Of a DNA stretch of 44,092 bases, positions 1 through 44,092 are shown in pieces. This stretch comes from a virus. Both the position numbers and the translations under genes were made by a program. Numbering within the stretch: position 1 is the stretch's first letter; every line of letters begins with the position of its first letter. Location of the stretch: positions 1 to 44,092 of the IMG/VR virus record IMGVR_UViG_3300031227_000106. One strand, written 5' to 3'. Under the pieces are notes generated by a model. That model worked only from the letters and a program-made list of their open reading frames with translations. It was not told where the DNA came from and ran no database searches.

Positions 1-15
1 GTACTAGTCTGGCAT

Positions 16-35
16 GGGGGGCGATCCGACCCCCC
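16..35. repeat. GC hairpin downstream of the HNH gene
   Basis: Six G (16-21) and six C (30-35) flank the 8-base loop CGATCCGA, forming a hairpin between the HNH stop and the window end. No U-run follows on the minus strand. In HK97-type phages the HNH-terminase junction often carries the cos region, so this could be part of a packaging or cohesive-end site. That role is inference only. Confidence 0.4.
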
Positions 36-59
36 CTGCCCTCGTGTTCATACGCATGT

Positions 60-452
60 CTATTGTGTTTCATGTCTCTGCCTCGCTGTACGTCGCATAT
101 GGCACCTCATATGCGTGATCCGTAAGTTGTCCATGTCCAACCGCATCGGATCGTCTAGCCCCTTGTGAGGCACGATGTGGTCGACGTGTATTTGATCCAC
201 CACTGGCGTATTGCATAGCTCGCATATCGGGTAGGCAGACACACCGCTCGTCGCTGCCTCAAGTGTCGCTTGCAAGATGAACTCCTTCCGCGTTCGCGTC
301 CATGCCTCATCGTATCCACGTTCCTTGCTCGTGCCTCTGTTGTCATCCGTCCAGCCTGTACGCACGATAGGCCCACATGCACTACACGTATCATCTCGTA
401 TGATGCCAAGGCAGCCGGGCTTGCCGCATGTACGTGATGGTAACTTGGCCAT
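60..452 (-). CDS. HNH endonuclease
   Basis: This 130-aa protein has an N-terminal zinc ribbon (Cys9, Cys14, Cys23, Cys26) and an HNH nuclease domain. In the nuclease domain CxxC at 77-80 precedes the HVDH core (His89, Asp91, His92), Asn109 follows, and HxxCH at 114-118 supplies the second zinc half. Phage HNH proteins of this size sit beside the terminase genes and are known to nick DNA during cos cleavage and packaging. The ATG at 452 overlaps the fibre stop by one base (TGATG). If the genome is circular, the terminase would follow directly, which supports a packaging role. Similarity to homing-type HNH enzymes cannot be excluded. Confidence 0.9.
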   Translation of the reverse strand: MAKLPSRTCGKPGCLGIIRDDTCSACGPIVRTGWTDDNRGTSKERGYDEAWTRTRKEFILQATLEAATSGVSAYPICELCNTPVVDQIHVDHIVPHKGLDDPMRLDMDNLRITHMRCHMRRTARQRHETQ

Positions 453-3421
453 CAGTCAGGCTCATTGTTGGTTAGCGTAACCGTAATGTCACCAGTCACC
501 TCAGTCTCTCGATAGGTGGCCTTGGTGAGTAGTAGCTGGTATTTGTACCTCTTGCCGGGCTTGGTGAATAACGCAGTATTGGCAGCCGTTAGATCAACGC
601 TTACGGCCTGTGTGCCTGTCGCTGTTACGACTGCACCCGCCTTTGTGATTATCACTGTGCCATCGCGTTCCATCGCAGTAAACGCTACCGCTGCGTCTGT
701 CAGATCCTCACCGAACCAATCGCCGCCGCTATTAGTCCACGACAGTTGCCTGTCATAGGCTGTCAGGTAGTCGTCGTGCTGGACGATGTCTATGTCGTTA
801 TCGTCGGTTACGGTGGATGACACATTGACGGTGCCGCCGCCCGTTAGCGTCCGCGAAGTCGCGGCCCATATCTCGGACGCTGTCGGTGCGGCATCCTCCG
901 TTAATGTCCGTGTTGCGTAGGCCCACATTTGGGTTGGCGTCGATCCCGTTCCGCTTGGTGCATTTTCTAATCCGTCGACCGTAAATTGTCGCACACCATC
1001 ACCATTATCCTCAGTCGTTTCCCAGAGGTGATCAATCTTACTGCCATTGGCCTCAATGGCCGTTTTGACTTCGGCCGCAGTAGCACCTGTGGTATTAACG
1101 CCTACATTCGTCACATCCGCACCCAGCCCATCATCATCGTTGTCTGAGTTATTGTATCGGTTGCCTACTGCCGAAACGCTCTGAGCCGCTGCTGAGTTGA
1201 TAGCGATACCTGTTCCAGTTTCGACAACGAGAACCGTGCTATTAGTAACACTCGAGGTGCTGTCAGTCAGTAGGAAGCAGTCTTTCCATGTTGTGCCAGC
1301 CGTGCTAAATAGGCAGTTGTCAATAGTCGCACCGTTCAACGTCCATGGCCTCGCCCTTGCTGCGACAAGCCCGCGTGCCGTACACCTCACAAGTGTCCCA
1401 CTCAACACACCATCGGCAGACATCCATTCAGCACCACCGAACGAGCCATCTTCACCAATGCAGTCCGTGGCGAACCCGCTGAACGTGCCGCCATTACCGC
1501 CAAAACTCCGCAAGCCTGCCGTACAGCGTATAAACTCGCCCGCGTTTTCAGTTGCCATGCAAAAGCTATTGTTGCCCGATGTACAATCTTGGAAATAACA
1601 GTCAGAATTGATCTTGATACTGAACGTGCCGCACCCGCTGAATGCATAGCCCGTATTGCCAGAAGCGTCCTGCCCGATGGCATGGCAGTCAACCATACGG
1701 CAACCGCTAGCCGCCTGAGTGCCTACGTCATCAGTTTGGTGTTTGTAGTCGCCTATCCAGCAGTAGACGCCACCTTGGCAGCGATTGAACGTGGCCGAAA
1801 ACTGTTGATCGAAAACATCGTCGCCGCCAGCATAACCACTGTCTTGCCTACCGACTCGCCATGACATTGCATTTGATACGCAATCGTTCCACATGCCGCA
1901 AACGTGTCGATCAAATCCAACCGGACTACAACCCCGCCATCCGTTTGCCGTGTTGGGGTATGATGACCGTCGATGCCAGAATCCCATACGGTCGTATTCG
2001 CTGCCCTGGTTTTCCGATGCCGATACATACAACGCATAACTTTCGGCCGTGCCACTTGCCGCTAAGTTAGAGATCGTAAAGCCGGATATTTTCATCACGT
2101 TGCACGACTGGATGACGGTTTCACTATCGGCGGTAGTGGTATAAACAACGGTTTGACTTGGCCGGTATCCGTCAAGCGAATTACCACTACCTGCCGTAGC
2201 GTCTACATCTTCGTGCGAGCGACTGGCGGGTAGCTCGGGTTTCAATGCTATTAGGTCAACGAAGTCAGTGTCACACGTTAATGCCGCAGCACCCATATTA
2301 TACATACCCGGTGGTAACAATACGGCCGCTCGGTTGGTAGCCGATATTTCAACACCACCTGGTGTTAGTATTTTGGCCGCGTCGTAGGCTGCCTGTAACG
2401 CCACGCCTCGCAGTAGATCCGTCGACGCATCTGCACATAGTGCTACGCCGTCATCTTTATACTCATAGTTGCTGGCCGCCAGCACTTGAGCGGCGAGAGT
2501 CGAGCCGTTGATTTTGCCCACGTCCACGGTATCGCTAGAGGCATCAAATGTTGACAGCCCACTTTGGATTGCATTAACGGCTGCTACCGAAAGCGAATAT
2601 GCGTCAATGGAATCTTCCGTCAAGTCCATGGCATCACCGGCCTGTGCCGCAGTCTTGGCGGCATCGTAGGCAGCGTCTAAAGTCGCGCCGGTACCATCAA
2701 AGTCAGTTAATCCATTAATCAACCCCGGAATGGTCTCGTCTGTGTCTGTTAAAACTAAAGCCACCCCGTCGTATATCTGCCCAGACTGTAGGGACGTTGC
2801 CAGACTAGTCAGGCCCGCACCCGCCGCACCGATAAGAGCGAACGAATCGCCGGTCTGGGCAGTGTGGCCTGTAAGCGTTGTAACGGTAGTTATCGTACCT
2901 GCCGTGATGTTGGTTGGTGTGGCAAGGCCACTTTGAATCGCGGTTACAGCATCGGCCTTGAGTGAATCGGCGTCTACCGCATCGGTTGCTAGTGCTACGC
3001 CAGTCAACTCAACACCCGCCGCACCGATGCGGGCGAACGAATCGCCGGTTTGGGCTGCGGATGCGGTTTGTAGATCAAAGTCAGTCAGCTCAATTTCTTC
3101 AATAGCCGGATCTAACCCCGCGCCGGACACAACCAAGATCACCTTATCAACACCAGTTGTAAAAGCAGCGTTTGGCCAATCAACACGATACAGGCCGGGC
3201 GAACTAGTACCATCAATTTCAAAGGCTTTATTGTCGTCCCAGGCGGAATCAGTAGCAGCCAATGCAGTAGCGTCAACCTTGGCAACAGGTGCAGCACCGC
3301 TACGTGTGTACTGTAAATCCAGGCTGGTTATTGTATAGCCGGTTTCCGGCGTGCCATCTGCTGAATCTCTCAACACAATATAGCGGGAAACGTTTTCTGT
3401 ATCTTTGGTAATCGCACTCAT
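452..3421 (-). CDS. Large tail fibre / receptor-binding protein with beta-helix
   Basis: This 989-aa protein is the longest structural gene. The first ~115 residues look like a compact beta domain that may attach to the tail. They are followed by low-complexity shaft repeats: a TGDSFA(R/L)IGAAG unit occurs near residues 125 and 190, and AAYDAAK and AIQSGL motifs recur. Residues about 380-780 are rich in Gly, Cys, Asn and short beta strands typical of a right-handed parallel beta-helix that binds or degrades surface polysaccharide. The last ~120 residues form another beta-rich domain. GGGAGG lies just ahead of the ATG. It probably determines host recognition. No enzymatic residues were identified, so fibre versus tailspike is open. 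Confidence 0.75.
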   Translation of the reverse strand: MSAITKDTENVSRYIVLRDSADGTPETGYTITSLDLQYTRSGAAPVAKVDATALAATDSAWDDNKAFEIDGTSSPGLYRVDWPNAAFTTGVDKVILVVSGAGLDPAIEEIELTDFDLQTASAAQTGDSFARIGAAGVELTGVALATDAVDADSLKADAVTAIQSGLATPTNITAGTITTVTTLTGHTAQTGDSFALIGAAGAGLTSLATSLQSGQIYDGVALVLTDTDETIPGLINGLTDFDGTGATLDAAYDAAKTAAQAGDAMDLTEDSIDAYSLSVAAVNAIQSGLSTFDASSDTVDVGKINGSTLAAQVLAASNYEYKDDGVALCADASTDLLRGVALQAAYDAAKILTPGGVEISATNRAAVLLPPGMYNMGAAALTCDTDFVDLIALKPELPASRSHEDVDATAGSGNSLDGYRPSQTVVYTTTADSETVIQSCNVMKISGFTISNLAASGTAESYALYVSASENQGSEYDRMGFWHRRSSYPNTANGWRGCSPVGFDRHVCGMWNDCVSNAMSWRVGRQDSGYAGGDDVFDQQFSATFNRCQGGVYCWIGDYKHQTDDVGTQAASGCRMVDCHAIGQDASGNTGYAFSGCGTFSIKINSDCYFQDCTSGNNSFCMATENAGEFIRCTAGLRSFGGNGGTFSGFATDCIGEDGSFGGAEWMSADGVLSGTLVRCTARGLVAARARPWTLNGATIDNCLFSTAGTTWKDCFLLTDSTSSVTNSTVLVVETGTGIAINSAAAQSVSAVGNRYNNSDNDDDGLGADVTNVGVNTTGATAAEVKTAIEANGSKIDHLWETTEDNGDGVRQFTVDGLENAPSGTGSTPTQMWAYATRTLTEDAAPTASEIWAATSRTLTGGGTVNVSSTVTDDNDIDIVQHDDYLTAYDRQLSWTNSGGDWFGEDLTDAAVAFTAMERDGTVIITKAGAVVTATGTQAVSVDLTAANTALFTKPGKRYKYQLLLTKATYRETEVTGDITVTLTNNEPD

Positions 3422-4821
3422 TTTTGCCTCCCGGCTAACATTGCCATGCCCACTATTCCACCTCCGCCGCCTGCACCACGCACCGCTGAGATAGCATTAA
3501 CATCTGGCGTGTCTGTTTGTCCGTAAACACCAATCCCCGCCTCTTTTAGTAGCGTGGCATTGGCGGTAGCATTGAGCGTATAATCGTCGTCGTCAGGATC
3601 GACGCTGTCGGTTGTCGTAAACGGGATATCGCCACCTGAAGCTACCGAGGTTAATGTAATGTCGCCATGATCGAATGCCAGGGTAGCATTTGTTCGCCCG
3701 CTTGCAGCACCATCGTCAGCGCAGTTAATCAACACTGATCCTGTGTTTAAATTGAATGCATAACCGCCGTCGCTGAAACTGACACAGTCTACGAGTTGCG
3801 TGGTACTTCCACTCTTAAAACCGTCAGACCCGCTATTGTACGATACGCACCCCCAACAATCCTCCACACCGGAACCGCTGAACCCTATGCCGGTACTGTT
3901 GGCCGCAATGCAATTCTTGCAAGGCGTATTGGCAAACCCCGTAGTATTTGATTCCGCCACTGACCAAAATGCGACTGCCGCATAAGCCCCACGCACACAT
4001 GAAAACGAATAGCATTTATACTGATTGGCTTGATAAAATGCGGCAGTGCCGTGGCAATCTATCACCCTGCACATGTAGCCGATACTGTAAGTACCATTGC
4101 CAGCGACACCGACCATAGCCCCCGACCCACCGTCCAGTGTAACGAACGCAACTACGTGTGCATGGCCTGCTGCCGTGCCTTTAAGTTCCAGTAGGTTGGA
4201 ATTGGCTGGCGTGTTGCCATTGGCTTTTATTACTGGTCGCGTGCCGACATAAGAACCCCTTGTCTGGGCAGCATCATATCCCTTAAGTAAAAATGACTTG
4301 CCGTCCATTTCGCTAGCGTCAAGGTCTAGCGGCCCACCGGAAATATTGACGGCAGTCTGACTGTTGTTGTAGTCGCCACTTCGTATATACGCAATCATTC
4401 CGGCAACAGAATGCACGGCCGTCTGAAATACCGCACCAAGCCCACCGGGCGTTGCCAGGGCACCGCCATAATTGAAGTTGATACCGACATCATCCGTGCC
4501 ATTCGTTGGGTCGCGATCCAGAACTACGGTAGTTTCGTTGGTGACGGATTTTATTTCGTACCGGCCAATAACAGCATGCGTACCATCACCAGTATCGGTG
4601 ATAGATATGATATTTCCGACAGCGTCGTTGGTGCTGAATAACGCACTGGCTGAGGTAAATACAAAAGTGGCATGATCCGCACACGCGCCGTCCGTTTCAG
4701 TTTCTTTGGCAGCCGCTGCTGTGGACCAATCAGTGCCGCCACTATCGCTGACAAAGCCTCCACCATTGGTATCGCTACCACCAGTTTGTACTTCCCACAC
4801 GGTTGTTCCTGCTAACGCCAT
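3418..4821 (-). CDS. Parallel beta-helix tail or appendage protein
   Basis: This 467-aa protein begins with a motif common in predicted right-handed beta-helix proteins (WEVQTGGSDTNGGGF near residue 10). It continues with Asn/Gly/Cys-rich rungs over about residues 150-400. The C-terminus is a Gly-rich stretch ending in a hydrophobic tail. Its ATGA junction overlaps the larger fibre downstream, so the two are translationally linked and may form one adsorption apparatus. An adhesin or depolymerase role is inferred from fold and position. No catalytic residues could be assigned by eye. Confidence 0.65.
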   Translation of the reverse strand: MALAGTTVWEVQTGGSDTNGGGFVSDSGGTDWSTAAAAKETETDGACADHATFVFTSASALFSTNDAVGNIISITDTGDGTHAVIGRYEIKSVTNETTVVLDRDPTNGTDDVGINFNYGGALATPGGLGAVFQTAVHSVAGMIAYIRSGDYNNSQTAVNISGGPLDLDASEMDGKSFLLKGYDAAQTRGSYVGTRPVIKANGNTPANSNLLELKGTAAGHAHVVAFVTLDGGSGAMVGVAGNGTYSIGYMCRVIDCHGTAAFYQANQYKCYSFSCVRGAYAAVAFWSVAESNTTGFANTPCKNCIAANSTGIGFSGSGVEDCWGCVSYNSGSDGFKSGSTTQLVDCVSFSDGGYAFNLNTGSVLINCADDGAASGRTNATLAFDHGDITLTSVASGGDIPFTTTDSVDPDDDDYTLNATANATLLKEAGIGVYGQTDTPDVNAISAVRGAGGGGGIVGMAMLAGRQK

Positions 4822-4828
4822 ACTTCAC

Positions 4829-5143
4829 CTATAATACCGATTCGTTGGTCGCGTATTGTAAAATCGTGTTCAGCTTGGCACTACTGCTAGCCTCGTAATC
4901 GGCAACCAGTTCGGCCATGCGATTGTACATATTGTTTGCCATGATGCCGGTGACGATGTGTCGCCCATCGGTTTCAGCACCGTCGATAATCGTATCCTCG
5001 GTGTTTGCAAACATATCGGGGTTTGCAACCCATTCGGCTAATGCCGACTTAGAGAACTCATAAGCTGCGTTGAGCTTATTCGCAGCCACCCGCAACTGTT
5101 CGTTTGAGTATCGTACTGATTCTGGGTTTGTAATGTCTGCCAT
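4829..5143 (-). CDS. Small helical protein upstream of fibres
   Basis: This 104-aa soluble protein is mostly predicted helix (long heptad-like segments at residues 12-45 and 68-100), without signal peptide or membrane segment. AAAGGAG lies 7 bases before the ATG, a strong ribosome-binding site. It sits between a membrane coiled-coil protein and the beta-helix proteins in what looks like one transcript. I do not recognise the family. A fibre chaperone or a minor virion protein would fit the position, but nothing in the sequence demonstrates either. Confidence 0.7.
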   Translation of the reverse strand: MADITNPESVRYSNEQLRVAANKLNAAYEFSKSALAEWVANPDMFANTEDTIIDGAETDGRHIVTGIMANNMYNRMAELVADYEASSSAKLNTILQYATNESVL

Positions 5144-5155
5144 GATTAGGCTCCT

Positions 5156-5695
5156 TTAAGGTGTAGCGGGCACGGTAACCGTAGCCGCTTTGCGTGATTT
5201 CAAATCATCGGTAATACCCTGCAAAACACCGACTATGCCCGACTGCGTGGTGACTATCCCCTCTTGTGTTTCCATAATTGCCTTATGCTCATCCCGCTGC
5301 ATTTGCTGCGAAACTGCCAAACCAACCTGGACCAGTTTCAAAACACGAAGTTCTTTCGCCATTGCGATGTGATCTACAGAAACTTCCTGCCTGAATGCCT
5401 CAAAGTCAACGGCGTCTTCTTGCAGGGCCTCCAGCGACGGGACCAGCTTCTTGATGTTCTCGGTTTGTAAGTCGAGGTTTTTTGTCAGTGACTTTTGTGT
5501 CTCGATATTGGCAGCAACGTAACCCGGTATCGTCTGGTAAGCAATGCCCATCAACACGATCAATATAACTGCCGAAGCACCAAATGTTCGCCCGACCTCC
5601 ATGGCGTAGTCATACACCGTTTTTGTTGGTGCAGGTTTCGATTTCATGGCGGCCTCGATAGCTTCTTTTATTTCTGCTCTGGTTTCTTCGTCCAC
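5156..5695 (-). CDS. Single-pass membrane protein with long coiled coil
   Basis: This 179-aa protein has an acidic/basic cytoplasmic start, one strong transmembrane helix at about residues 38-58, and about 100 residues of heptad-rich helix ending in a short Pro/Thr tail. The start is GTG at 5695 with AAGG seven bases upstream. The architecture (short inside, one span, long external coiled coil) resembles spanin- or lysis-accessory proteins, and the gene lies just after the papain-like peptidase. A role in envelope disruption or adhesion is plausible but unproven. It could also be a superinfection-exclusion protein. Confidence 0.65.
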   Translation of the reverse strand: MDEETRAEIKEAIEAAMKSKPAPTKTVYDYAMEVGRTFGASAVILIVLMGIAYQTIPGYVAANIETQKSLTKNLDLQTENIKKLVPSLEALQEDAVDFEAFRQEVSVDHIAMAKELRVLKLVQVGLAVSQQMQRDEHKAIMETQEGIVTTQSGIVGVLQGITDDLKSRKAATVTVPATP

Positions 5696-5776
5696 ACGAT
5701 TGCCTTATTCTCTGTTGCTGTCCACCAGCCGCCCGACGCGACATAGGAGAGGATGTGCCGCGCCGGGCTTGTCGGG

Positions 5777-6568
5777 TTAGGTTGTTACTGTTGCGTGAAC
5801 GCCAAACGCCTCATCGGGTACACCTCGCCTACCCGTCATCTCGATAGGTGTATCTTCATTGTGTGAATTGCGGATCACCCATCGAACATTATTGGTTTGC
5901 GATTCGTCCCAGATCAATCCAATCAGCGATAAAGCATGCCCCCACCAGTTGTACGCGATATGGCAGCTTGTGCCGTTTTGCAAGATCGACAGGCAGTGGC
6001 GTAGCATTTCGCTTTTGTTTGTGTCCCACACGCCATCCTCGGCAATGCGATACTTGAGTGCTTGTTCTTCCCAGTCGTCTGAATAGCTGCGTGGGTTGCG
6101 GGAGTGCTGATCCGGGACACACGATGCGGGTGCTATGCCGTGCTTGCGGGCACCTTCCAGAAACGACTCCAGGTAGTTGCCGTTGTTGCGCCAATTGACG
6201 AGATAGCCCATCGAGACAGGCGACAGCATAACCGTGGGCTTGTTCTCTCGTGCTCGGCAGTTCATCACGTCGCCCGTGCCGCTCCACGTCCAGCAGTAAC
6301 CCAGGCCGTTCTGGTTCCACTTAAACCCGTCCGGTGCCCATGAGTTTTCCTGGTGGTACATGGGGAAGATTCGCCACTCGTGACAATGTGCGATGATCTC
6401 TTTCGCGTCGGCCATATCAATCAACACGTCAGGCACATCGCCTACGGGCACTAGGCCGGGTGCATCGCCATATACCGTCTTACGCGGGATGACACCGGGT
6501 ATGTACTGATCGCCACCTTCGACTGTCTTCGAGAATTCGTCGGCATTGATAATTATGTTGTCACTCAC
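5777..6568 (-). CDS. Papain-like (C1 family) cysteine peptidase
   Basis: This 263-aa protein carries the complete papain signature. Gln86 is the oxyanion residue, followed exactly six residues later by Cys92 in GYCW. His211 sits in WWGHALSLIG and Asn234 in the RNSH context, in the order and spacing of C1 peptidases. It lacks an obvious signal peptide. It is encoded between a secreted protein and a coiled-coil membrane protein, downstream of the promoter at 8.15 kb and before the fibres. It could be an endolysin substitute that cuts envelope proteins or peptide crosslinks, or a virion-borne entry protease. Host proteins would be the substrate in either case. The assignment to C1 is firm; the biological role is inferred. 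Confidence 0.8.
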   Translation of the reverse strand: MSDNIIINADEFSKTVEGGDQYIPGVIPRKTVYGDAPGLVPVGDVPDVLIDMADAKEIIAHCHEWRIFPMYHQENSWAPDGFKWNQNGLGYCWTWSGTGDVMNCRARENKPTVMLSPVSMGYLVNWRNNGNYLESFLEGARKHGIAPASCVPDQHSRNPRSYSDDWEEQALKYRIAEDGVWDTNKSEMLRHCLSILQNGTSCHIAYNWWGHALSLIGLIWDESQTNNVRWVIRNSHNEDTPIEMTGRRGVPDEAFGVHATVTT

Positions 6569-7353
6569 GGCTTGCCTCCGATCTCTTTCCAGAACTCATC
6601 TAGCGATTTCGGCATCGGAATAATTTTAATATCCTTGCCGCCTTCGCGCGGCGAGTAGCCCAGGAAGGGCGTCTTGTTGCCCTTGTCCTTGAATGTCTTG
6701 GCTGCTCTGTACCATGGTTGTAGATCGTCGTCGAGCGGTTTACACACGTCATCAACACAGATCGTGGTGGGTGACGTAATCGAATTAAGATCAAGTGCCC
6801 GCAGAAACGCATGCCCGGCATTATCCACATCGTCCTTGAACTTGTCGGACGCAACCATAATCACTTGATCGCGGTTATAGTTGTCCAAGTCATTCGACTC
6901 TTGGAAGAACATAACCTGATACTTCTGCCCTGGTGGAATCGGATCTGGCCCTGGTGGAATCGGCCCCGGCCCTGGATCATCGCCCAGTATAACCGGGTGC
7001 GTCAGTGCGTGGATCTTGTCGCCATATGCTACCGATAAAACAATCAGGTAGCGACGGGATACCGGCCCTGTCAGGTATGCCAGTCGCCCGTTTGTGTCCA
7101 CCACAAAGTTCGTAGTCGGCGGATCAATCGCCCAGGCCAGCTTTGCATCCTCGGGCACAGCCGCTTCGACATGCACCATGGTTCCGATAGGTGCCGTGTC
7201 CGGTGCCACGATCTTCGGCCCGATAACTGGCTGCTTCGCCACCACGTCAAACGGCGTGGGAACATCAGCCGCTATCACCCCGCATGTGCAACTGTAAAGC
7301 GTGCAGAGTAGCACAGCGACGAATATAAAACCCCTGCGTTCTCGGCATGTCAT
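6565..7353 (-). CDS. Secreted protein with Pro/Gly linker
   Basis: From the ATG at 7353 the 262-aa product starts with a basic tip and a hydrophobic stretch ending in a cleavable-looking GVIAAD site near residue 30, i.e. a Sec signal peptide. Residues about 35-130 form an Ig-like beta domain. A DPGPG(P/I) linker follows at about 140-160, then a ~100-residue alpha/beta domain. GTG at 7362 is an alternative start. Such Pro/Gly linkers are frequent in planctomycete secreted proteins. The gene overlaps the peptidase downstream by four bases. I do not recognise a function; partner or inhibitor of the peptidase is speculation. Confidence 0.65.
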   Translation of the reverse strand: MTCRERRGFIFVAVLLCTLYSCTCGVIAADVPTPFDVVAKQPVIGPKIVAPDTAPIGTMVHVEAAVPEDAKLAWAIDPPTTNFVVDTNGRLAYLTGPVSRRYLIVLSVAYGDKIHALTHPVILGDDPGPGPIPPGPDPIPPGQKYQVMFFQESNDLDNYNRDQVIMVASDKFKDDVDNAGHAFLRALDLNSITSPTTICVDDVCKPLDDDLQPWYRAAKTFKDKGNKTPFLGYSPREGGKDIKIIPMPKSLDEFWKEIGGKP

Positions 7354-7628
7354 CTGCAGCACGCTCTAAGCCTCGCCAGCGGACGCCATGTATGAACCCG
7401 TGCAACCAACCGCCGTGGCCCACGATGCCCGCACCTGGCCCGCCATGATCGAACTGTTCGATACTCTCGAACAGTTGCCGTGGTACAGGTTTTTTCGGTA
7501 ATCGTAACCGCGGTAGCCGTGCATGTGGCCGCTTTGGCACATGTCGCACAATCAGCGGCGTGGGCGGTAGCAATGCCAAAGCAAAACAATAGCAGTACGG
7601 CCGATGAGAAGAACAAAAACCGTATCAT
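7350..7628 (-). CDS. Small secreted Cys/Arg-rich protein
   Basis: The start at 7628 is chosen because GGAGG precedes it by 7 bases. The 92-aa product has a textbook signal peptide (basic tip, Leu/Phe core, cleavage after AHA at about residue 24). The mature part contains several Cys pairs and a strongly Arg-rich C-terminus ending CCR. Such short secreted Arg-rich proteins are common in planctomycetes, suggesting host-derived or host-adapted origin. It overlaps the next gene by four bases. The strongly basic tail might bind surface polymer or DNA. Confidence 0.55.
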   Translation of the reverse strand: MIRFLFFSSAVLLLFCFGIATAHAADCATCAKAATCTATAVTITEKTCTTATVREYRTVRSWRARCGHRGPRRLVARVHTWRPLARLRACCR

Positions 7629-7671
7629 CGTAGATCCTCCGTAATAAGGTTTTGAGAAATGCCCACACTTG

Positions 7672-8097
7672 TTAGTCTTGATTTGCAACAGCGGCGGGAG
7701 CGTCGGTATCACGATTTCTCCACCAGGATATCAATTCCATAACGGCCTTGATAATCATAATGATGGTAACCGGCGAAATGCCGACCTTATTGGCCAGAGC
7801 GGTAACCCTATCGTCACCCTCGGGGGAACCCGTTTCGTCCGTGACAAGATCGTGGAACAGTGTATAGAGCGTATCCCACGTTTCAGCGTCAGCGGTTACG
7901 CTTTGCCCAAAATCGATCAGGGTATCATCCACCTCGGTGGCGGTGAGCTTGGCCCAGTCGTCCAGAACGGCTAGAACTTTGACGGCCCATTGTCGGACGG
8001 CTTCAGAGTCCAGCCAGTTGGGCAGTGTTAGAAGTGGTAATAGCGGCATGAGCCGCTTTACCAGAGCAATCAGATCCAGAATTTTCATGCGAGCCAT
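7672..8097 (-). CDS. Putative holin or small membrane-associated protein
   Basis: This 141-aa protein is the first gene after the promoter at 8.15 kb. It has a hydrophobic helix near the N-terminus (about residues 5-29, Leu/Ile-rich with Pro) and a second near the C-terminus (about 108-124), separated by an acidic helical region. GGGAGG lies seven bases before the ATG. Two membrane helices and first position in the lysis-like operon make it the best holin candidate in the window. The long soluble middle is unusual for holins, so the call is tentative. Confidence 0.55.
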   Translation of the reverse strand: MARMKILDLIALVKRLMPLLPLLTLPNWLDSEAVRQWAVKVLAVLDDWAKLTATEVDDTLIDFGQSVTADAETWDTLYTLFHDLVTDETGSPEGDDRVTALANKVGISPVTIIMIIKAVMELISWWRNRDTDAPAAVANQD

Positions 8098-8120
8098 GAC
8101 AACCTCCCGTCAAATGTAAC

Positions 8121-8172
8121 CCACTTAATGTCCGTTTAAGTGGTGTATACACCAATAGTAGGGAGTTGTCAA
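8121..8172 (-). promoter_or_regulatory. Strong promoter with palindromic operator
   Basis: On the minus strand a perfect TTGACA (8172-8167) is followed after exactly 17 bases by TATACA (8149-8144). A perfect 14-bp palindrome, TGGTGTATACACCA (8141-8154), covers the -10 element and is a natural repressor site. Immediately downstream CCACTTAA (8121-8128) and TTAAGTGG (8136-8143) form an inverted repeat with a 7-base spacer, either a second operator or a 5' hairpin. The promoter drives the holin-like, peptidase and fibre genes. The HTH/zinc protein at 8179-8601 is the closest candidate regulator. Confidence 0.75.
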
Positions 8173-8178
8173 GTCACA

Positions 8179-8601
8179 CTACATCACATCACCATCCTCG
8201 GGTGGTGGCTCATGCAACCTGTCCACCATGTGTTTACCCATGGCCTCCAGACGCCGTAGCTCGCACTCTGGCGATAGATTGTACAGGATGGGTTCTGATT
8301 CGTACTTTTCGTCGGAGGCTGTTAGCGTACGCCTGGCGGCCTCTGAGTCTATCTCAGCGGCACGGCAGGGTAAATCTACCATTTGTCCGCAGATTGGGCA
8401 CCTGCCGACGCCCAGGCTCACCCGCTCTGCGGGGGGTTTCTTTTTCGTCCTGCCGGCGCCCACATGGCCGCGGTGACAGATCGCCGCCACGGATCGCGGG
8501 TGAATGCCAGTCTGTCTGGATATTTCTGCATAGGATAGGTTGTCTTTTTTTCGCAATCTGAGAATTACGCGTTGCGTTTTTTGCTTGATGGGTTTGGCCA
8601 T
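8179..8601 (-). CDS. HTH and zinc-ribbon transcription regulator
   Basis: This 140-aa protein begins with a very basic helix and a helix-turn-helix at about residues 22-45 (LSYAEISRQTGIHPRSVAAI). A CxxC knuckle (Cys68, Cys71) with Cys79 follows, then an acidic helical tail. It is the last gene before the strong promoter with the 14-bp palindrome, as expected for a middle-to-late switch protein. It could activate or repress that promoter. A small-terminase role is an alternative for a phage HTH protein, but the gene is far from the large terminase in the window. AGGTGA precedes the ATG. Confidence 0.65.
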   Translation of the reverse strand: MAKPIKQKTQRVILRLRKKDNLSYAEISRQTGIHPRSVAAICHRGHVGAGRTKKKPPAERVSLGVGRCPICGQMVDLPCRAAEIDSEAARRTLTASDEKYESEPILYNLSPECELRRLEAMGKHMVDRLHEPPPEDGDVM

Positions 8602-8668
8602 GGACTCACCTGGACTTAGTTCATGGGGTTGGTATGCTAGTCGCAGATGTAGAGTCTTTCTTGCTCAG

Positions 8669-8703
8669 CCCCGTCGGCCGCTTGATCGGGCGGCGGGGTT
8701 TTT
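8669..8703 (+). terminator. Terminator-like hairpin oriented on the plus strand
   Basis: Arms 8669-8680 and 8687-8698 pair in 11 of 12 positions (one G-U, one mismatch) around a 6-base loop and are followed on the plus strand by TTTTT (8699-8703). On the minus strand the hairpin follows the glycosidase-like stop directly but is preceded, not followed, by the T-run equivalent. It therefore has the polarity of a plus-strand intrinsic terminator although no plus-strand gene is accepted nearby. Confidence 0.5.
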
Positions 8704-10222
8704 AATTGTGCGTTTCAAAATAAAGCCGATGCAGTATCTCGTCCTGCATCGATTCCCGCATCAGATCCAAGTTACCCGTATGAGGCGGCATCGGCCCACC
8801 TAACGATTTCAACAACGTGGCGTAGCGAACGTCCATCACGCCGGCCGAAAACCCCTCAAACGCCATTGTGTTAATCGGGCCAGTCCACGCGGGATACGCA
8901 AAACAAATGTCCGGCCTGTCGTCACCGTCTTGCTCCGTCCAGATGTTCTCACGTCCATGCTGGTAGGCGTATGGCATACATCCGTCGAACCCAAGCGACA
9001 TTGCCTGCAGTCCAAACCGTTTACGAAACGTGGCGGGCGTTTCGGGCGAGGTCGCAGTGTAGTACCAAACCCTTGCACCTGCCTCCTGGAATTTTCTGAC
9101 CCATTGCGGATCTATGGTGTCTGGGTCGTCGTTGATATTCACGAGGTCCGCTTGCCCCTTGCCGGCACCCACTGTCGATTCGTAGAATAATTGGATGTCA
9201 TGGGCAGCCGCTTGGACTTTCATGCCTAGGGCTTGCACCACAGGCCACCATTCGGACTGCAGGGTTACAGCCGGGCCATTGCACTCATCGGAGCCATACG
9301 CATAGATGTCTTTGATGTTACATCGAATGCCGCTTATTGCTTTTGACAGTGCCAGGATTCGTGGCAGTGGATTGTCCCACCATGGCCCACTCGCTACCAG
9401 CCCGGTCCACAACAATGGATCACGGCATACGCCCTCCTCTCGCCTAACTTTAATTGCACGAATAGCATCGTCGGCCGCCAGAGGATTGTCAATGCTGCGA
9501 GTGTACAGGCTAGGGTGCTTGATACCGTGAACCTTCATATTCCGCAGATCTTGGCGGTATTGCAGATCCGTTTTTGTTTCGGAACTGAGTTGCGGCATTT
9601 CGCCCGGCAGTAGTTGCCCGCGATAATACACGCCGTAATCCAGCGACGGTTCCGGCAGGGTGAACGGTAGGACTTCGATGTCAACGAGAACTATCTCCGA
9701 TCCACGTCCGTTGGCAGTTAGCGTAAGTTTGAATCGGAACTTCTCGGCTTCGCAATCCACAGGCACATCAATGTCAACCCAGTATTGATGTGTATAGTCG
9801 GCTGGCAAATCGACAGGCTGTAGTGTTTCGGCATCGTAGCAGTTGGTCGTGAACTGGTTGTCCCATTCGTCCTCACCAGCCACCACGAACATGGGATCTT
9901 TGACCAGCAGATCCGGGATGATCCATGGCGGCCGTCCCCATAACGGCTTGCGAGTCCGCCACCATCTAGCAACATGGTGGATGTCGATTCGCGGCATCAC
10001 ATTGTCGTCGGTGTAGATGATACTATCATCGCTAACCGACACCCACTCACCGCGCACGGCGAGCCTCTCCAACGGTTTCTTATCATGGACGCAAAACGAT
10101 ATGGCCCTACGTTCGCCTCTCGCCATGCGAATGCTTTGGTGTGGATGTTGTCCGCTGGGCTGCGTGGTTGGTAGAATGTATTCGTCGATTATGGCTACGA
10201 CTGGCCAACATTGAGTTGTCAT
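8702..10222 (-). CDS. Glycoside-hydrolase-like protein (DUF4091 type)
   Basis: This 506-aa protein has an N-terminal beta domain (about residues 1-190). A TIM-barrel-like region follows with a YAYGSDE motif near residue 310, where related proteins have a conserved acidic pair. The end region (WTGPINTMAFEGFSAGVMDVRYATLL) matches the (P)IPTIxWEGxREGVDDVRY pattern I associate with DUF4091 glycosidase-like proteins abundant in planctomycetes. There is no signal peptide. It is an unusual cargo for a phage between DNA-metabolism genes and a regulator. It might act on host capsule or storage glycan, or be a virion enzyme. Its start shares a duplicated 21-bp junction with the preceding gene. Confidence 0.6.
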   Translation of the reverse strand: MTTQCWPVVAIIDEYILPTTQPSGQHPHQSIRMARGERRAISFCVHDKKPLERLAVRGEWVSVSDDSIIYTDDNVMPRIDIHHVARWWRTRKPLWGRPPWIIPDLLVKDPMFVVAGEDEWDNQFTTNCYDAETLQPVDLPADYTHQYWVDIDVPVDCEAEKFRFKLTLTANGRGSEIVLVDIEVLPFTLPEPSLDYGVYYRGQLLPGEMPQLSSETKTDLQYRQDLRNMKVHGIKHPSLYTRSIDNPLAADDAIRAIKVRREEGVCRDPLLWTGLVASGPWWDNPLPRILALSKAISGIRCNIKDIYAYGSDECNGPAVTLQSEWWPVVQALGMKVQAAAHDIQLFYESTVGAGKGQADLVNINDDPDTIDPQWVRKFQEAGARVWYYTATSPETPATFRKRFGLQAMSLGFDGCMPYAYQHGRENIWTEQDGDDRPDICFAYPAWTGPINTMAFEGFSAGVMDVRYATLLKSLGGPMPPHTGNLDLMRESMQDEILHRLYFETHN

Positions 10223-10231
10223 GATTTGACT
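10211..10231. repeat. 21-bp direct repeat, copy 1 (gene start junction)
   Basis: This 21-bp block spans the start of the glycosidase-like gene and the stop of the alanine-repeat gene. It is identical to 10876-10896, which spans the start of the alanine-repeat gene. Each copy encodes the end of one protein (VKS stop) and the beginning of the next (MTTQ), so the repeat brackets the alanine-repeat gene exactly. Confidence 0.85.
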
Positions 10232-10887
10232 TTCTGGCTATTAGTAGTCCGATATAATTTCGACAGTTTCGCGTATTGAGCAGCCCCCGCAGCATCCCCC
10301 GCAGCATCCCCCGCAGCATCCCACGCAGCATCCCTCGCAGCAGCCCTCGCAGCCCCCGCAGCAGCCCTCGCAGCATCCCACGCAGCAGCCCACGCAGCAG
10401 CCCTCGCAGCAGCCCTCGCAGCATCCGCAGCAGCCCCCGCAGCATCCCCCGCAGCATCCCTCGCAGCATCCCTCGCAGTAGCCCTCGCAGCCCCCGCAGC
10501 ATCCCACGCAGCATCCCACGCATCCCCCGCAGCATCCCACGCAGCATCCCACGCAGCAGCCAGTTCTTTATCGGTGGCTTCACCTACCGCATACCGTCTT
10601 GCTGCGGCTATAGCATTGAGGCTGTACTCGTTAGTCACCCCCGTGAGCTTACAAGACTGCTCTGCTATATCGCACGCAAACAGCCTCAATTCCTTCGCGG
10701 GAATAAAACACTCGTGACACAGCAGCCAGATTTTATCTAGAGCCGGAATGTCGAGAACATCAAGCGTGTCTATTGTCAGCGGCTGATCGCCCACAAGGGC
10801 TTTAATCTCTTTAGCGGACATGCATGGTTCTATTTCCATAATCTGATCTATTGTTACAGCACTAGTGGAACGAATTTGAGTTGTCAT
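10219..10887 (-). CDS. Alanine-repeat protein, Imm5-like
   Basis: This 222-aa protein has an N-terminal globular part (residues 1-105). It contains a pattern (NAIAAARRYAVGEATDKELAAA) that I recall from putative immunity (Imm5-like) and related phage proteins. About 95 residues follow of a degenerate A-A-x-D / A-A-(W,G,R)-(D,A) repeat, expected to fold as a long amphipathic or collagen-like helix. The underlying DNA (10279-10556) is a minisatellite of 12/15-base units with few base choices. Strong overlapping open frames on both strands are shadows of this repetition. The gene starts at 10887 within the duplicated 21-bp junction. Function unknown. Confidence 0.7.
   Translation of the reverse strand: MTTQIRSTSAVTIDQIMEIEPCMSAKEIKALVGDQPLTIDTLDVLDIPALDKIWLLCHECFIPAKELRLFACDIAEQSCKLTGVTNEYSLNAIAAARRYAVGEATDKELAAAWDAAWDAAGDAWDAAWDAAGAARATARDAARDAAGDAAGAAADAARAAARAAAWAAAWDAARAAAGAARAAARDAAWDAAGDAAGDAAGAAQYAKLSKLYRTTNSQKVKS
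10279..10556. repeat. GC-rich minisatellite encoding Ala repeats
   Basis: This region consists of tandem variants of a 12- or 15-base unit reading CGCAGCATCCC / CGCAGCAGCCC on the plus strand (GCTGCG-rich on the coding strand). All six frames stay largely open because the unit lacks stop trinucleotides. Copy-number slippage in multiples of three would change protein length without frameshift. Confidence 0.9.
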
Positions 10888-10896
10888 GATTTGACT
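10876..10896. repeat. 21-bp direct repeat, copy 2 (gene start junction)
   Basis: This block is identical to 10211-10231. Here the block ends in a full Shine-Dalgarno (AAGGAGTC on the minus strand), whereas in copy 1 the corresponding stretch is AGAAAGTC, so translation initiation should be stronger at this copy. Confidence 0.85.
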
Positions 10897-11141
10897 CCTT
10901 GTTTTTCAGATCCTTTTGTCGGCCCCGGTTCGGTTACGTGATCCAGTTCAACCCGCCCGCTGCGTTTCATCTGCGGAGCGTAGCCGTTGGTAGGATTGTT
11001 ATGTACGTCTAGCAACTTAACCAAAGCATCATGCACCAATGGCCGCATCGACTCCGGCAGCAGCTTGGCGTCGATAGCGTCGAGTCGTTCTTCGAGCTCG
11101 TGTAGTCTGATTCCGATCTCTGGCATGGTATGGTTTCTCAT
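10884..11141 (-). CDS. Small helical hypothetical protein
   Basis: This 85-aa protein has a heptad-like stretch (HELEERLDAIDAKL, residues 14-27), a second helix at about 33-48 and a polar Gly/Lys tail. Its last codons contain the AAGGAGTC ribosome-binding site of the alanine-repeat gene, which it overlaps by four bases. No family recognised. Co-transcription with the accessory cluster upstream suggests an early accessory role. Confidence 0.6.
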   Translation of the reverse strand: MRNHTMPEIGIRLHELEERLDAIDAKLLPESMRPLVHDALVKLLDVHNNPTNGYAPQMKRSGRVELDHVTEPGPTKGSEKQGVKS

Positions 11142-11599
11142 GACTTACTCCGTGCAGTCAACATCTCTGACCACGTCCGGTAGGAGTCACATTTTGGTTC
11201 CTCAGGGTACACCCAACTGAACCCGAAGAGGCAATTGTCAGCCATGTATTTTTCGGCTTCGAGTTGAGGTGATGCGTTGTGGTTGACTTGTATCCAATCC
11301 TTGCCGTTCCTGATGAGATACTCGCGCGAAGTTACTCGGGCGACCCCCACGCCATTAACAATCAGTCCAGCGATGACACTATTTGACATAGTTGGCAACT
11401 CCACCCACACCGCGTCCTCCGGCCGCTTGAGTACCGGCTCGACTTCCACCTCGGCAACGACTTTGACGGGTGTGCTAGGCGGCAGATTGTTTTTAGGTAT
11501 CGTTGACTGGCCACAGCAGCCATTCCACAGAACTGTGCCCACAGTAGCAGAATGTGACTCGGAAGTTTTCCCATGCCCAATTACTTTTTCAACTTTCAT
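11138..11599 (-). CDS. Hypothetical protein
   Basis: This 153-aa protein has no signal peptide or membrane helix. Residues about 40-65 are acidic and Val-rich, about 67-110 look like a small beta domain, and the C-terminal part contains scattered Trp and Cys (Cys123, Cys138). AAAGGAGAAAGCG precedes the ATG at 11599. It overlaps the next gene by four bases (ATGA). I do not recognise it. Its position downstream of the small paralogue cluster suggests an accessory early gene. Confidence 0.65.
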   Translation of the reverse strand: MKVEKVIGHGKTSESHSATVGTVLWNGCCGQSTIPKNNLPPSTPVKVVAEVEVEPVLKRPEDAVWVELPTMSNSVIAGLIVNGVGVARVTSREYLIRNGKDWIQVNHNASPQLEAEKYMADNCLFGFSWVYPEEPKCDSYRTWSEMLTARSKS

Positions 11600-11611
11600 C
11601 GCTTTCTCCTT

Positions 11612-11725
11612 TTAAAACTGAATTTTAAGATACTGCATCAGAACGAACGCAGCCACAGCAATGGCACCGGCAAGGACACCGCCTAATGCCGCCGCGATCA
11701 CCAGCATGTGGCGGCCGGGAATCAT
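11612..11725 (-). CDS. 37-aa single-span membrane protein
   Basis: A short gene starts at ATG 11725 (ATGA overlap with the last small paralogue) and ends TAA at 11612-11614. The product has a short basic start (MIPGRHM) and then one long hydrophobic helix of Ala, Gly, Val, Leu and Ile (about residues 8-30), ending YLKIQF. GAAAGGTGA lies ahead of the start, and the next gene begins 13 bases after its stop with its own ribosome-binding site. It fits the gap exactly. It could be an early membrane effector such as a superinfection-exclusion peptide. Confidence 0.6.
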   Translation of the reverse strand: MIPGRHMLVIAAALGGVLAGAIAVAAFVLMQYLKIQF

Positions 11726-12093
11726 GGGGTTTCACCTTTCGCTAGTTTGAGTATTTCCCCCAATCGGAAAACAAGATTCTCACAACTCACCACGTACTCG
11801 GTTTTTCCATCTTTGTTGGATTCTGCCATCGGTCTTGCTTCTTCGATGAACTTGTCGAGCGTCGCAACCACCAAGGCCAACCGCTCGGCCTTGGCCTTGT
11901 TGACAATTGCGAGGCTTAACGCTGCTTCCATCTCGTCCCAGTCGGCATCCATGTTTTCTTGGATCAAATTATCAAGCGGTTCCATATCGTCATTATCGTG
12001 CCAGTTAGCCACCTCCAGGCCGATTCCGCAGAAACTTTTTATTGCGGATAAGAGCACTTCGATAGATTCTAATACATCCGGTGAGTCGCTCAT
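11722..12093 (-). CDS. Small paralogue 9 of the RLDxV...AKGE cluster
   Basis: This 123-aa acidic protein starts at ATG 12093, overlapping the upstream stop by one base (TGATG) seven bases after AAGGAGA. The N-terminal ~50 residues are unique to this member (SPDVLESIEVLLSAIKSF and an Asp-rich segment). The shared module begins at KAKAERLALVV and ends KLAKGETP. The final codons (GCG AAA GGT GAA) form the ribosome-binding site of the tiny membrane gene. The family is unknown to me. Confidence 0.75.
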   Translation of the reverse strand: MSDSPDVLESIEVLLSAIKSFCGIGLEVANWHDNDDMEPLDNLIQENMDADWDEMEAALSLAIVNKAKAERLALVVATLDKFIEEARPMAESNKDGKTEYVVSCENLVFRLGEILKLAKGETP

Positions 12094-12308
12094 CACTTTT
12101 CTCCTTTTGCAATATTGAGGGTTATTTCACACGTCCTCTTTTTAGTTTTTTCTCGTTCATTCAGTGCTAGCCCACGATCTTCGAGGTATTTTAAATAGCC
12201 TTCGCACTCCGCAATCACATCATCCAACCGCTGGGCCTTGGCTTTGTCACTGTCTTTTCCTAGATAGTCCTGCACCTCCCATTCGTCTGGGTAAATTCCA
12301 TCACCCAT
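12093..12308 (-). CDS. Small paralogue 8 of the RLDxV...AKGE cluster
   Basis: This 71-aa protein starts at ATG 12308 in a TGATG overlap. Its first ~23 residues (GDGIYPDEWEVQDYLGKDSD) are nearly identical to those of the paralogue at 12812-13009, showing a recent duplication. The shared module then runs KAQRLDDVIAECEGYL and ends NIAKGEK. Those last codons carry AAAGGAGAAAAG, the ribosome-binding site for the next gene. Confidence 0.75.
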   Translation of the reverse strand: MGDGIYPDEWEVQDYLGKDSDKAKAQRLDDVIAECEGYLKYLEDRGLALNEREKTKKRTCEITLNIAKGEK

Positions 12309-12535
12309 CACTTGTCTCCTTTGGCTAGTTTTAGTGTTATCGTTGCCGCCGCCTTACAGTTGACCGCTGCAATCTTTGCATGCTCGGGGATACTGGGATC
12401 TGACAGCCATGCGTTTGCTGTCGCCAACCGATCTGCGCTGTCCGCAATCACGTCGTCAAGGCGTTCGGCCTTGGCTTTCCATTTCAGAATGTTCTGGAGT
12501 AAAAACGAACCATACATTTCATGAACTTGATCCAT
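12308..12535 (-). CDS. Small paralogue 7 of the RLDxV...AKGE cluster
   Basis: This 75-aa protein begins at ATG 12535, inside the 3' end of the upstream gene. A short unique N-terminus (MDQVHEMYGSFLLQNILKW) is joined to KAKAERLDDVIAD and a helical region ending KLAKGDK. The final AAAGGAGACAAG serves as ribosome-binding site for the following gene. Predicted all-helical and soluble. Confidence 0.75.
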   Translation of the reverse strand: MDQVHEMYGSFLLQNILKWKAKAERLDDVIADSADRLATANAWLSDPSIPEHAKIAAVNCKAAATITLKLAKGDK

Positions 12536-12812
12536 TGGTTTCTCCTTTTGCTAGTTTGAGGATCGCTTCAATATTATACAGAGCAGCGCGGGCGTAAGGT
12601 GTTTCACCGACTGGAATGCTTTTAATTTGACATTCGCAATACTCGATGGCTTCTTCACACCTGTCAATCACATCATCCAGCCGTCTTGCTTTCCACATGC
12701 ACGGCGGACATGCCTCCACTCTAACGATTATCACATCGTTCTTAGCGTCGATTTCGATTGATCCATCAAGCCCCTCGCCGCAGCGTTCACAAAATATATC
12801 TATTGATTTCAT
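12519..12812 (-). CDS. Small paralogue 6, zinc-knuckle N-terminus
   Basis: This 97-aa protein starts at ATG 12812 (TGATG overlap). Its unique N-terminus has two CxxC pairs (CERC near residues 9-12 and CPPC near 36-39), a likely zinc ribbon. The shared module follows as KARRLDDVIDRCEEAI, ending KLAKGETNGSSS. Unlike the other members it runs 17 bases into the next gene, so the AAAGGAGAAACC ribosome-binding site lies within its KGE codons. Confidence 0.75.
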   Translation of the reverse strand: MKSIDIFCERCGEGLDGSIEIDAKNDVIIVRVEACPPCMWKARRLDDVIDRCEEAIEYCECQIKSIPVGETPYARAALYNIEAILKLAKGETNGSSS

Positions 12813-13009
12813 CACTCGGTTCCTTTCGCTAGACTGAGAATCAATGCCGCCATCCAGTCGGCACTATCAACGTATGTACCCGGTTTGGCTCGCAGCACTT
12901 CAATACATTTTTTCGTCACATCGTCCAGCCGTTCGGCCTTGGCCTTGTCACTATCTTTACCTAGATAGTCCTGCACCTCCCATTCATCTGGATAAATCCC
13001 ATCACTCAT
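12812..13009 (-). CDS. Small paralogue 5 of the RLDxV...AKGE cluster
   Basis: This 65-aa protein starts at ATG 13009 (ATGA overlap, AAAGGAGAAAAGCG before it). Residues 2-22 duplicate the N-terminus of the paralogue at 12093-12308. The shared module is KAKAERLDDVTKKCIEVL and the C-terminus SLAKGTE, encoding AAAGGAACC ahead of the next start. This is the only member where the ribosome-binding core is GGAAC rather than GGAGA or GGTGA, so downstream translation may be weaker. Confidence 0.75.
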   Translation of the reverse strand: MSDGIYPDEWEVQDYLGKDSDKAKAERLDDVTKKCIEVLRAKPGTYVDSADWMAALILSLAKGTE

Positions 13010-13407
13010 CGCTTTTCTCCTTTCGCCATTTGCAATGCCAGTTTTATTTTTTCACGGTACGCTTCACATAACTGGTGATCGTCTCCGCCGTATAGTTCGG
13101 CATTTTCAAGAGACTTAACCACCGCGTCCAACCGCTCGGCCTTGGATTCAGTTTGCATCACATAGCCCCATGACGGATATTTAACGCATACGGTCTCCAG
13201 GTCATGCATATCCTTCAACCACTGATTGTGGATACATACACAGTCATCGTTAGGATACCAGCAGTCGGTACAGTAGCAGCACCCTCTATGGGAGTCAGGA
13301 GGATCGAGAGGTGGAATAAATTCTTCGCCTCGTAGCTCTCCGATCTCAATTAAAAGTTTAATTACGCTACGTAATGAGACGGGCCTGTCCATGTTAGTGT
13401 CACTCAT
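13006..13407 (-). CDS. Small paralogue 4, Cys-rich N-terminus
   Basis: This 133-aa protein is the largest of the cluster. The second ATG (13407) is preferred because GGAG is six bases away, versus three for 13410. The unique N-terminal ~85 residues include a Cys/His cluster (CCYCTDCWYPNDDCVCIH, about residues 49-66) that should bind one or two zinc ions. The shared module SKAERLDAVVKSL follows and ends QMAKGEKR, overlapping the next ATG by four bases. Confidence 0.75.
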   Translation of the reverse strand: MSDTNMDRPVSLRSVIKLLIEIGELRGEEFIPPLDPPDSHRGCCYCTDCWYPNDDCVCIHNQWLKDMHDLETVCVKYPSWGYVMQTESKAERLDAVVKSLENAELYGGDDHQLCEAYREKIKLALQMAKGEKR

Positions 13408-13645
13408 CATCTTCTCCTTTCGCTATCTGCAGCACCTTGTCAGCGTTTCCGCTGGCCTTGCCAGGACGAACGGCACCGGCTTGGCGGATAGTATTCTCGC
13501 AATAGGCAATCACGTCGTCCAGTCGTCTGGCCTTGGCCGCAAATCCTTGCATCGTAAACGTGCCAAACGGTTCCGTCTTAAACTCCACGCCTTGGCAGTC
13601 CGTGCATCCGATGGAATCCAGTCGTTCGTTGATAGGTTCATGCAT
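13400..13645 (-). CDS. Small paralogue 3 of the RLDxV...AKGE cluster
   Basis: This 81-aa protein starts at ATG 13645 (TGATG overlap). Its N-terminus has one CxxC (CTDC, about residues 14-17) and an aromatic-rich stretch, then the shared module AKARRLDDVIAYCENTI. It ends QIAKGEDDE. The last codons overlap the start of the following gene by eight bases and contain GCGAAAGGAGAAG, which is its ribosome-binding site. Confidence 0.75.
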   Translation of the reverse strand: MHEPINERLDSIGCTDCQGVEFKTEPFGTFTMQGFAAKARRLDDVIAYCENTIRQAGAVRPGKASGNADKVLQIAKGEDDE

Positions 13646-13896
13646 CACTTTTCTCCTTTCGCTTTCTTAAAAAGACGCAATACAACGTCTTCCCCAAAAC
13701 TACCCCCATTACCGCACTGCTTGGCCATTATAGTAAGGTCCGCAACCACCAAGTCCAGCCGTTCGGCCCTGGCTCGCAGCCGTATGATTTTAGTCACTGC
13801 TTCGCGCACTTGGCCAGCGAAAATGGTGCGTTCTCGTGCGTCGCCATTGATCGTATCGTGCTTGAGGCTTGCAGCCAGTCTTTTTTCAATCGACAT
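13645..13896 (-). CDS. Small paralogue 2 of the RLDxV...AKGE cluster
   Basis: This 83-aa basic protein starts at ATG 13896 with AAAGGAGAGAATA upstream. The N-terminus is a helical segment without cysteines (EKRLAASLKHD...), followed by the shared module RARAERLDLVVADL and the C-terminal KKAKGEK. The terminal codons again encode AAAGGAGAAAAG for the next gene. Confidence 0.75.
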   Translation of the reverse strand: MSIEKRLAASLKHDTINGDARERTIFAGQVREAVTKIIRLRARAERLDLVVADLTIMAKQCGNGGSFGEDVVLRLFKKAKGEK

Positions 13897-13930
13897 TATT
13901 CTCTCCTTTTGTTGTGTGTGATTCGTACAT
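13886..13930 (-). CDS. Possible 14-aa leader peptide
   Basis: A minimal reading frame (ATG 13930, TGA 13888-13886) fills the gap between the resolvase and paralogue 2. It has an AAGGAG ribosome-binding site eight bases upstream. It encodes MYESHTTKGENNVD, whose KGE codons form the ribosome-binding site of paralogue 2. It looks like a remnant of the cluster's gene-end module or a translational coupling leader. Expression is uncertain. Confidence 0.3.
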   Translation of the reverse strand: MYESHTTKGENNVD

Positions 13931-13932
13931 TG

Positions 13933-14388
13933 TTATTCTCCTTGCCTCACCCGTCGCCCGTACTCGGCTATCAGCATCGCGTCGGCAACGGCATGGGTTA
14001 TCGTTTTAGTCTTCGTGTAAACGGTTGCGTTCGGGAATAGCTCCTGTGCCTTCCGCTTGCTCACATTCTTATCACCTTTTGTCAAGCACCCCATGGCTCG
14101 CTGCCACTTGGCTGGCGACACGGTTTCAAACGGAACGCCGCAGGCAATTAGAAACGCTCGCAGCATGCCGTAGTGTTGGCCGAACTTCCAGGTTGACGAT
14201 ACGCCTTGCTTTGGCATAGGGCCGACTTTTTCGAGGTAGACAAAACGCTCATCTAGGCAGTAGCCATTTAGGCATTCCCACGTATCCGCCTCAGTCCGTG
14301 GCATGGGGTAAGCGTACATGCGGCCACCGTCGATGAACACGATCCCGCCGCTTTGGCCTGGATCTATGCCGATGATGGTTTCAGGCAT
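13933..14388 (-). CDS. ruvC-like: RuvC-like Holliday junction resolvase
   Basis: This 151-aa protein has the RNase H-fold resolvase pattern: Asp9 in GIDPG, Glu53 in YLEKV, and His132/Asp136 in THAVADA. These are the four acidic or metal positions expected for RuvC-type phage resolvases that cut branched DNA before packaging. Length is typical. AAAGGAGAATCTG precedes the ATG at 14388, encoded within the end of the upstream paralogue. Its own C-terminus RQGE encodes AAGGAG ahead of the next short frame. It sits with helicase and replication genes. Confidence 0.85.
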   Translation of the reverse strand: MPETIIGIDPGQSGGIVFIDGGRMYAYPMPRTEADTWECLNGYCLDERFVYLEKVGPMPKQGVSSTWKFGQHYGMLRAFLIACGVPFETVSPAKWQRAMGCLTKGDKNVSKRKAQELFPNATVYTKTKTITHAVADAMLIAEYGRRVRQGE

Positions 14389-14674
14389 CAGATTCTCCTT
14401 TAGCTAGCTTGAGCAACCCCGTCACAACCTTACCCAGTTCTGCTGCTACCGCGAAATCCGTGCCGGCTGGCGAAAGACGATCCAAGTTGGCTGCGGTGGC
14501 TGCGTATAACGAAGTTGCCCACTCCACCACCATATCCAACCGCATCGACTTCCGCCGTTCCTCGATATGGCTGGCAACCAACTTCTCCATTGCGGCGTGG
14601 AGCTTGTCGTAGCTGGCCTGTAGTTTCCGGTGTCGTTTGGTTAGCTCGTCGTAGGTTTTATTAGAATTCTCCAT
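14381..14674 (-). CDS. Small paralogue 1 of the RLDxV...AKGE cluster
   Basis: This 97-aa protein is separated from the other eight members by the resolvase gene. The unique N-terminus is a long charged coiled coil (about residues 5-42). The shared module is more divergent (KSMRLDMVVEWATSL), but the C-terminus KLAKGESDA is intact and provides AAAGGAGAATC for the resolvase start. The start ATG at 14674 lies inside the end of the helicase gene, with AGGAG about 12 bases before. Confidence 0.75.
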   Translation of the reverse strand: MENSNKTYDELTKRHRKLQASYDKLHAAMEKLVASHIEERRKSMRLDMVVEWATSLYAATAANLDRLSPAGTDFAVAAELGKVVTGLLKLAKGESDA

Positions 14675-15968
14675 TAGCGTTCCACTCCTCGGCTATAGGT
14701 GGTGTACAAGTAAATTGTGTTCGTGCCGGATGCCAGTCCAGCGGCAGGTTGCCGGTTTCGCCGTTACGGTTTTTCTTAACGCACAGCGTGGCGTTGTTTC
14801 GCTTGACTTGTTCCGGTTTGTGCGGTGCCAGAAATAGCACAACGTCTGCGTCCTGTTCGATAGCACCCGATTCTCGCAGGTGGCTCAACTGCGGCTGCTG
14901 CTCGCCGTCTGCTAGCCTATTGAGTTGGCAAAGGCATAGGATTGGTATTTCATATTCGCGGGCTGTCTGTTTCAACAGCGTCGTCATGCGTGCTACCTGT
15001 TGCTCACGGGGGATCTTTCGATCGTCCGGTGTTAGCAACTGCAGGTAGTCGATCACAGCCAGCGATAGTCCTAGCTTTTTTAGTCTGCGTATCTGGCGTC
15101 TAATCTCAACTACGGTTAGGCCAGGCTGATCGTGGATCATCATAGTAGCCGCCGCCTGCGTCTGCATAGCCTCGTTCAACGCATGAAAGTCAGGCTGCTC
15201 GAGTCGTGCGGTTCGGACAAGGCGGCTCGACACACCGGACAGCGAACACGCCAGCCGTGTGGATAACTCCGCCGCCGACATTTCCAGCGATGCAAAATAC
15301 ACAAGTTTTTGTCTGGCGGCAACGTGGTACGCTATCTGCAACGCCAGCGACGTTTTGCCAAGTCCCGGCCGTGCGGCAAGGACAATAAGCTCGCCGGGAA
15401 ACAACCCGCCTTGATCTCTATCAAAGTCAGGCAGTCCAGTAAAAACGCCGGACGTGTCGCCACGAGAAAAGATGGCGTCAATGTGCGAGGTGGCCTCCAT
15501 ACTGGCGTCTGACATGGACTTTGGACGGCTGGTGGTGTTGCCTGTCTGTATTTCCGATAGTCGAGTTTCCGCACGTTCTAAAATATCCGCAGGATCAATG
15601 TCCTGGACATGTAGGTTGTCGATCACCTCGGTGGCCGCGGTTCGCAGGCTCCGCAGCGTGGATAACCTTTTGACGATCTCGGCATAGAATTTGGCATGGC
15701 CGGCAAGCGGCACCGCCTTGGATATCTCCCACACCCTGGTGGCGTACTGCTCACCGAGGTGCTTTGATAATAGATCCACCTGCACCGGCTGGCCCTTGGT
15801 GTGTGTCGTGAGTATCGCGTGATACAGGCCGGCATGGGTGGCGTCATAAAAGTCGTGCGGACGCAGGCCGTCCAGGTCATCGATCTTATCGGCGTCGATC
15901 AGCAGGCTACCGATCACCCATCGTTCGGCTTCGAGATCGTGTGGTGGTGTGTTAGCGTGATTCAACAT
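14661..15968 (-). CDS. dnaB: Replicative DNA helicase DnaB
   Basis: This 435-aa protein from ATG 15968 has the DnaB N-terminal domain (residues about 8-105, starting PPHDLEAERWVIGSLL), a linker, and the RecA-like motor. The motor has Walker A ARPGLGKTS near residue 200, the ASLEMS motif, Walker B VIDYLQLL, and a C-terminal SGAIEQDADVVLFL segment. It unwinds the phage fork and should be loaded by the protein encoded just upstream, whose stop it overlaps. Length is standard for phage DnaB. A TTG at 15980 is an alternative start. Confidence 0.95.
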   Translation of the reverse strand: MLNHANTPPHDLEAERWVIGSLLIDADKIDDLDGLRPHDFYDATHAGLYHAILTTHTKGQPVQVDLLSKHLGEQYATRVWEISKAVPLAGHAKFYAEIVKRLSTLRSLRTAATEVIDNLHVQDIDPADILERAETRLSEIQTGNTTSRPKSMSDASMEATSHIDAIFSRGDTSGVFTGLPDFDRDQGGLFPGELIVLAARPGLGKTSLALQIAYHVAARQKLVYFASLEMSAAELSTRLACSLSGVSSRLVRTARLEQPDFHALNEAMQTQAAATMMIHDQPGLTVVEIRRQIRRLKKLGLSLAVIDYLQLLTPDDRKIPREQQVARMTTLLKQTAREYEIPILCLCQLNRLADGEQQPQLSHLRESGAIEQDADVVLFLAPHKPEQVKRNNATLCVKKNRNGETGNLPLDWHPARTQFTCTPPIAEEWNANGEF

Positions 15969-16602
15969 TGCGGTAGTCAACGTCCTTGTCTGGTTTGCTA
16001 TTGTTAGCCACCCCGTTCTGCTCCCAGGTACACACCGCCGCCTTCCAGTCCTTCATAGATGCCCTACCAACCTTCCAACCATTAGACGTGTAATGATTAA
16101 TCCATAATTGTGGATTGACGCTGTTCTTTCGTTCTTGGCAGTACGCAGTCACCTCCGCAAGGGTGGGTTCCACAAAGACTCCTTTAGCCTTACCCTTACC
16201 CTTACCCTTACCCACACCTACAGTAAGCGTATCATTAGAAGGCTCATAAGAAGGCTCATAAGAAGCGTCATAAGAGTAGAACTCCAATTTCAGCCGTCCA
16301 AGTTTCGCTCTTACCCAGTTGTCACAGTTAGTACCCCAGTCGTGTATGACTAGCCTATGTAAGTCGCTATCGTCTAACCACTTAGAATTTACCAGCGACT
16401 CAATGAACATATCAACATCGCCGTCCCAATCACACGATTTAGCAATAGCACCATTAGGCCATTTACCGATGTTACCTTGGGGGGAGTGCTCTGCACAAAA
16501 ATCAAAGAGTAGCGATAAATAGCCAATAGTGGTAGGCCGCGAACACTCCAGTCTGGCCGCCAGATCAAAAGTCTTTGGGTGTGTTAAGATGGCACGTTTC
16601 AT
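15952..16602 (-). CDS. Replication initiator / helicase-loader-like protein
   Basis: This 216-aa protein has an N-terminal winged-helix-like region (residues 1-100) of the type seen in phage initiators. A low-complexity hinge follows with SYEPSYEPSND and alternating KGKGKGKAKG. The C-terminal ~60 residues (LWINHYTSNGWKVGR, MKDWKAAVCTWEQN) resemble the DnaD/DnaT-type loader tail. It immediately precedes and overlaps dnaB, the usual place for a loader. It probably recognises the origin and recruits DnaB. No origin repeats were found outside its own hinge repeats. Confidence 0.65.
   Translation of the reverse strand: MKRAILTHPKTFDLAARLECSRPTTIGYLSLLFDFCAEHSPQGNIGKWPNGAIAKSCDWDGDVDMFIESLVNSKWLDDSDLHRLVIHDWGTNCDNWVRAKLGRLKLEFYSYDASYEPSYEPSNDTLTVGVGKGKGKGKAKGVFVEPTLAEVTAYCQERKNSVNPQLWINHYTSNGWKVGRASMKDWKAAVCTWEQNGVANNSKPDKDVDYRNVESR
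16187..16214. repeat. TTACCC hexamer repeat inside initiator gene
   Basis: About four and a half tandem copies of a (C)TTACCC-like hexamer on the plus strand encode the KGKGKGKAKG hinge. A second short tandem repeat of a 12-base unit (about 16239-16275) encodes YEPSYEPS. Initiator genes of several phages contain their own origin repeats, so this is a possible origin, but protein-level hinge repetition explains it equally well. Confidence 0.5.
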
Positions 16603-16618
16603 GGGTGCGTCCGTGCTG

Positions 16619-17269
16619 TTATAGCTTGGATATAATAGTGTACTTCTGCCCTATGTCATCACAGGTTGCCTTCATTTTGTCAGTAAGAACGTCAGGTGGG
16701 ACACGTACTATCAGATCATGCGTCGAGTAGTCAATATCCACCGTACCGCCAGCGTCTTCGATAACCTTTAGGACTTGATAGAACTCCAAGTCGGGATTAC
16801 TATCCGCTACAATTGCTCCGGCTGGCATATCTACCCAGCGAAAAACATGGAACCCCGTTAAACCATCTTGATTACGCCTCGGGATACCGGGGTTGTTTTG
16901 CTGTTTATACCACTGCCTAAAACACTCAAGATCCATTAGCGTCCACTTTGCTAGGTTTACTTCATCTTCATCAGAAAAGCCATAGAAAAACAGATCACCC
17001 CATCCTTCCTTTATTTTATCCAGTTCCGTTGCGGTGCCATTTCTAAGCCATGAACGAATGGTAAATTCGTCACCGTAATTTTCTATATATCCAAACTGCC
17101 TCACCCTACATGCAATTCGCGTCTCATCTTGCTTTAATACAATAAGATCGGTATTGCGTTTCATATCCTCGATCATAGGTGCCTCATTAACTAAGTAGGC
17201 TCCGATGATCTTCTTTATTTCAGGTAAGAAACGATCCGACCAGTTCTTGTTCTGCTTCCAGTCTGTCAT
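16619..17269 (-). CDS. PD-(D/E)xK-like protein of methyltransferase cassette 1
   Basis: From ATG 17269 (ATGA overlap with the methyltransferase, GAGG seven bases before) this is a 216-aa soluble protein. Residues about 36-110 contain TDLIVL...RIACRVR, then DEFTIRS, ELDKIKEGWGDLFFYGF and KWTLMDLECF. This succession resembles restriction-endonuclease-like phage proteins. The order GxxF(Y)xYG...KW(x)LMD is shared with the protein of cassette 2. The usual (E/Q)xK position reads CRVR, so catalysis by this copy is doubtful. It may be a nuclease-fold DNA-binding partner of the MT-A70 enzyme encoded just upstream. Confidence 0.6.
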   Translation of the reverse strand: MTDWKQNKNWSDRFLPEIKKIIGAYLVNEAPMIEDMKRNTDLIVLKQDETRIACRVRQFGYIENYGDEFTIRSWLRNGTATELDKIKEGWGDLFFYGFSDEDEVNLAKWTLMDLECFRQWYKQQNNPGIPRRNQDGLTGFHVFRWVDMPAGAIVADSNPDLEFYQVLKVIEDAGGTVDIDYSTHDLIVRVPPDVLTDKMKATCDDIGQKYTIISKL

Positions 17270-18279
17270 TGCGCCGCCTCGTTCCCCCACGATTTAAAGC
17301 CGTCAATGGGTCGGCGGTTGAACATGTCGATACGAGGACCGGCCGTAACCCGCTTAATTATTTCATAAAACTCCTGGGGCTTTTCTGAATGTTTTCCTCG
17401 AGGAGCACTAAAACAAACTGGGAATGCCTTAGTGTCAATAAACGTCGGCGTTCCGTATCGTGCGTATAGGCAGAACTCACAGTTGTACTGCGGTAAACCC
17501 ACAGGCTGAAACCCACCCGGCTTGTGCCACACCATTGTGCATACATAGCGAAAGTCCCACCTTGGTAGCAACCGTAGTGCCATAGGTAAGAACTTATGGG
17601 TAGTCCACAGAAATAGGTGGCAGTCGTCGGCCGTTGGTAGTTCCATTACCGCCAACTCATCTTCTGTCATCGTCGGGTAGTCTATAACCGAAGTCTGCTC
17701 GGGTGCACAGTCCCGCTCGATCTTCTCCATCGGCCAAGGTGGATCAATGACAATCACACCGTACTCGCCATCAGGTGCCTCAACGTCGCCTAGCTCCTTG
17801 TTGGCTGCTATCTGCTGTTCTCGCTTGTGTTTGGTATATTCCCTGATAAGGCCAGTTTGGGTAAGTTCACCGTCAGCCTCCTTGGTTTCCTTCACCCACT
17901 TCTCAAATACCTTTTTCGGTACTTCGGCTTCTTGTTGCCATCGGGCAGATTGACGCTTGTTGATATCGTAATCGGCAAGGGTTTTAACCGGTGCCGTCGT
18001 GGCACCGGTAGATACTTTGCGGGGGTTACCACCCCTCGCCTTATCCATTGCCTTGAGCCACTTGCCTAATACCCGTTCAGATCGCCTGACAATATCCTGT
18101 GCTGCCAATATCGCATCGTTGCCAATATCACGCCTGGATTTGGCAAACTTAATAGCCGCCTCCCCCTGGTTCTTTATTAGTATCACTTCTTCTATGGTAT
18201 TGGCTTCAGCTAGTGCGTGACTTGCCCTTGTGATCAGTGCAAGCTGCTGCTCGTTGGGGGTGGGCGTCTTCTTGGCCAC
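17266..18279 (-). CDS. MT-A70-family adenine DNA methyltransferase (cassette 1)
   Basis: This 337-aa protein transfers a methyl group from SAM to adenine N6. The catalytic DPPW motif is at residues 179-182 within YGVIVIDPPWP, followed by LFLWTTHKFLP and the MT-A70 C-terminal elements. Residues 1-160 are a charged helical extension that may bind DNA. The start is GTG at 18279 with GGAGG six bases ahead. It follows the structured leader RNA at 18295-18394 with its own promoter, and overlaps the nuclease-like gene downstream. In a phage this probably protects DNA from restriction or marks it for regulation. Confidence 0.85.
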   Translation of the reverse strand: MAKKTPTPNEQQLALITRASHALAEANTIEEVILIKNQGEAAIKFAKSRRDIGNDAILAAQDIVRRSERVLGKWLKAMDKARGGNPRKVSTGATTAPVKTLADYDINKRQSARWQQEAEVPKKVFEKWVKETKEADGELTQTGLIREYTKHKREQQIAANKELGDVEAPDGEYGVIVIDPPWPMEKIERDCAPEQTSVIDYPTMTEDELAVMELPTADDCHLFLWTTHKFLPMALRLLPRWDFRYVCTMVWHKPGGFQPVGLPQYNCEFCLYARYGTPTFIDTKAFPVCFSAPRGKHSEKPQEFYEIIKRVTAGPRIDMFNRRPIDGFKSWGNEAAQ

Positions 18280-18294
18280 AGTCAGCCTCCGTGC

Positions 18295-18394
18295 AAAAAA
18301 ACAACCACGCCGGTTACGATGCTAAACTAGAGCAGAAGCCCTGAGAATTGCCCGGCGTGGTTGTCTGTTTTTGTATTTATCGTTTAGCATCGTA
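18295..18394 (-). ncRNA. Interleaved-helix (pseudoknot-order) terminator leader RNA, copy 1
   Basis: The ~100-nt 5' leader of the MT-A70 gene contains two perfect 13-bp helices. Strand B (18382-18394) pairs with B' (18315-18327), and strand A (18352-18364) with A' (18301-18313). They are arranged B-A-B'-A', i.e. in pseudoknot order. Helix A ends in seven U (18301-18295), so it is an intrinsic terminator seven bases before the GGAGG ribosome-binding site. A small hairpin (18329-18342, AGGGC TTCT GCTCT with one G-U) lies between A and B'. The linker between B and A is A-rich (AAATACAAA). B' abuts A' with one base between, allowing stacking. The structure is predicted from pairing only. Confidence 0.8.
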
Positions 18395-18399
18395 TTAGC

Positions 18400-18427
18400 A
18401 GTATAGTCTTCTGGTGGGCCGTGTAAA
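18400..18427 (-). promoter_or_regulatory. Promoter of methyltransferase cassette 1
   Basis: TTTACA (18427-18422) and TATACT (18405-18400) are separated by 16 bases on the minus strand, each one base from consensus. The 34-nt block 18397-18430 is identical to 20500-20533 ahead of cassette 2. The expected start point (about 18393-18395) coincides with the first base of leader strand B. Confidence 0.8.
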
Positions 18428-18519
18428 GGTTAGTTATTACAGGCTCTCCGCGATATCTTCGATACTCACCGCTGTGTAATCTGATCCAGCCTGGTGCCAT
18501 TATTACTATGCGTCCGTGC

Positions 18520-19137
18520 TTAAAGTCCAGCCTCGGTGGCGGTTGGGGTACAGTCAAAAAGTGTCATCTGAGCGTCTTTTTCGGCCGGGGCGGTTTCATG
18601 GGTGGGTATCTTTACCCACCTATAGTCCGTGATAAAACATGACTCCAACTTCTTGACAGGGATTGCGTAGAAACTTGCTCTACCGTGTAAGTTGTTCTGT
18701 CGTATTTTTCCAAGTTTATCAATCCCGCCGGCCCTCTCCACCAGTATCTTATATTTGGCTATGTCCATCAGCAACCATTTTTCAAATGCGGTTTCGTCAG
18801 CGTTAGCCCAACCATAAAAATAAAGCTGGGCACCCAACTTGAACCATTCCCCTGGTGATTCATACGGTGTACCCACCCCGTTCATGTACTCCTGTGTAAA
18901 GTCCATATAACACATCGCATCGTGCCTGCGATATTTTTCTTGTAAGGTAATCCATTGCTGTGACGGTAGGTTAATAAGTGAATCTATACCAAACTCTTTA
19001 TCTAAAATATGAACCCGCACACCCTCCCCTCGTAGATCCTCTAGGTCGCAACCGGGGAACACAGCCTGGTATATTCTCAATGCCGCCGGTTTCATTTTCT
19101 GTTGAAACTTTACCGTATTAAGGTTTTTGAATTCCAT
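18520..19137 (-). CDS. PD-(D/E)xK nuclease-like protein of methyltransferase cassette 2
   Basis: This 205-aa protein has a recognisable PD-(D/E)xK core: Asp52 in FGIDSL, then QWITLQEKYR with Gln66-Glu67-Lys68, followed by DFTQEY, GEWFKLGAQLYFYGW and KWLLMD. The Q-E-K triplet is a typical catalytic (D/E)xK line of restriction and repair nucleases. Its start (ATG 19137) lies within the end of the ParB-methyltransferase gene, overlapping by 20 bases, so the two are coupled like restriction-modification partners. The fold call rests on motif reading by eye, and substrate specificity is unknown. Confidence 0.65.
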   Translation of the reverse strand: MEFKNLNTVKFQQKMKPAALRIYQAVFPGCDLEDLRGEGVRVHILDKEFGIDSLINLPSQQWITLQEKYRRHDAMCYMDFTQEYMNGVGTPYESPGEWFKLGAQLYFYGWANADETAFEKWLLMDIAKYKILVERAGGIDKLGKIRQNNLHGRASFYAIPVKKLESCFITDYRWVKIPTHETAPAEKDAQMTLFDCTPTATEAGL

Positions 19138-20383
19138 AAGCCTTAATCCTCCGTCGCGCTACAGTGGCTATTGTTTTATCTTTTTCAATCCCATGAAATT
19201 GTCTACCGAGCTGTAAAACAGCTATCCCCGTTGTCCCCGATCCGCAAAATGGATCTATAACTAAGTCTCCACGTTGGGTTGTGGCGTTCACGAGCCACCG
19301 CATTACAGATACGGGTTTCTGTGCGGGATGTACCTTACGGTCGGCGTCGTTGAAATTTGACTGGGGGACGGCCGCGACATGGCAGTCAAAATCATTTAGC
19401 CCATCGCCCCATTCTGATCCACCAACCCCGATCTGCTTTTTGCTGTCGGTATGGCGATAGAAAAAGATTGGTTCCCAGGTCTGCTTAAAGCCCATGCGGC
19501 TTTGCGGTTTTTTATTGTTTGCGTAATGCCAAACCATCAACTGCTGAAAGGTGTAATTAGTTAGACATTCATCGAACCACGTTTTGGCACCCCATAAGAA
19601 CCGCTGTGAAAAGAACGACAGGATTAGTTCTGCGCCGCACTTATTCCATCGCGTAAGCCAGTCTCGGGTCATGGACTCCAAGTCGTTAGGCTCCCACTCC
19701 TCCTTGAGAATACCGTAAGGCGGATCTGTGATAAGTGCATTGCACTGAACCACAGATTGGCTGGTGGTGACGGTCCACTCCCCGCTGTTGCTTGCCTCTT
19801 TTACGAGTGTCTCTTCTTTCTTAACTTGTGCATCTTTGCGGGCCTGCTTCTTGGCGTCCTTGAGTGTCAATTCGCCTTTCGCCATAGCCTCAAATGCGTC
19901 AGGGTTTTCTTTTTGGATCTTTTTGCCATCGGAAATGTATTGGCGGTTGACGTTAACTAGCTTGGCGGCATGGTCGCGTGACTTGCCAGCATCGGTTGTG
20001 CAACTTTTTGCACAACCGATCTTCTTATTTGCTGTCTTGCGGTCGCCGCCTGATTCTCTCTGACGTTCCTTAGCCTCCTTCTCCAACACCAGCAGCAACT
20101 TTACCCCCACACACAGCCTCTGTTCTACGGTCAAATGACGCCTAACACCATTCACCGACCAGACATACTCCGCCGGCGTTAGGTCTCCTATGTCCACCTC
20201 TACTACGTCGGGCTCAATTTTGAGTTCCTTACATGCTCGATATCGGTGTCGCCCGTCGATCAGTGCCCCCTGGTAGGTTTCTATGGGGACAACCTGCCCA
20301 CGGGCCTCAATGTCAGCCTTGAGTGTCTCGTATTCGTCCGGTAGCATTTCCGGTATCGCCTTGGCGGCGGGGTGTGTCTTCAT
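19118..20383 (-). CDS. ParB-domain adenine DNA methyltransferase (cassette 2)
   Basis: This 421-aa protein from ATG 20383 (AAAGG six bases before; GTG 20389 is an alternative) has a ParB/Srx-like N-terminal domain with IDGRHRYRAC at residues 42-51. Helix-turn-helix-like helices follow at about 80-190. The C-terminal N6-adenine methyltransferase domain carries TDPPYG at 219-224 and a SAM-binding DPFCGSGTTG near residue 380. The order DPPY before the SAM motif marks the beta class. It is the first gene after leader RNA copy 2 and is coupled to the nuclease-like gene. Likely roles are self-protection against host restriction and autoregulation through the ParB part. Confidence 0.9.
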   Translation of the reverse strand: MKTHPAAKAIPEMLPDEYETLKADIEARGQVVPIETYQGALIDGRHRYRACKELKIEPDVVEVDIGDLTPAEYVWSVNGVRRHLTVEQRLCVGVKLLLVLEKEAKERQRESGGDRKTANKKIGCAKSCTTDAGKSRDHAAKLVNVNRQYISDGKKIQKENPDAFEAMAKGELTLKDAKKQARKDAQVKKEETLVKEASNSGEWTVTTSQSVVQCNALITDPPYGILKEEWEPNDLESMTRDWLTRWNKCGAELILSFFSQRFLWGAKTWFDECLTNYTFQQLMVWHYANNKKPQSRMGFKQTWEPIFFYRHTDSKKQIGVGGSEWGDGLNDFDCHVAAVPQSNFNDADRKVHPAQKPVSVMRWLVNATTQRGDLVIDPFCGSGTTGIAVLQLGRQFHGIEKDKTIATVARRRIKAYGIQKP

Positions 20384-20399
20384 GGCCACCCTTTCAGAT

Positions 20400-20497
20400 A
20401 AAAAAACAACCGCGCCGGTTATGATGACAAACTAGGGGAGAAATCCCCGAGAATTTCCCGGCACGGTTGAGGTTTGTATTTGTTATTTGTCATCATT
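20400..20497 (-). ncRNA. Interleaved-helix (pseudoknot-order) terminator leader RNA, copy 2
   Basis: The leader of the ParB-methyltransferase gene repeats the B-A-B'-A' plan of copy 1. B (20486-20496) pairs with B' (20421-20431) in 11 bp, extendable by one G-U. A (20458-20469) pairs with A' (20407-20418) in 12 bp with one U-G pair, and seven U follow (20406-20400). That U-G pair exists only on the minus-strand RNA; the plus strand would have C-A. The internal hairpin is GGGGA TTTC TCCCC. Stem B differs from copy 1 at several positions on both arms and stays paired, while AAATACAAA, AATTCTC, CTAGTTT and AACCGGCG are conserved. Confidence 0.8.
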
Positions 20498-20502
20498 TCA
20501 GC

Positions 20503-20530
20503 AGTATAGTCTTCTGGTGGGCCGTGTAAA
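20503..20530 (-). promoter_or_regulatory. Promoter of methyltransferase cassette 2
   Basis: TTTACA (20530-20525), 16 bases, TATACT (20508-20503) on the minus strand lie inside the 34-nt block identical to cassette 1. It lies six bases downstream of the stop of the SSB-like gene, so this cassette can be expressed separately from the recombination operon. Confidence 0.8.
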
Positions 20531-20536
20531 GGTCAA

Positions 20537-21001
20537 CTAAAAAGGTATGTCATCACTGGGCGGCGTATCCGTAGCCTCCGCCTTAACCGCCGCGGGCGAC
20601 ATGCCTACCGGCAGTTTGCGATACCCGACGATCTTGTTCTTCTCGTTGTAGCCACCAGATGCGGCCTCGACACCCACAGCGATCAGCAGAGGCTTGTTGT
20701 GCAGGTCGCTGCTATCCTTCGGCGTCATTACCTCAACCGCACGACAGATCGACGAGAGCGTGCCTTTGGCGATCTCAACGGCCTTGGGGTTTTTGTTTTT
20801 GAGGTTGAGAATGTCCCATAGTTTGCGGTTGGCATATTCACCACTGAGTATCTGCAACGTCAATTTTAGGTATTGGCCGTCACCTGCCTTGGTGTCTTTC
20901 AATTCGCTTTCGGTTATCACCGCGTCGTAGTCGCCGCTGGGTATCGTATCGAACGATTGCGGTTCGTAGTTGTTTGCATCGTATCCATCAAGTTCAACCA
21001 T
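20537..21001 (-). CDS. DUF669-type single-stranded-DNA-binding-like protein
   Basis: From ATG 21001 (overlapping the ATPase stop) this is a 154-aa protein. Residues about 14-125 follow the DUF669 pattern: IPSGDYDAVITESELKDTKAGDGQYLKLTLQIL, then KLWDILNLKNKNPKAVEIA. The C-terminus ends with the short acidic-hydrophobic DDIPF tail typical of SSB proteins that recruit partners. It is paired with a Sak4-like ATPase, a known phage recombination arrangement. It probably coats single-stranded phage DNA during replication and annealing. Confidence 0.85.
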   Translation of the reverse strand: MVELDGYDANNYEPQSFDTIPSGDYDAVITESELKDTKAGDGQYLKLTLQILSGEYANRKLWDILNLKNKNPKAVEIAKGTLSSICRAVEVMTPKDSSDLHNKPLLIAVGVEAASGGYNEKNKIVGYRKLPVGMSPAAVKAEATDTPPSDDIPF

Positions 21002-21806
21002 TGTCTGGAGTCTCCGTTTTGGGTTTGCTGGAGCCGCCCACGACGACTCCGTTAATGTTACCGTCTGGTTTGTCGTGCGTAGCGTATGATGCTCGCACGT
21101 AGCCAGCGTAGTCGGCCCACACAAGTGGGATCTCGTCCGGCATGTCTATCCGGCGTTTGGCAAGGTGCGTGGGCTTCTCGGACGTATAGCAGGTACGTTC
21201 GCCACCGATAGCAATGTGGCGTTGATCGAAACCCTCGCCCTTGCTCACCTGGTGGACTTTATACCCGCAGAACAATACTTCGTCCGCCCACTCTTGCAGA
21301 AGTGGTGCCACCGTCTTATGAAGATCTGGCTCGTATCGGTTATACGCTTCGCCGTCCGGTGGTTCAACCTTAGCGGATCGTGCGTGGGCAACTAGTACTA
21401 CCGATAGGCTCTTGCGTATTCTAAGCCCGGCCAACTTCAACAGGATGTCATCCCAGTGTTTTATCGCCAGTTGGTAGCCACGGTAGTACGGTATCTCGTC
21501 GATGGACTTTTTATTATTCTCCTTGGCCACTTGGCTCCACACTAGCCTCTCCAGCCAGTCAACCGAGTCAACAACTACCGTGCGATACCCAGACGTGTCG
21601 CTACCCAGTTCTAATAGGTACGTGCCAAACGTGCCGAGGTCTTCGATCAGCGGCGTCCTATCGCAGCCGATGTCATCTAGTCCATCTTCGGTGGAAAGAA
21701 AGATAGGCTTGGTGGCACTCGCCGCCCAGGTACTCTTACCTATGCCATGCGGGCCATATAGTATGATCCGCCGTGGCCTACTCTTTTTACCCGTGATAAT
21801 TTTCAT
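20994..21806 (-). CDS. Sak4-like RecA-fold ATPase (AAA_24)
   Basis: This 270-aa protein has Walker A GPHGIGKST at residues 18-26 and an early acidic LSTEDGLDDI segment. YRTVVVDSVDWLERLV serves as Walker B, and LSVVLVAHARS as a sensor-like strand. This is the phage nucleotide-binding protein family to which Sak4 single-strand annealing ATPases belong. Its partner DUF669 SSB-like gene follows immediately. It would promote annealing and recombination of phage DNA. The ~60-residue polar tail probably is disordered. The start ATG overlaps the preceding small gene by four bases. Confidence 0.85.
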   Translation of the reverse strand: MKIITGKKSRPRRIILYGPHGIGKSTWAASATKPIFLSTEDGLDDIGCDRTPLIEDLGTFGTYLLELGSDTSGYRTVVVDSVDWLERLVWSQVAKENNKKSIDEIPYYRGYQLAIKHWDDILLKLAGLRIRKSLSVVLVAHARSAKVEPPDGEAYNRYEPDLHKTVAPLLQEWADEVLFCGYKVHQVSKGEGFDQRHIAIGGERTCYTSEKPTHLAKRRIDMPDEIPLVWADYAGYVRASYATHDKPDGNINGVVVGGSSKPKTETPDNG

Positions 21807-21979
21807 GCTGTCACCTCGTCTTTCTTCGCATTAGCTTTCGCGGTTTTGATTCTCGCCTTACCCATGCGTAACAGCATGCGCAAGCACTTGATCTGTCCTT
21901 CGAGGCTCTCGTTCTGTGCGCGGATCTCGTCAACGTCGGCACTGTCGATGTTCTCGATCATTTCGTATATGTCTTTCAT
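21803..21979 (-). CDS. Small coiled-coil protein
   Basis: A 58-aa gene exactly fills the gap between two ATGA/TGATG-coupled neighbours. ATG 21979 follows AAGGAGAAAAG and TGA 21805-21803 overlaps the ATPase start. The product is acidic and helical in its first half (MIENIDSADVDEIRAQNESLEGQ) and Lys/Arg-rich in the second, suggesting a short coiled coil that may bind nucleic acid or a partner. No family recognised. Confidence 0.7.
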   Translation of the reverse strand: MKDIYEMIENIDSADVDEIRAQNESLEGQIKCLRMLLRMGKARIKTAKANAKKDEVTA

Positions 21980-22212
21980 CTTTTCTCCTTGGGTTGAACT
22001 TCGCGATTCGTAGCCCCGATCATGTCTTTCGTGTCGGTTTCCTCGCCCTCACCGAATTTTGCCACCATTCGCATTTCGGCCGCTAGTTGCCGGATGGTGT
22101 CGGCTATACTCCCCGGCCGCAGCCCACAGCCCCGCAGGAAACTTTCGATAGCAAGTACCTCGGATTCCAGTAGGCTAGCGTATCGTCTCAATGTAATTTC
22201 GTCGGCTTTCAT
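21976..22212 (-). CDS. Hypothetical helical protein
   Basis: This 78-aa protein is predicted as two helices (about residues 5-26 and 35-55) with a polar, charged tail. Its C-terminus QPKEKR encodes the AAGGAGAAAAG ribosome-binding site of the next gene. It overlaps both neighbours by four bases in the recombination operon, so it is probably translated. Function unknown. Confidence 0.65.
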   Translation of the reverse strand: MKADEITLRRYASLLESEVLAIESFLRGCGLRPGSIADTIRQLAAEMRMVAKFGEGEETDTKDMIGATNREVQPKEKR

Positions 22213-22553
22213 TGCTGGCCCTCCCGTAACGCCTGCTCGACACCCACCTCGCCGCTAATGCCCTCGGCGTCGACACCCGAATCCAGATCCAACAACTCGC
22301 CCACCAACCGCACGATCTCCGCCTGGAATCGCGTCACCCGCAGCGAATACGACATGAACATATTTGTCTCACGTTCGCATTGAATGGCGTTTGTCGCTGC
22401 CTTTCGTACCTCCTCCGCGTTGGCACGGATTTTGATAGCGATCAGTGCCGTATCCACCAGTCGCCTATCGTTGCCTGTCGTGCCGTCGTGCGGATGTTGG
22501 GGTAGCGTGTCAGCGTCTTGCCACCGTGCGGTTTCGCTTTGTCCATCAGTCAT
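22209..22553 (-). CDS. Hypothetical protein of recombination operon
   Basis: This 114-aa acidic protein has a polar, His/Asp-rich N-terminus (residues 1-30) and a long helical region (about 32-95). ACAGGAGAACTATT precedes the ATG at 22553. It is the first clear gene after the strong terminator at 22661-22699, so it should begin the Sak4/SSB operon, although no convincing promoter was found between. Family not recognised. Confidence 0.6.
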   Translation of the reverse strand: MTDGQSETARWQDADTLPQHPHDGTTGNDRRLVDTALIAIKIRANAEEVRKAATNAIQCERETNMFMSYSLRVTRFQAEIVRLVGELLDLDSGVDAEGISGEVGVEQALREGQQ

Positions 22554-22653
22554 AATAGTTCTCCTGTATTAGTAACCCGCCATCCGCATCCAGCATCAGG
22601 CGGTGGGCCGTTTCCTCTCGGCGTCGTGCCGAGGTTCGCATCCGTGCGCTCAT
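22546..22653 (-). CDS. Possible 35-aa leader gene
   Basis: A short frame (ATG 22653, TGA 22548-22546) covers the only gap between the terminator and the recombination operon and overlaps the next start. The product is Arg-rich at first (MSARMRTSARRREET) and acidic later. It lacks a good ribosome-binding site, and its 3' end contains the AGGAG for the next gene. It could be a leader peptide or chance. Confidence 0.3.
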   Translation of the reverse strand: MSARMRTSARRREETAHRLMLDADGGLLIQENYYD

Positions 22654-22660
22654 CCGTTGT

Positions 22661-22699
22661 AAAAATCCCCCGACGGGCTTGATACCAACCCGCCGAGGG
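22661..22699 (-). terminator. Strong intrinsic terminator after early operon
   Basis: On the minus strand the arms 22699-22687 and 22680-22667 pair over 13 bp (three G-U), with a 6-base loop, followed by ATTTTTA (22666-22660). It sits 30 bases after the ParB-like stop. A second perfect 9-bp hairpin (22701-22723, loop TTGTT) precedes it and may stabilise or signal termination. Confidence 0.8.
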
Positions 22700-22700
22700 T

Positions 22701-22723
22701 GCCGCCGACAACAAGTCGGCGGC
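22701..22723. repeat. Perfect 9-bp GC-rich hairpin before terminator
   Basis: GCCGCCGAC and GTCGGCGGC flank a 5-base loop directly after the ParB-like gene and one base before the terminator stem. It has no U-run of its own. It could protect mRNA 3' ends or act as an extra pause site. Confidence 0.65.
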
Positions 22724-22728
22724 GTTCG

Positions 22729-23541
22729 CTACGCGTTTCTTAACTTGACCGCCAAGTTCTCGATGCGAGCGGCTGCAACCGGGCCGTCCCTGCGGATCTC
22801 ACCAGCGAGCGTGTCGAGAAAGTCGGCAATACGTTCACGGTATCCACTGGCTTGGCAAAATGCTTCGGCCTCATTATTCAATAGGCCCCACGGCGGGATG
22901 TCTTCCGGTTCAGGTTTTGGTTCATCTTCCGGATCCTCTTCCTCGAACTCGTAGCCCTCGGGCGGTTCTTCGTCTTCGTAGACTTCTATGATCTCTGGTT
23001 CGTCCTCTGGCGGCTCATCGGTGTCGGATTGAGTAGAGCCGATATTTGCAGTGTTAGTTGTGCGGCCGTCTTTGCCAGTACGGGTATCTGACTTCAAAAG
23101 TTTTGAAGTGGCTTCAAGTTCGCGTCGATACTTTGCAACCGTAACGTCACTCACCCCCACGTACTCCGCAATCTGCCGATCAGACATCTTGGCACCATTC
23201 GGATGCAGCAACGCACCCTTGACGGCCTTCTCTTTATCACCAGCGGTCCTTCGCTGCCCGTGGTCCTGGTTCACTGAATATGAAAACCACTGAGCATCTT
23301 CAACCGTGCCATCACGAACGTCGCACCGCATTTTATCAATGCCCACCTTTTTAGCCGCGTGCCAGCGATGAATACCATCGGAGATCCAATAATCGACGCT
23401 GTCAAAAAATACTATAATTGGAGGGAACACCGCACCTGTATCCAACGCTTGGGCATACTCCGAAACCGCTTTAGTATTAACCTTTACACGGGATTGAGTT
23501 TTTCCGTCCAGGCGGAGCTTTTCGAGCTTTATGTTTTTCAT
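22729..23541 (-). CDS. ParB-like nuclease-domain protein with acidic hinge
   Basis: From ATG 23541 (AAAGGA ten bases before) this is a 270-aa protein. The ParB/Srx motif ISDGIHRWHAA is at residues 53-63, followed by a helix-turn-helix (KMSDRQIAEYVGVSDVTVAKYRREL, about 118-142). Next come an extremely acidic Glu/Pro stretch (about 170-215) and a helical end. This layout is common in planctomycetes and their mobile elements. It probably binds DNA for regulation or replication rather than partitioning, since no ParA was seen. It overlaps the winged-helix-like gene upstream. Confidence 0.8.
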   Translation of the reverse strand: MKNIKLEKLRLDGKTQSRVKVNTKAVSEYAQALDTGAVFPPIIVFFDSVDYWISDGIHRWHAAKKVGIDKMRCDVRDGTVEDAQWFSYSVNQDHGQRRTAGDKEKAVKGALLHPNGAKMSDRQIAEYVGVSDVTVAKYRRELEATSKLLKSDTRTGKDGRTTNTANIGSTQSDTDEPPEDEPEIIEVYEDEEPPEGYEFEEEDPEDEPKPEPEDIPPWGLLNNEAEAFCQASGYRERIADFLDTLAGEIRRDGPVAAARIENLAVKLRNA

Positions 23542-23878
23542 ACGCTTCAATTCCTTTCTTGGTAATCATGTAGTACCTAACCCCATCAACAACTTTTGTT
23601 GCTACTCGCCCACTTTTAGTAAGGTACATCTTTCTATATACGATGTACCTGAGCCCAATTGCTATTTGCACACTCATCGGTTGTGAGGATGTATTTCCGG
23701 TTTTATCACGGTATGCTGGTGAGCATAGAAAAGACCTAACCGCATTTTCTGGCGGTACAAGGCGGCCTACGATTGACGCCATCTGCGTAATAGATAGCCA
23801 GCCCTTATTGCGCATGTGGCCATATATGTCATAGATAGTTATATTGAGCCTAGTGTCGGGTGTTTTTTGGATCATCAT
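23477..23878 (-). CDS. Winged-helix-like DNA-binding protein
   Basis: This 133-aa basic protein reads as an alpha/beta winged helix: helices around residues 14-65, then a beta wing (GRVATKVVDGVRYYMITKKG, about 90-109) and a Lys/Arg-rich tail. It sits between two ParB-like genes and overlaps both, so the three probably act together as DNA-binding regulators. The ATGA junction supports translation. Recognition is by pattern only. Confidence 0.6.
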   Translation of the reverse strand: MMIQKTPDTRLNITIYDIYGHMRNKGWLSITQMASIVGRLVPPENAVRSFLCSPAYRDKTGNTSSQPMSVQIAIGLRYIVYRKMYLTKSGRVATKVVDGVRYYMITKKGIEAYEKHKARKAPPGRKNSIPCKG

Positions 23879-24885
23879 TTGTTAGCGATAACCCTCATTC
23901 TAAAGTTTATTTTTTCCCACAGTTTGATAACTTTTCGCATGTCAGTGTCTGTAGTAATCTGCAACTCGTCCCAGGCCGTAAACCTGTCGCCACCATTTTC
24001 GTGCTCCAAGAAATCGGCCAACTTTTCAAGACACCCCACAAGTTTATCGCGGCGTACATAGGTAAGAGCCTTTGGTGACAGTTTTTTTGTTTTACGTTTA
24101 TTTGTATATGCTCTTGATTTATCCGCCAACTCTCTTTCTATTTTCCTTATAACTGTTCGCCTTCCACTTTCCGACTTTGGCTTACTTGCTCGTGCTACCA
24201 ACTTTATCGTTGCGTCCCTTGTTGGTTTGTGCTGCGACACCAGGCTGCCGACTTTTGTAAACGCTCCAGTGTCGCCTTCTAGTTTTTTCAGTGGTTCGAG
24301 TACGCCATTGGGAACGTGGGAGACATCAACCCCCCGGTCACTCAACTCCATCCGCACCTTTGCACCACGCAACTGGTGATTAAGTCCGTTGGAACTGACC
24401 ATGTAGAGCATCACCGCATCGGACACTTTCATGTCATGTGCGTTCACCATGTAGACAGCGTGAGCCATACGCTCTTGAGGTGTTGTACGGCTACCGTGGC
24501 TAACATTGGCGGCACGGGCGATAGCTTCCAACAGGAACCTCTCTGTTGTCTCAAGTTCATAAACATATATATCTGGATTTTTTGCAACTTCGCCAGAATC
24601 AATCAAGGACTTCACTGCGTGACATCGCTGATTGCCACTGGTTAAAACAAAGCCACTTCCTGTCTTAAAGACGACAGGAGATGGAAACGTATCTCCGTTG
24701 TACATCCCCACGGCATAATCCTTAATGAGATCCGCAACAAGCGGCTCTCCAATGCGGGCACCGTTTATAGATGACTCAGCAAGGTCAATTTGTGAAAACT
24801 TGATCGTTCTCATGGAATATGGGATATTCATTGCTGAAAAATCACTCTCGGCCTTGAGATCCGCACACCACTTTAACTTAAGCAT
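23875..24885 (-). CDS. ParB-like domain protein
   Basis: This 336-aa protein has a ParB-like N-terminal domain with LTSGNQRCHA at residues 81-90 and an upstream INGARIGEP segment that parallels the ParB substrate loop. A helical middle follows (about 110-190, HGSRTTPQERMAHAVYM), then a Lys/Arg-rich region (about 225-280). AAGGAGTAACGAAG precedes the ATG. It may be a DNA-binding or nucleotide-hydrolysing regulator. ParB-like domains bind CTP in other systems, which cannot be judged here. Confidence 0.75.
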   Translation of the reverse strand: MLKLKWCADLKAESDFSAMNIPYSMRTIKFSQIDLAESSINGARIGEPLVADLIKDYAVGMYNGDTFPSPVVFKTGSGFVLTSGNQRCHAVKSLIDSGEVAKNPDIYVYELETTERFLLEAIARAANVSHGSRTTPQERMAHAVYMVNAHDMKVSDAVMLYMVSSNGLNHQLRGAKVRMELSDRGVDVSHVPNGVLEPLKKLEGDTGAFTKVGSLVSQHKPTRDATIKLVARASKPKSESGRRTVIRKIERELADKSRAYTNKRKTKKLSPKALTYVRRDKLVGCLEKLADFLEHENGGDRFTAWDELQITTDTDMRKVIKLWEKINFRMRVIANK

Positions 24886-24922
24886 CTTCGTTACTCCTTA
24901 AAAGATTTAATAAAACGTAAAC

Positions 24923-25300
24923 TTACGTAAGACTGTCCCTCTCCTTTTCGACTTCCAATACGCCGATATCAGGCCCCTCCATGTAAACGGTAGTCCGCAC
25001 TAGAAAGACTTCCTCGATGCGTATAGCGTCCCAGTTGGGTCCGTCTGGATCGTACCCGACAACCGAGAAATATTTGCCGCTGCATGGGTGTTCCAACAGT
25101 ACACGATGATAGTCGTGTGCGTCTTGCTCGAAGAAGAAATCTTCCTCTATGCTTGTGAACGTGTTGTCTGGTAGCTCGTCCAATAGCAGCACGTCTTTCA
25201 TTACGCGAAGCCAGTCGTATTCGCAGCAGTACGGTGCGTAGGGTGAGCATTGTTCCCACCAGTCGAGAAACACCTGCGGGAAGTCTCCTTTACTTAGCAT
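24923..25300 (-). CDS. Acidic hypothetical protein
   Basis: The start at ATG 25300 has AAGGGGG seven bases before and overlaps the DUF1580-like stop. The 125-aa product is strongly acidic and aromatic, with clustered Trp/Tyr/Cys (WWEQCSPYAPYCCEYDW, about 15-31) and a beta-rich second half. No motif recognised. Such small acidic early proteins can be DNA mimics or inhibitors of host functions, but this is conjecture. Confidence 0.6.
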   Translation of the reverse strand: MLSKGDFPQVFLDWWEQCSPYAPYCCEYDWLRVMKDVLLLDELPDNTFTSIEEDFFFEQDAHDYHRVLLEHPCSGKYFSVVGYDPDGPNWDAIRIEEVFLVRTTVYMEGPDIGVLEVEKERDSLT

Positions 25301-25499
25301 TGTCGCCCCCTTCGAGTTTCGCATTGAACCTGCCAACGGCCTCGACGCTCGTGTAATATCTCCCGCCGATACGATAGTGTTCAAGCGTAACGCCGTCCAC
25401 GCCCAACTTGGCCCAGTTAAAAACGGTATTGCTATGCACGCGGCAAGTCTCGCCTGCCTCAGCGAAAGTGAGTCTGTTTTCTGTCATTAAGTCATTCAT
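25290..25499 (-). CDS. DUF1580/excisionase-like HTH protein
   Basis: From ATG 25499 this 69-aa protein is a MerR/Xis-type winged helix: MTENRLTFAEAGETC, RVHSNTVFNWAKLGVDGV, LEHYRIGGRYYTSVEAVGRF. The LExYRIGGRYYTSxEAVxRF wing is what I recall from the planctomycete DUF1580 family of excisionase-like proteins, one of the best host clues in the window. It has its own promoter (25531-25558). Without a visible integrase it may regulate transcription or recombination directionality with an integrase outside the window. Confidence 0.75.
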   Translation of the reverse strand: MNDLMTENRLTFAEAGETCRVHSNTVFNWAKLGVDGVTLEHYRIGGRYYTSVEAVGRFNAKLEGGDNAK

Positions 25500-25530
25500 T
25501 GTGAAACCTGTTAATATTGTTGATTTCTGT

Positions 25531-25558
25531 ATTCTAGCAATTCGGATTCTCACGTCAA
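25531..25558 (-). promoter_or_regulatory. Promoter of the DUF1580/ParB operon
   Basis: On the minus strand TTGACG (25558-25553) and TAGAAT (25536-25531) are spaced by 16 bases, each one mismatch from consensus, and lie 32 bases ahead of the DUF1580-like start. It lies just downstream of the XRE gene terminator, so it restarts transcription. Confidence 0.7.
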
Positions 25559-25633
25559 CACCAATCCAGCGAATCCGGCCGGGTTGTTAGATGTTGTAAA
25601 CGAGTTACGATATATTCGCACGACGCCCGCGCA

Positions 25634-25659
25634 TAAAAAAAGCCGCCCGAAGACGGCTT
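25634..25659 (-). terminator. UUCG-loop intrinsic terminator after XRE gene
   Basis: On the minus strand AAGCCGTC, the stable tetraloop TTCG, and GGCGGCTT form an 8-bp stem (one G-U), followed by T residues to 25634. It begins 14 bases after the XRE stop and closes the transcript from the 26.9-kb promoter. Confidence 0.9.
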
Positions 25660-25672
25660 GTGTGAATGTTTT

Positions 25673-25894
25673 TCAGTCCTCGGCCAAATCCTTCCACGGC
25701 ACACCTAATGCTGTGGCTAGCCGCCGCAGGCTATCGATCGTTGGATGGTACACGCCACGCTCCCATTTGGAGATGTCGGCCTGATCTATGCCGCTCATCT
25801 CGGCGAGTTGTGCCTGGGTTAGCTCGTCGGCTCGACGGAAGTCGCGGATGCGAGCACCAGTGTAGTTCCACGCGGTGGGGTGTTTTTTAGACAT
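25673..25894 (-). CDS. XRE-family Cro/CI-like regulator
   Basis: This 73-aa protein is a single HTH_XRE domain: IRDFRRADELTQAQLAEMSGIDQADISKWERGVYHPTIDSLRRLATALGV covers the five-helix fold (about residues 16-66). It is of Cro size, lacking a CI-type cleavage domain. It is the last gene before the UUCG terminator and lies downstream of the 26.9-kb promoter with its palindrome, a layout expected for an autoregulated early switch. Confidence 0.9.
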   Translation of the reverse strand: MSKKHPTAWNYTGARIRDFRRADELTQAQLAEMSGIDQADISKWERGVYHPTIDSLRRLATALGVPWKDLAED

Positions 25895-25898
25895 TGGT

Positions 25899-26057
25899 TT
25901 AGTTTCCCGCGTCGATTACCACTTGGCAGGCGACTTTGTACCGCAGTGGGGCGTTAGTTGTCAGCGTTCGCAGCATACCAGCGGCCAGCCGTGCGTTGTG
26001 GGCCAGAGGTTTCGGTGTTGTCAGTCCCAGTAGTTCTATTGCTCGGTCGTAGGTCAT
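25899..26057 (-). CDS. Small hypothetical protein with duplicated 5' leader
   Basis: The start at ATG 26057 is chosen because a strong AGGAGAGAACG ribosome-binding site sits in the 34-bp repeat shared with 26872-26905. The 52-aa product is helical (AIELLGL, LAHNARLAAGMLRTL) and neutral. The gene lies between the transglycosylase-like and XRE genes. No function recognised. Confidence 0.55.
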   Translation of the reverse strand: MTYDRAIELLGLTTPKPLAHNARLAAGMLRTLTTNAPLRYKVACQVVIDAGN

Positions 26058-26086
26058 CGTTCTCTCCTGGTTAGTTGTTGTTTGCC
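26053..26086. repeat. 34-bp direct repeat, copy 1 (ribosome-binding leader)
   Basis: This block is identical to 26872-26905 and, on the minus strand, contains the AGGAGAGAACGATGAC start region of the 52-aa gene. The repeats flank the transglycosylase-like gene and the end of the preceding small gene, so recombination between them would delete that gene cleanly. Confidence 0.9.
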
Positions 26087-26682
26087 GTGTTATCAAATAA
26101 TGGCGTGTCTTCCCACTCTTTCGCCTCGATTTTGTCGATCATCCAATCAAACCTAGATAACCCGCTACCGTCGCATGTATCCACCCCGAGATTTTCAAAT
26201 AATCGCCAGCGGCGTGGCGTGTTGATCCGTCCAACGTGTGTATGTTTGCCTAACAGTTGAGCAGTTTTAATGATATCAAAACATGCCTGGGCTTCCTTAA
26301 ATGCATTGGTGCCACCAATAAAAATTGCGTCAACAAACTCCCACGGTATCGGCAAATCTTCGATGCCATCCTGTGCCACTAGTGCTACCGGCCAACCAAT
26401 CAATTTCGTGTACCATACATCAAACGCTTCGAGGGTTCGACGGGCCGAACCCACCACATCCGGCGAACACACAAACAGACATTGCTCTCGGCTAGCATAG
26501 TCGCGCTTCAGTAAACGTAAAAATTCAGTAGCATTAAATTTTGAGTACGCACCGTTATCCACCGCGAATATACCGCCCCAGTTTTTATGTCGCGTCAACG
26601 GCGTTATTAGTTGCCCACCGATACAATCGTAATGGGTTCGATCTATCATGCCCTTTGGCGATGCGTCGTAGAGTAGTTTCAT
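26071..26682 (-). CDS. DpdA / tRNA-guanine transglycosylase-like protein
   Basis: This 203-aa TIM-barrel-like protein shows motifs placed as in TGT and phage DpdA proteins. CSPD (72-75) fits the first acidic position, AQDG (103-106) resembles the Gln-Gly-Gly loop, and FIGGT (121-125) the GG specificity loop. HVGRIN (149-154) and VDTCDGSGLSR (167-177) match the late nucleophile region. DpdA enzymes swap guanine for 7-deazaguanine in DNA, protecting phages from restriction. The protein is short for DpdA and no queuosine-precursor genes are in the window, so the base would have to come from the host. Identification is by remembered motifs. Confidence 0.55.
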   Translation of the reverse strand: MKLLYDASPKGMIDRTHYDCIGGQLITPLTRHKNWGGIFAVDNGAYSKFNATEFLRLLKRDYASREQCLFVCSPDVVGSARRTLEAFDVWYTKLIGWPVALVAQDGIEDLPIPWEFVDAIFIGGTNAFKEAQACFDIIKTAQLLGKHTHVGRINTPRRWRLFENLGVDTCDGSGLSRFDWMIDKIEAKEWEDTPLFDNTANNN

Positions 26683-26687
26683 GGCAA

Positions 26688-26876
26688 TTACTCTCGGTAA
26701 ATAGCCAACAGGTTAATCTCGATCACGCTACCACCGAGATCAAGGATTCGCGTCAAGGCTGCTCGCCGGCCTGCGCTTTCATTTGGCGAATCAATGGTGG
26801 GGCACAGTGAGAGGATCTGACCGTCGAGCGTGTAAATGACTTGAAACTGATATGCCAAGGTCGCGGAAGTTGTCAT
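26688..26876 (-). CDS. Small hypothetical protein, first early gene
   Basis: The ATG at 26876 follows the 34-bp repeat with AGGAGAGAACG and lies about 40 bases downstream of the 26.9-kb promoter. The 62-aa product is a small alpha/beta protein (AYQFQVIYTLDGQI, AALTRILDLGGSVIEINLLA). First position after a promoter suggests immediate early expression. Family unknown. Longer upstream starts would run through the promoter and are rejected. Confidence 0.55.
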   Translation of the reverse strand: MTTSATLAYQFQVIYTLDGQILSLCPTIDSPNESAGRRAALTRILDLGGSVIEINLLAIYRE

Positions 26877-26905
26877 CGTTCTCTCCTGGTTAGTTGTTGT
26901 TTGCC
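26872..26905. repeat. 34-bp direct repeat, copy 2 (ribosome-binding leader)
   Basis: This block is identical to 26053-26086 and forms the untranslated leader and start of the 62-aa gene right after the early promoter. Confidence 0.9.
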
Positions 26906-26921
26906 CCTCACTTCTATTTCT

Positions 26922-26949
26922 ATTATATGGGTATCGCCACATAATGCAA
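26922..26949 (-). promoter_or_regulatory. Early promoter
   Basis: A perfect TATAAT (26927-26922) on the minus strand is preceded after 16 bases by TTGCAT (26949-26944). It separates the tail-tip/zinc gene cluster from the early genes. The start point would fall near 26915, leaving a ~40-nt leader. Confidence 0.65.
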
Positions 26950-26964
26950 TAGGGGAACACCACC

Positions 26965-26986
26965 ATTTCATGAAAATAATGAAAAT
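26965..26986. promoter_or_regulatory. Candidate operator upstream of early promoter
   Basis: A 10-bp palindrome TTTCATGAAA (26966-26975) lies about 17 bases upstream of the -35 and overlaps one of two direct copies of ATTTTCAT on the minus strand, nine bases apart. It is a plausible activator or repressor site, for example for the XRE protein. Confidence 0.45.
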
Positions 26987-27041
26987 AACCAGAATCGGCC
27001 CGATATAGGGAGAAACCCCATGTTAGCAATGGCCTATAGAA

Positions 27042-27479
27042 TCACCACTTATCCAGCGGGCAATTTTCGGTTCCCAGCCGGGCCTTGTTAAAAACAGCCA
27101 TACCCCGGCGGCTCACACAACACCTGCATTTGCCGCATCGCTGCTCGTTAGTATGATACTCGTCGCAAGTCTCGCAGATTTCGAGTATAGCAATAACCTC
27201 CGCATCCGTGCGTCTGGGCTTGCCCGCCTGCCGCCATCGTCGTAGTGCTAGCCGCCAGTTCTTCGCATCCTCCAGCGTCCAGCCTAACTTCTCGCCCTCG
27301 GCTAAATCGCATTGTAGCTGGCGTGCCTGCTCCGCCTTTTCTTCCGTCCCCAGCGGCCGACAGTTGCGGCGAGGTGGTTTGTCGGATCTGCGTTTGTAGA
27401 TCCAGCCGCATGTCTGGCATTGCCAGAGGCCATCGTCGTTGAGATCAAAATTGCAATCGATCACACTGATAGCACGCAA
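27042..27479 (-). CDS. Zinc-ribbon protein at end of tail operon
   Basis: This 145-aa basic protein has an N-terminal ribbon (CQTCGW, about residues 21-26) followed by Arg-rich KRRSDKPPRRNC. A helical middle follows, then a Cys-rich C-terminal cluster (CETC, CGKCRCC, CPLDKW). It probably binds two or more zinc ions. The frame opens with TTG at 27479; GTG at 27464 is an alternative overlapping the previous stop. Its function, perhaps nucleic-acid binding or a small virion component, is not apparent. Confidence 0.6.
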   Translation of the reverse strand: MRAISVIDCNFDLNDDGLWQCQTCGWIYKRRSDKPPRRNCRPLGTEEKAEQARQLQCDLAEGEKLGWTLEDAKNWRLALRRWRQAGKPRRTDAEVIAILEICETCDEYHTNEQRCGKCRCCVSRRGMAVFNKARLGTENCPLDKW

Positions 27480-28024
27480 GTTGAAGAACTAGGGGCACAA
27501 CTTCCGCCACTTGTATAATCCAAATATGGGACGTTGCCGATGTCTGAACAGTCAATGGTAGCTCCCGAAACGGCTTTGTACCATTCGATAGATGGTTGCG
27601 TACATCCGTCGGCAGCAGCATAGATGCATAACTGTACTCTCACATAACAGTTACTGGCATCAACTGAACCAATAGTTAAAAACAGATCAGAGAAATCGCA
27701 CGCACTGGGAAAATTAACACCGTACGCCCAAACGCAGGGGAAGTCTGGATACTGCCGAGTGACAACATAATCACCATTATGAACAGAGCAATCGCAATCG
27801 CCAACACCTAACCCATCCAGCGTTATGGTAATAGAATCGTAGGCGGTGCCAGCAATGCAATAATCGCAACTGGTTGTAGGTCCCGGCCCCGGCCCCGGCT
27901 CGGTACAGCAACATGGATACCCCGGTGACATCTGCATTTTCGGAACCCAGATATGCGGGAACTTGTGTAGCGGCTGGTTGAGTATCTCACCGCAACCGGA
28001 GAATAGTGGCTGCCATATTCGCAT
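27461..28024 (-). CDS. Cys-rich tail-tip or appendage protein
   Basis: From ATG 28024 (TAATG overlap) this is a 187-aa protein. After ~30 residues comes a knob with CCCTEPGPGPGPTTSCDYC, then a beta-rich domain with about 15 Cys in total. The Pro/Gly linker and many disulphide-capable cysteines suggest an extracellular virion part, likely at the tail tip. Similar Cys-rich PGPGP proteins occur in planctomycete-associated phages as far as I recall. No enzyme motif. A later start (MQMSPG) is possible. Confidence 0.6.
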   Translation of the reverse strand: MRIWQPLFSGCGEILNQPLHKFPHIWVPKMQMSPGYPCCCTEPGPGPGPTTSCDYCIAGTAYDSITITLDGLGVGDCDCSVHNGDYVVTRQYPDFPCVWAYGVNFPSACDFSDLFLTIGSVDASNCYVRVQLCIYAAADGCTQPSIEWYKAVSGATIDCSDIGNVPYLDYTSGGSCAPSSSTCVLSV

Positions 28025-28617
28025 TAGGCGGGGCACTCCACCTGATAAAAATGCCACCATTCATTGGTTTCGTCCCACTCGATGAAAGCAATGCCGTTGT
28101 TATCGCCATCCCAATCCATGATGTTATAAACATCCAGGGATTCGCTCGTACTGTCGGGATCAGACAGCGGACTCGTGCCGCTAATAGTAGTTACATTGTC
28201 AACAGTGTGTAGCCCCGTCCCCGCCAGGGTTTCCGCTAAAATACATCGACAACGATCATAATTACGCGATAGCACTGACACCGGCTCCCATACCGAGCCA
28301 TTATCCGTCCCCAGCGGCCGACAGCACACCCAAGAGCCCTCAGTGGCCCCACAGCTACCCGTAGTGTCTCGCACCGTATACCGGGCCACCAGATCGGCTG
28401 TCAGCTCACCGTCGCCGCTATCACCTGACGCAGCCCAGTTGCCCGGCGAGCCCTGTGCATTGTCGTCGTCGTCGAAGTCCTCGATCAGCCGGAACCAGAC
28501 TAGATCGCTGCCCGTGCGATCCTTTTGTATCGGCGGCAGGTTATCAATACCCGTCGCCTCAACAGCTTGGACAACTGCCGCTATGCGTTTTGTGCTTTGG
28601 TTGTTAAAAACTGGCAT
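28024..28617 (-). CDS. Tail structural protein
   Basis: This 197-aa acidic protein is beta-rich, with an Asp-run (FDDDDN), a Cys-containing middle (GATEGSWVCCRPLG, RCRCIL) and an aromatic C-terminus (EWDETNEWWHFYQ). It is encoded between the tail-tip proteins and has no signal peptide. Order relative to the tape measure indicates a distal tail component. Family not recognised. Confidence 0.6.
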   Translation of the reverse strand: MPVFNNQSTKRIAAVVQAVEATGIDNLPPIQKDRTGSDLVWFRLIEDFDDDDNAQGSPGNWAASGDSGDGELTADLVARYTVRDTTGSCGATEGSWVCCRPLGTDNGSVWEPVSVLSRNYDRCRCILAETLAGTGLHTVDNVTTISGTSPLSDPDSTSESLDVYNIMDWDGDNNGIAFIEWDETNEWWHFYQVECPA

Positions 28618-28620
28618 GGA

Positions 28621-28995
28621 TCAATCTTCGTACAATCTAACGTCTAGTTTGCATTCCCCGGTGTCGGCTATCGCCCACAATACTACAGACGGTGCCATAC
28701 GCAAAAACGAAAACTCGCCTGGTTTTAGCTTGCCAAATTCCTCAATAGATGTTCCTGCGGTATCGGCAGGTCCAAAAACGACATAGTTTGTTTCGTCAAG
28801 GTTACGCAAATATAGAACACCATTGACGGCAATATCACCTATATCAACCACCTCGGCAGCTACCCCGATCTTTTGAACGTGCCCGCCTCGGCCAACGGCC
28901 GACTGATCTATCTGTAGACTGCCGGGGTTGATCGTGTCCAGCACATTTGTATTTGTGATCTGTGCGTTGAATGAAATGCTAATTTCGTCGGCCAT
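28621..28995 (-). CDS. Small tail structural protein
   Basis: This 124-aa beta-sandwich-like protein (ISISFNAQITNTN, GVLYLRNLDETNYVVFGP, KLDVRLYED) has TTAAGGAG before the ATG. Its pattern, with LxNLDxTNYVxxG, resembles small phage tail-associated or stabilising proteins. It lies three genes after the tape measure. Role at the tail tip inferred from position. Confidence 0.6.
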   Translation of the reverse strand: MADEISISFNAQITNTNVLDTINPGSLQIDQSAVGRGGHVQKIGVAAEVVDIGDIAVNGVLYLRNLDETNYVVFGPADTAGTSIEEFGKLKPGEFSFLRMAPSVVLWAIADTGECKLDVRLYED

Positions 28996-29004
28996 GATGG
29001 CTCC

Positions 29005-29859
29005 TTAATATATGGGCAATGCGCTGAATGGCAATTCCGGGTAGATATAGTGTGTATTGAATACGGCCGTTGATGGAGTAGGTGTTGTCAATTGGGCTCC
29101 GCTGCCGTCGAGCAGGCATGGTTTAGTGGCTGCGGTGCCGTCCTCGTTCAAGCATTTTTCTAGCCTGTCGCCGTCGCCCGTATCGACAATGCGACGGAGC
29201 CCCTGATCGAGAATACTAAAAGCCCATGATTCCTTAATTTTGATCGTCATGTCGATCTGACGAAACCAGATACCATTTTGATATACGCGTACACCCACGC
29301 TGATACCGGACAGCTTTGCCGTGCGAGCACCAATAGCTAGCCCGTCTAGCCAGAAGTTATCCGAGTTGATAGCGTCCCGGTAGTTGTTAATCCAAGACGG
29401 CATGAATGGGATGTTCTTCTTAACCTTTGCCACCCAGCGGGCAGCATCTACAGGTACGCCATCCTCATAGTAATCGCCAGCCGAGTTTAAAATAGCTTCG
29501 TCGGTTATGTCCTTATAAGCGTTCTCTTGTGAAGTTTCTGTGTTCCACGACACCTCTGCGGGCTGCGCAAACGGGTTTTCTGTTCGCTCCCAATGGCTGG
29601 TGTAGGTTAGCGTAACGGTCCAAACTAGCTTGGATTTAGAGTGGTTCTTTGCCCGTCGTGTTTTCACATATAACCAGTTGGCCGATGGATGAACCACGCC
29701 AAGGTTATCGCACGATTGCAAGACGGTGTCAGCCCCATCGTATACGCTGTTAGTGATAACCCGGAACTGACGGGTTGCGTTAGACTTGGCTCCGTCATTC
29801 TCTAGATCGTCACCGCCGCCGCGTCCGTCATGGATCTCTTTTACGCTTACAACACTCAT
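29005..29859 (-). CDS. Tail protein downstream of tape measure
   Basis: This 284-aa protein starts in an ATGA overlap with the tape-measure stop. It is beta-rich with many Trp/Tyr, including a VSWNTETSQENAYKDITDEAILNSAGD segment near residue 110 and a central NSDNFWLDGLAIGARTAKLSGI. In this gene order the slot usually holds the distal tail or tail-tip hub protein. I do not see a family motif, so the role is positional. Confidence 0.6.
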   Translation of the reverse strand: MSVVSVKEIHDGRGGGDDLENDGAKSNATRQFRVITNSVYDGADTVLQSCDNLGVVHPSANWLYVKTRRAKNHSKSKLVWTVTLTYTSHWERTENPFAQPAEVSWNTETSQENAYKDITDEAILNSAGDYYEDGVPVDAARWVAKVKKNIPFMPSWINNYRDAINSDNFWLDGLAIGARTAKLSGISVGVRVYQNGIWFRQIDMTIKIKESWAFSILDQGLRRIVDTGDGDRLEKCLNEDGTAATKPCLLDGSGAQLTTPTPSTAVFNTHYIYPELPFSALPIY

Positions 29860-31895
29860 GGGATGCTATACTCCGCAGCTCGGTTTTGCACCATCTCTTC
29901 GGTGGCGTCGGCTGTTCGCTTGGTGTGTTCGGCGGTAGCCTGCACGTCCTTCTCTTGCTTGGACGTTTTGCCTGATCGCATGATACGGTTCATAGCTTCC
30001 TTGCTACCTGCCATTAGTGCTTTGGGAAGTTTGTCCTTTTCGCCAATTACACCGCTCTTACCTGCACCGCTCTTGCCTGCACCATTAATTCCGGCAGCCT
30101 TAAATGCTGCTTGCGGTGTTCCCCCTTGTTCCCTCTTTCTTAACAACGTCCTCGCTGTTTCGTCGTTGGCAATATCTTCCAGAATTTGCGTGTTTGCTTT
30201 TTTCAATGCTCCGCCAAGCCCACCGGACTTCTTTACGTTGTCCCGGAACTTAGTACCAGCTTCTTCTGCAGCGTCACGGAATGCCGCAAACGCATTAGGG
30301 GCGATAACGTCTTTCTGCTTGGCCAACGTGTTTATAAACGCATCACCCGCCGCACTGGCCGCACCCGCAAAGTCTCCAGATGACATGCTTTCCCATAGCG
30401 ACTGGATGGCCGCACCCACAGCTAGTCCAAAGTTTTTGATCTCTTTCAGCCCGCCGATAATGTTGCCAACGATGGAGCCGAAGAAAGCCTTAACGCCTGC
30501 CCATGTAGAGATAAACGCTTCAGCAACATTGGTTATTGGATTTTCCATTTGCGGGAACGCTTCGAGTGCTGATAATACTAAGTTGTTAATGGCCATCTTG
30601 GCGATGTTACCAAAGTTGCGTACAGTAAACGCAAGCGTGTCAAAGAATCCCGCGATAGCCTCTAACCCTCCTCTAATGTTTTCTTCAAAACCATTTGCGG
30701 AAACACCGATATATTGAAACACTGCCGATGCAGTATTGGCAATAAGTGTCCACGTCTCACTCCATGCCGACGCTATGGCTGTGCCGGCAGTGGCAAATGA
30801 ATCACTAAAGCTGCCCACATAGTTAATAACGGAGTTGATTGCATTTACCATCATCACGCCGCCTTGCGTTGATGCCGATCCAATCTTTGCCCATAGTTTC
30901 TGTAATGGTGTGAGCTGTTTATCGGCAACCTCTTGTGTCGTGCCGCCTGCTTGCCGTAGCTGGTTTTCGTATTCGCGTATTTTTTCCGATGTGCCCATCA
31001 GGGCCATCATTGAATGCATACTTTTATCACTGAACCCCATAGCCAGTAGAGCGGCTTTCTTCTGCATATCGTTCATGCTCCCCGTCGCTTTTTCCAGATC
31101 ACCCATGATATCCGCCATGTTATTCATTTTGCCAGACGAATCATAAACGGATACCCCTTGCGCGGCAAAAGCTGATTTATTTTTTATGGCTTTTGTTTGT
31201 AGATCACGCATGACAATGGCAAGCCCCGTACCCGCCTCTTGCCCCTTAATGCCCTGGTCAGCAAGTGCGGCCAAAACGGCCACCCCTTCCTCTATATCCT
31301 TGTTGACACTACGTAGGGCAGGCCCGGCCTTGTTTGTCAGTGCTTCCGAAAACTGCAATGACGACGCATTCGCCATAGTGTTAGCCGCTGTCAAGACATC
31401 GGTTACACGAGTCATGTTGACTAAGTTTGCGGCACTATCCTTGACAGTCAATCCGAGTGCTGACTGTGAATCGGTCGCTAAATCCGTGGCCGTTGCCATG
31501 TCAAAATTACCGGCCTGTGCGAAAGCGGCAACCTGCGGGAGAGCAGCTATAGACTGAGCCGCGTCTAGCCCCGCTGAAGCTAAAAAGTAGTACGACTCGG
31601 CCGCCGCGGCCGCTGAGAATCGGGTTGCGCTGGCCACATCAAAAGCTGCCTCTCGCATATCACCTTTCATGGCATCGGAAACATCGCCCATAATTGCCAG
31701 CGATTGCCGCATCTTCTGATTGAAGGTTTCCCCGCTGCGAACTATCCCAGCGAATGCCGCCGCACCAGTAAGAGGAGCAAGTGCCGTCATCATACCGGCT
31801 AATCTGCCAAGTATTTTCCTTGCACGACCTGCCCCGGCCTTAAACGGCTTGGTGTTCATCCTCAACGTCGCTACTAGATCGCCTATGGCTGCCAT
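29856..31895 (-). CDS. Tape measure protein (TP901-like)
   Basis: This 679-aa protein carries the TP901-type core (about residues 55-340: MRQSLAIMGDVSDAM, AAAAAESYYFLASAGLDAAQSIAALPQVAAFAQAG, later GTGLAIVMRDL). Hydrophobic membrane-like segments follow (about 395-520), then a Lys/Ala-rich tail. It determines tail length. At about 1.5 angstrom per residue it predicts roughly 100 nm. It follows chaperone-like genes with a one-base stop-start overlap. Confidence 0.92.
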   Translation of the reverse strand: MAAIGDLVATLRMNTKPFKAGAGRARKILGRLAGMMTALAPLTGAAAFAGIVRSGETFNQKMRQSLAIMGDVSDAMKGDMREAAFDVASATRFSAAAAAESYYFLASAGLDAAQSIAALPQVAAFAQAGNFDMATATDLATDSQSALGLTVKDSAANLVNMTRVTDVLTAANTMANASSLQFSEALTNKAGPALRSVNKDIEEGVAVLAALADQGIKGQEAGTGLAIVMRDLQTKAIKNKSAFAAQGVSVYDSSGKMNNMADIMGDLEKATGSMNDMQKKAALLAMGFSDKSMHSMMALMGTSEKIREYENQLRQAGGTTQEVADKQLTPLQKLWAKIGSASTQGGVMMVNAINSVINYVGSFSDSFATAGTAIASAWSETWTLIANTASAVFQYIGVSANGFEENIRGGLEAIAGFFDTLAFTVRNFGNIAKMAINNLVLSALEAFPQMENPITNVAEAFISTWAGVKAFFGSIVGNIIGGLKEIKNFGLAVGAAIQSLWESMSSGDFAGAASAAGDAFINTLAKQKDVIAPNAFAAFRDAAEEAGTKFRDNVKKSGGLGGALKKANTQILEDIANDETARTLLRKREQGGTPQAAFKAAGINGAGKSGAGKSGVIGEKDKLPKALMAGSKEAMNRIMRSGKTSKQEKDVQATAEHTKRTADATEEMVQNRAAEYSIP

Positions 31896-32161
31896 TAGTA
31901 CCGCTCTTTCATTCTGCGTTCCAGTTCGGCGGGAGATACTTCTTCTGGGTTCGGCTCTTCGTAATGCACATCTATGTCGGACATCTTCAGATCAGCACCC
32001 CAGCTATTTGCCAGGCAAACCAGGCCGCGTGTCAGGATATCTCGCTGTCGTACCATTTCGTCCGGTTCCAGTTTGTCAAACGCAACCCACTCGTCAAACT
32101 GCCGAGGTGTCACCGTGTCTAGCCAGCGGTCCACGTTTAATACGCCAGCACGCTTGGCCAT
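31895..32161 (-). CDS. Tail assembly chaperone T-like protein
   Basis: This 88-aa protein has the DUF4035/gpT-like pattern DRWLDTVTPRQFDEWVAFDKLEPDE, and ends in a charged helix PEEVSPAELERRMKERY. It lies directly between a chaperone-like gene and the tape measure, the standard position for the lambda G-T pair. No slippery sequence was found at the junction, and an eight-base gap separates the genes, so it seems to be translated independently rather than by frameshift. Confidence 0.75.
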   Translation of the reverse strand: MAKRAGVLNVDRWLDTVTPRQFDEWVAFDKLEPDEMVRQRDILTRGLVCLANSWGADLKMSDIDVHYEEPNPEEVSPAELERRMKERY

Positions 32162-32169
32162 CCGAAACG

Positions 32170-32571
32170 CTAGTCTTCGACGGTGACATTCTCTGAGTTT
32201 TTTACCAGGTCCTCAACTTCGTCGGTGTTGATGCCGGTATGTAACGCACATTCGCGGTAGACGTGCTTGGCGTCTGCCGAATCCCACTCAGCTATTTTCG
32301 CTACATGAAATGATCCGTTAAGTATGCGGTTACCCGCACCATCCACTAGGCACAATGCTATTAGTCGCCGGTTGGCGTCTTCCAGTCGGCCTAGTCTCAG
32401 GCTGCCGCTTTTGGCCAACGCCTGAGCCTCATAATTCGAGGTTTCCCGTTCGGTTAGCGACTGAATACGCACAGTCTTACCGGATACGGGCATGGTGGTA
32501 GTTTTGTATCGTCGCTTTGCCGGCGCAAACAGTTCGTCGGCGGTAGCGAGTGTCGTTGCCACGTCGCTCAT
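32170..32571 (-). CDS. Tail assembly chaperone-like protein
   Basis: This 133-aa protein has a Lys/Arg-rich start (AKRRYKTTTMPVSGKTVRIQSLTERE), resembling phage tail assembly chaperones that hold the tape measure. Helices follow, with a conserved-looking NRRLIALCLVDGAGNRIL and acidic end NTDEVEDLVKNSE. Position two genes before the tape measure supports the call. It abuts the upstream gene. Confidence 0.7.
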   Translation of the reverse strand: MSDVATTLATADELFAPAKRRYKTTTMPVSGKTVRIQSLTERETSNYEAQALAKSGSLRLGRLEDANRRLIALCLVDGAGNRILNGSFHVAKIAEWDSADAKHVYRECALHTGINTDEVEDLVKNSENVTVED

Positions 32572-32943
32572 CTAATCGTCCTCTTCGTTATAGTTTTCGG
32601 GTAAAATGATACTTGATTCTTCTTCGTCTTCTTCAGCGGGGTTAGGCCCTGGAACGTCCGAGCCGTCCATGTTGTATCCGTCGATCTCACCTCTGTCGTA
32701 GCGGGTAAAATCGTCAGGGTGGATACCTTTTTTTGTACGCGAATATTCATAACGTGCCTGATTCAATTGTGCAGGTGTACGGTTCACCGCCTTAGTGCAT
32801 TCATCGTCTGCCGATTCCGCCATGCCTATCTGCACTAGCATATAGGCACTGGGATCGTCGATAATTGAGCCTTCCGGCAAAATGTCCGTATTCGGTGGCA
32901 GCGTTGGTGCCGCTGGTGTGTCCTGAAATAGCTTACATTTCAT
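32572..32943 (-). CDS. Acidic hypothetical protein in tail module
   Basis: This 123-aa protein has a Pro-rich start (TPAAPTLPPNTDILPEGS), a central helix with a Cys, and a very acidic C-terminus (PAEEDEEESSIILPENYNEEDD, about residues 101-123). It sits between the tail tube and chaperone genes. Possible chaperone or stabilising factor for the tail tube; no family seen. Confidence 0.6.
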   Translation of the reverse strand: MKCKLFQDTPAAPTLPPNTDILPEGSIIDDPSAYMLVQIGMAESADDECTKAVNRTPAQLNQARYEYSRTKKGIHPDDFTRYDRGEIDGYNMDGSDVPGPNPAEEDEEESSIILPENYNEEDD

Positions 32944-32954
32944 TTCATTGTCCT

Positions 32955-33386
32955 TTACGACCAGACACCAATGCCGTCCAACTTAGCCGAGAACGAACCC
33001 TTTACGGCTTCGCCCAATGCGACAGTGCCGCCCAGGCTCATACCGGCAGTGGCGAATGTGAATGTGGTAGTGCCATCACCCAGTACGACGGTTGCAGTGT
33101 TTGAGGCAGCGGATGGTGAGAGGTTAGCTGCACCACTAATGAGAAACCCTTTGATCGCGGTAGACGATACCGAGGGATCTAGGAACAGATCACCAGACAC
33201 ACTGCCACCCTCGATGCGGCCAGATGCTTTGTACGGGATGCCGGCATTGCTGTTGTCCAGGGTGTCGGCCTCGAATGTTTCCACTTCCATCTCTGGCAGT
33301 TCGATGGATATCATCTGCCCGATAGCGGCAGACGCACCGGCGATACCGAGGTTTAGAGTAGTGCCTTTTGCTTTTATAAGTGCCAT
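32955..33386 (-). CDS. Major tail tube protein
   Basis: This 143-aa protein is beta-rich, with GTTLNLGIAGASAAIGQMISIELPEMEVETFEADTLDNSNAGI typical of phage tail tube subunits and a later GSVSGDLFLDPSV and AKLDGIGVWS end. These are polymerised into the tube around the tape measure. Position immediately before chaperones and tape measure agrees. It also has Ig-like low-complexity Ser/Ala loops. Confidence 0.8.
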   Translation of the reverse strand: MALIKAKGTTLNLGIAGASAAIGQMISIELPEMEVETFEADTLDNSNAGIPYKASGRIEGGSVSGDLFLDPSVSSTAIKGFLISGAANLSPSAASNTATVVLGDGTTTFTFATAGMSLGGTVALGEAVKGSFSAKLDGIGVWS

Positions 33387-33404
33387 AGTTTTGGCCTTTC
33401 ATGG

Positions 33405-33821
33405 TTAAGGTGTCGGCAAAACGACACTGGTGGTTTTAAGTTCAACGTCGATCACCGTTGCGGATGTACCCGGCCCGATGATAGTTAGGTAGTCAGTATC
33501 GTCGGCCGTGAGATCAGCCCATGGGATAATGGCACCTGCAACGGCATCGTCCAGGCAGTAGACAACACCTTGCACAACCGTTCCGCCGATAGTAATCGTG
33601 CCCGTCTTTTGGACACATAACGGCTGACTAGTTGACGCATTATTCAACGCGATACCATAAACGTCATCAGTAGATGCAGCATCGGCCTTCGCTAGTGCGA
33701 ACGTCAATGACGATGATTCGTAGACCAATTGCCCAGCCGTGATAGTTGCGGCAGCCGTGCCCCATTCGTTGATACCTGTAACTTGCAGGCAGTTCGCCGC
33801 TGTGACTGATATTGCAGCCAT
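33405..33821 (-). CDS. Beta-rich virion protein, paralogue B (DUF2190-like)
   Basis: This 138-aa protein is a tandem paralogue of the next upstream gene. It keeps the order AxISVTA, ITAGQLVYESS, YGIALNNASTSQPLCVQKTGTITIG, VVYCLDD and the C-terminal hydrophobic beta strand. The motif YGIAL.....QPL.(V/I)Q..GT(I/V)TI is what I associate with DUF2190-type capsid-stabilising proteins. It lies in the neck/tail region rather than next to the capsid gene, so it may decorate head or tail. Confidence 0.65.
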   Translation of the reverse strand: MAAISVTAANCLQVTGINEWGTAAATITAGQLVYESSSLTFALAKADAASTDDVYGIALNNASTSQPLCVQKTGTITIGGTVVQGVVYCLDDAVAGAIIPWADLTADDTDYLTIIGPGTSATVIDVELKTTSVVLPTP

Positions 33822-33830
33822 GGTTTCACC

Positions 33831-34256
33831 TTATGGTTTTTGGATGGATGTACGGTTGATATCTAAGGCGAGAATGGTGCCGACTGACGGGATGCCAAGC
33901 GTGGTAATCCAGTCGGTTGACGCAAGATCGCCATACGTAGCTGTAGTTTTTCCAGCCACATTCGACAGGTAAAGCACCGTGCCCGCTGTCAGTGCGTTGT
34001 TGATCGTCACCGACCCCGATGTCTGGATCTTGATCGGCTGCGAAGCACCCGAGCTACACAACGCAATGCCCACGACATTGTCGCTTTGTGCGTCGGACGT
34101 TACTGCGGTTGCATCACAATCAGCAAGCATGTACTTACTGTCGGACGCCCGCTTGTATACAAACTCGCCTGCGTCTATCGCTTCACCGGCCGTACCTGTG
34201 ACGGTATTGCCGGACACGGTTACAACGGCTGTTGCCGTCACGGAAATATCCGCCAT
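33831..34256 (-). CDS. Beta-rich virion protein, paralogue A (DUF2190-like)
   Basis: This 141-aa protein aligns over its whole length with its neighbour at 33405-33821: ADISVTATAVVTV, IDAGEFVYKRA, VGIALCSSGASQPIKIQTSGSVTIN, VLYLSN, and the final hydrophobic strand. The two arose by tandem duplication. AGAAAGGTTCAACC precedes the ATG. Decoration or cementing proteins of this shape usually form trimers on the capsid. Confidence 0.65.
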   Translation of the reverse strand: MADISVTATAVVTVSGNTVTGTAGEAIDAGEFVYKRASDSKYMLADCDATAVTSDAQSDNVVGIALCSSGASQPIKIQTSGSVTINNALTAGTVLYLSNVAGKTTATYGDLASTDWITTLGIPSVGTILALDINRTSIQKP

Positions 34257-34268
34257 GGTTGAACCTTT

Positions 34269-34790
34269 CTACTTTCTGAGTTTAGCTACTTCACGCATCA
34301 TGACCTGAGTGATCTTGAGTCGTGCAGCGGCCAGCATTTCTTTTTTAGTTCTGGCGACGGCACGAGGCACGACGCCTTTGAGGTACGCTTTCATTTCCTT
34401 TGTACCCAAGGCAAACCAATGAATGTTTTTCTTGGATAACCCTACACCGCGACCCGCACCGGCCCTGGCGTGTGATGTTTCTCGCTGTTTCTTTGTTTGC
34501 TTACCGACACCCAGCCCCACTTTAGCCTCATACCGGCCGCGTCGTTTCTTTACGTATTTGCCAACCGTTTTCCGTGCCGCCCTCTTTACGTCCTTACTAG
34601 CTGGTGAATTGTTTATCTCTGCACGGATGGCCTTAGTCACTGGCGTCATGCCTGCCAATATTCCAGCCTTGACCGCCTTCCGCTCTACCTTGTCTACCGT
34701 CTTATTCAACGTGTGAATGAGTTTGTCCACGCCCTCAAGGTTTATCTTAGGGCCACCCCGTAGGTTACTTGGATTACTACCGAATCCCAT
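34269..34790 (-). CDS. HK97 gp10-like tail/neck protein
   Basis: This 173-aa basic protein has an N-terminal INLEGVDKLIHTLNKTVDKVERKAVKAG and a Lys/Arg-rich middle (VKKRRGRYEAKVGLGVGK). A helical C-terminus follows, with IHWFALGTKEMKAYLKGVVPRAVARTK. This is the HK97-gp10_like family associated with head-tail joining. It overlaps the tail completion gene by one base and lies in the expected order. Confidence 0.85.
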   Translation of the reverse strand: MGFGSNPSNLRGGPKINLEGVDKLIHTLNKTVDKVERKAVKAGILAGMTPVTKAIRAEINNSPASKDVKRAARKTVGKYVKKRRGRYEAKVGLGVGKQTKKQRETSHARAGAGRGVGLSKKNIHWFALGTKEMKAYLKGVVPRAVARTKKEMLAAARLKITQVMMREVAKLRK

Positions 34791-35212
34791 CAGATATCCT
34801 CCGCCCAGCTAACAACAAAACTCATATTAACGTCGTACCAGTGAGCGTTGCTCTTATCGTCCTTTGGCACCGCCGCCGTTTGTACATCCTCCAGCCAAGC
34901 GTCGAAGTTGCCCGTATAGCCTGCTAGCCCTCGGCCGGGCTGTGTGTCGCCGTTCACCCGCACAGCCTCAGACAGTGTCCGCGATGCCGATCTGGTATCA
35001 GCACGGCATAGGACATTCACATCCGCATACACTCGGCCTCCGCGTCCGTTCAGTCCGTTCTCACGGTTCTCGTTGTCGATCTCGAATACTACAGCCGGAT
35101 AGGTGTCCGTACGAAACCATTCATCCCATATCCGCGTGCCCACGATGTCCGTAACATCCGACATCGCCAGCAATGCCGTTCGCAGTTCTTCCTCTAGCAC
35201 GAAGGTTGCCAT
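34790..35212 (-). CDS. Tail completion / terminator protein (DUF3168-like)
   Basis: From ATG 35212 (TGATG overlap; GGAGG seven bases before) this is a 140-aa protein. It begins with EEELRTALLAMSDVTDIVGTRIWDEWFRTDTYPAVVFEIDN, a pattern of DUF3168-like tail terminators. RVYADVNVLCRA follows, with a final WYDVNMSFVVSWAED. It caps the tail tube to allow joining to the head. Confidence 0.75.
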   Translation of the reverse strand: MATFVLEEELRTALLAMSDVTDIVGTRIWDEWFRTDTYPAVVFEIDNENRENGLNGRGGRVYADVNVLCRADTRSASRTLSEAVRVNGDTQPGRGLAGYTGNFDAWLEDVQTAAVPKDDKSNAHWYDVNMSFVVSWAEDI

Positions 35213-35532
35213 CACATAACCTCCGTGGCGGTTATCATCAGGTGACGGTTGGCCTCATCTAAATTAACCACCGAATCAAATTTGAACGTGCGGCTGTCGT
35301 AAGTGGCTTGCATCTTGTGCGTGATGTCGGGCCGATATAGGATCTTTATTTTGTGTGTGGTAGTCGCCTGCGACTGCTGTGCTACCCAGTTTTCGCGGGC
35401 TGTCAGTGGCGATATCTGTGCCCATATCCGGCATTCGGTTGTCCATGTTTCCGTAACCTCGCCGCCATCGGTGATCGTTTCCGTCATCGACTGGATAGTT
35501 ATACGCCGATCCCTAGCACCTGCACCGCTCAT
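35212..35532 (-). CDS. Head-tail joining protein (SPP1 gp16 / HK97 gp7-like)
   Basis: This 106-aa protein has the Phage_H_T_join pattern: RDRRITIQSMTETITDGGEVTETW, then RIWAQISPLTARENWVAQQSQATTTHKIKILYRPDI and TRFKFDSVVNLDEANRHLMI-like end strands. It acts as the head-completion stopper. It is coupled to the connector upstream by a four-base overlap. Confidence 0.85.
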   Translation of the reverse strand: MSGAGARDRRITIQSMTETITDGGEVTETWTTECRIWAQISPLTARENWVAQQSQATTTHKIKILYRPDITHKMQATYDSRTFKFDSVVNLDEANRHLMITATEVM

Positions 35533-36119
35533 TGGTATGCTCCCGTGTCGTTCAACGCCGATAGCATCTCTATGCCCTGCGGTATCTCGTTGGCGTTATC
35601 ACCAATGGAAATACCCTCACGGTTCCTAAACCAGTGGGCAACCAACATGCAGATTTCATGCTTAATCGTGTCCGGTACGGCCGCCGCTGTGGTGCATCCA
35701 GCTTTGAACGTCACGACTACCGCACCATAAGTACCGCTTTGCGTACTAGGCCACGATACACCGTAGGCCGGCTTAACAGTCGCCGGTCCGTCGTTGGTGG
35801 ATAGATCCGTCTGATAGTCGGTTGTCGCAGTCAACGTCGCCGCGTCGCCGTCAGCGTCCGTGTAGGCCACCGTGGTAACCTCCGACACCGGAGCCGTGTC
35901 AATTATGATCTCGGCCGGAAAGGCGTCCAGCGTCAAAGTGAACGTGCTTGACATGATCTGCCGTCGGCATCGCTTGCCAACCGCTTCTGTCACCGCATCG
36001 CGTAGCGTGGCCAGCAGCCCGTCATATTCGTCGTAGCCCTCGGCCCCAACATGGGATTTGAGTTCGTCGAGCGATACGGCGTATAGCGTTGGGCCGACTG
36101 TCTGCTTGTAGCGTTCCAT
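35529..36119 (-). CDS. Head-tail connector protein (HK97 gp6-like)
   Basis: From ATG 36119 (AGGA eight bases before) this is a 196-aa protein. It has SLDELKSHVGAEGYDEYDGLLATLRDAVTEAVGKRCRRQI at the N-terminus, the standard opening of gp6-like connector proteins. A long beta-rich insertion follows, and then a C-terminal helix KHEICMLVAHWFRNREG. The upstream terminator hairpin ends about 13 bases before this start. It forms the ring under the portal. Confidence 0.85.
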   Translation of the reverse strand: MERYKQTVGPTLYAVSLDELKSHVGAEGYDEYDGLLATLRDAVTEAVGKRCRRQIMSSTFTLTLDAFPAEIIIDTAPVSEVTTVAYTDADGDAATLTATTDYQTDLSTNDGPATVKPAYGVSWPSTQSGTYGAVVVTFKAGCTTAAAVPDTIKHEICMLVAHWFRNREGISIGDNANEIPQGIEMLSALNDTGAYQ

Positions 36120-36131
36120 ATGCGTCATCCT

Positions 36132-36186
36132 AAAATCGCCCCGAAACCGCCAGCCGACATGGAGTAAGCCGGCCAGCGGTCGGGGC
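36132..36186 (-). terminator. Long-stem terminator before connector gene
   Basis: On the minus strand GCCCCGACCGCTGGCC-type left arm and matching right arm (outer 7 bp perfect between 36180-36186 and 36138-36144, then about 10 bp with two G-U) form a long hairpin followed by GATTTTA. It lies between the beta-helix gene and the connector, so it should attenuate tail-gene expression or be a processing site. Confidence 0.65.
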
Positions 36187-36206
36187 AACGACTACTAGGT
36201 TGCGGT

Positions 36207-37133
36207 TTACGGAATGGCATGAGCCGTAGTCGGATCGAGCAGGCCGGACTGGGCGATGGTGTTCGATGCGTAGTTTTGGAACCACCACGCAGCCGCACCT
36301 GTACCGATCTCGGCATCGACTTTGTTGTAAGCCATGTAGTTGTCATGGACTATACCAGTGCCAGTGCTCTTAAGTTCTATGCAGTATCCAGCCGCACCAG
36401 TATCCTCGTTGGCAATGACATTGCGACGAATGGTGATATTAGTGGAATCACCAGTGGAGTGGTTAATCACGCTGTCAGACGAATCAACGAAAAAGTGATT
36501 GTCTTCGATCACCACGTCGGATGTCGTACCGGCAAACAGAATCGACGATACAAGTGATCCGGCGAGCGAAACAACATCGCAATTTTTGATTGTCAGATCG
36601 GTTACGGTTGTGGCTACGTTGATGTGCGACAGGTACTCGAAAGTAGCTGACGTGTCGCGGATCTGTACGCCGTCAAGCGTAGTTCCGTCACCACCGGCCG
36701 CGATGGCGATAGTCTGGGTTACGCCCGTTTCAAAGTTGGCAATGAATCGCAGATTGCGAAGCGTAACATCGGCGACACTGATGGTACATGCACCAGCGGC
36801 TGCCGTGGCCGTAATCTTCGGGATGGCGTTTCCGGTGCCAAGCCCGATAACCTGCACGCCAATTACATCGCATGCAATGCCTGAAGCACCTGTGATATTC
36901 TCTGCATGGTAGGGCATGACGTAGACGATATCGCCCTTGCTGGCCGTACATAGGCTCATAGCGTAGTCGATGGTAGCCACTGGATTATCCGGCCCGGTAC
37001 CGTTGCCGGCTTCATCGGCGCCGGTTGTGGAGTCCACGAAGAACCTCGCCCCCGTACTGACTGCCATATCTTCAACAGCAAACAAGCCGCCTGCTGATCT
37101 GCGGACATAAAGCCCTGTTCTATTGATTGCCAT
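36207..37133 (-). CDS. Beta-helix protein in head module
   Basis: This 308-aa protein has an N-terminal linker (AINRTGLYVRRSAGGLFAVEDM). A parallel beta-helix follows from FFVDSTTGADEAGNGTGPDNP through repeated rungs (VQVIGLGTGN, VTLRNLRFIANF, TIKNCDVVSLAG, VVIEDNHFFVD, ITIRRNVIAN). It is flanked by terminators, giving it its own expression control. A beta-helix between capsid and connector genes is unusual. It may decorate the capsid for attachment to surfaces. No catalytic residues recognised. Confidence 0.7.
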   Translation of the reverse strand: MAINRTGLYVRRSAGGLFAVEDMAVSTGARFFVDSTTGADEAGNGTGPDNPVATIDYAMSLCTASKGDIVYVMPYHAENITGASGIACDVIGVQVIGLGTGNAIPKITATAAAGACTISVADVTLRNLRFIANFETGVTQTIAIAAGGDGTTLDGVQIRDTSATFEYLSHINVATTVTDLTIKNCDVVSLAGSLVSSILFAGTTSDVVIEDNHFFVDSSDSVINHSTGDSTNITIRRNVIANEDTGAAGYCIELKSTGTGIVHDNYMAYNKVDAEIGTGAAAWWFQNYASNTIAQSGLLDPTTAHAIP

Positions 37134-37180
37134 GGTTCACGGTTTCCTTTATTTAGTGACGTGTGTAAATGGCGAATAGT

Positions 37181-37212
37181 AAAAGCCCAGGCGGTGAATG
37201 CACCGCCTGGGC
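37181..37212 (-). terminator. Perfect 12-bp stem terminator
   Basis: GCCCAGGCGGTG (37185-37196) and CACCGCCTGGGC (37201-37212) form a perfect stem with a 4-base loop, followed on the minus strand by TTTTACTATT. It ends the capsid transcript after the putative decoration gene, 17 bases past its stop. Confidence 0.9.
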
Positions 37213-37228
37213 GAGAGACGTATCAGCG

Positions 37229-37699
37229 TTAGCTGATGGTTTCAGCGGTCAGGCCGCTGGTGGGTCGCTTGGCACCGTAGCGGATGTACGTTACACCCTG
37301 CTCGTCGTTGGCGTGGTGCGAGTCAATGTATGCGGTAACGTGGGTAAAGTTATACCCAGCGGCGATGCCCAGTTGTTCGACTTCTTCCATCGAAACTTCC
37401 AGCACGGAGTAGTCACCGATAGCATCACATGCGATGACGCCCGAAGTCTTAATTTCGGTGGCGTCCGCTGCCGCGTCGTCGGTGGCGGCATAGATCGAAA
37501 GTTCGATCATGCCACTGCCACCCAGTACACCTTGTACGGCGATGACCGCGAAGCCCTCGTAGTCTCGCATGGCCCGCCAGGTAGTGGCCGTGGCACCGGC
37601 TTTTACCGATTGCTCGGTAGCACCTGCGGCAGGCATGTGGATGAAAGACTCAATGCAAGCATTGGCGAACAGTTTTTCTGTCGCTACTGCTGTAACCAT
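37229..37699 (-). CDS. Putative head decoration or minor capsid protein
   Basis: This 156-aa protein is encoded directly after the major capsid gene and before a strong terminator, so it is co-expressed with capsid at high level. It is beta-rich (GFAVIAVQGVLGGSGMIELSIYAA, VTYIRYGAKRPTSG) and similar in tone to phage head proteins that stabilise the shell. I do not recognise the family firmly. An ATATAAAA stretch lies before the ATG. Confidence 0.6.
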   Translation of the reverse strand: MVTAVATEKLFANACIESFIHMPAAGATEQSVKAGATATTWRAMRDYEGFAVIAVQGVLGGSGMIELSIYAATDDAAADATEIKTSGVIACDAIGDYSVLEVSMEEVEQLGIAAGYNFTHVTAYIDSHHANDEQGVTYIRYGAKRPTSGLTAETIS

Positions 37700-37744
37700 T
37701 TTTATATCCTCGTTAGTTTTTGATGTGGTTGAAGGGTGTCAGGA

Positions 37745-39052
37745 TTAGCGCGCCGCCAGTGCGACGAACGGGGAAAGAGTTGAACCGTTTTTCGGCGTGA
37801 GGGCGGATCGCCACCAGCCTCTTGCATCGTTTTCGATCCAGAACTTGAACGTTCGCTCGTGATTGATAAAGCGAACATGGATAGACTCGGCCGAACGAAG
37901 AGGCTTGTAAGTGCCTTCTAGATACTGCGACCAGTCAGCCAGCACGATATCACCAAGATCGCCAAGGGTTTTGCAATACTCAGTTAAGATCAGCGGCTTG
38001 CCAAACAGCAAGTCAGGGTGATCTTCGCGTGCCGATGCCTGCCAGACGGGTTGTCCGCCCAACGTGCCGGGGAAGACGATGCCCATCAGTTGCGGCAGCG
38101 TATCATGGTTAGCCAGCCATACGGCATTACCGTAGTTCCAGCACCGAGATCGCATCTTGGCAACGTTGTCAAAAACGATGGTGTCGGCGTCCTGGCCGCC
38201 TTCCTTAGCAACCGTAACCAATGCAGGGCTCTTCATGATGCCCTCAAACTCACCGACGCCCGTACCGTTTAGCCGCTCGTTAATCAAGTGGCTGGTGAAC
38301 TGATCGCGGAATCCCGCTTCCAGGACGGCAGCGAACGACAGGGGTGAACGTTCAAGGATTTCCTCGGTGGCATAGCTCAGTCCAAACAGAGCTTTGGCGT
38401 TCAAAGCCACCTGCTCAACCTGCATCCGACTAGCCGCTTGCGTCTGCGTTTCCGCTCGCCGTGCGACAGTCAACCCACCGGATACGCTAGTAGAATGGCT
38501 CTTGTCGGTTCTGGCGTTGAAAGACACAGACGGGAACTGCATGGGAACCTTGAGAACACGTGAGCCGATAGGGTCGGCTTCGGGTGTCACACTCAGCAGC
38601 CCCGGTGCCAATCCCTCGGGGATCAGAAACCCACCGTAAGGATCGCTGTAGGTTCCCGCTTCGTCGCTGCCAGCGGTGGCCATGAAGTTCAGGCGGTCAT
38701 CGGTAACACCGCGTCGGGTGGTGTCAATGATCGTAGTCAGGAAGTCTTGAGGATCGGTGAACCCCTTCTTGGGGTCATCTTCCCAGGCCGCCTTGGGGTT
38801 GGTAATCTGGCCCGGCGTGTCATCGGGGCCAAACTGGTTGATGAGTGGTTCGGTGGGCAGATACGATTTCAGATCGTGTTCCCGCTGGATACCGGCAGCA
38901 ACGGTTTTGAGTTCCGCAGCGTTGGCGTCGTAGGTGGTTTGCTCTGCCTCGGTTAGATCGCGGTCTTCGTTAGACGACGCATCTAGGATAGTTTCGGACT
39001 GAGCGAGAAGAGCCTTCTTTCGCTCTTCCAAGTTGGCTAATCGCTTGTTCAC
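37745..39052 (-). CDS. Major capsid protein (HK97 gp5-like)
   Basis: This 435-aa protein has an N-terminal coiled-coil delta-like domain (residues 1-70, LANLEERKKALLAQSETIL). The HK97 fold follows, with RRGVTDDRLNFMATAGSDEAGTYSDPYGGFLIPEGLAPGLL near 114-150. The E-loop region lies around 165-210, and a P-domain end has YLEGTYKPLRSAESIHVRFINHERTFKFWIENDARGWWR. The delta domain and the protease gene upstream imply maturation cleavage. The frame starts at GTG 39052 with AAAGG eight bases before; an out-of-frame ATG at 39059 is ignored. Confidence 0.92.
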   Translation of the reverse strand: MNKRLANLEERKKALLAQSETILDASSNEDRDLTEAEQTTYDANAAELKTVAAGIQREHDLKSYLPTEPLINQFGPDDTPGQITNPKAAWEDDPKKGFTDPQDFLTTIIDTTRRGVTDDRLNFMATAGSDEAGTYSDPYGGFLIPEGLAPGLLSVTPEADPIGSRVLKVPMQFPSVSFNARTDKSHSTSVSGGLTVARRAETQTQAASRMQVEQVALNAKALFGLSYATEEILERSPLSFAAVLEAGFRDQFTSHLINERLNGTGVGEFEGIMKSPALVTVAKEGGQDADTIVFDNVAKMRSRCWNYGNAVWLANHDTLPQLMGIVFPGTLGGQPVWQASAREDHPDLLFGKPLILTEYCKTLGDLGDIVLADWSQYLEGTYKPLRSAESIHVRFINHERTFKFWIENDARGWWRSALTPKNGSTLSPFVALAAR

Positions 39053-39117
39053 GATACATGCCTTTCGGGTTCAAGTTGCGTTCCGTGCAACCCGCCGTGG
39101 CGTGGAAGATCGTAAAC

Positions 39118-39185
39118 AAAAACGGCGGATGTAAAACTACTAACCGCCAGCAAGTAACTGGTTGTCGGTGGTTTCACACCCGCCG
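39118..39185 (-). promoter_or_regulatory. Attenuator-like hairpin in capsid leader
   Basis: On the minus strand CGGCGGGTGT (39185-39176) pairs over 10 bp (one G-U) with ACATCCGCCG (39132-39123), and TTTTT (39122-39118) follows. The 43-base loop contains a smaller hairpin (CCAG...CTGG). It lies 66 bases before the capsid start, suggesting transcription attenuation or mRNA processing. Confidence 0.5.
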
Positions 39186-39260
39186 CGACGTGATGGATAA
39201 CCTAATTTTGTGCTTGATTAACTGTCCGGCCGCCGTGGCGTACCGTTCAGGTTCGGGGAT

Positions 39261-39289
39261 AACTTAACACCTTTACGATTTCGCGTCAA
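39261..39289 (-). promoter_or_regulatory. Possible capsid-operon promoter with inverted repeat
   Basis: TTGACG (39289-39284), 17 bases, then TAAGTT (39266-39261) on the minus strand is a partial promoter match. AACACCTT (39266-39273) and AAGGTGTT (39288-39295) form an 8-bp inverted repeat spanning the two elements, which could be an operator. It could also be a plus-strand terminator (TTTTT follows). The rest of the ~250-base intergenic stretch shows only a repeated ACGCCACGGCGG motif. Confidence 0.4.
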
Positions 39290-39301
39290 GGTGTTTTTGT
39301 G

Positions 39302-40201
39302 TCATTTCATCAGATCCAGTCTCCGGCGCTGATCGCTAGCCCGTCGACCACGCCGTACCCGCTTGGCATTTGCCAGCCGTTCCACCTCGCCCTCCAGGGT
39401 GCCGATCCTGTCGGCCATGCCTTTGGACAATGACTCTTTAGCACCATAGCACCTACCCTGCCCGTAGGTGGCATGTACCGCCGAGGCTGCCAACCCGCGA
39501 TGTTTGCCCACGGCCGCGTCGAAGACTTTGCCCGCCGCGTCCACCTGTCGCTGCAGCTCATCTCGGGCATCGTCGGACAGCGGTTCATCTGGGTTGGTTT
39601 CAGCCTTGTGTCGTCCGTAGGTAATGTATGTGGGCTTGACACCCACGGCTTCATTCATAGCCGAACAATCGTTATGCACGGCTAACACGCCGATGCTACC
39701 CACATCCCCCGATGGGGTGACAACTAATTCATCGCAGGCCGAGCCGATCCAATATGCCGCCGATGCTGCCAGGCTGTTGGCTACGGCCACGATAGGCTTG
39801 CTGCCTCTGGCCTGGTATATTTTCTCGGCCAGTTCAGGTGTACCGTAGTAGTTGCCGCCCGGCGAATCTATGTCCAGCACAATCCCGTCAACCGAGCCGT
39901 CAGCTACCAGTGCATCGAACTCACGCCCTAGTCGTTCGGTGGACGTGCCGCCCGACATAGACGACATGATATCCATTCGCTGGCTCAAGACGCCCACAAC
40001 AGGCAGCACGGCGATACTACGCTGTACTGATGCTGTCTTGCGATCCCTGCTGGCTGCCGCCATTTTATCGGCCGCTTCGGCGTCGATAGTGATACCCGCC
40101 GCCCGTGATTCAACGACGCCTAGAATAGCGTCCATTTTCTCGGGTAGGATAGGCCACAGCGAGCCGGTTATGAATGCGTTTATTGCGTTATATGTTTTCA
40201 T
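39302..40201 (-). CDS. S49/ClpP-class prohead protease
   Basis: This 299-aa protein belongs to the SppA/phage protease C family. GIVLDIDSPGGNYYG (106-120) is the oxyanion region, the Ser147 nucleophile is in SLAASAAYW and Lys199 in YGRHKAE. A pattern of about 60 N-terminal residues and a basic Arg-rich tail is common. It matures the capsid, presumably removing the delta domain and itself. Position between portal and capsid is standard. Confidence 0.9.
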   Translation of the reverse strand: MKTYNAINAFITGSLWPILPEKMDAILGVVESRAAGITIDAEAADKMAAASRDRKTASVQRSIAVLPVVGVLSQRMDIMSSMSGGTSTERLGREFDALVADGSVDGIVLDIDSPGGNYYGTPELAEKIYQARGSKPIVAVANSLAASAAYWIGSACDELVVTPSGDVGSIGVLAVHNDCSAMNEAVGVKPTYITYGRHKAETNPDEPLSDDARDELQRQVDAAGKVFDAAVGKHRGLAASAVHATYGQGRCYGAKESLSKGMADRIGTLEGEVERLANAKRVRRGRRASDQRRRLDLMK

Positions 40202-40211
40202 GTTTTTTCCT

Positions 40212-40475
40212 TTACGTGTGTATTTCGTGTTCTGGTAGATCGTAGCCCAGCATCATCTCGCCAAAACATGTCCAGAGATTACGGCGGTGTTCCTGAATGC
40301 CATCCGGATCATTATTAGTTAGGCTCATGGCTTCCCATAATTCATTCATGGCGTCGATGGCCTTATCACGCATTTCTGGATCTAGGATTTCTAACCCATG
40401 CTTGATATGTTTGTGGCGGTTTTGTTCTGTCGTTACGGGAACCGCCAATCCTGAATCACGTACATTAAGCCTCAT
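40212..40475 (-). CDS. Small protein between portal and protease
   Basis: This 87-aa helical protein has a His/Asp-rich middle (HKHIKHGLEILDPEMRDKAIDAM) and Met/Trp-rich second half. It overlaps the portal stop by 11 bases. Small genes in this slot can encode scaffolding or inhibitors of the protease, but no feature shows either. Unrecognised. Confidence 0.6.
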   Translation of the reverse strand: MRLNVRDSGLAVPVTTEQNRHKHIKHGLEILDPEMRDKAIDAMNELWEAMSLTNNDPDGIQEHRRNLWTCFGEMMLGYDLPEHEIHT

Positions 40476-42183
40476 CGAAAAATTCCTCTTTCAGAATCGC
40501 GGCCAGTTCGCCGGCCCTTATTGTTTTCCAAGCCTCAATCACAACTGGTATGTTCTCGCCCTCGGCTGTAATGGCATCGTGGGACTCTGTCATAAATGAC
40601 GAGATGTCGTCCAGCGTAATTATCGTAGTTCCAGCGATGGCCCACGAGTTGCAAATAGGTAATAGTGTCTTGGCGATGTAGGTGCCAAGCGAGCCGGTTT
40701 GGCAATCGTATAACCCATCAACCCATTCGCACCAGCGGGTAAAGTCCTCAGCCGCCTTGTCGGCACGCGAAGATAATGCCTTGATCTCAGCCGCCGCGAT
40801 ACGTTCGGCCGCCTCGTCTAATAAAACGGTGAACGACGCCTGAGCCTCACGCCTCTTTTGCTTTTGGCGTTCGTCGGCGGTGGGCTCAGCGTCGATCACT
40901 GTTTCTTTCGGTGGTGTAACTATTATGGCTTCTTCCGGTGCATTGGGTGGCTTCGGCGTACCTTTGCCCGGTTGCCCACCTTGCTCGTTCTCGTCAGGCC
41001 CGCCGCCCGCCGGTTGCATGTTCATGGGGAACCGGCACTCTTCGCCACCGTCGACAGGGTTCAAGTCCTCAAGTTCCCGCACCTCGTTTATTGTTTTCCA
41101 TCCACCCTGGACTGCAATATTGTGGGCCTCGTGTCGTGACTTGGTGTCAGCCCGGCGTAATGCGTCCAAGTTGAATTTGGTGAAATAGTTATCCTCATCT
41201 ACCACCAACGATCTATCGGCCGACTGCTCGAAACGTCTGGCCAGTGGCGTCAGCGTGTACATCAAAAACTCAAGGGCCTGCTGCTCGGTATTGCCTTTAG
41301 GTGCCGTACTCTTCACGCCGATCATGTGTGGCGACACGCCAAAGAACCTACATATTTCTTCAGCCGACAGCCCTCGAGATTCGATCCACTGGCTATCGCG
41401 GTTACTGATCGATAGTTCTCTGATCTCCATGCCGTCAGATAAGATCGGCGGTTCGCCTGTACTTCCGCCGTGTAGCTTACGCCAGCCACGCCGGAAGTTC
41501 TTAATCGCCGTGTCCGTCCATTTCTTTTCCGGTGGCCGATAGATCCAGTACGGCGGCAATGCCCCGTTCTTAAATAGGCTGGCTCCGTGTGTCTCTTGTG
41601 CGATTACTGAACCAACTGTATTTCGTGCATACTCCAGGACACTTACGCCCTCGACACCGTTGAGTGTCTGGCCCATCACATGATAGATGTCCTCTTGGGT
41701 GTACTCAACAATCTCGCCCGGTTGTCGGCGATAAGTATAAGTCAACCTGCCGCCCTTACCCTGGGTTACGCTCATGCGTTCGGGGTTCAGCGGCCACAGT
41801 TCCATATTGTCATGGCTGCCGTTGATCTCACAATAAAAATTGCCACGGAGCATCAAATGCACCACGCCCATCTCGATGAACGACATCGGCGTCATCCAGT
41901 GGTTTGGCCGATCATGCAGCACATGCCACAGGTAGTTATCAGACGCACGCTCTTTTGATTTGTCGCCGGTTCTTTTGAATACGCAGAATGGCAAGTGAGC
42001 CAGCGACTCACGCAGCACACGTATGCAACCGTACACGGCTGATGTCTTCGTGGCACTATCAGCCGTAACGTCTACACCGGCCGGCGTTGTCATGCCTGGC
42101 GACATATACCAGAAGTCGTCCAGCGGGCCGGGTGTCTCGGCCGCCGACTTACTCGGCATGAGTGCAGAGAATGGATTATACAT
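40465..42183 (-). CDS. Portal protein (HK97 gp3-like)
   Basis: From ATG 42183 (GAGGG just before; the frame is open to 42195) this is a 572-aa portal. It begins with ATKTSAVYGCIRVLRESLAHLPFCVFKR and continues with GNFYCEINGS, MSVTQGKGGRLTYTYR, then SLFKNGALPPYWIYRP and GVSPHMIGV, the standard lambda-HK97 portal order. A long charged C-terminal tail (about 400-570) exceeds usual portals and includes a Pro/Gly-rich acidic link. Twelve copies form the DNA gate. Confidence 0.92.
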   Translation of the reverse strand: MYNPFSALMPSKSAAETPGPLDDFWYMSPGMTTPAGVDVTADSATKTSAVYGCIRVLRESLAHLPFCVFKRTGDKSKERASDNYLWHVLHDRPNHWMTPMSFIEMGVVHLMLRGNFYCEINGSHDNMELWPLNPERMSVTQGKGGRLTYTYRRQPGEIVEYTQEDIYHVMGQTLNGVEGVSVLEYARNTVGSVIAQETHGASLFKNGALPPYWIYRPPEKKWTDTAIKNFRRGWRKLHGGSTGEPPILSDGMEIRELSISNRDSQWIESRGLSAEEICRFFGVSPHMIGVKSTAPKGNTEQQALEFLMYTLTPLARRFEQSADRSLVVDEDNYFTKFNLDALRRADTKSRHEAHNIAVQGGWKTINEVRELEDLNPVDGGEECRFPMNMQPAGGGPDENEQGGQPGKGTPKPPNAPEEAIIVTPPKETVIDAEPTADERQKQKRREAQASFTVLLDEAAERIAAAEIKALSSRADKAAEDFTRWCEWVDGLYDCQTGSLGTYIAKTLLPICNSWAIAGTTIITLDDISSFMTESHDAITAEGENIPVVIEAWKTIRAGELAAILKEEFFDEA

Positions 42184-44056
42184 AAAGACCCTCATTGTCG
42201 TCTGTTACCGAATGCTCCATCTCGTCCTCGTCGTCGCCTATGTCGTCGGCGTACATTGGCACGCCCTCATCTTCGTATGCTGATCCGCCATCATCGCCCA
42301 TCACTAACCGCAATGCCATCACACCAGCCACGATACCGTCGATGGTTCGGATGTCGCCATGCTCGGGTTTCACTGGCCGGATGTTATGGTTGAGATCACT
42401 CTTGACGCAGCAGTGCCCGGCCTGCCATGTCAACACGTCGTTGCCGTTGTGCAATAATTTGCCGTTGACTAACAGCCGCTCATATTCTGCCGTTGGTGCG
42501 GCAAACTGCATGATGGTCTGCGGAAACTTTACAGCGTCCGTGTCGGGGTAAACGTCGCCAAGTCTTGTCTCGTCAACGTACATGGGATCGAACGCCAATT
42601 GTTCTACCGCGAACTGATCGAATATCTTTTGAATGTCCTCTTCGATAACGTCGGACTCGATCACCTTCTCGCCGCCGATCCGTAACCAGCCAGCCTTCAC
42701 CCATGCCGCATAGTCCACTAGATGTTGGTTCTCACGCATGGTTTTCTCGGGCATCCAGAAGTAGGCCAGTTGCCAAAACAGTCCTAACTCATCCTCATCG
42801 GGGAACATTAGCGATAGAGCCGTCATGTCCTTAACCCGTGACATGTCCAGCCCCGCCGCACAAGTTCGTCCTTCTAATGTTTTCTCATCGAATGCACCCA
42901 GGCAGTTGTTCCAGTCGGCCGACATCAGCCACGGGTTGACACCTGTATTCCAGATGCCGTAAGTCAACCGCAGCAAGTTCGGCATCTCGCTGGGCGTGTG
43001 GATCGCGTCTTTAATATCGCGGGCCAAGTCACCCTCGGCAATGATGCTGCCAAGTCCGGGGTTGCATTTGCGGGCTATGGGCAACTCGGTAGCTCCGTCG
43101 CCCACGGCCTCGATCTCTTCGTCGGCCTCGCTACGTGACACCGCCAGGATGCAGGCGAAAAAGTCGTCGTCGATTATACCGCCGTTGATAATGCCGTCAG
43201 CTTTCTCTCGCTGTCGGTAGCATACGCTTTGTAGATCGTCGCCGGCGTTGGTGATGACAAACGATAGTGGCTCACGTCGTGCCCTAAATGCGTAGCGTAA
43301 CCGCTCCCACATGTCCGTACCGTGCCACTCGTGCAGTTCGTCGATGATGGCACAGTGTAGGTTCGCGCCCTGTTTGCCGCGTGCCGTACCGCTCACGGCC
43401 CGATACCATGAATGAGTGCCCTTGTGCAAGATGTTGAAGTTAGTGCGGTTGATCTTCAACGCCGCCGATAGTTTCGGTGATGCTTCGATCATGTTGATGG
43501 CTTCGTTGTGGACGATGCGTGCTTGATCTCTATCGGCACCCAATGACCATATCTCGGCACCTGGTTCGTTGTCGCCTACCAACATGTATAGTCCGATGCC
43601 GCTGGCGATCGTCGATTTGCCGTTCTTCTTTGGCATCTCAATATAGGATCGTCGAAACCGTCGCGTGCCGTCAGGCCGAACCCAGCCGAATAACGGGTAG
43701 ATCATTTCTTCCCGCTGCCATTGTGTTAGCTCAAACGGCTTGCCGGCCCATTGACCCTTGCTGTGGCATAGAAATTTTGGGAAGAAGTCGGCCGCGTGTG
43801 CGGCTAGCTTTTCATTGAACCGGCAGCCACTGCGGATCGCGTGTTTGTCGCTGGCATTCAGTGCCCATCGGTTGGCCTCCTTGGCTGTCTGGCTGATCTT
43901 GCCCGGTGGTTTTGCGTAGCCCATATCCTCGACGGGTAGCTGGCCATGACGATCCGCTCGGTACGTACCATTAGCCACATGCTCCTCGGCGGTTTTCTTG
44001 TTCCAACCACCTGGGGGTTGCTTATATCCAACGGGTTTGTTAGTCGCTCTAGTCAT
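42176..44056 (-). CDS. terL: Terminase large subunit
   Basis: This 626-aa packaging ATPase-nuclease has Walker A PKKNGKST at residues 142-149 and Walker B CAIIDELHEW with the acidic pair at 239-240. The RNase H-type nuclease starts with GLDMS (Asp404) and contains Asp410 and later acidic residues (FDPMYVDE near 490). It is of the HK97-like (COG4626) class. A charged helical extension of about 130 residues precedes the motor. It overlaps the portal gene. No good ribosome-binding site is seen before ATG 44056, and the small subunit is not in the window. Confidence 0.95.
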   Translation of the reverse strand: MTRATNKPVGYKQPPGGWNKKTAEEHVANGTYRADRHGQLPVEDMGYAKPPGKISQTAKEANRWALNASDKHAIRSGCRFNEKLAAHAADFFPKFLCHSKGQWAGKPFELTQWQREEMIYPLFGWVRPDGTRRFRRSYIEMPKKNGKSTIASGIGLYMLVGDNEPGAEIWSLGADRDQARIVHNEAINMIEASPKLSAALKINRTNFNILHKGTHSWYRAVSGTARGKQGANLHCAIIDELHEWHGTDMWERLRYAFRARREPLSFVITNAGDDLQSVCYRQREKADGIINGGIIDDDFFACILAVSRSEADEEIEAVGDGATELPIARKCNPGLGSIIAEGDLARDIKDAIHTPSEMPNLLRLTYGIWNTGVNPWLMSADWNNCLGAFDEKTLEGRTCAAGLDMSRVKDMTALSLMFPDEDELGLFWQLAYFWMPEKTMRENQHLVDYAAWVKAGWLRIGGEKVIESDVIEEDIQKIFDQFAVEQLAFDPMYVDETRLGDVYPDTDAVKFPQTIMQFAAPTAEYERLLVNGKLLHNGNDVLTWQAGHCCVKSDLNHNIRPVKPEHGDIRTIDGIVAGVMALRLVMGDDGGSAYEDEGVPMYADDIGDDEDEMEHSVTDDNEGLYV

Positions 44057-44092
44057 GTTTGATTCTGTTGCCGCCGAAAAAGACGCGTCCGT

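Follow-up and report, generated by a model that had tools for sequence, protein, structure and literature searches.

A leader RNA in which two long helices interleave, with its first strand at the predicted transcript start, occurs twice ahead of methyltransferase genes in an uncultured virus, and the same plan recurs with unrelated sequence in other uncultured viruses. These elements are very probably cis-acting structured leader RNAs. On about even odds, they represent a class of phage leader RNA that has not been described before, whose common features are its topology and its anchoring at the start site and not its sequence. In such a class the transcript 5' end would be threaded into the loop of a gene-proximal hairpin, in either a two-helix form (type I) or a three-helix ABCABC form (type II), and would thereby gate early DNA-modification, nuclease and recombination genes. 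The element is neither a two-copy curiosity nor methyltransferase-specific.

Structure and promoters of the two window copies

The window, i.e., the whole stretch of DNA analyzed here (44,092 bp), is the IMG/VR virus record IMGVR_UViG_3300031227_000106. Nearly all of its genes lie on the minus strand, and the products include terminase, portal, protease, capsid, DnaB, P0004 (SSB-like, DUF669) and P0005 (a Sak4-like recombinase). Both leaders are also on the minus strand, to which all window positions below refer unless otherwise noted. Copy 1 precedes P0001, an MT-A70 family adenine methyltransferase of 337 aa (17266..18279) with the Shine-Dalgarno sequence GGAGG at 18286..18290, and copy 2 precedes P0002 (19118..20389), which combines a ParB-like N-terminus with an N6_N4 DNA methyltransferase and starts at GTG 20389 or ATG 20383. 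Positions 19991-20020, within the P0002 coding region, contain a perfect palindrome of 13 bp, which is followed by a T-rich tail when read on the plus strand.

Each copy consists of strand B, an A/C-rich linker (L1), strand A, a short pyrimidine-rich junction, hairpin C, strand B', 1-2 bases, strand A', U7, a Shine-Dalgarno sequence and a start codon, the helix order in both being the interleaved B-A-B'-A'. In copy 1, strand B (18382..18394) begins at the predicted +1 and is followed by the linker GATAAATACAAAAACAG (18365..18381), which includes the conserved AAATACAAA, strand A (18352..18364), the junction GCAATTCTC with hairpin C (AGGGC-TTCT-GCTCT; 18329..18351), strand B' (18315..18327), and a terminator-like end (18295..18313) composed of A' (18313-18301) and U7. 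The corresponding parts of copy 2 are strand B (20485..20496), the linker AACAAATACAAACCT (20470..20484), strand A (20458..20469), the junction GAAATTCTC with hairpin C (GGGGA-TTTC-TCCCC; 20435..20457), strand B' (20421..20432), and A' (20418-20407) with U7 (20406-20400), together 20400..20418. Both helices of copy 1 are fully paired (13/13 for B-B' and for A-A'), and those of copy 2 have 12 pairs each, including one U-G per helix, terminal in B-B'. The first-pass annotation had described the interleaved leaders, the seven U just before the ribosome-binding site, a third hairpin kept with different bases, and two conserved unpaired stretches, AAATACAAA and AATTCTC; the positions, strand and pairings were confirmed, and U7, hairpin C and both stretches are present in each copy. 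The letters of L1 and the junction are conserved between the copies.

A feature absent from that earlier account is the block TTTACACGGCCCACCAGAAGACTATACTGCT, which is identical at 31/31 nt ahead of both copies (18397-18427 and 20500-20530), the RNA stems having diverged. It contains a 10/12 match to sigma-70 promoters with a 16-nt spacer. The promoter of copy 1 (18400..18427) has its -35 hexamer TTTACA at 18427-18422 and its -10 hexamer TATACT at 18405-18400, and that of copy 2 (20503..20530) has the same hexamers at 20530-20525 and 20508-20503. Since a sigma-70-like promoter lies directly ahead of each copy, the +1, which here and below is a prediction from hexamers, falls at strand B. Gene conversion or a common promoter-binding factor could possibly account for the identity of the two promoters. 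The opposite was observed in a pair of orthologous leaders from two other records (L259 and L342), where the RNA is kept and the promoter spacer has diverged.

The helices of the two copies differ in four base pairs through double (compensatory) changes, of which three are in B and one is in A, and in two more through one-sided changes from C-G to U-G. These changes bear out the earlier suggestions that stem B differs in sequence and stays paired, and that a change to U-G in stem A, seen among the 12 A-A' pairs of copy 2, points to an RNA. When the partner strand was slid by 1-3 columns, no double change was left, and 22-49% of the cells were paired vs 98% unslid. A letter-shuffle control on the copy pair gave 36/500, a weak test with only two sequences. 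With A held fixed, the flanks and loop were dinucleotide-shuffled 2000 times, and the strength of B-B' was never matched in either copy; the folding z-scores of the nested part were -5.5 and -4.0.

These changes also bear on a reading at the DNA level, in which the inverted repeats would be operators for a looping repressor joined to a plain terminator. The position of B at the predicted +1, a frequent repressor site, would suit it. However, B differs between copies of the same genome and is still paired, both in the window and among all three elements of another record (L242), and the one-sided changes go to G-U, which fits RNA and not a common DNA-binding protein, leaving this reading scarcely credible.

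Distribution, independent checks and two subtypes

Relatives of P0001 from IMG/VR and GTDB were scanned for interleaved stems, and the same plan with unrelated sequence was found directly ahead of the methyltransferase gene, clearly in L038, L078 and L131 and more weakly in L023, L048 and L008; L038 has a second element ahead of an HNH endonuclease gene. The first, looser scanners returned hundreds of chance hits in repeats and GC-rich coding DNA. A second scanner with added requirements (a good promoter, strand B close to the start, and a Shine-Dalgarno sequence with start codon) was run on a further 1.6 Mb of IMG/VR DNA. It revealed three elements in L242 (ahead of MT-A70, HNH and O-like replication initiator genes), two in L259 (Sak4 and a small ORF), and one each in L315 (Sak4), L320 (HNH), L241 (MT-A70) and L161 (MT-A70). 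In addition, a protein search identified in L342 a Sak4 83% identical to that of L259, whose leader has the same fold.

The firm set (window x2, L038 x2, L078, L131, L161, L241, L242 x3, L259 x2, L315, L320 and L342) comprises 16 elements in 11 records, i.e., the window and ten other uncultured viruses, all metagenomic fragments; the count depends on curation, and it was the search for the structure itself that brought in most members. Adding the weaker L008, L023, L048 and L327 gives 20 elements in 14 records, L008 and L048 not being counted as firm because their helix B is near or at chance (p = 0.35 and 0.06). Among the products of the genes behind the elements are methyltransferases (MT-A70 and N6/N4), HNH endonucleases, Sak4 recombinases and a replication initiator. 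Two or three copies per genome are present in the window, L038, L242 and L259. The first-pass annotation had expected further hits upstream of methyltransferases with additional compensatory changes; such hits exist, but the link to methyltransferases is not specific, as HNH, Sak4 and replication initiator genes are preceded by the same plan.

Several candidates were inspected and left out, namely L046 (capsid gene), L253, L195/L200/L230, L027, L064 and L118. Among them, L253 (6020-6136, +) has a different pseudoknot plan ahead of a small membrane-like ORF, with B-B' as the stem of a hairpin and the hairpin loop paired to a strand that follows B'. The related records L195, L200 and L230 carry two to three direct repeats of TTGCCCACA roughly 130 nt upstream of an MT-A70 gene, which together with matching inverted repeats form a long hairpin, and in L027 (3187-3300) and L028 a 40-bp near-perfect hairpin with TAGAGCGTGTGCGCGTTCGGCGCTTTGTCC lies upstream of an MT-A70 gene, at a distance of about 150-260 nt. 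Two observations concern retained loci. In L008 (3200-3240), the inverted repeat CGGGCCGT...ACGGCCCG overlaps the -35 of the leader promoter, and ACGGCCCGCCAG resembles ACGGCCCACCAG of the window promoter. In L131 (1821-1919), a 32-codon ORF behind the leader overlaps the GTG start of the methyltransferase gene, to which it is possibly translationally coupled.

Direct sequence searches with the promoter block or the leader returned nothing from IMG/VR, cultured phages or plasmids, and eight cultured phages (302 kb) whose Sak4 or methyltransferase genes are related also had no element. Most homologous methyltransferase genes have no element. In Planctomycetota, a related methyltransferase was present in only 4 of 294 genomes, with no host link.

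Support from features outside the search itself came from a strict type I descriptor, which required neither promoter nor gene and was run on 2.33 Mb of non-redundant DNA. Its top ranks were the second element of L259 (L259b), L320, L315 and both window copies, followed by simple repeats. In each of these five, promoter and start codon are both in place, a combination found at random positions with a frequency of 0.0008. Hairpin C, also outside the scan criteria, has a combined p of 3e-8. Strand B begins 4-9 nt past the -10 hexamer, i.e., at +1 or within about three bases, in 14/17 elements vs 20/104 hits in reversed-DNA controls (p = 7e-7); these controls give some high-scoring hits too, mostly repeats.

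Changes between homologous leaders point the same way. Between the Sak4 orthologs L259a and L342, the latter found via its protein, B is unchanged and A' has two changes that keep pairing (U-G to U-A and G-C to G-U). The Sak4 leaders L259a and L315 retain a bulged C in B, with swaps in the pairs around it. A MAFFT alignment of the type I members misaligns the stems, and pairs were counted on hand-defined segments and on the window pair. Over all helices, G-U outnumbers A-C by 19 to 1, a biased count because the scanner allowed G-U, so only changes between homologous leaders were used.

Another reading is a stand-alone trans-acting small RNA, with its own promoter, a stable body and a terminator, to which the gene behind would be a mere neighbor. 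The promoter-to-U-tract unit is indeed complete in the window, about 100 nt long and paired at both ends. On the other hand, a Shine-Dalgarno sequence and start codon always follow right behind, even when the descriptor did not require them, and the sequences are wholly different even within one phage, which makes a common target unlikely. A trans-acting role is thus distinctly unlikely, and control of the gene behind is preferred.

The elements fall into two subtypes. Type I (window x2, L259 x2, L342, L315 and L320, with the looser L008, L241 and L131) has helices B and A of 11-14 bp each, an L1 of 12-19 nt rich in A and C, hairpin C of 4-6 bp after a short pyrimidine-rich junction, and an L3 of 0-2 nt. 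All core type I elements have a GC-rich stem followed by a U-rich tail. In type II (L078, L242 x3, L038 x2 and possibly L161), A and B' follow each other almost without a gap, hairpin C is absent, and a predicted third helix D lies between L1 and L3, giving the order B-D-A-B'-D'-A'. Taken alone, helix D has p = 0.001 in L242a, 0.003 in L242c, 0.006 in L078, 0.02-0.04 in L242b, L038a and L038b, and 0.08 in L161. The U tract is often poor or missing in type II; it is missing in L242a and L161, and also in the type I-like L131. The type II order falls in the ABCABC or 'pseudotrefoil' class, which comprised 51 sequences in a survey of pseudoknot topologies (PMC3390330), and differs in its setting, namely phage leaders anchored at a predicted start site.

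Comparison with known regulatory RNAs

No Rfam family was matched at the gathering score in the window or in 14 element-bearing loci. At loose thresholds, L001/L002 gave nothing but sub-threshold chance hits (E<=5), and five loci had no hit with E<=2. This agrees with the first-pass annotation, which did not recognize SAM-II, SAM-V, SAH or preQ1 types. Across records, topology and geometry are common and almost no sequence is, L1 being merely loosely A/C-rich. For this reason a two-sequence covariance model of the kind proposed earlier would not have succeeded, and a topology descriptor was required. An HDV-like ribozyme has the order P1-P2-P3-P1'-P2', a 7-bp P1, and a J4/2 strand with the catalytic C. 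Although this order matches type I, such a ribozyme was rejected, as B is 11-14 bp long and the 0-2 nt of L3 leave no J4/2.

A cis-regulatory RNA such as an attenuating riboswitch, with SAM as a candidate ligand, had been the earlier proposal. The structured leader acting in cis, with its crossing helices and terminator-like end, has strong support, but the riboswitch part does not. A small-molecule switch such as one for SAM could be imagined from the methyltransferase genes, from a B-A-B'-A' order near the leader 5' end that resembles the H-type SAM-II, SAM-V and preQ1 riboswitches, and from the L1 and junction letters shared by the window copies. A riboswitch needs a conserved binding core, and since the elements share almost no sequence across records, a SAM or other small-molecule riboswitch is not supported; the phage helices also reach 9-14 bp, and nucleases and recombinases are among the genes behind the elements. 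This explanation is therefore very improbable, and with it SAM as a ligand.

Phages offer closer parallels. The putL and putR sites of HK022 lie directly behind promoters and act in cis, and each put RNA is a pair of ordinary stem-loops of about 70 nt with shared sequence and no terminator (PMC9378689). A put-like role, in which the leader would bind its own polymerase and make it ignore downstream terminators, is suggested by the position directly behind early-type promoters and by two or three copies per genome, as for putL/putR. Here, however, the helices interleave, no sequence is common between phages, and type I ends in a terminator-like U tract; the elements were accordingly not assigned to put RNA, whose two stem-loops are adjacent, and antitermination of this kind is improbable.

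The leaders of gene 32 in T4 and RB69 form a 5'-terminal pseudoknot in which sequence is relaxed and structure strict (PMC535899). The likeness lies in a 5' pseudoknot ahead of the Shine-Dalgarno sequence of a phage DNA-metabolism gene, and in a structure that persists as the sequence drifts. The gene 32 pseudoknot differs in being about 28 nt long, without hairpin C or U tract, and the genes here are methyltransferases, HNH endonucleases and Sak4. By this analogy, the main rival of the preferred reading would be 5' protection or protein-controlled translation: the helices would bury the 5'-triphosphate and leave the ribosome-binding site clear, giving a stable mRNA that is well translated or protein-repressed, and the U tract would be incidental. 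B lies at the predicted +1 in most elements, in almost every element the Shine-Dalgarno sequence follows A' at a distance between a few and about 20 nt, and SSB-like and Sak4 genes adjoin elements in the window and relatives; the main evidence is that some type II members lack a U tract. Against this, core type I elements carry a GC-rich stem with a direct U tract that an mRNA stabilizer would not need, and the genes behind the elements are mostly not SSB genes. Such a protective or translational leader is possible but unlikely.

A possible attenuation mechanism and its meaning

The preferred reading is that the leader begins at its own sigma-70-type promoter and controls the gene behind it, most likely as a transcription attenuator, a proposal for which we consider the case for and against about level. 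As in attenuators and the lambda PR'-tR' arrangement, a promoter is followed by a leader of about 100 nt, a GC-rich stem with a U tract, and a gene, and an alternative fold forms earlier. The stem and U tract were found with a promoter in the window and all core type I elements and not in L242a, L161 and L131, so termination is not the common denominator of the whole set. Two differences from that type are that the competing helix crosses the terminator arms without overlapping them, and that its 5' arm is the transcript 5' end.

In prefix folding of 12 elements, the minimum up to the end of B' contained B-B' in all 12 (12/13 to full pairs), suggesting that B-B' should form first during transcription. 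When A' was added, the minimum under nested folding switched to A-A' with no B-B' left, again in 12/12, which suggests that one helix may exclude the other. Strand B would thus be the transcript 5' end, and B-B' would pair once B' emerges, closing A inside its loop. The emergence of A' would then allow A-A' and the U tract to make a terminator-like hairpin, with one of two outcomes: B-B' is displaced, or the hairpin stacks on B-B' in a pseudoknot bridged by a stretched, unstructured, A/C-rich L1. The type I geometry fits such a stack, as B' and A' are contiguous and the RNA 5' end lies at the nick, and by our estimate an L1 of 12-19 nt is just long enough to span both helices. The foot of A-A' must close for termination, and in the stack it would close last and under strain, which would make the element a natural attenuator with read-through dependent on B-B'. 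Closure of this foot would decide between a terminated RNA of about 100 nt and read-through into the methyltransferase gene, and the ratio might be set by a phage antiterminator, by an SSB-type protein on L1, or by polymerase speed. A further idea, upstream sequestration of B, by which the leader would respond only to its own promoter, was rejected because 90 nt of upstream sequence folded with B gave no consistent anti-B.

If the reading is correct, these elements would constitute a regulatory RNA family whose members share their geometry and the position of the 5' end but almost no sequence, and would expose a blind spot of alignment-dependent RNA discovery. Such freedom of sequence hides the elements from homology and covariance searches, so they are possibly far commoner than seen here. 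They would also provide natural examples of the rare ABCABC pseudoknot order, and a simple rule for the timing of phage methyltransferase, HNH and Sak4 genes expressed from strong host-type promoters.
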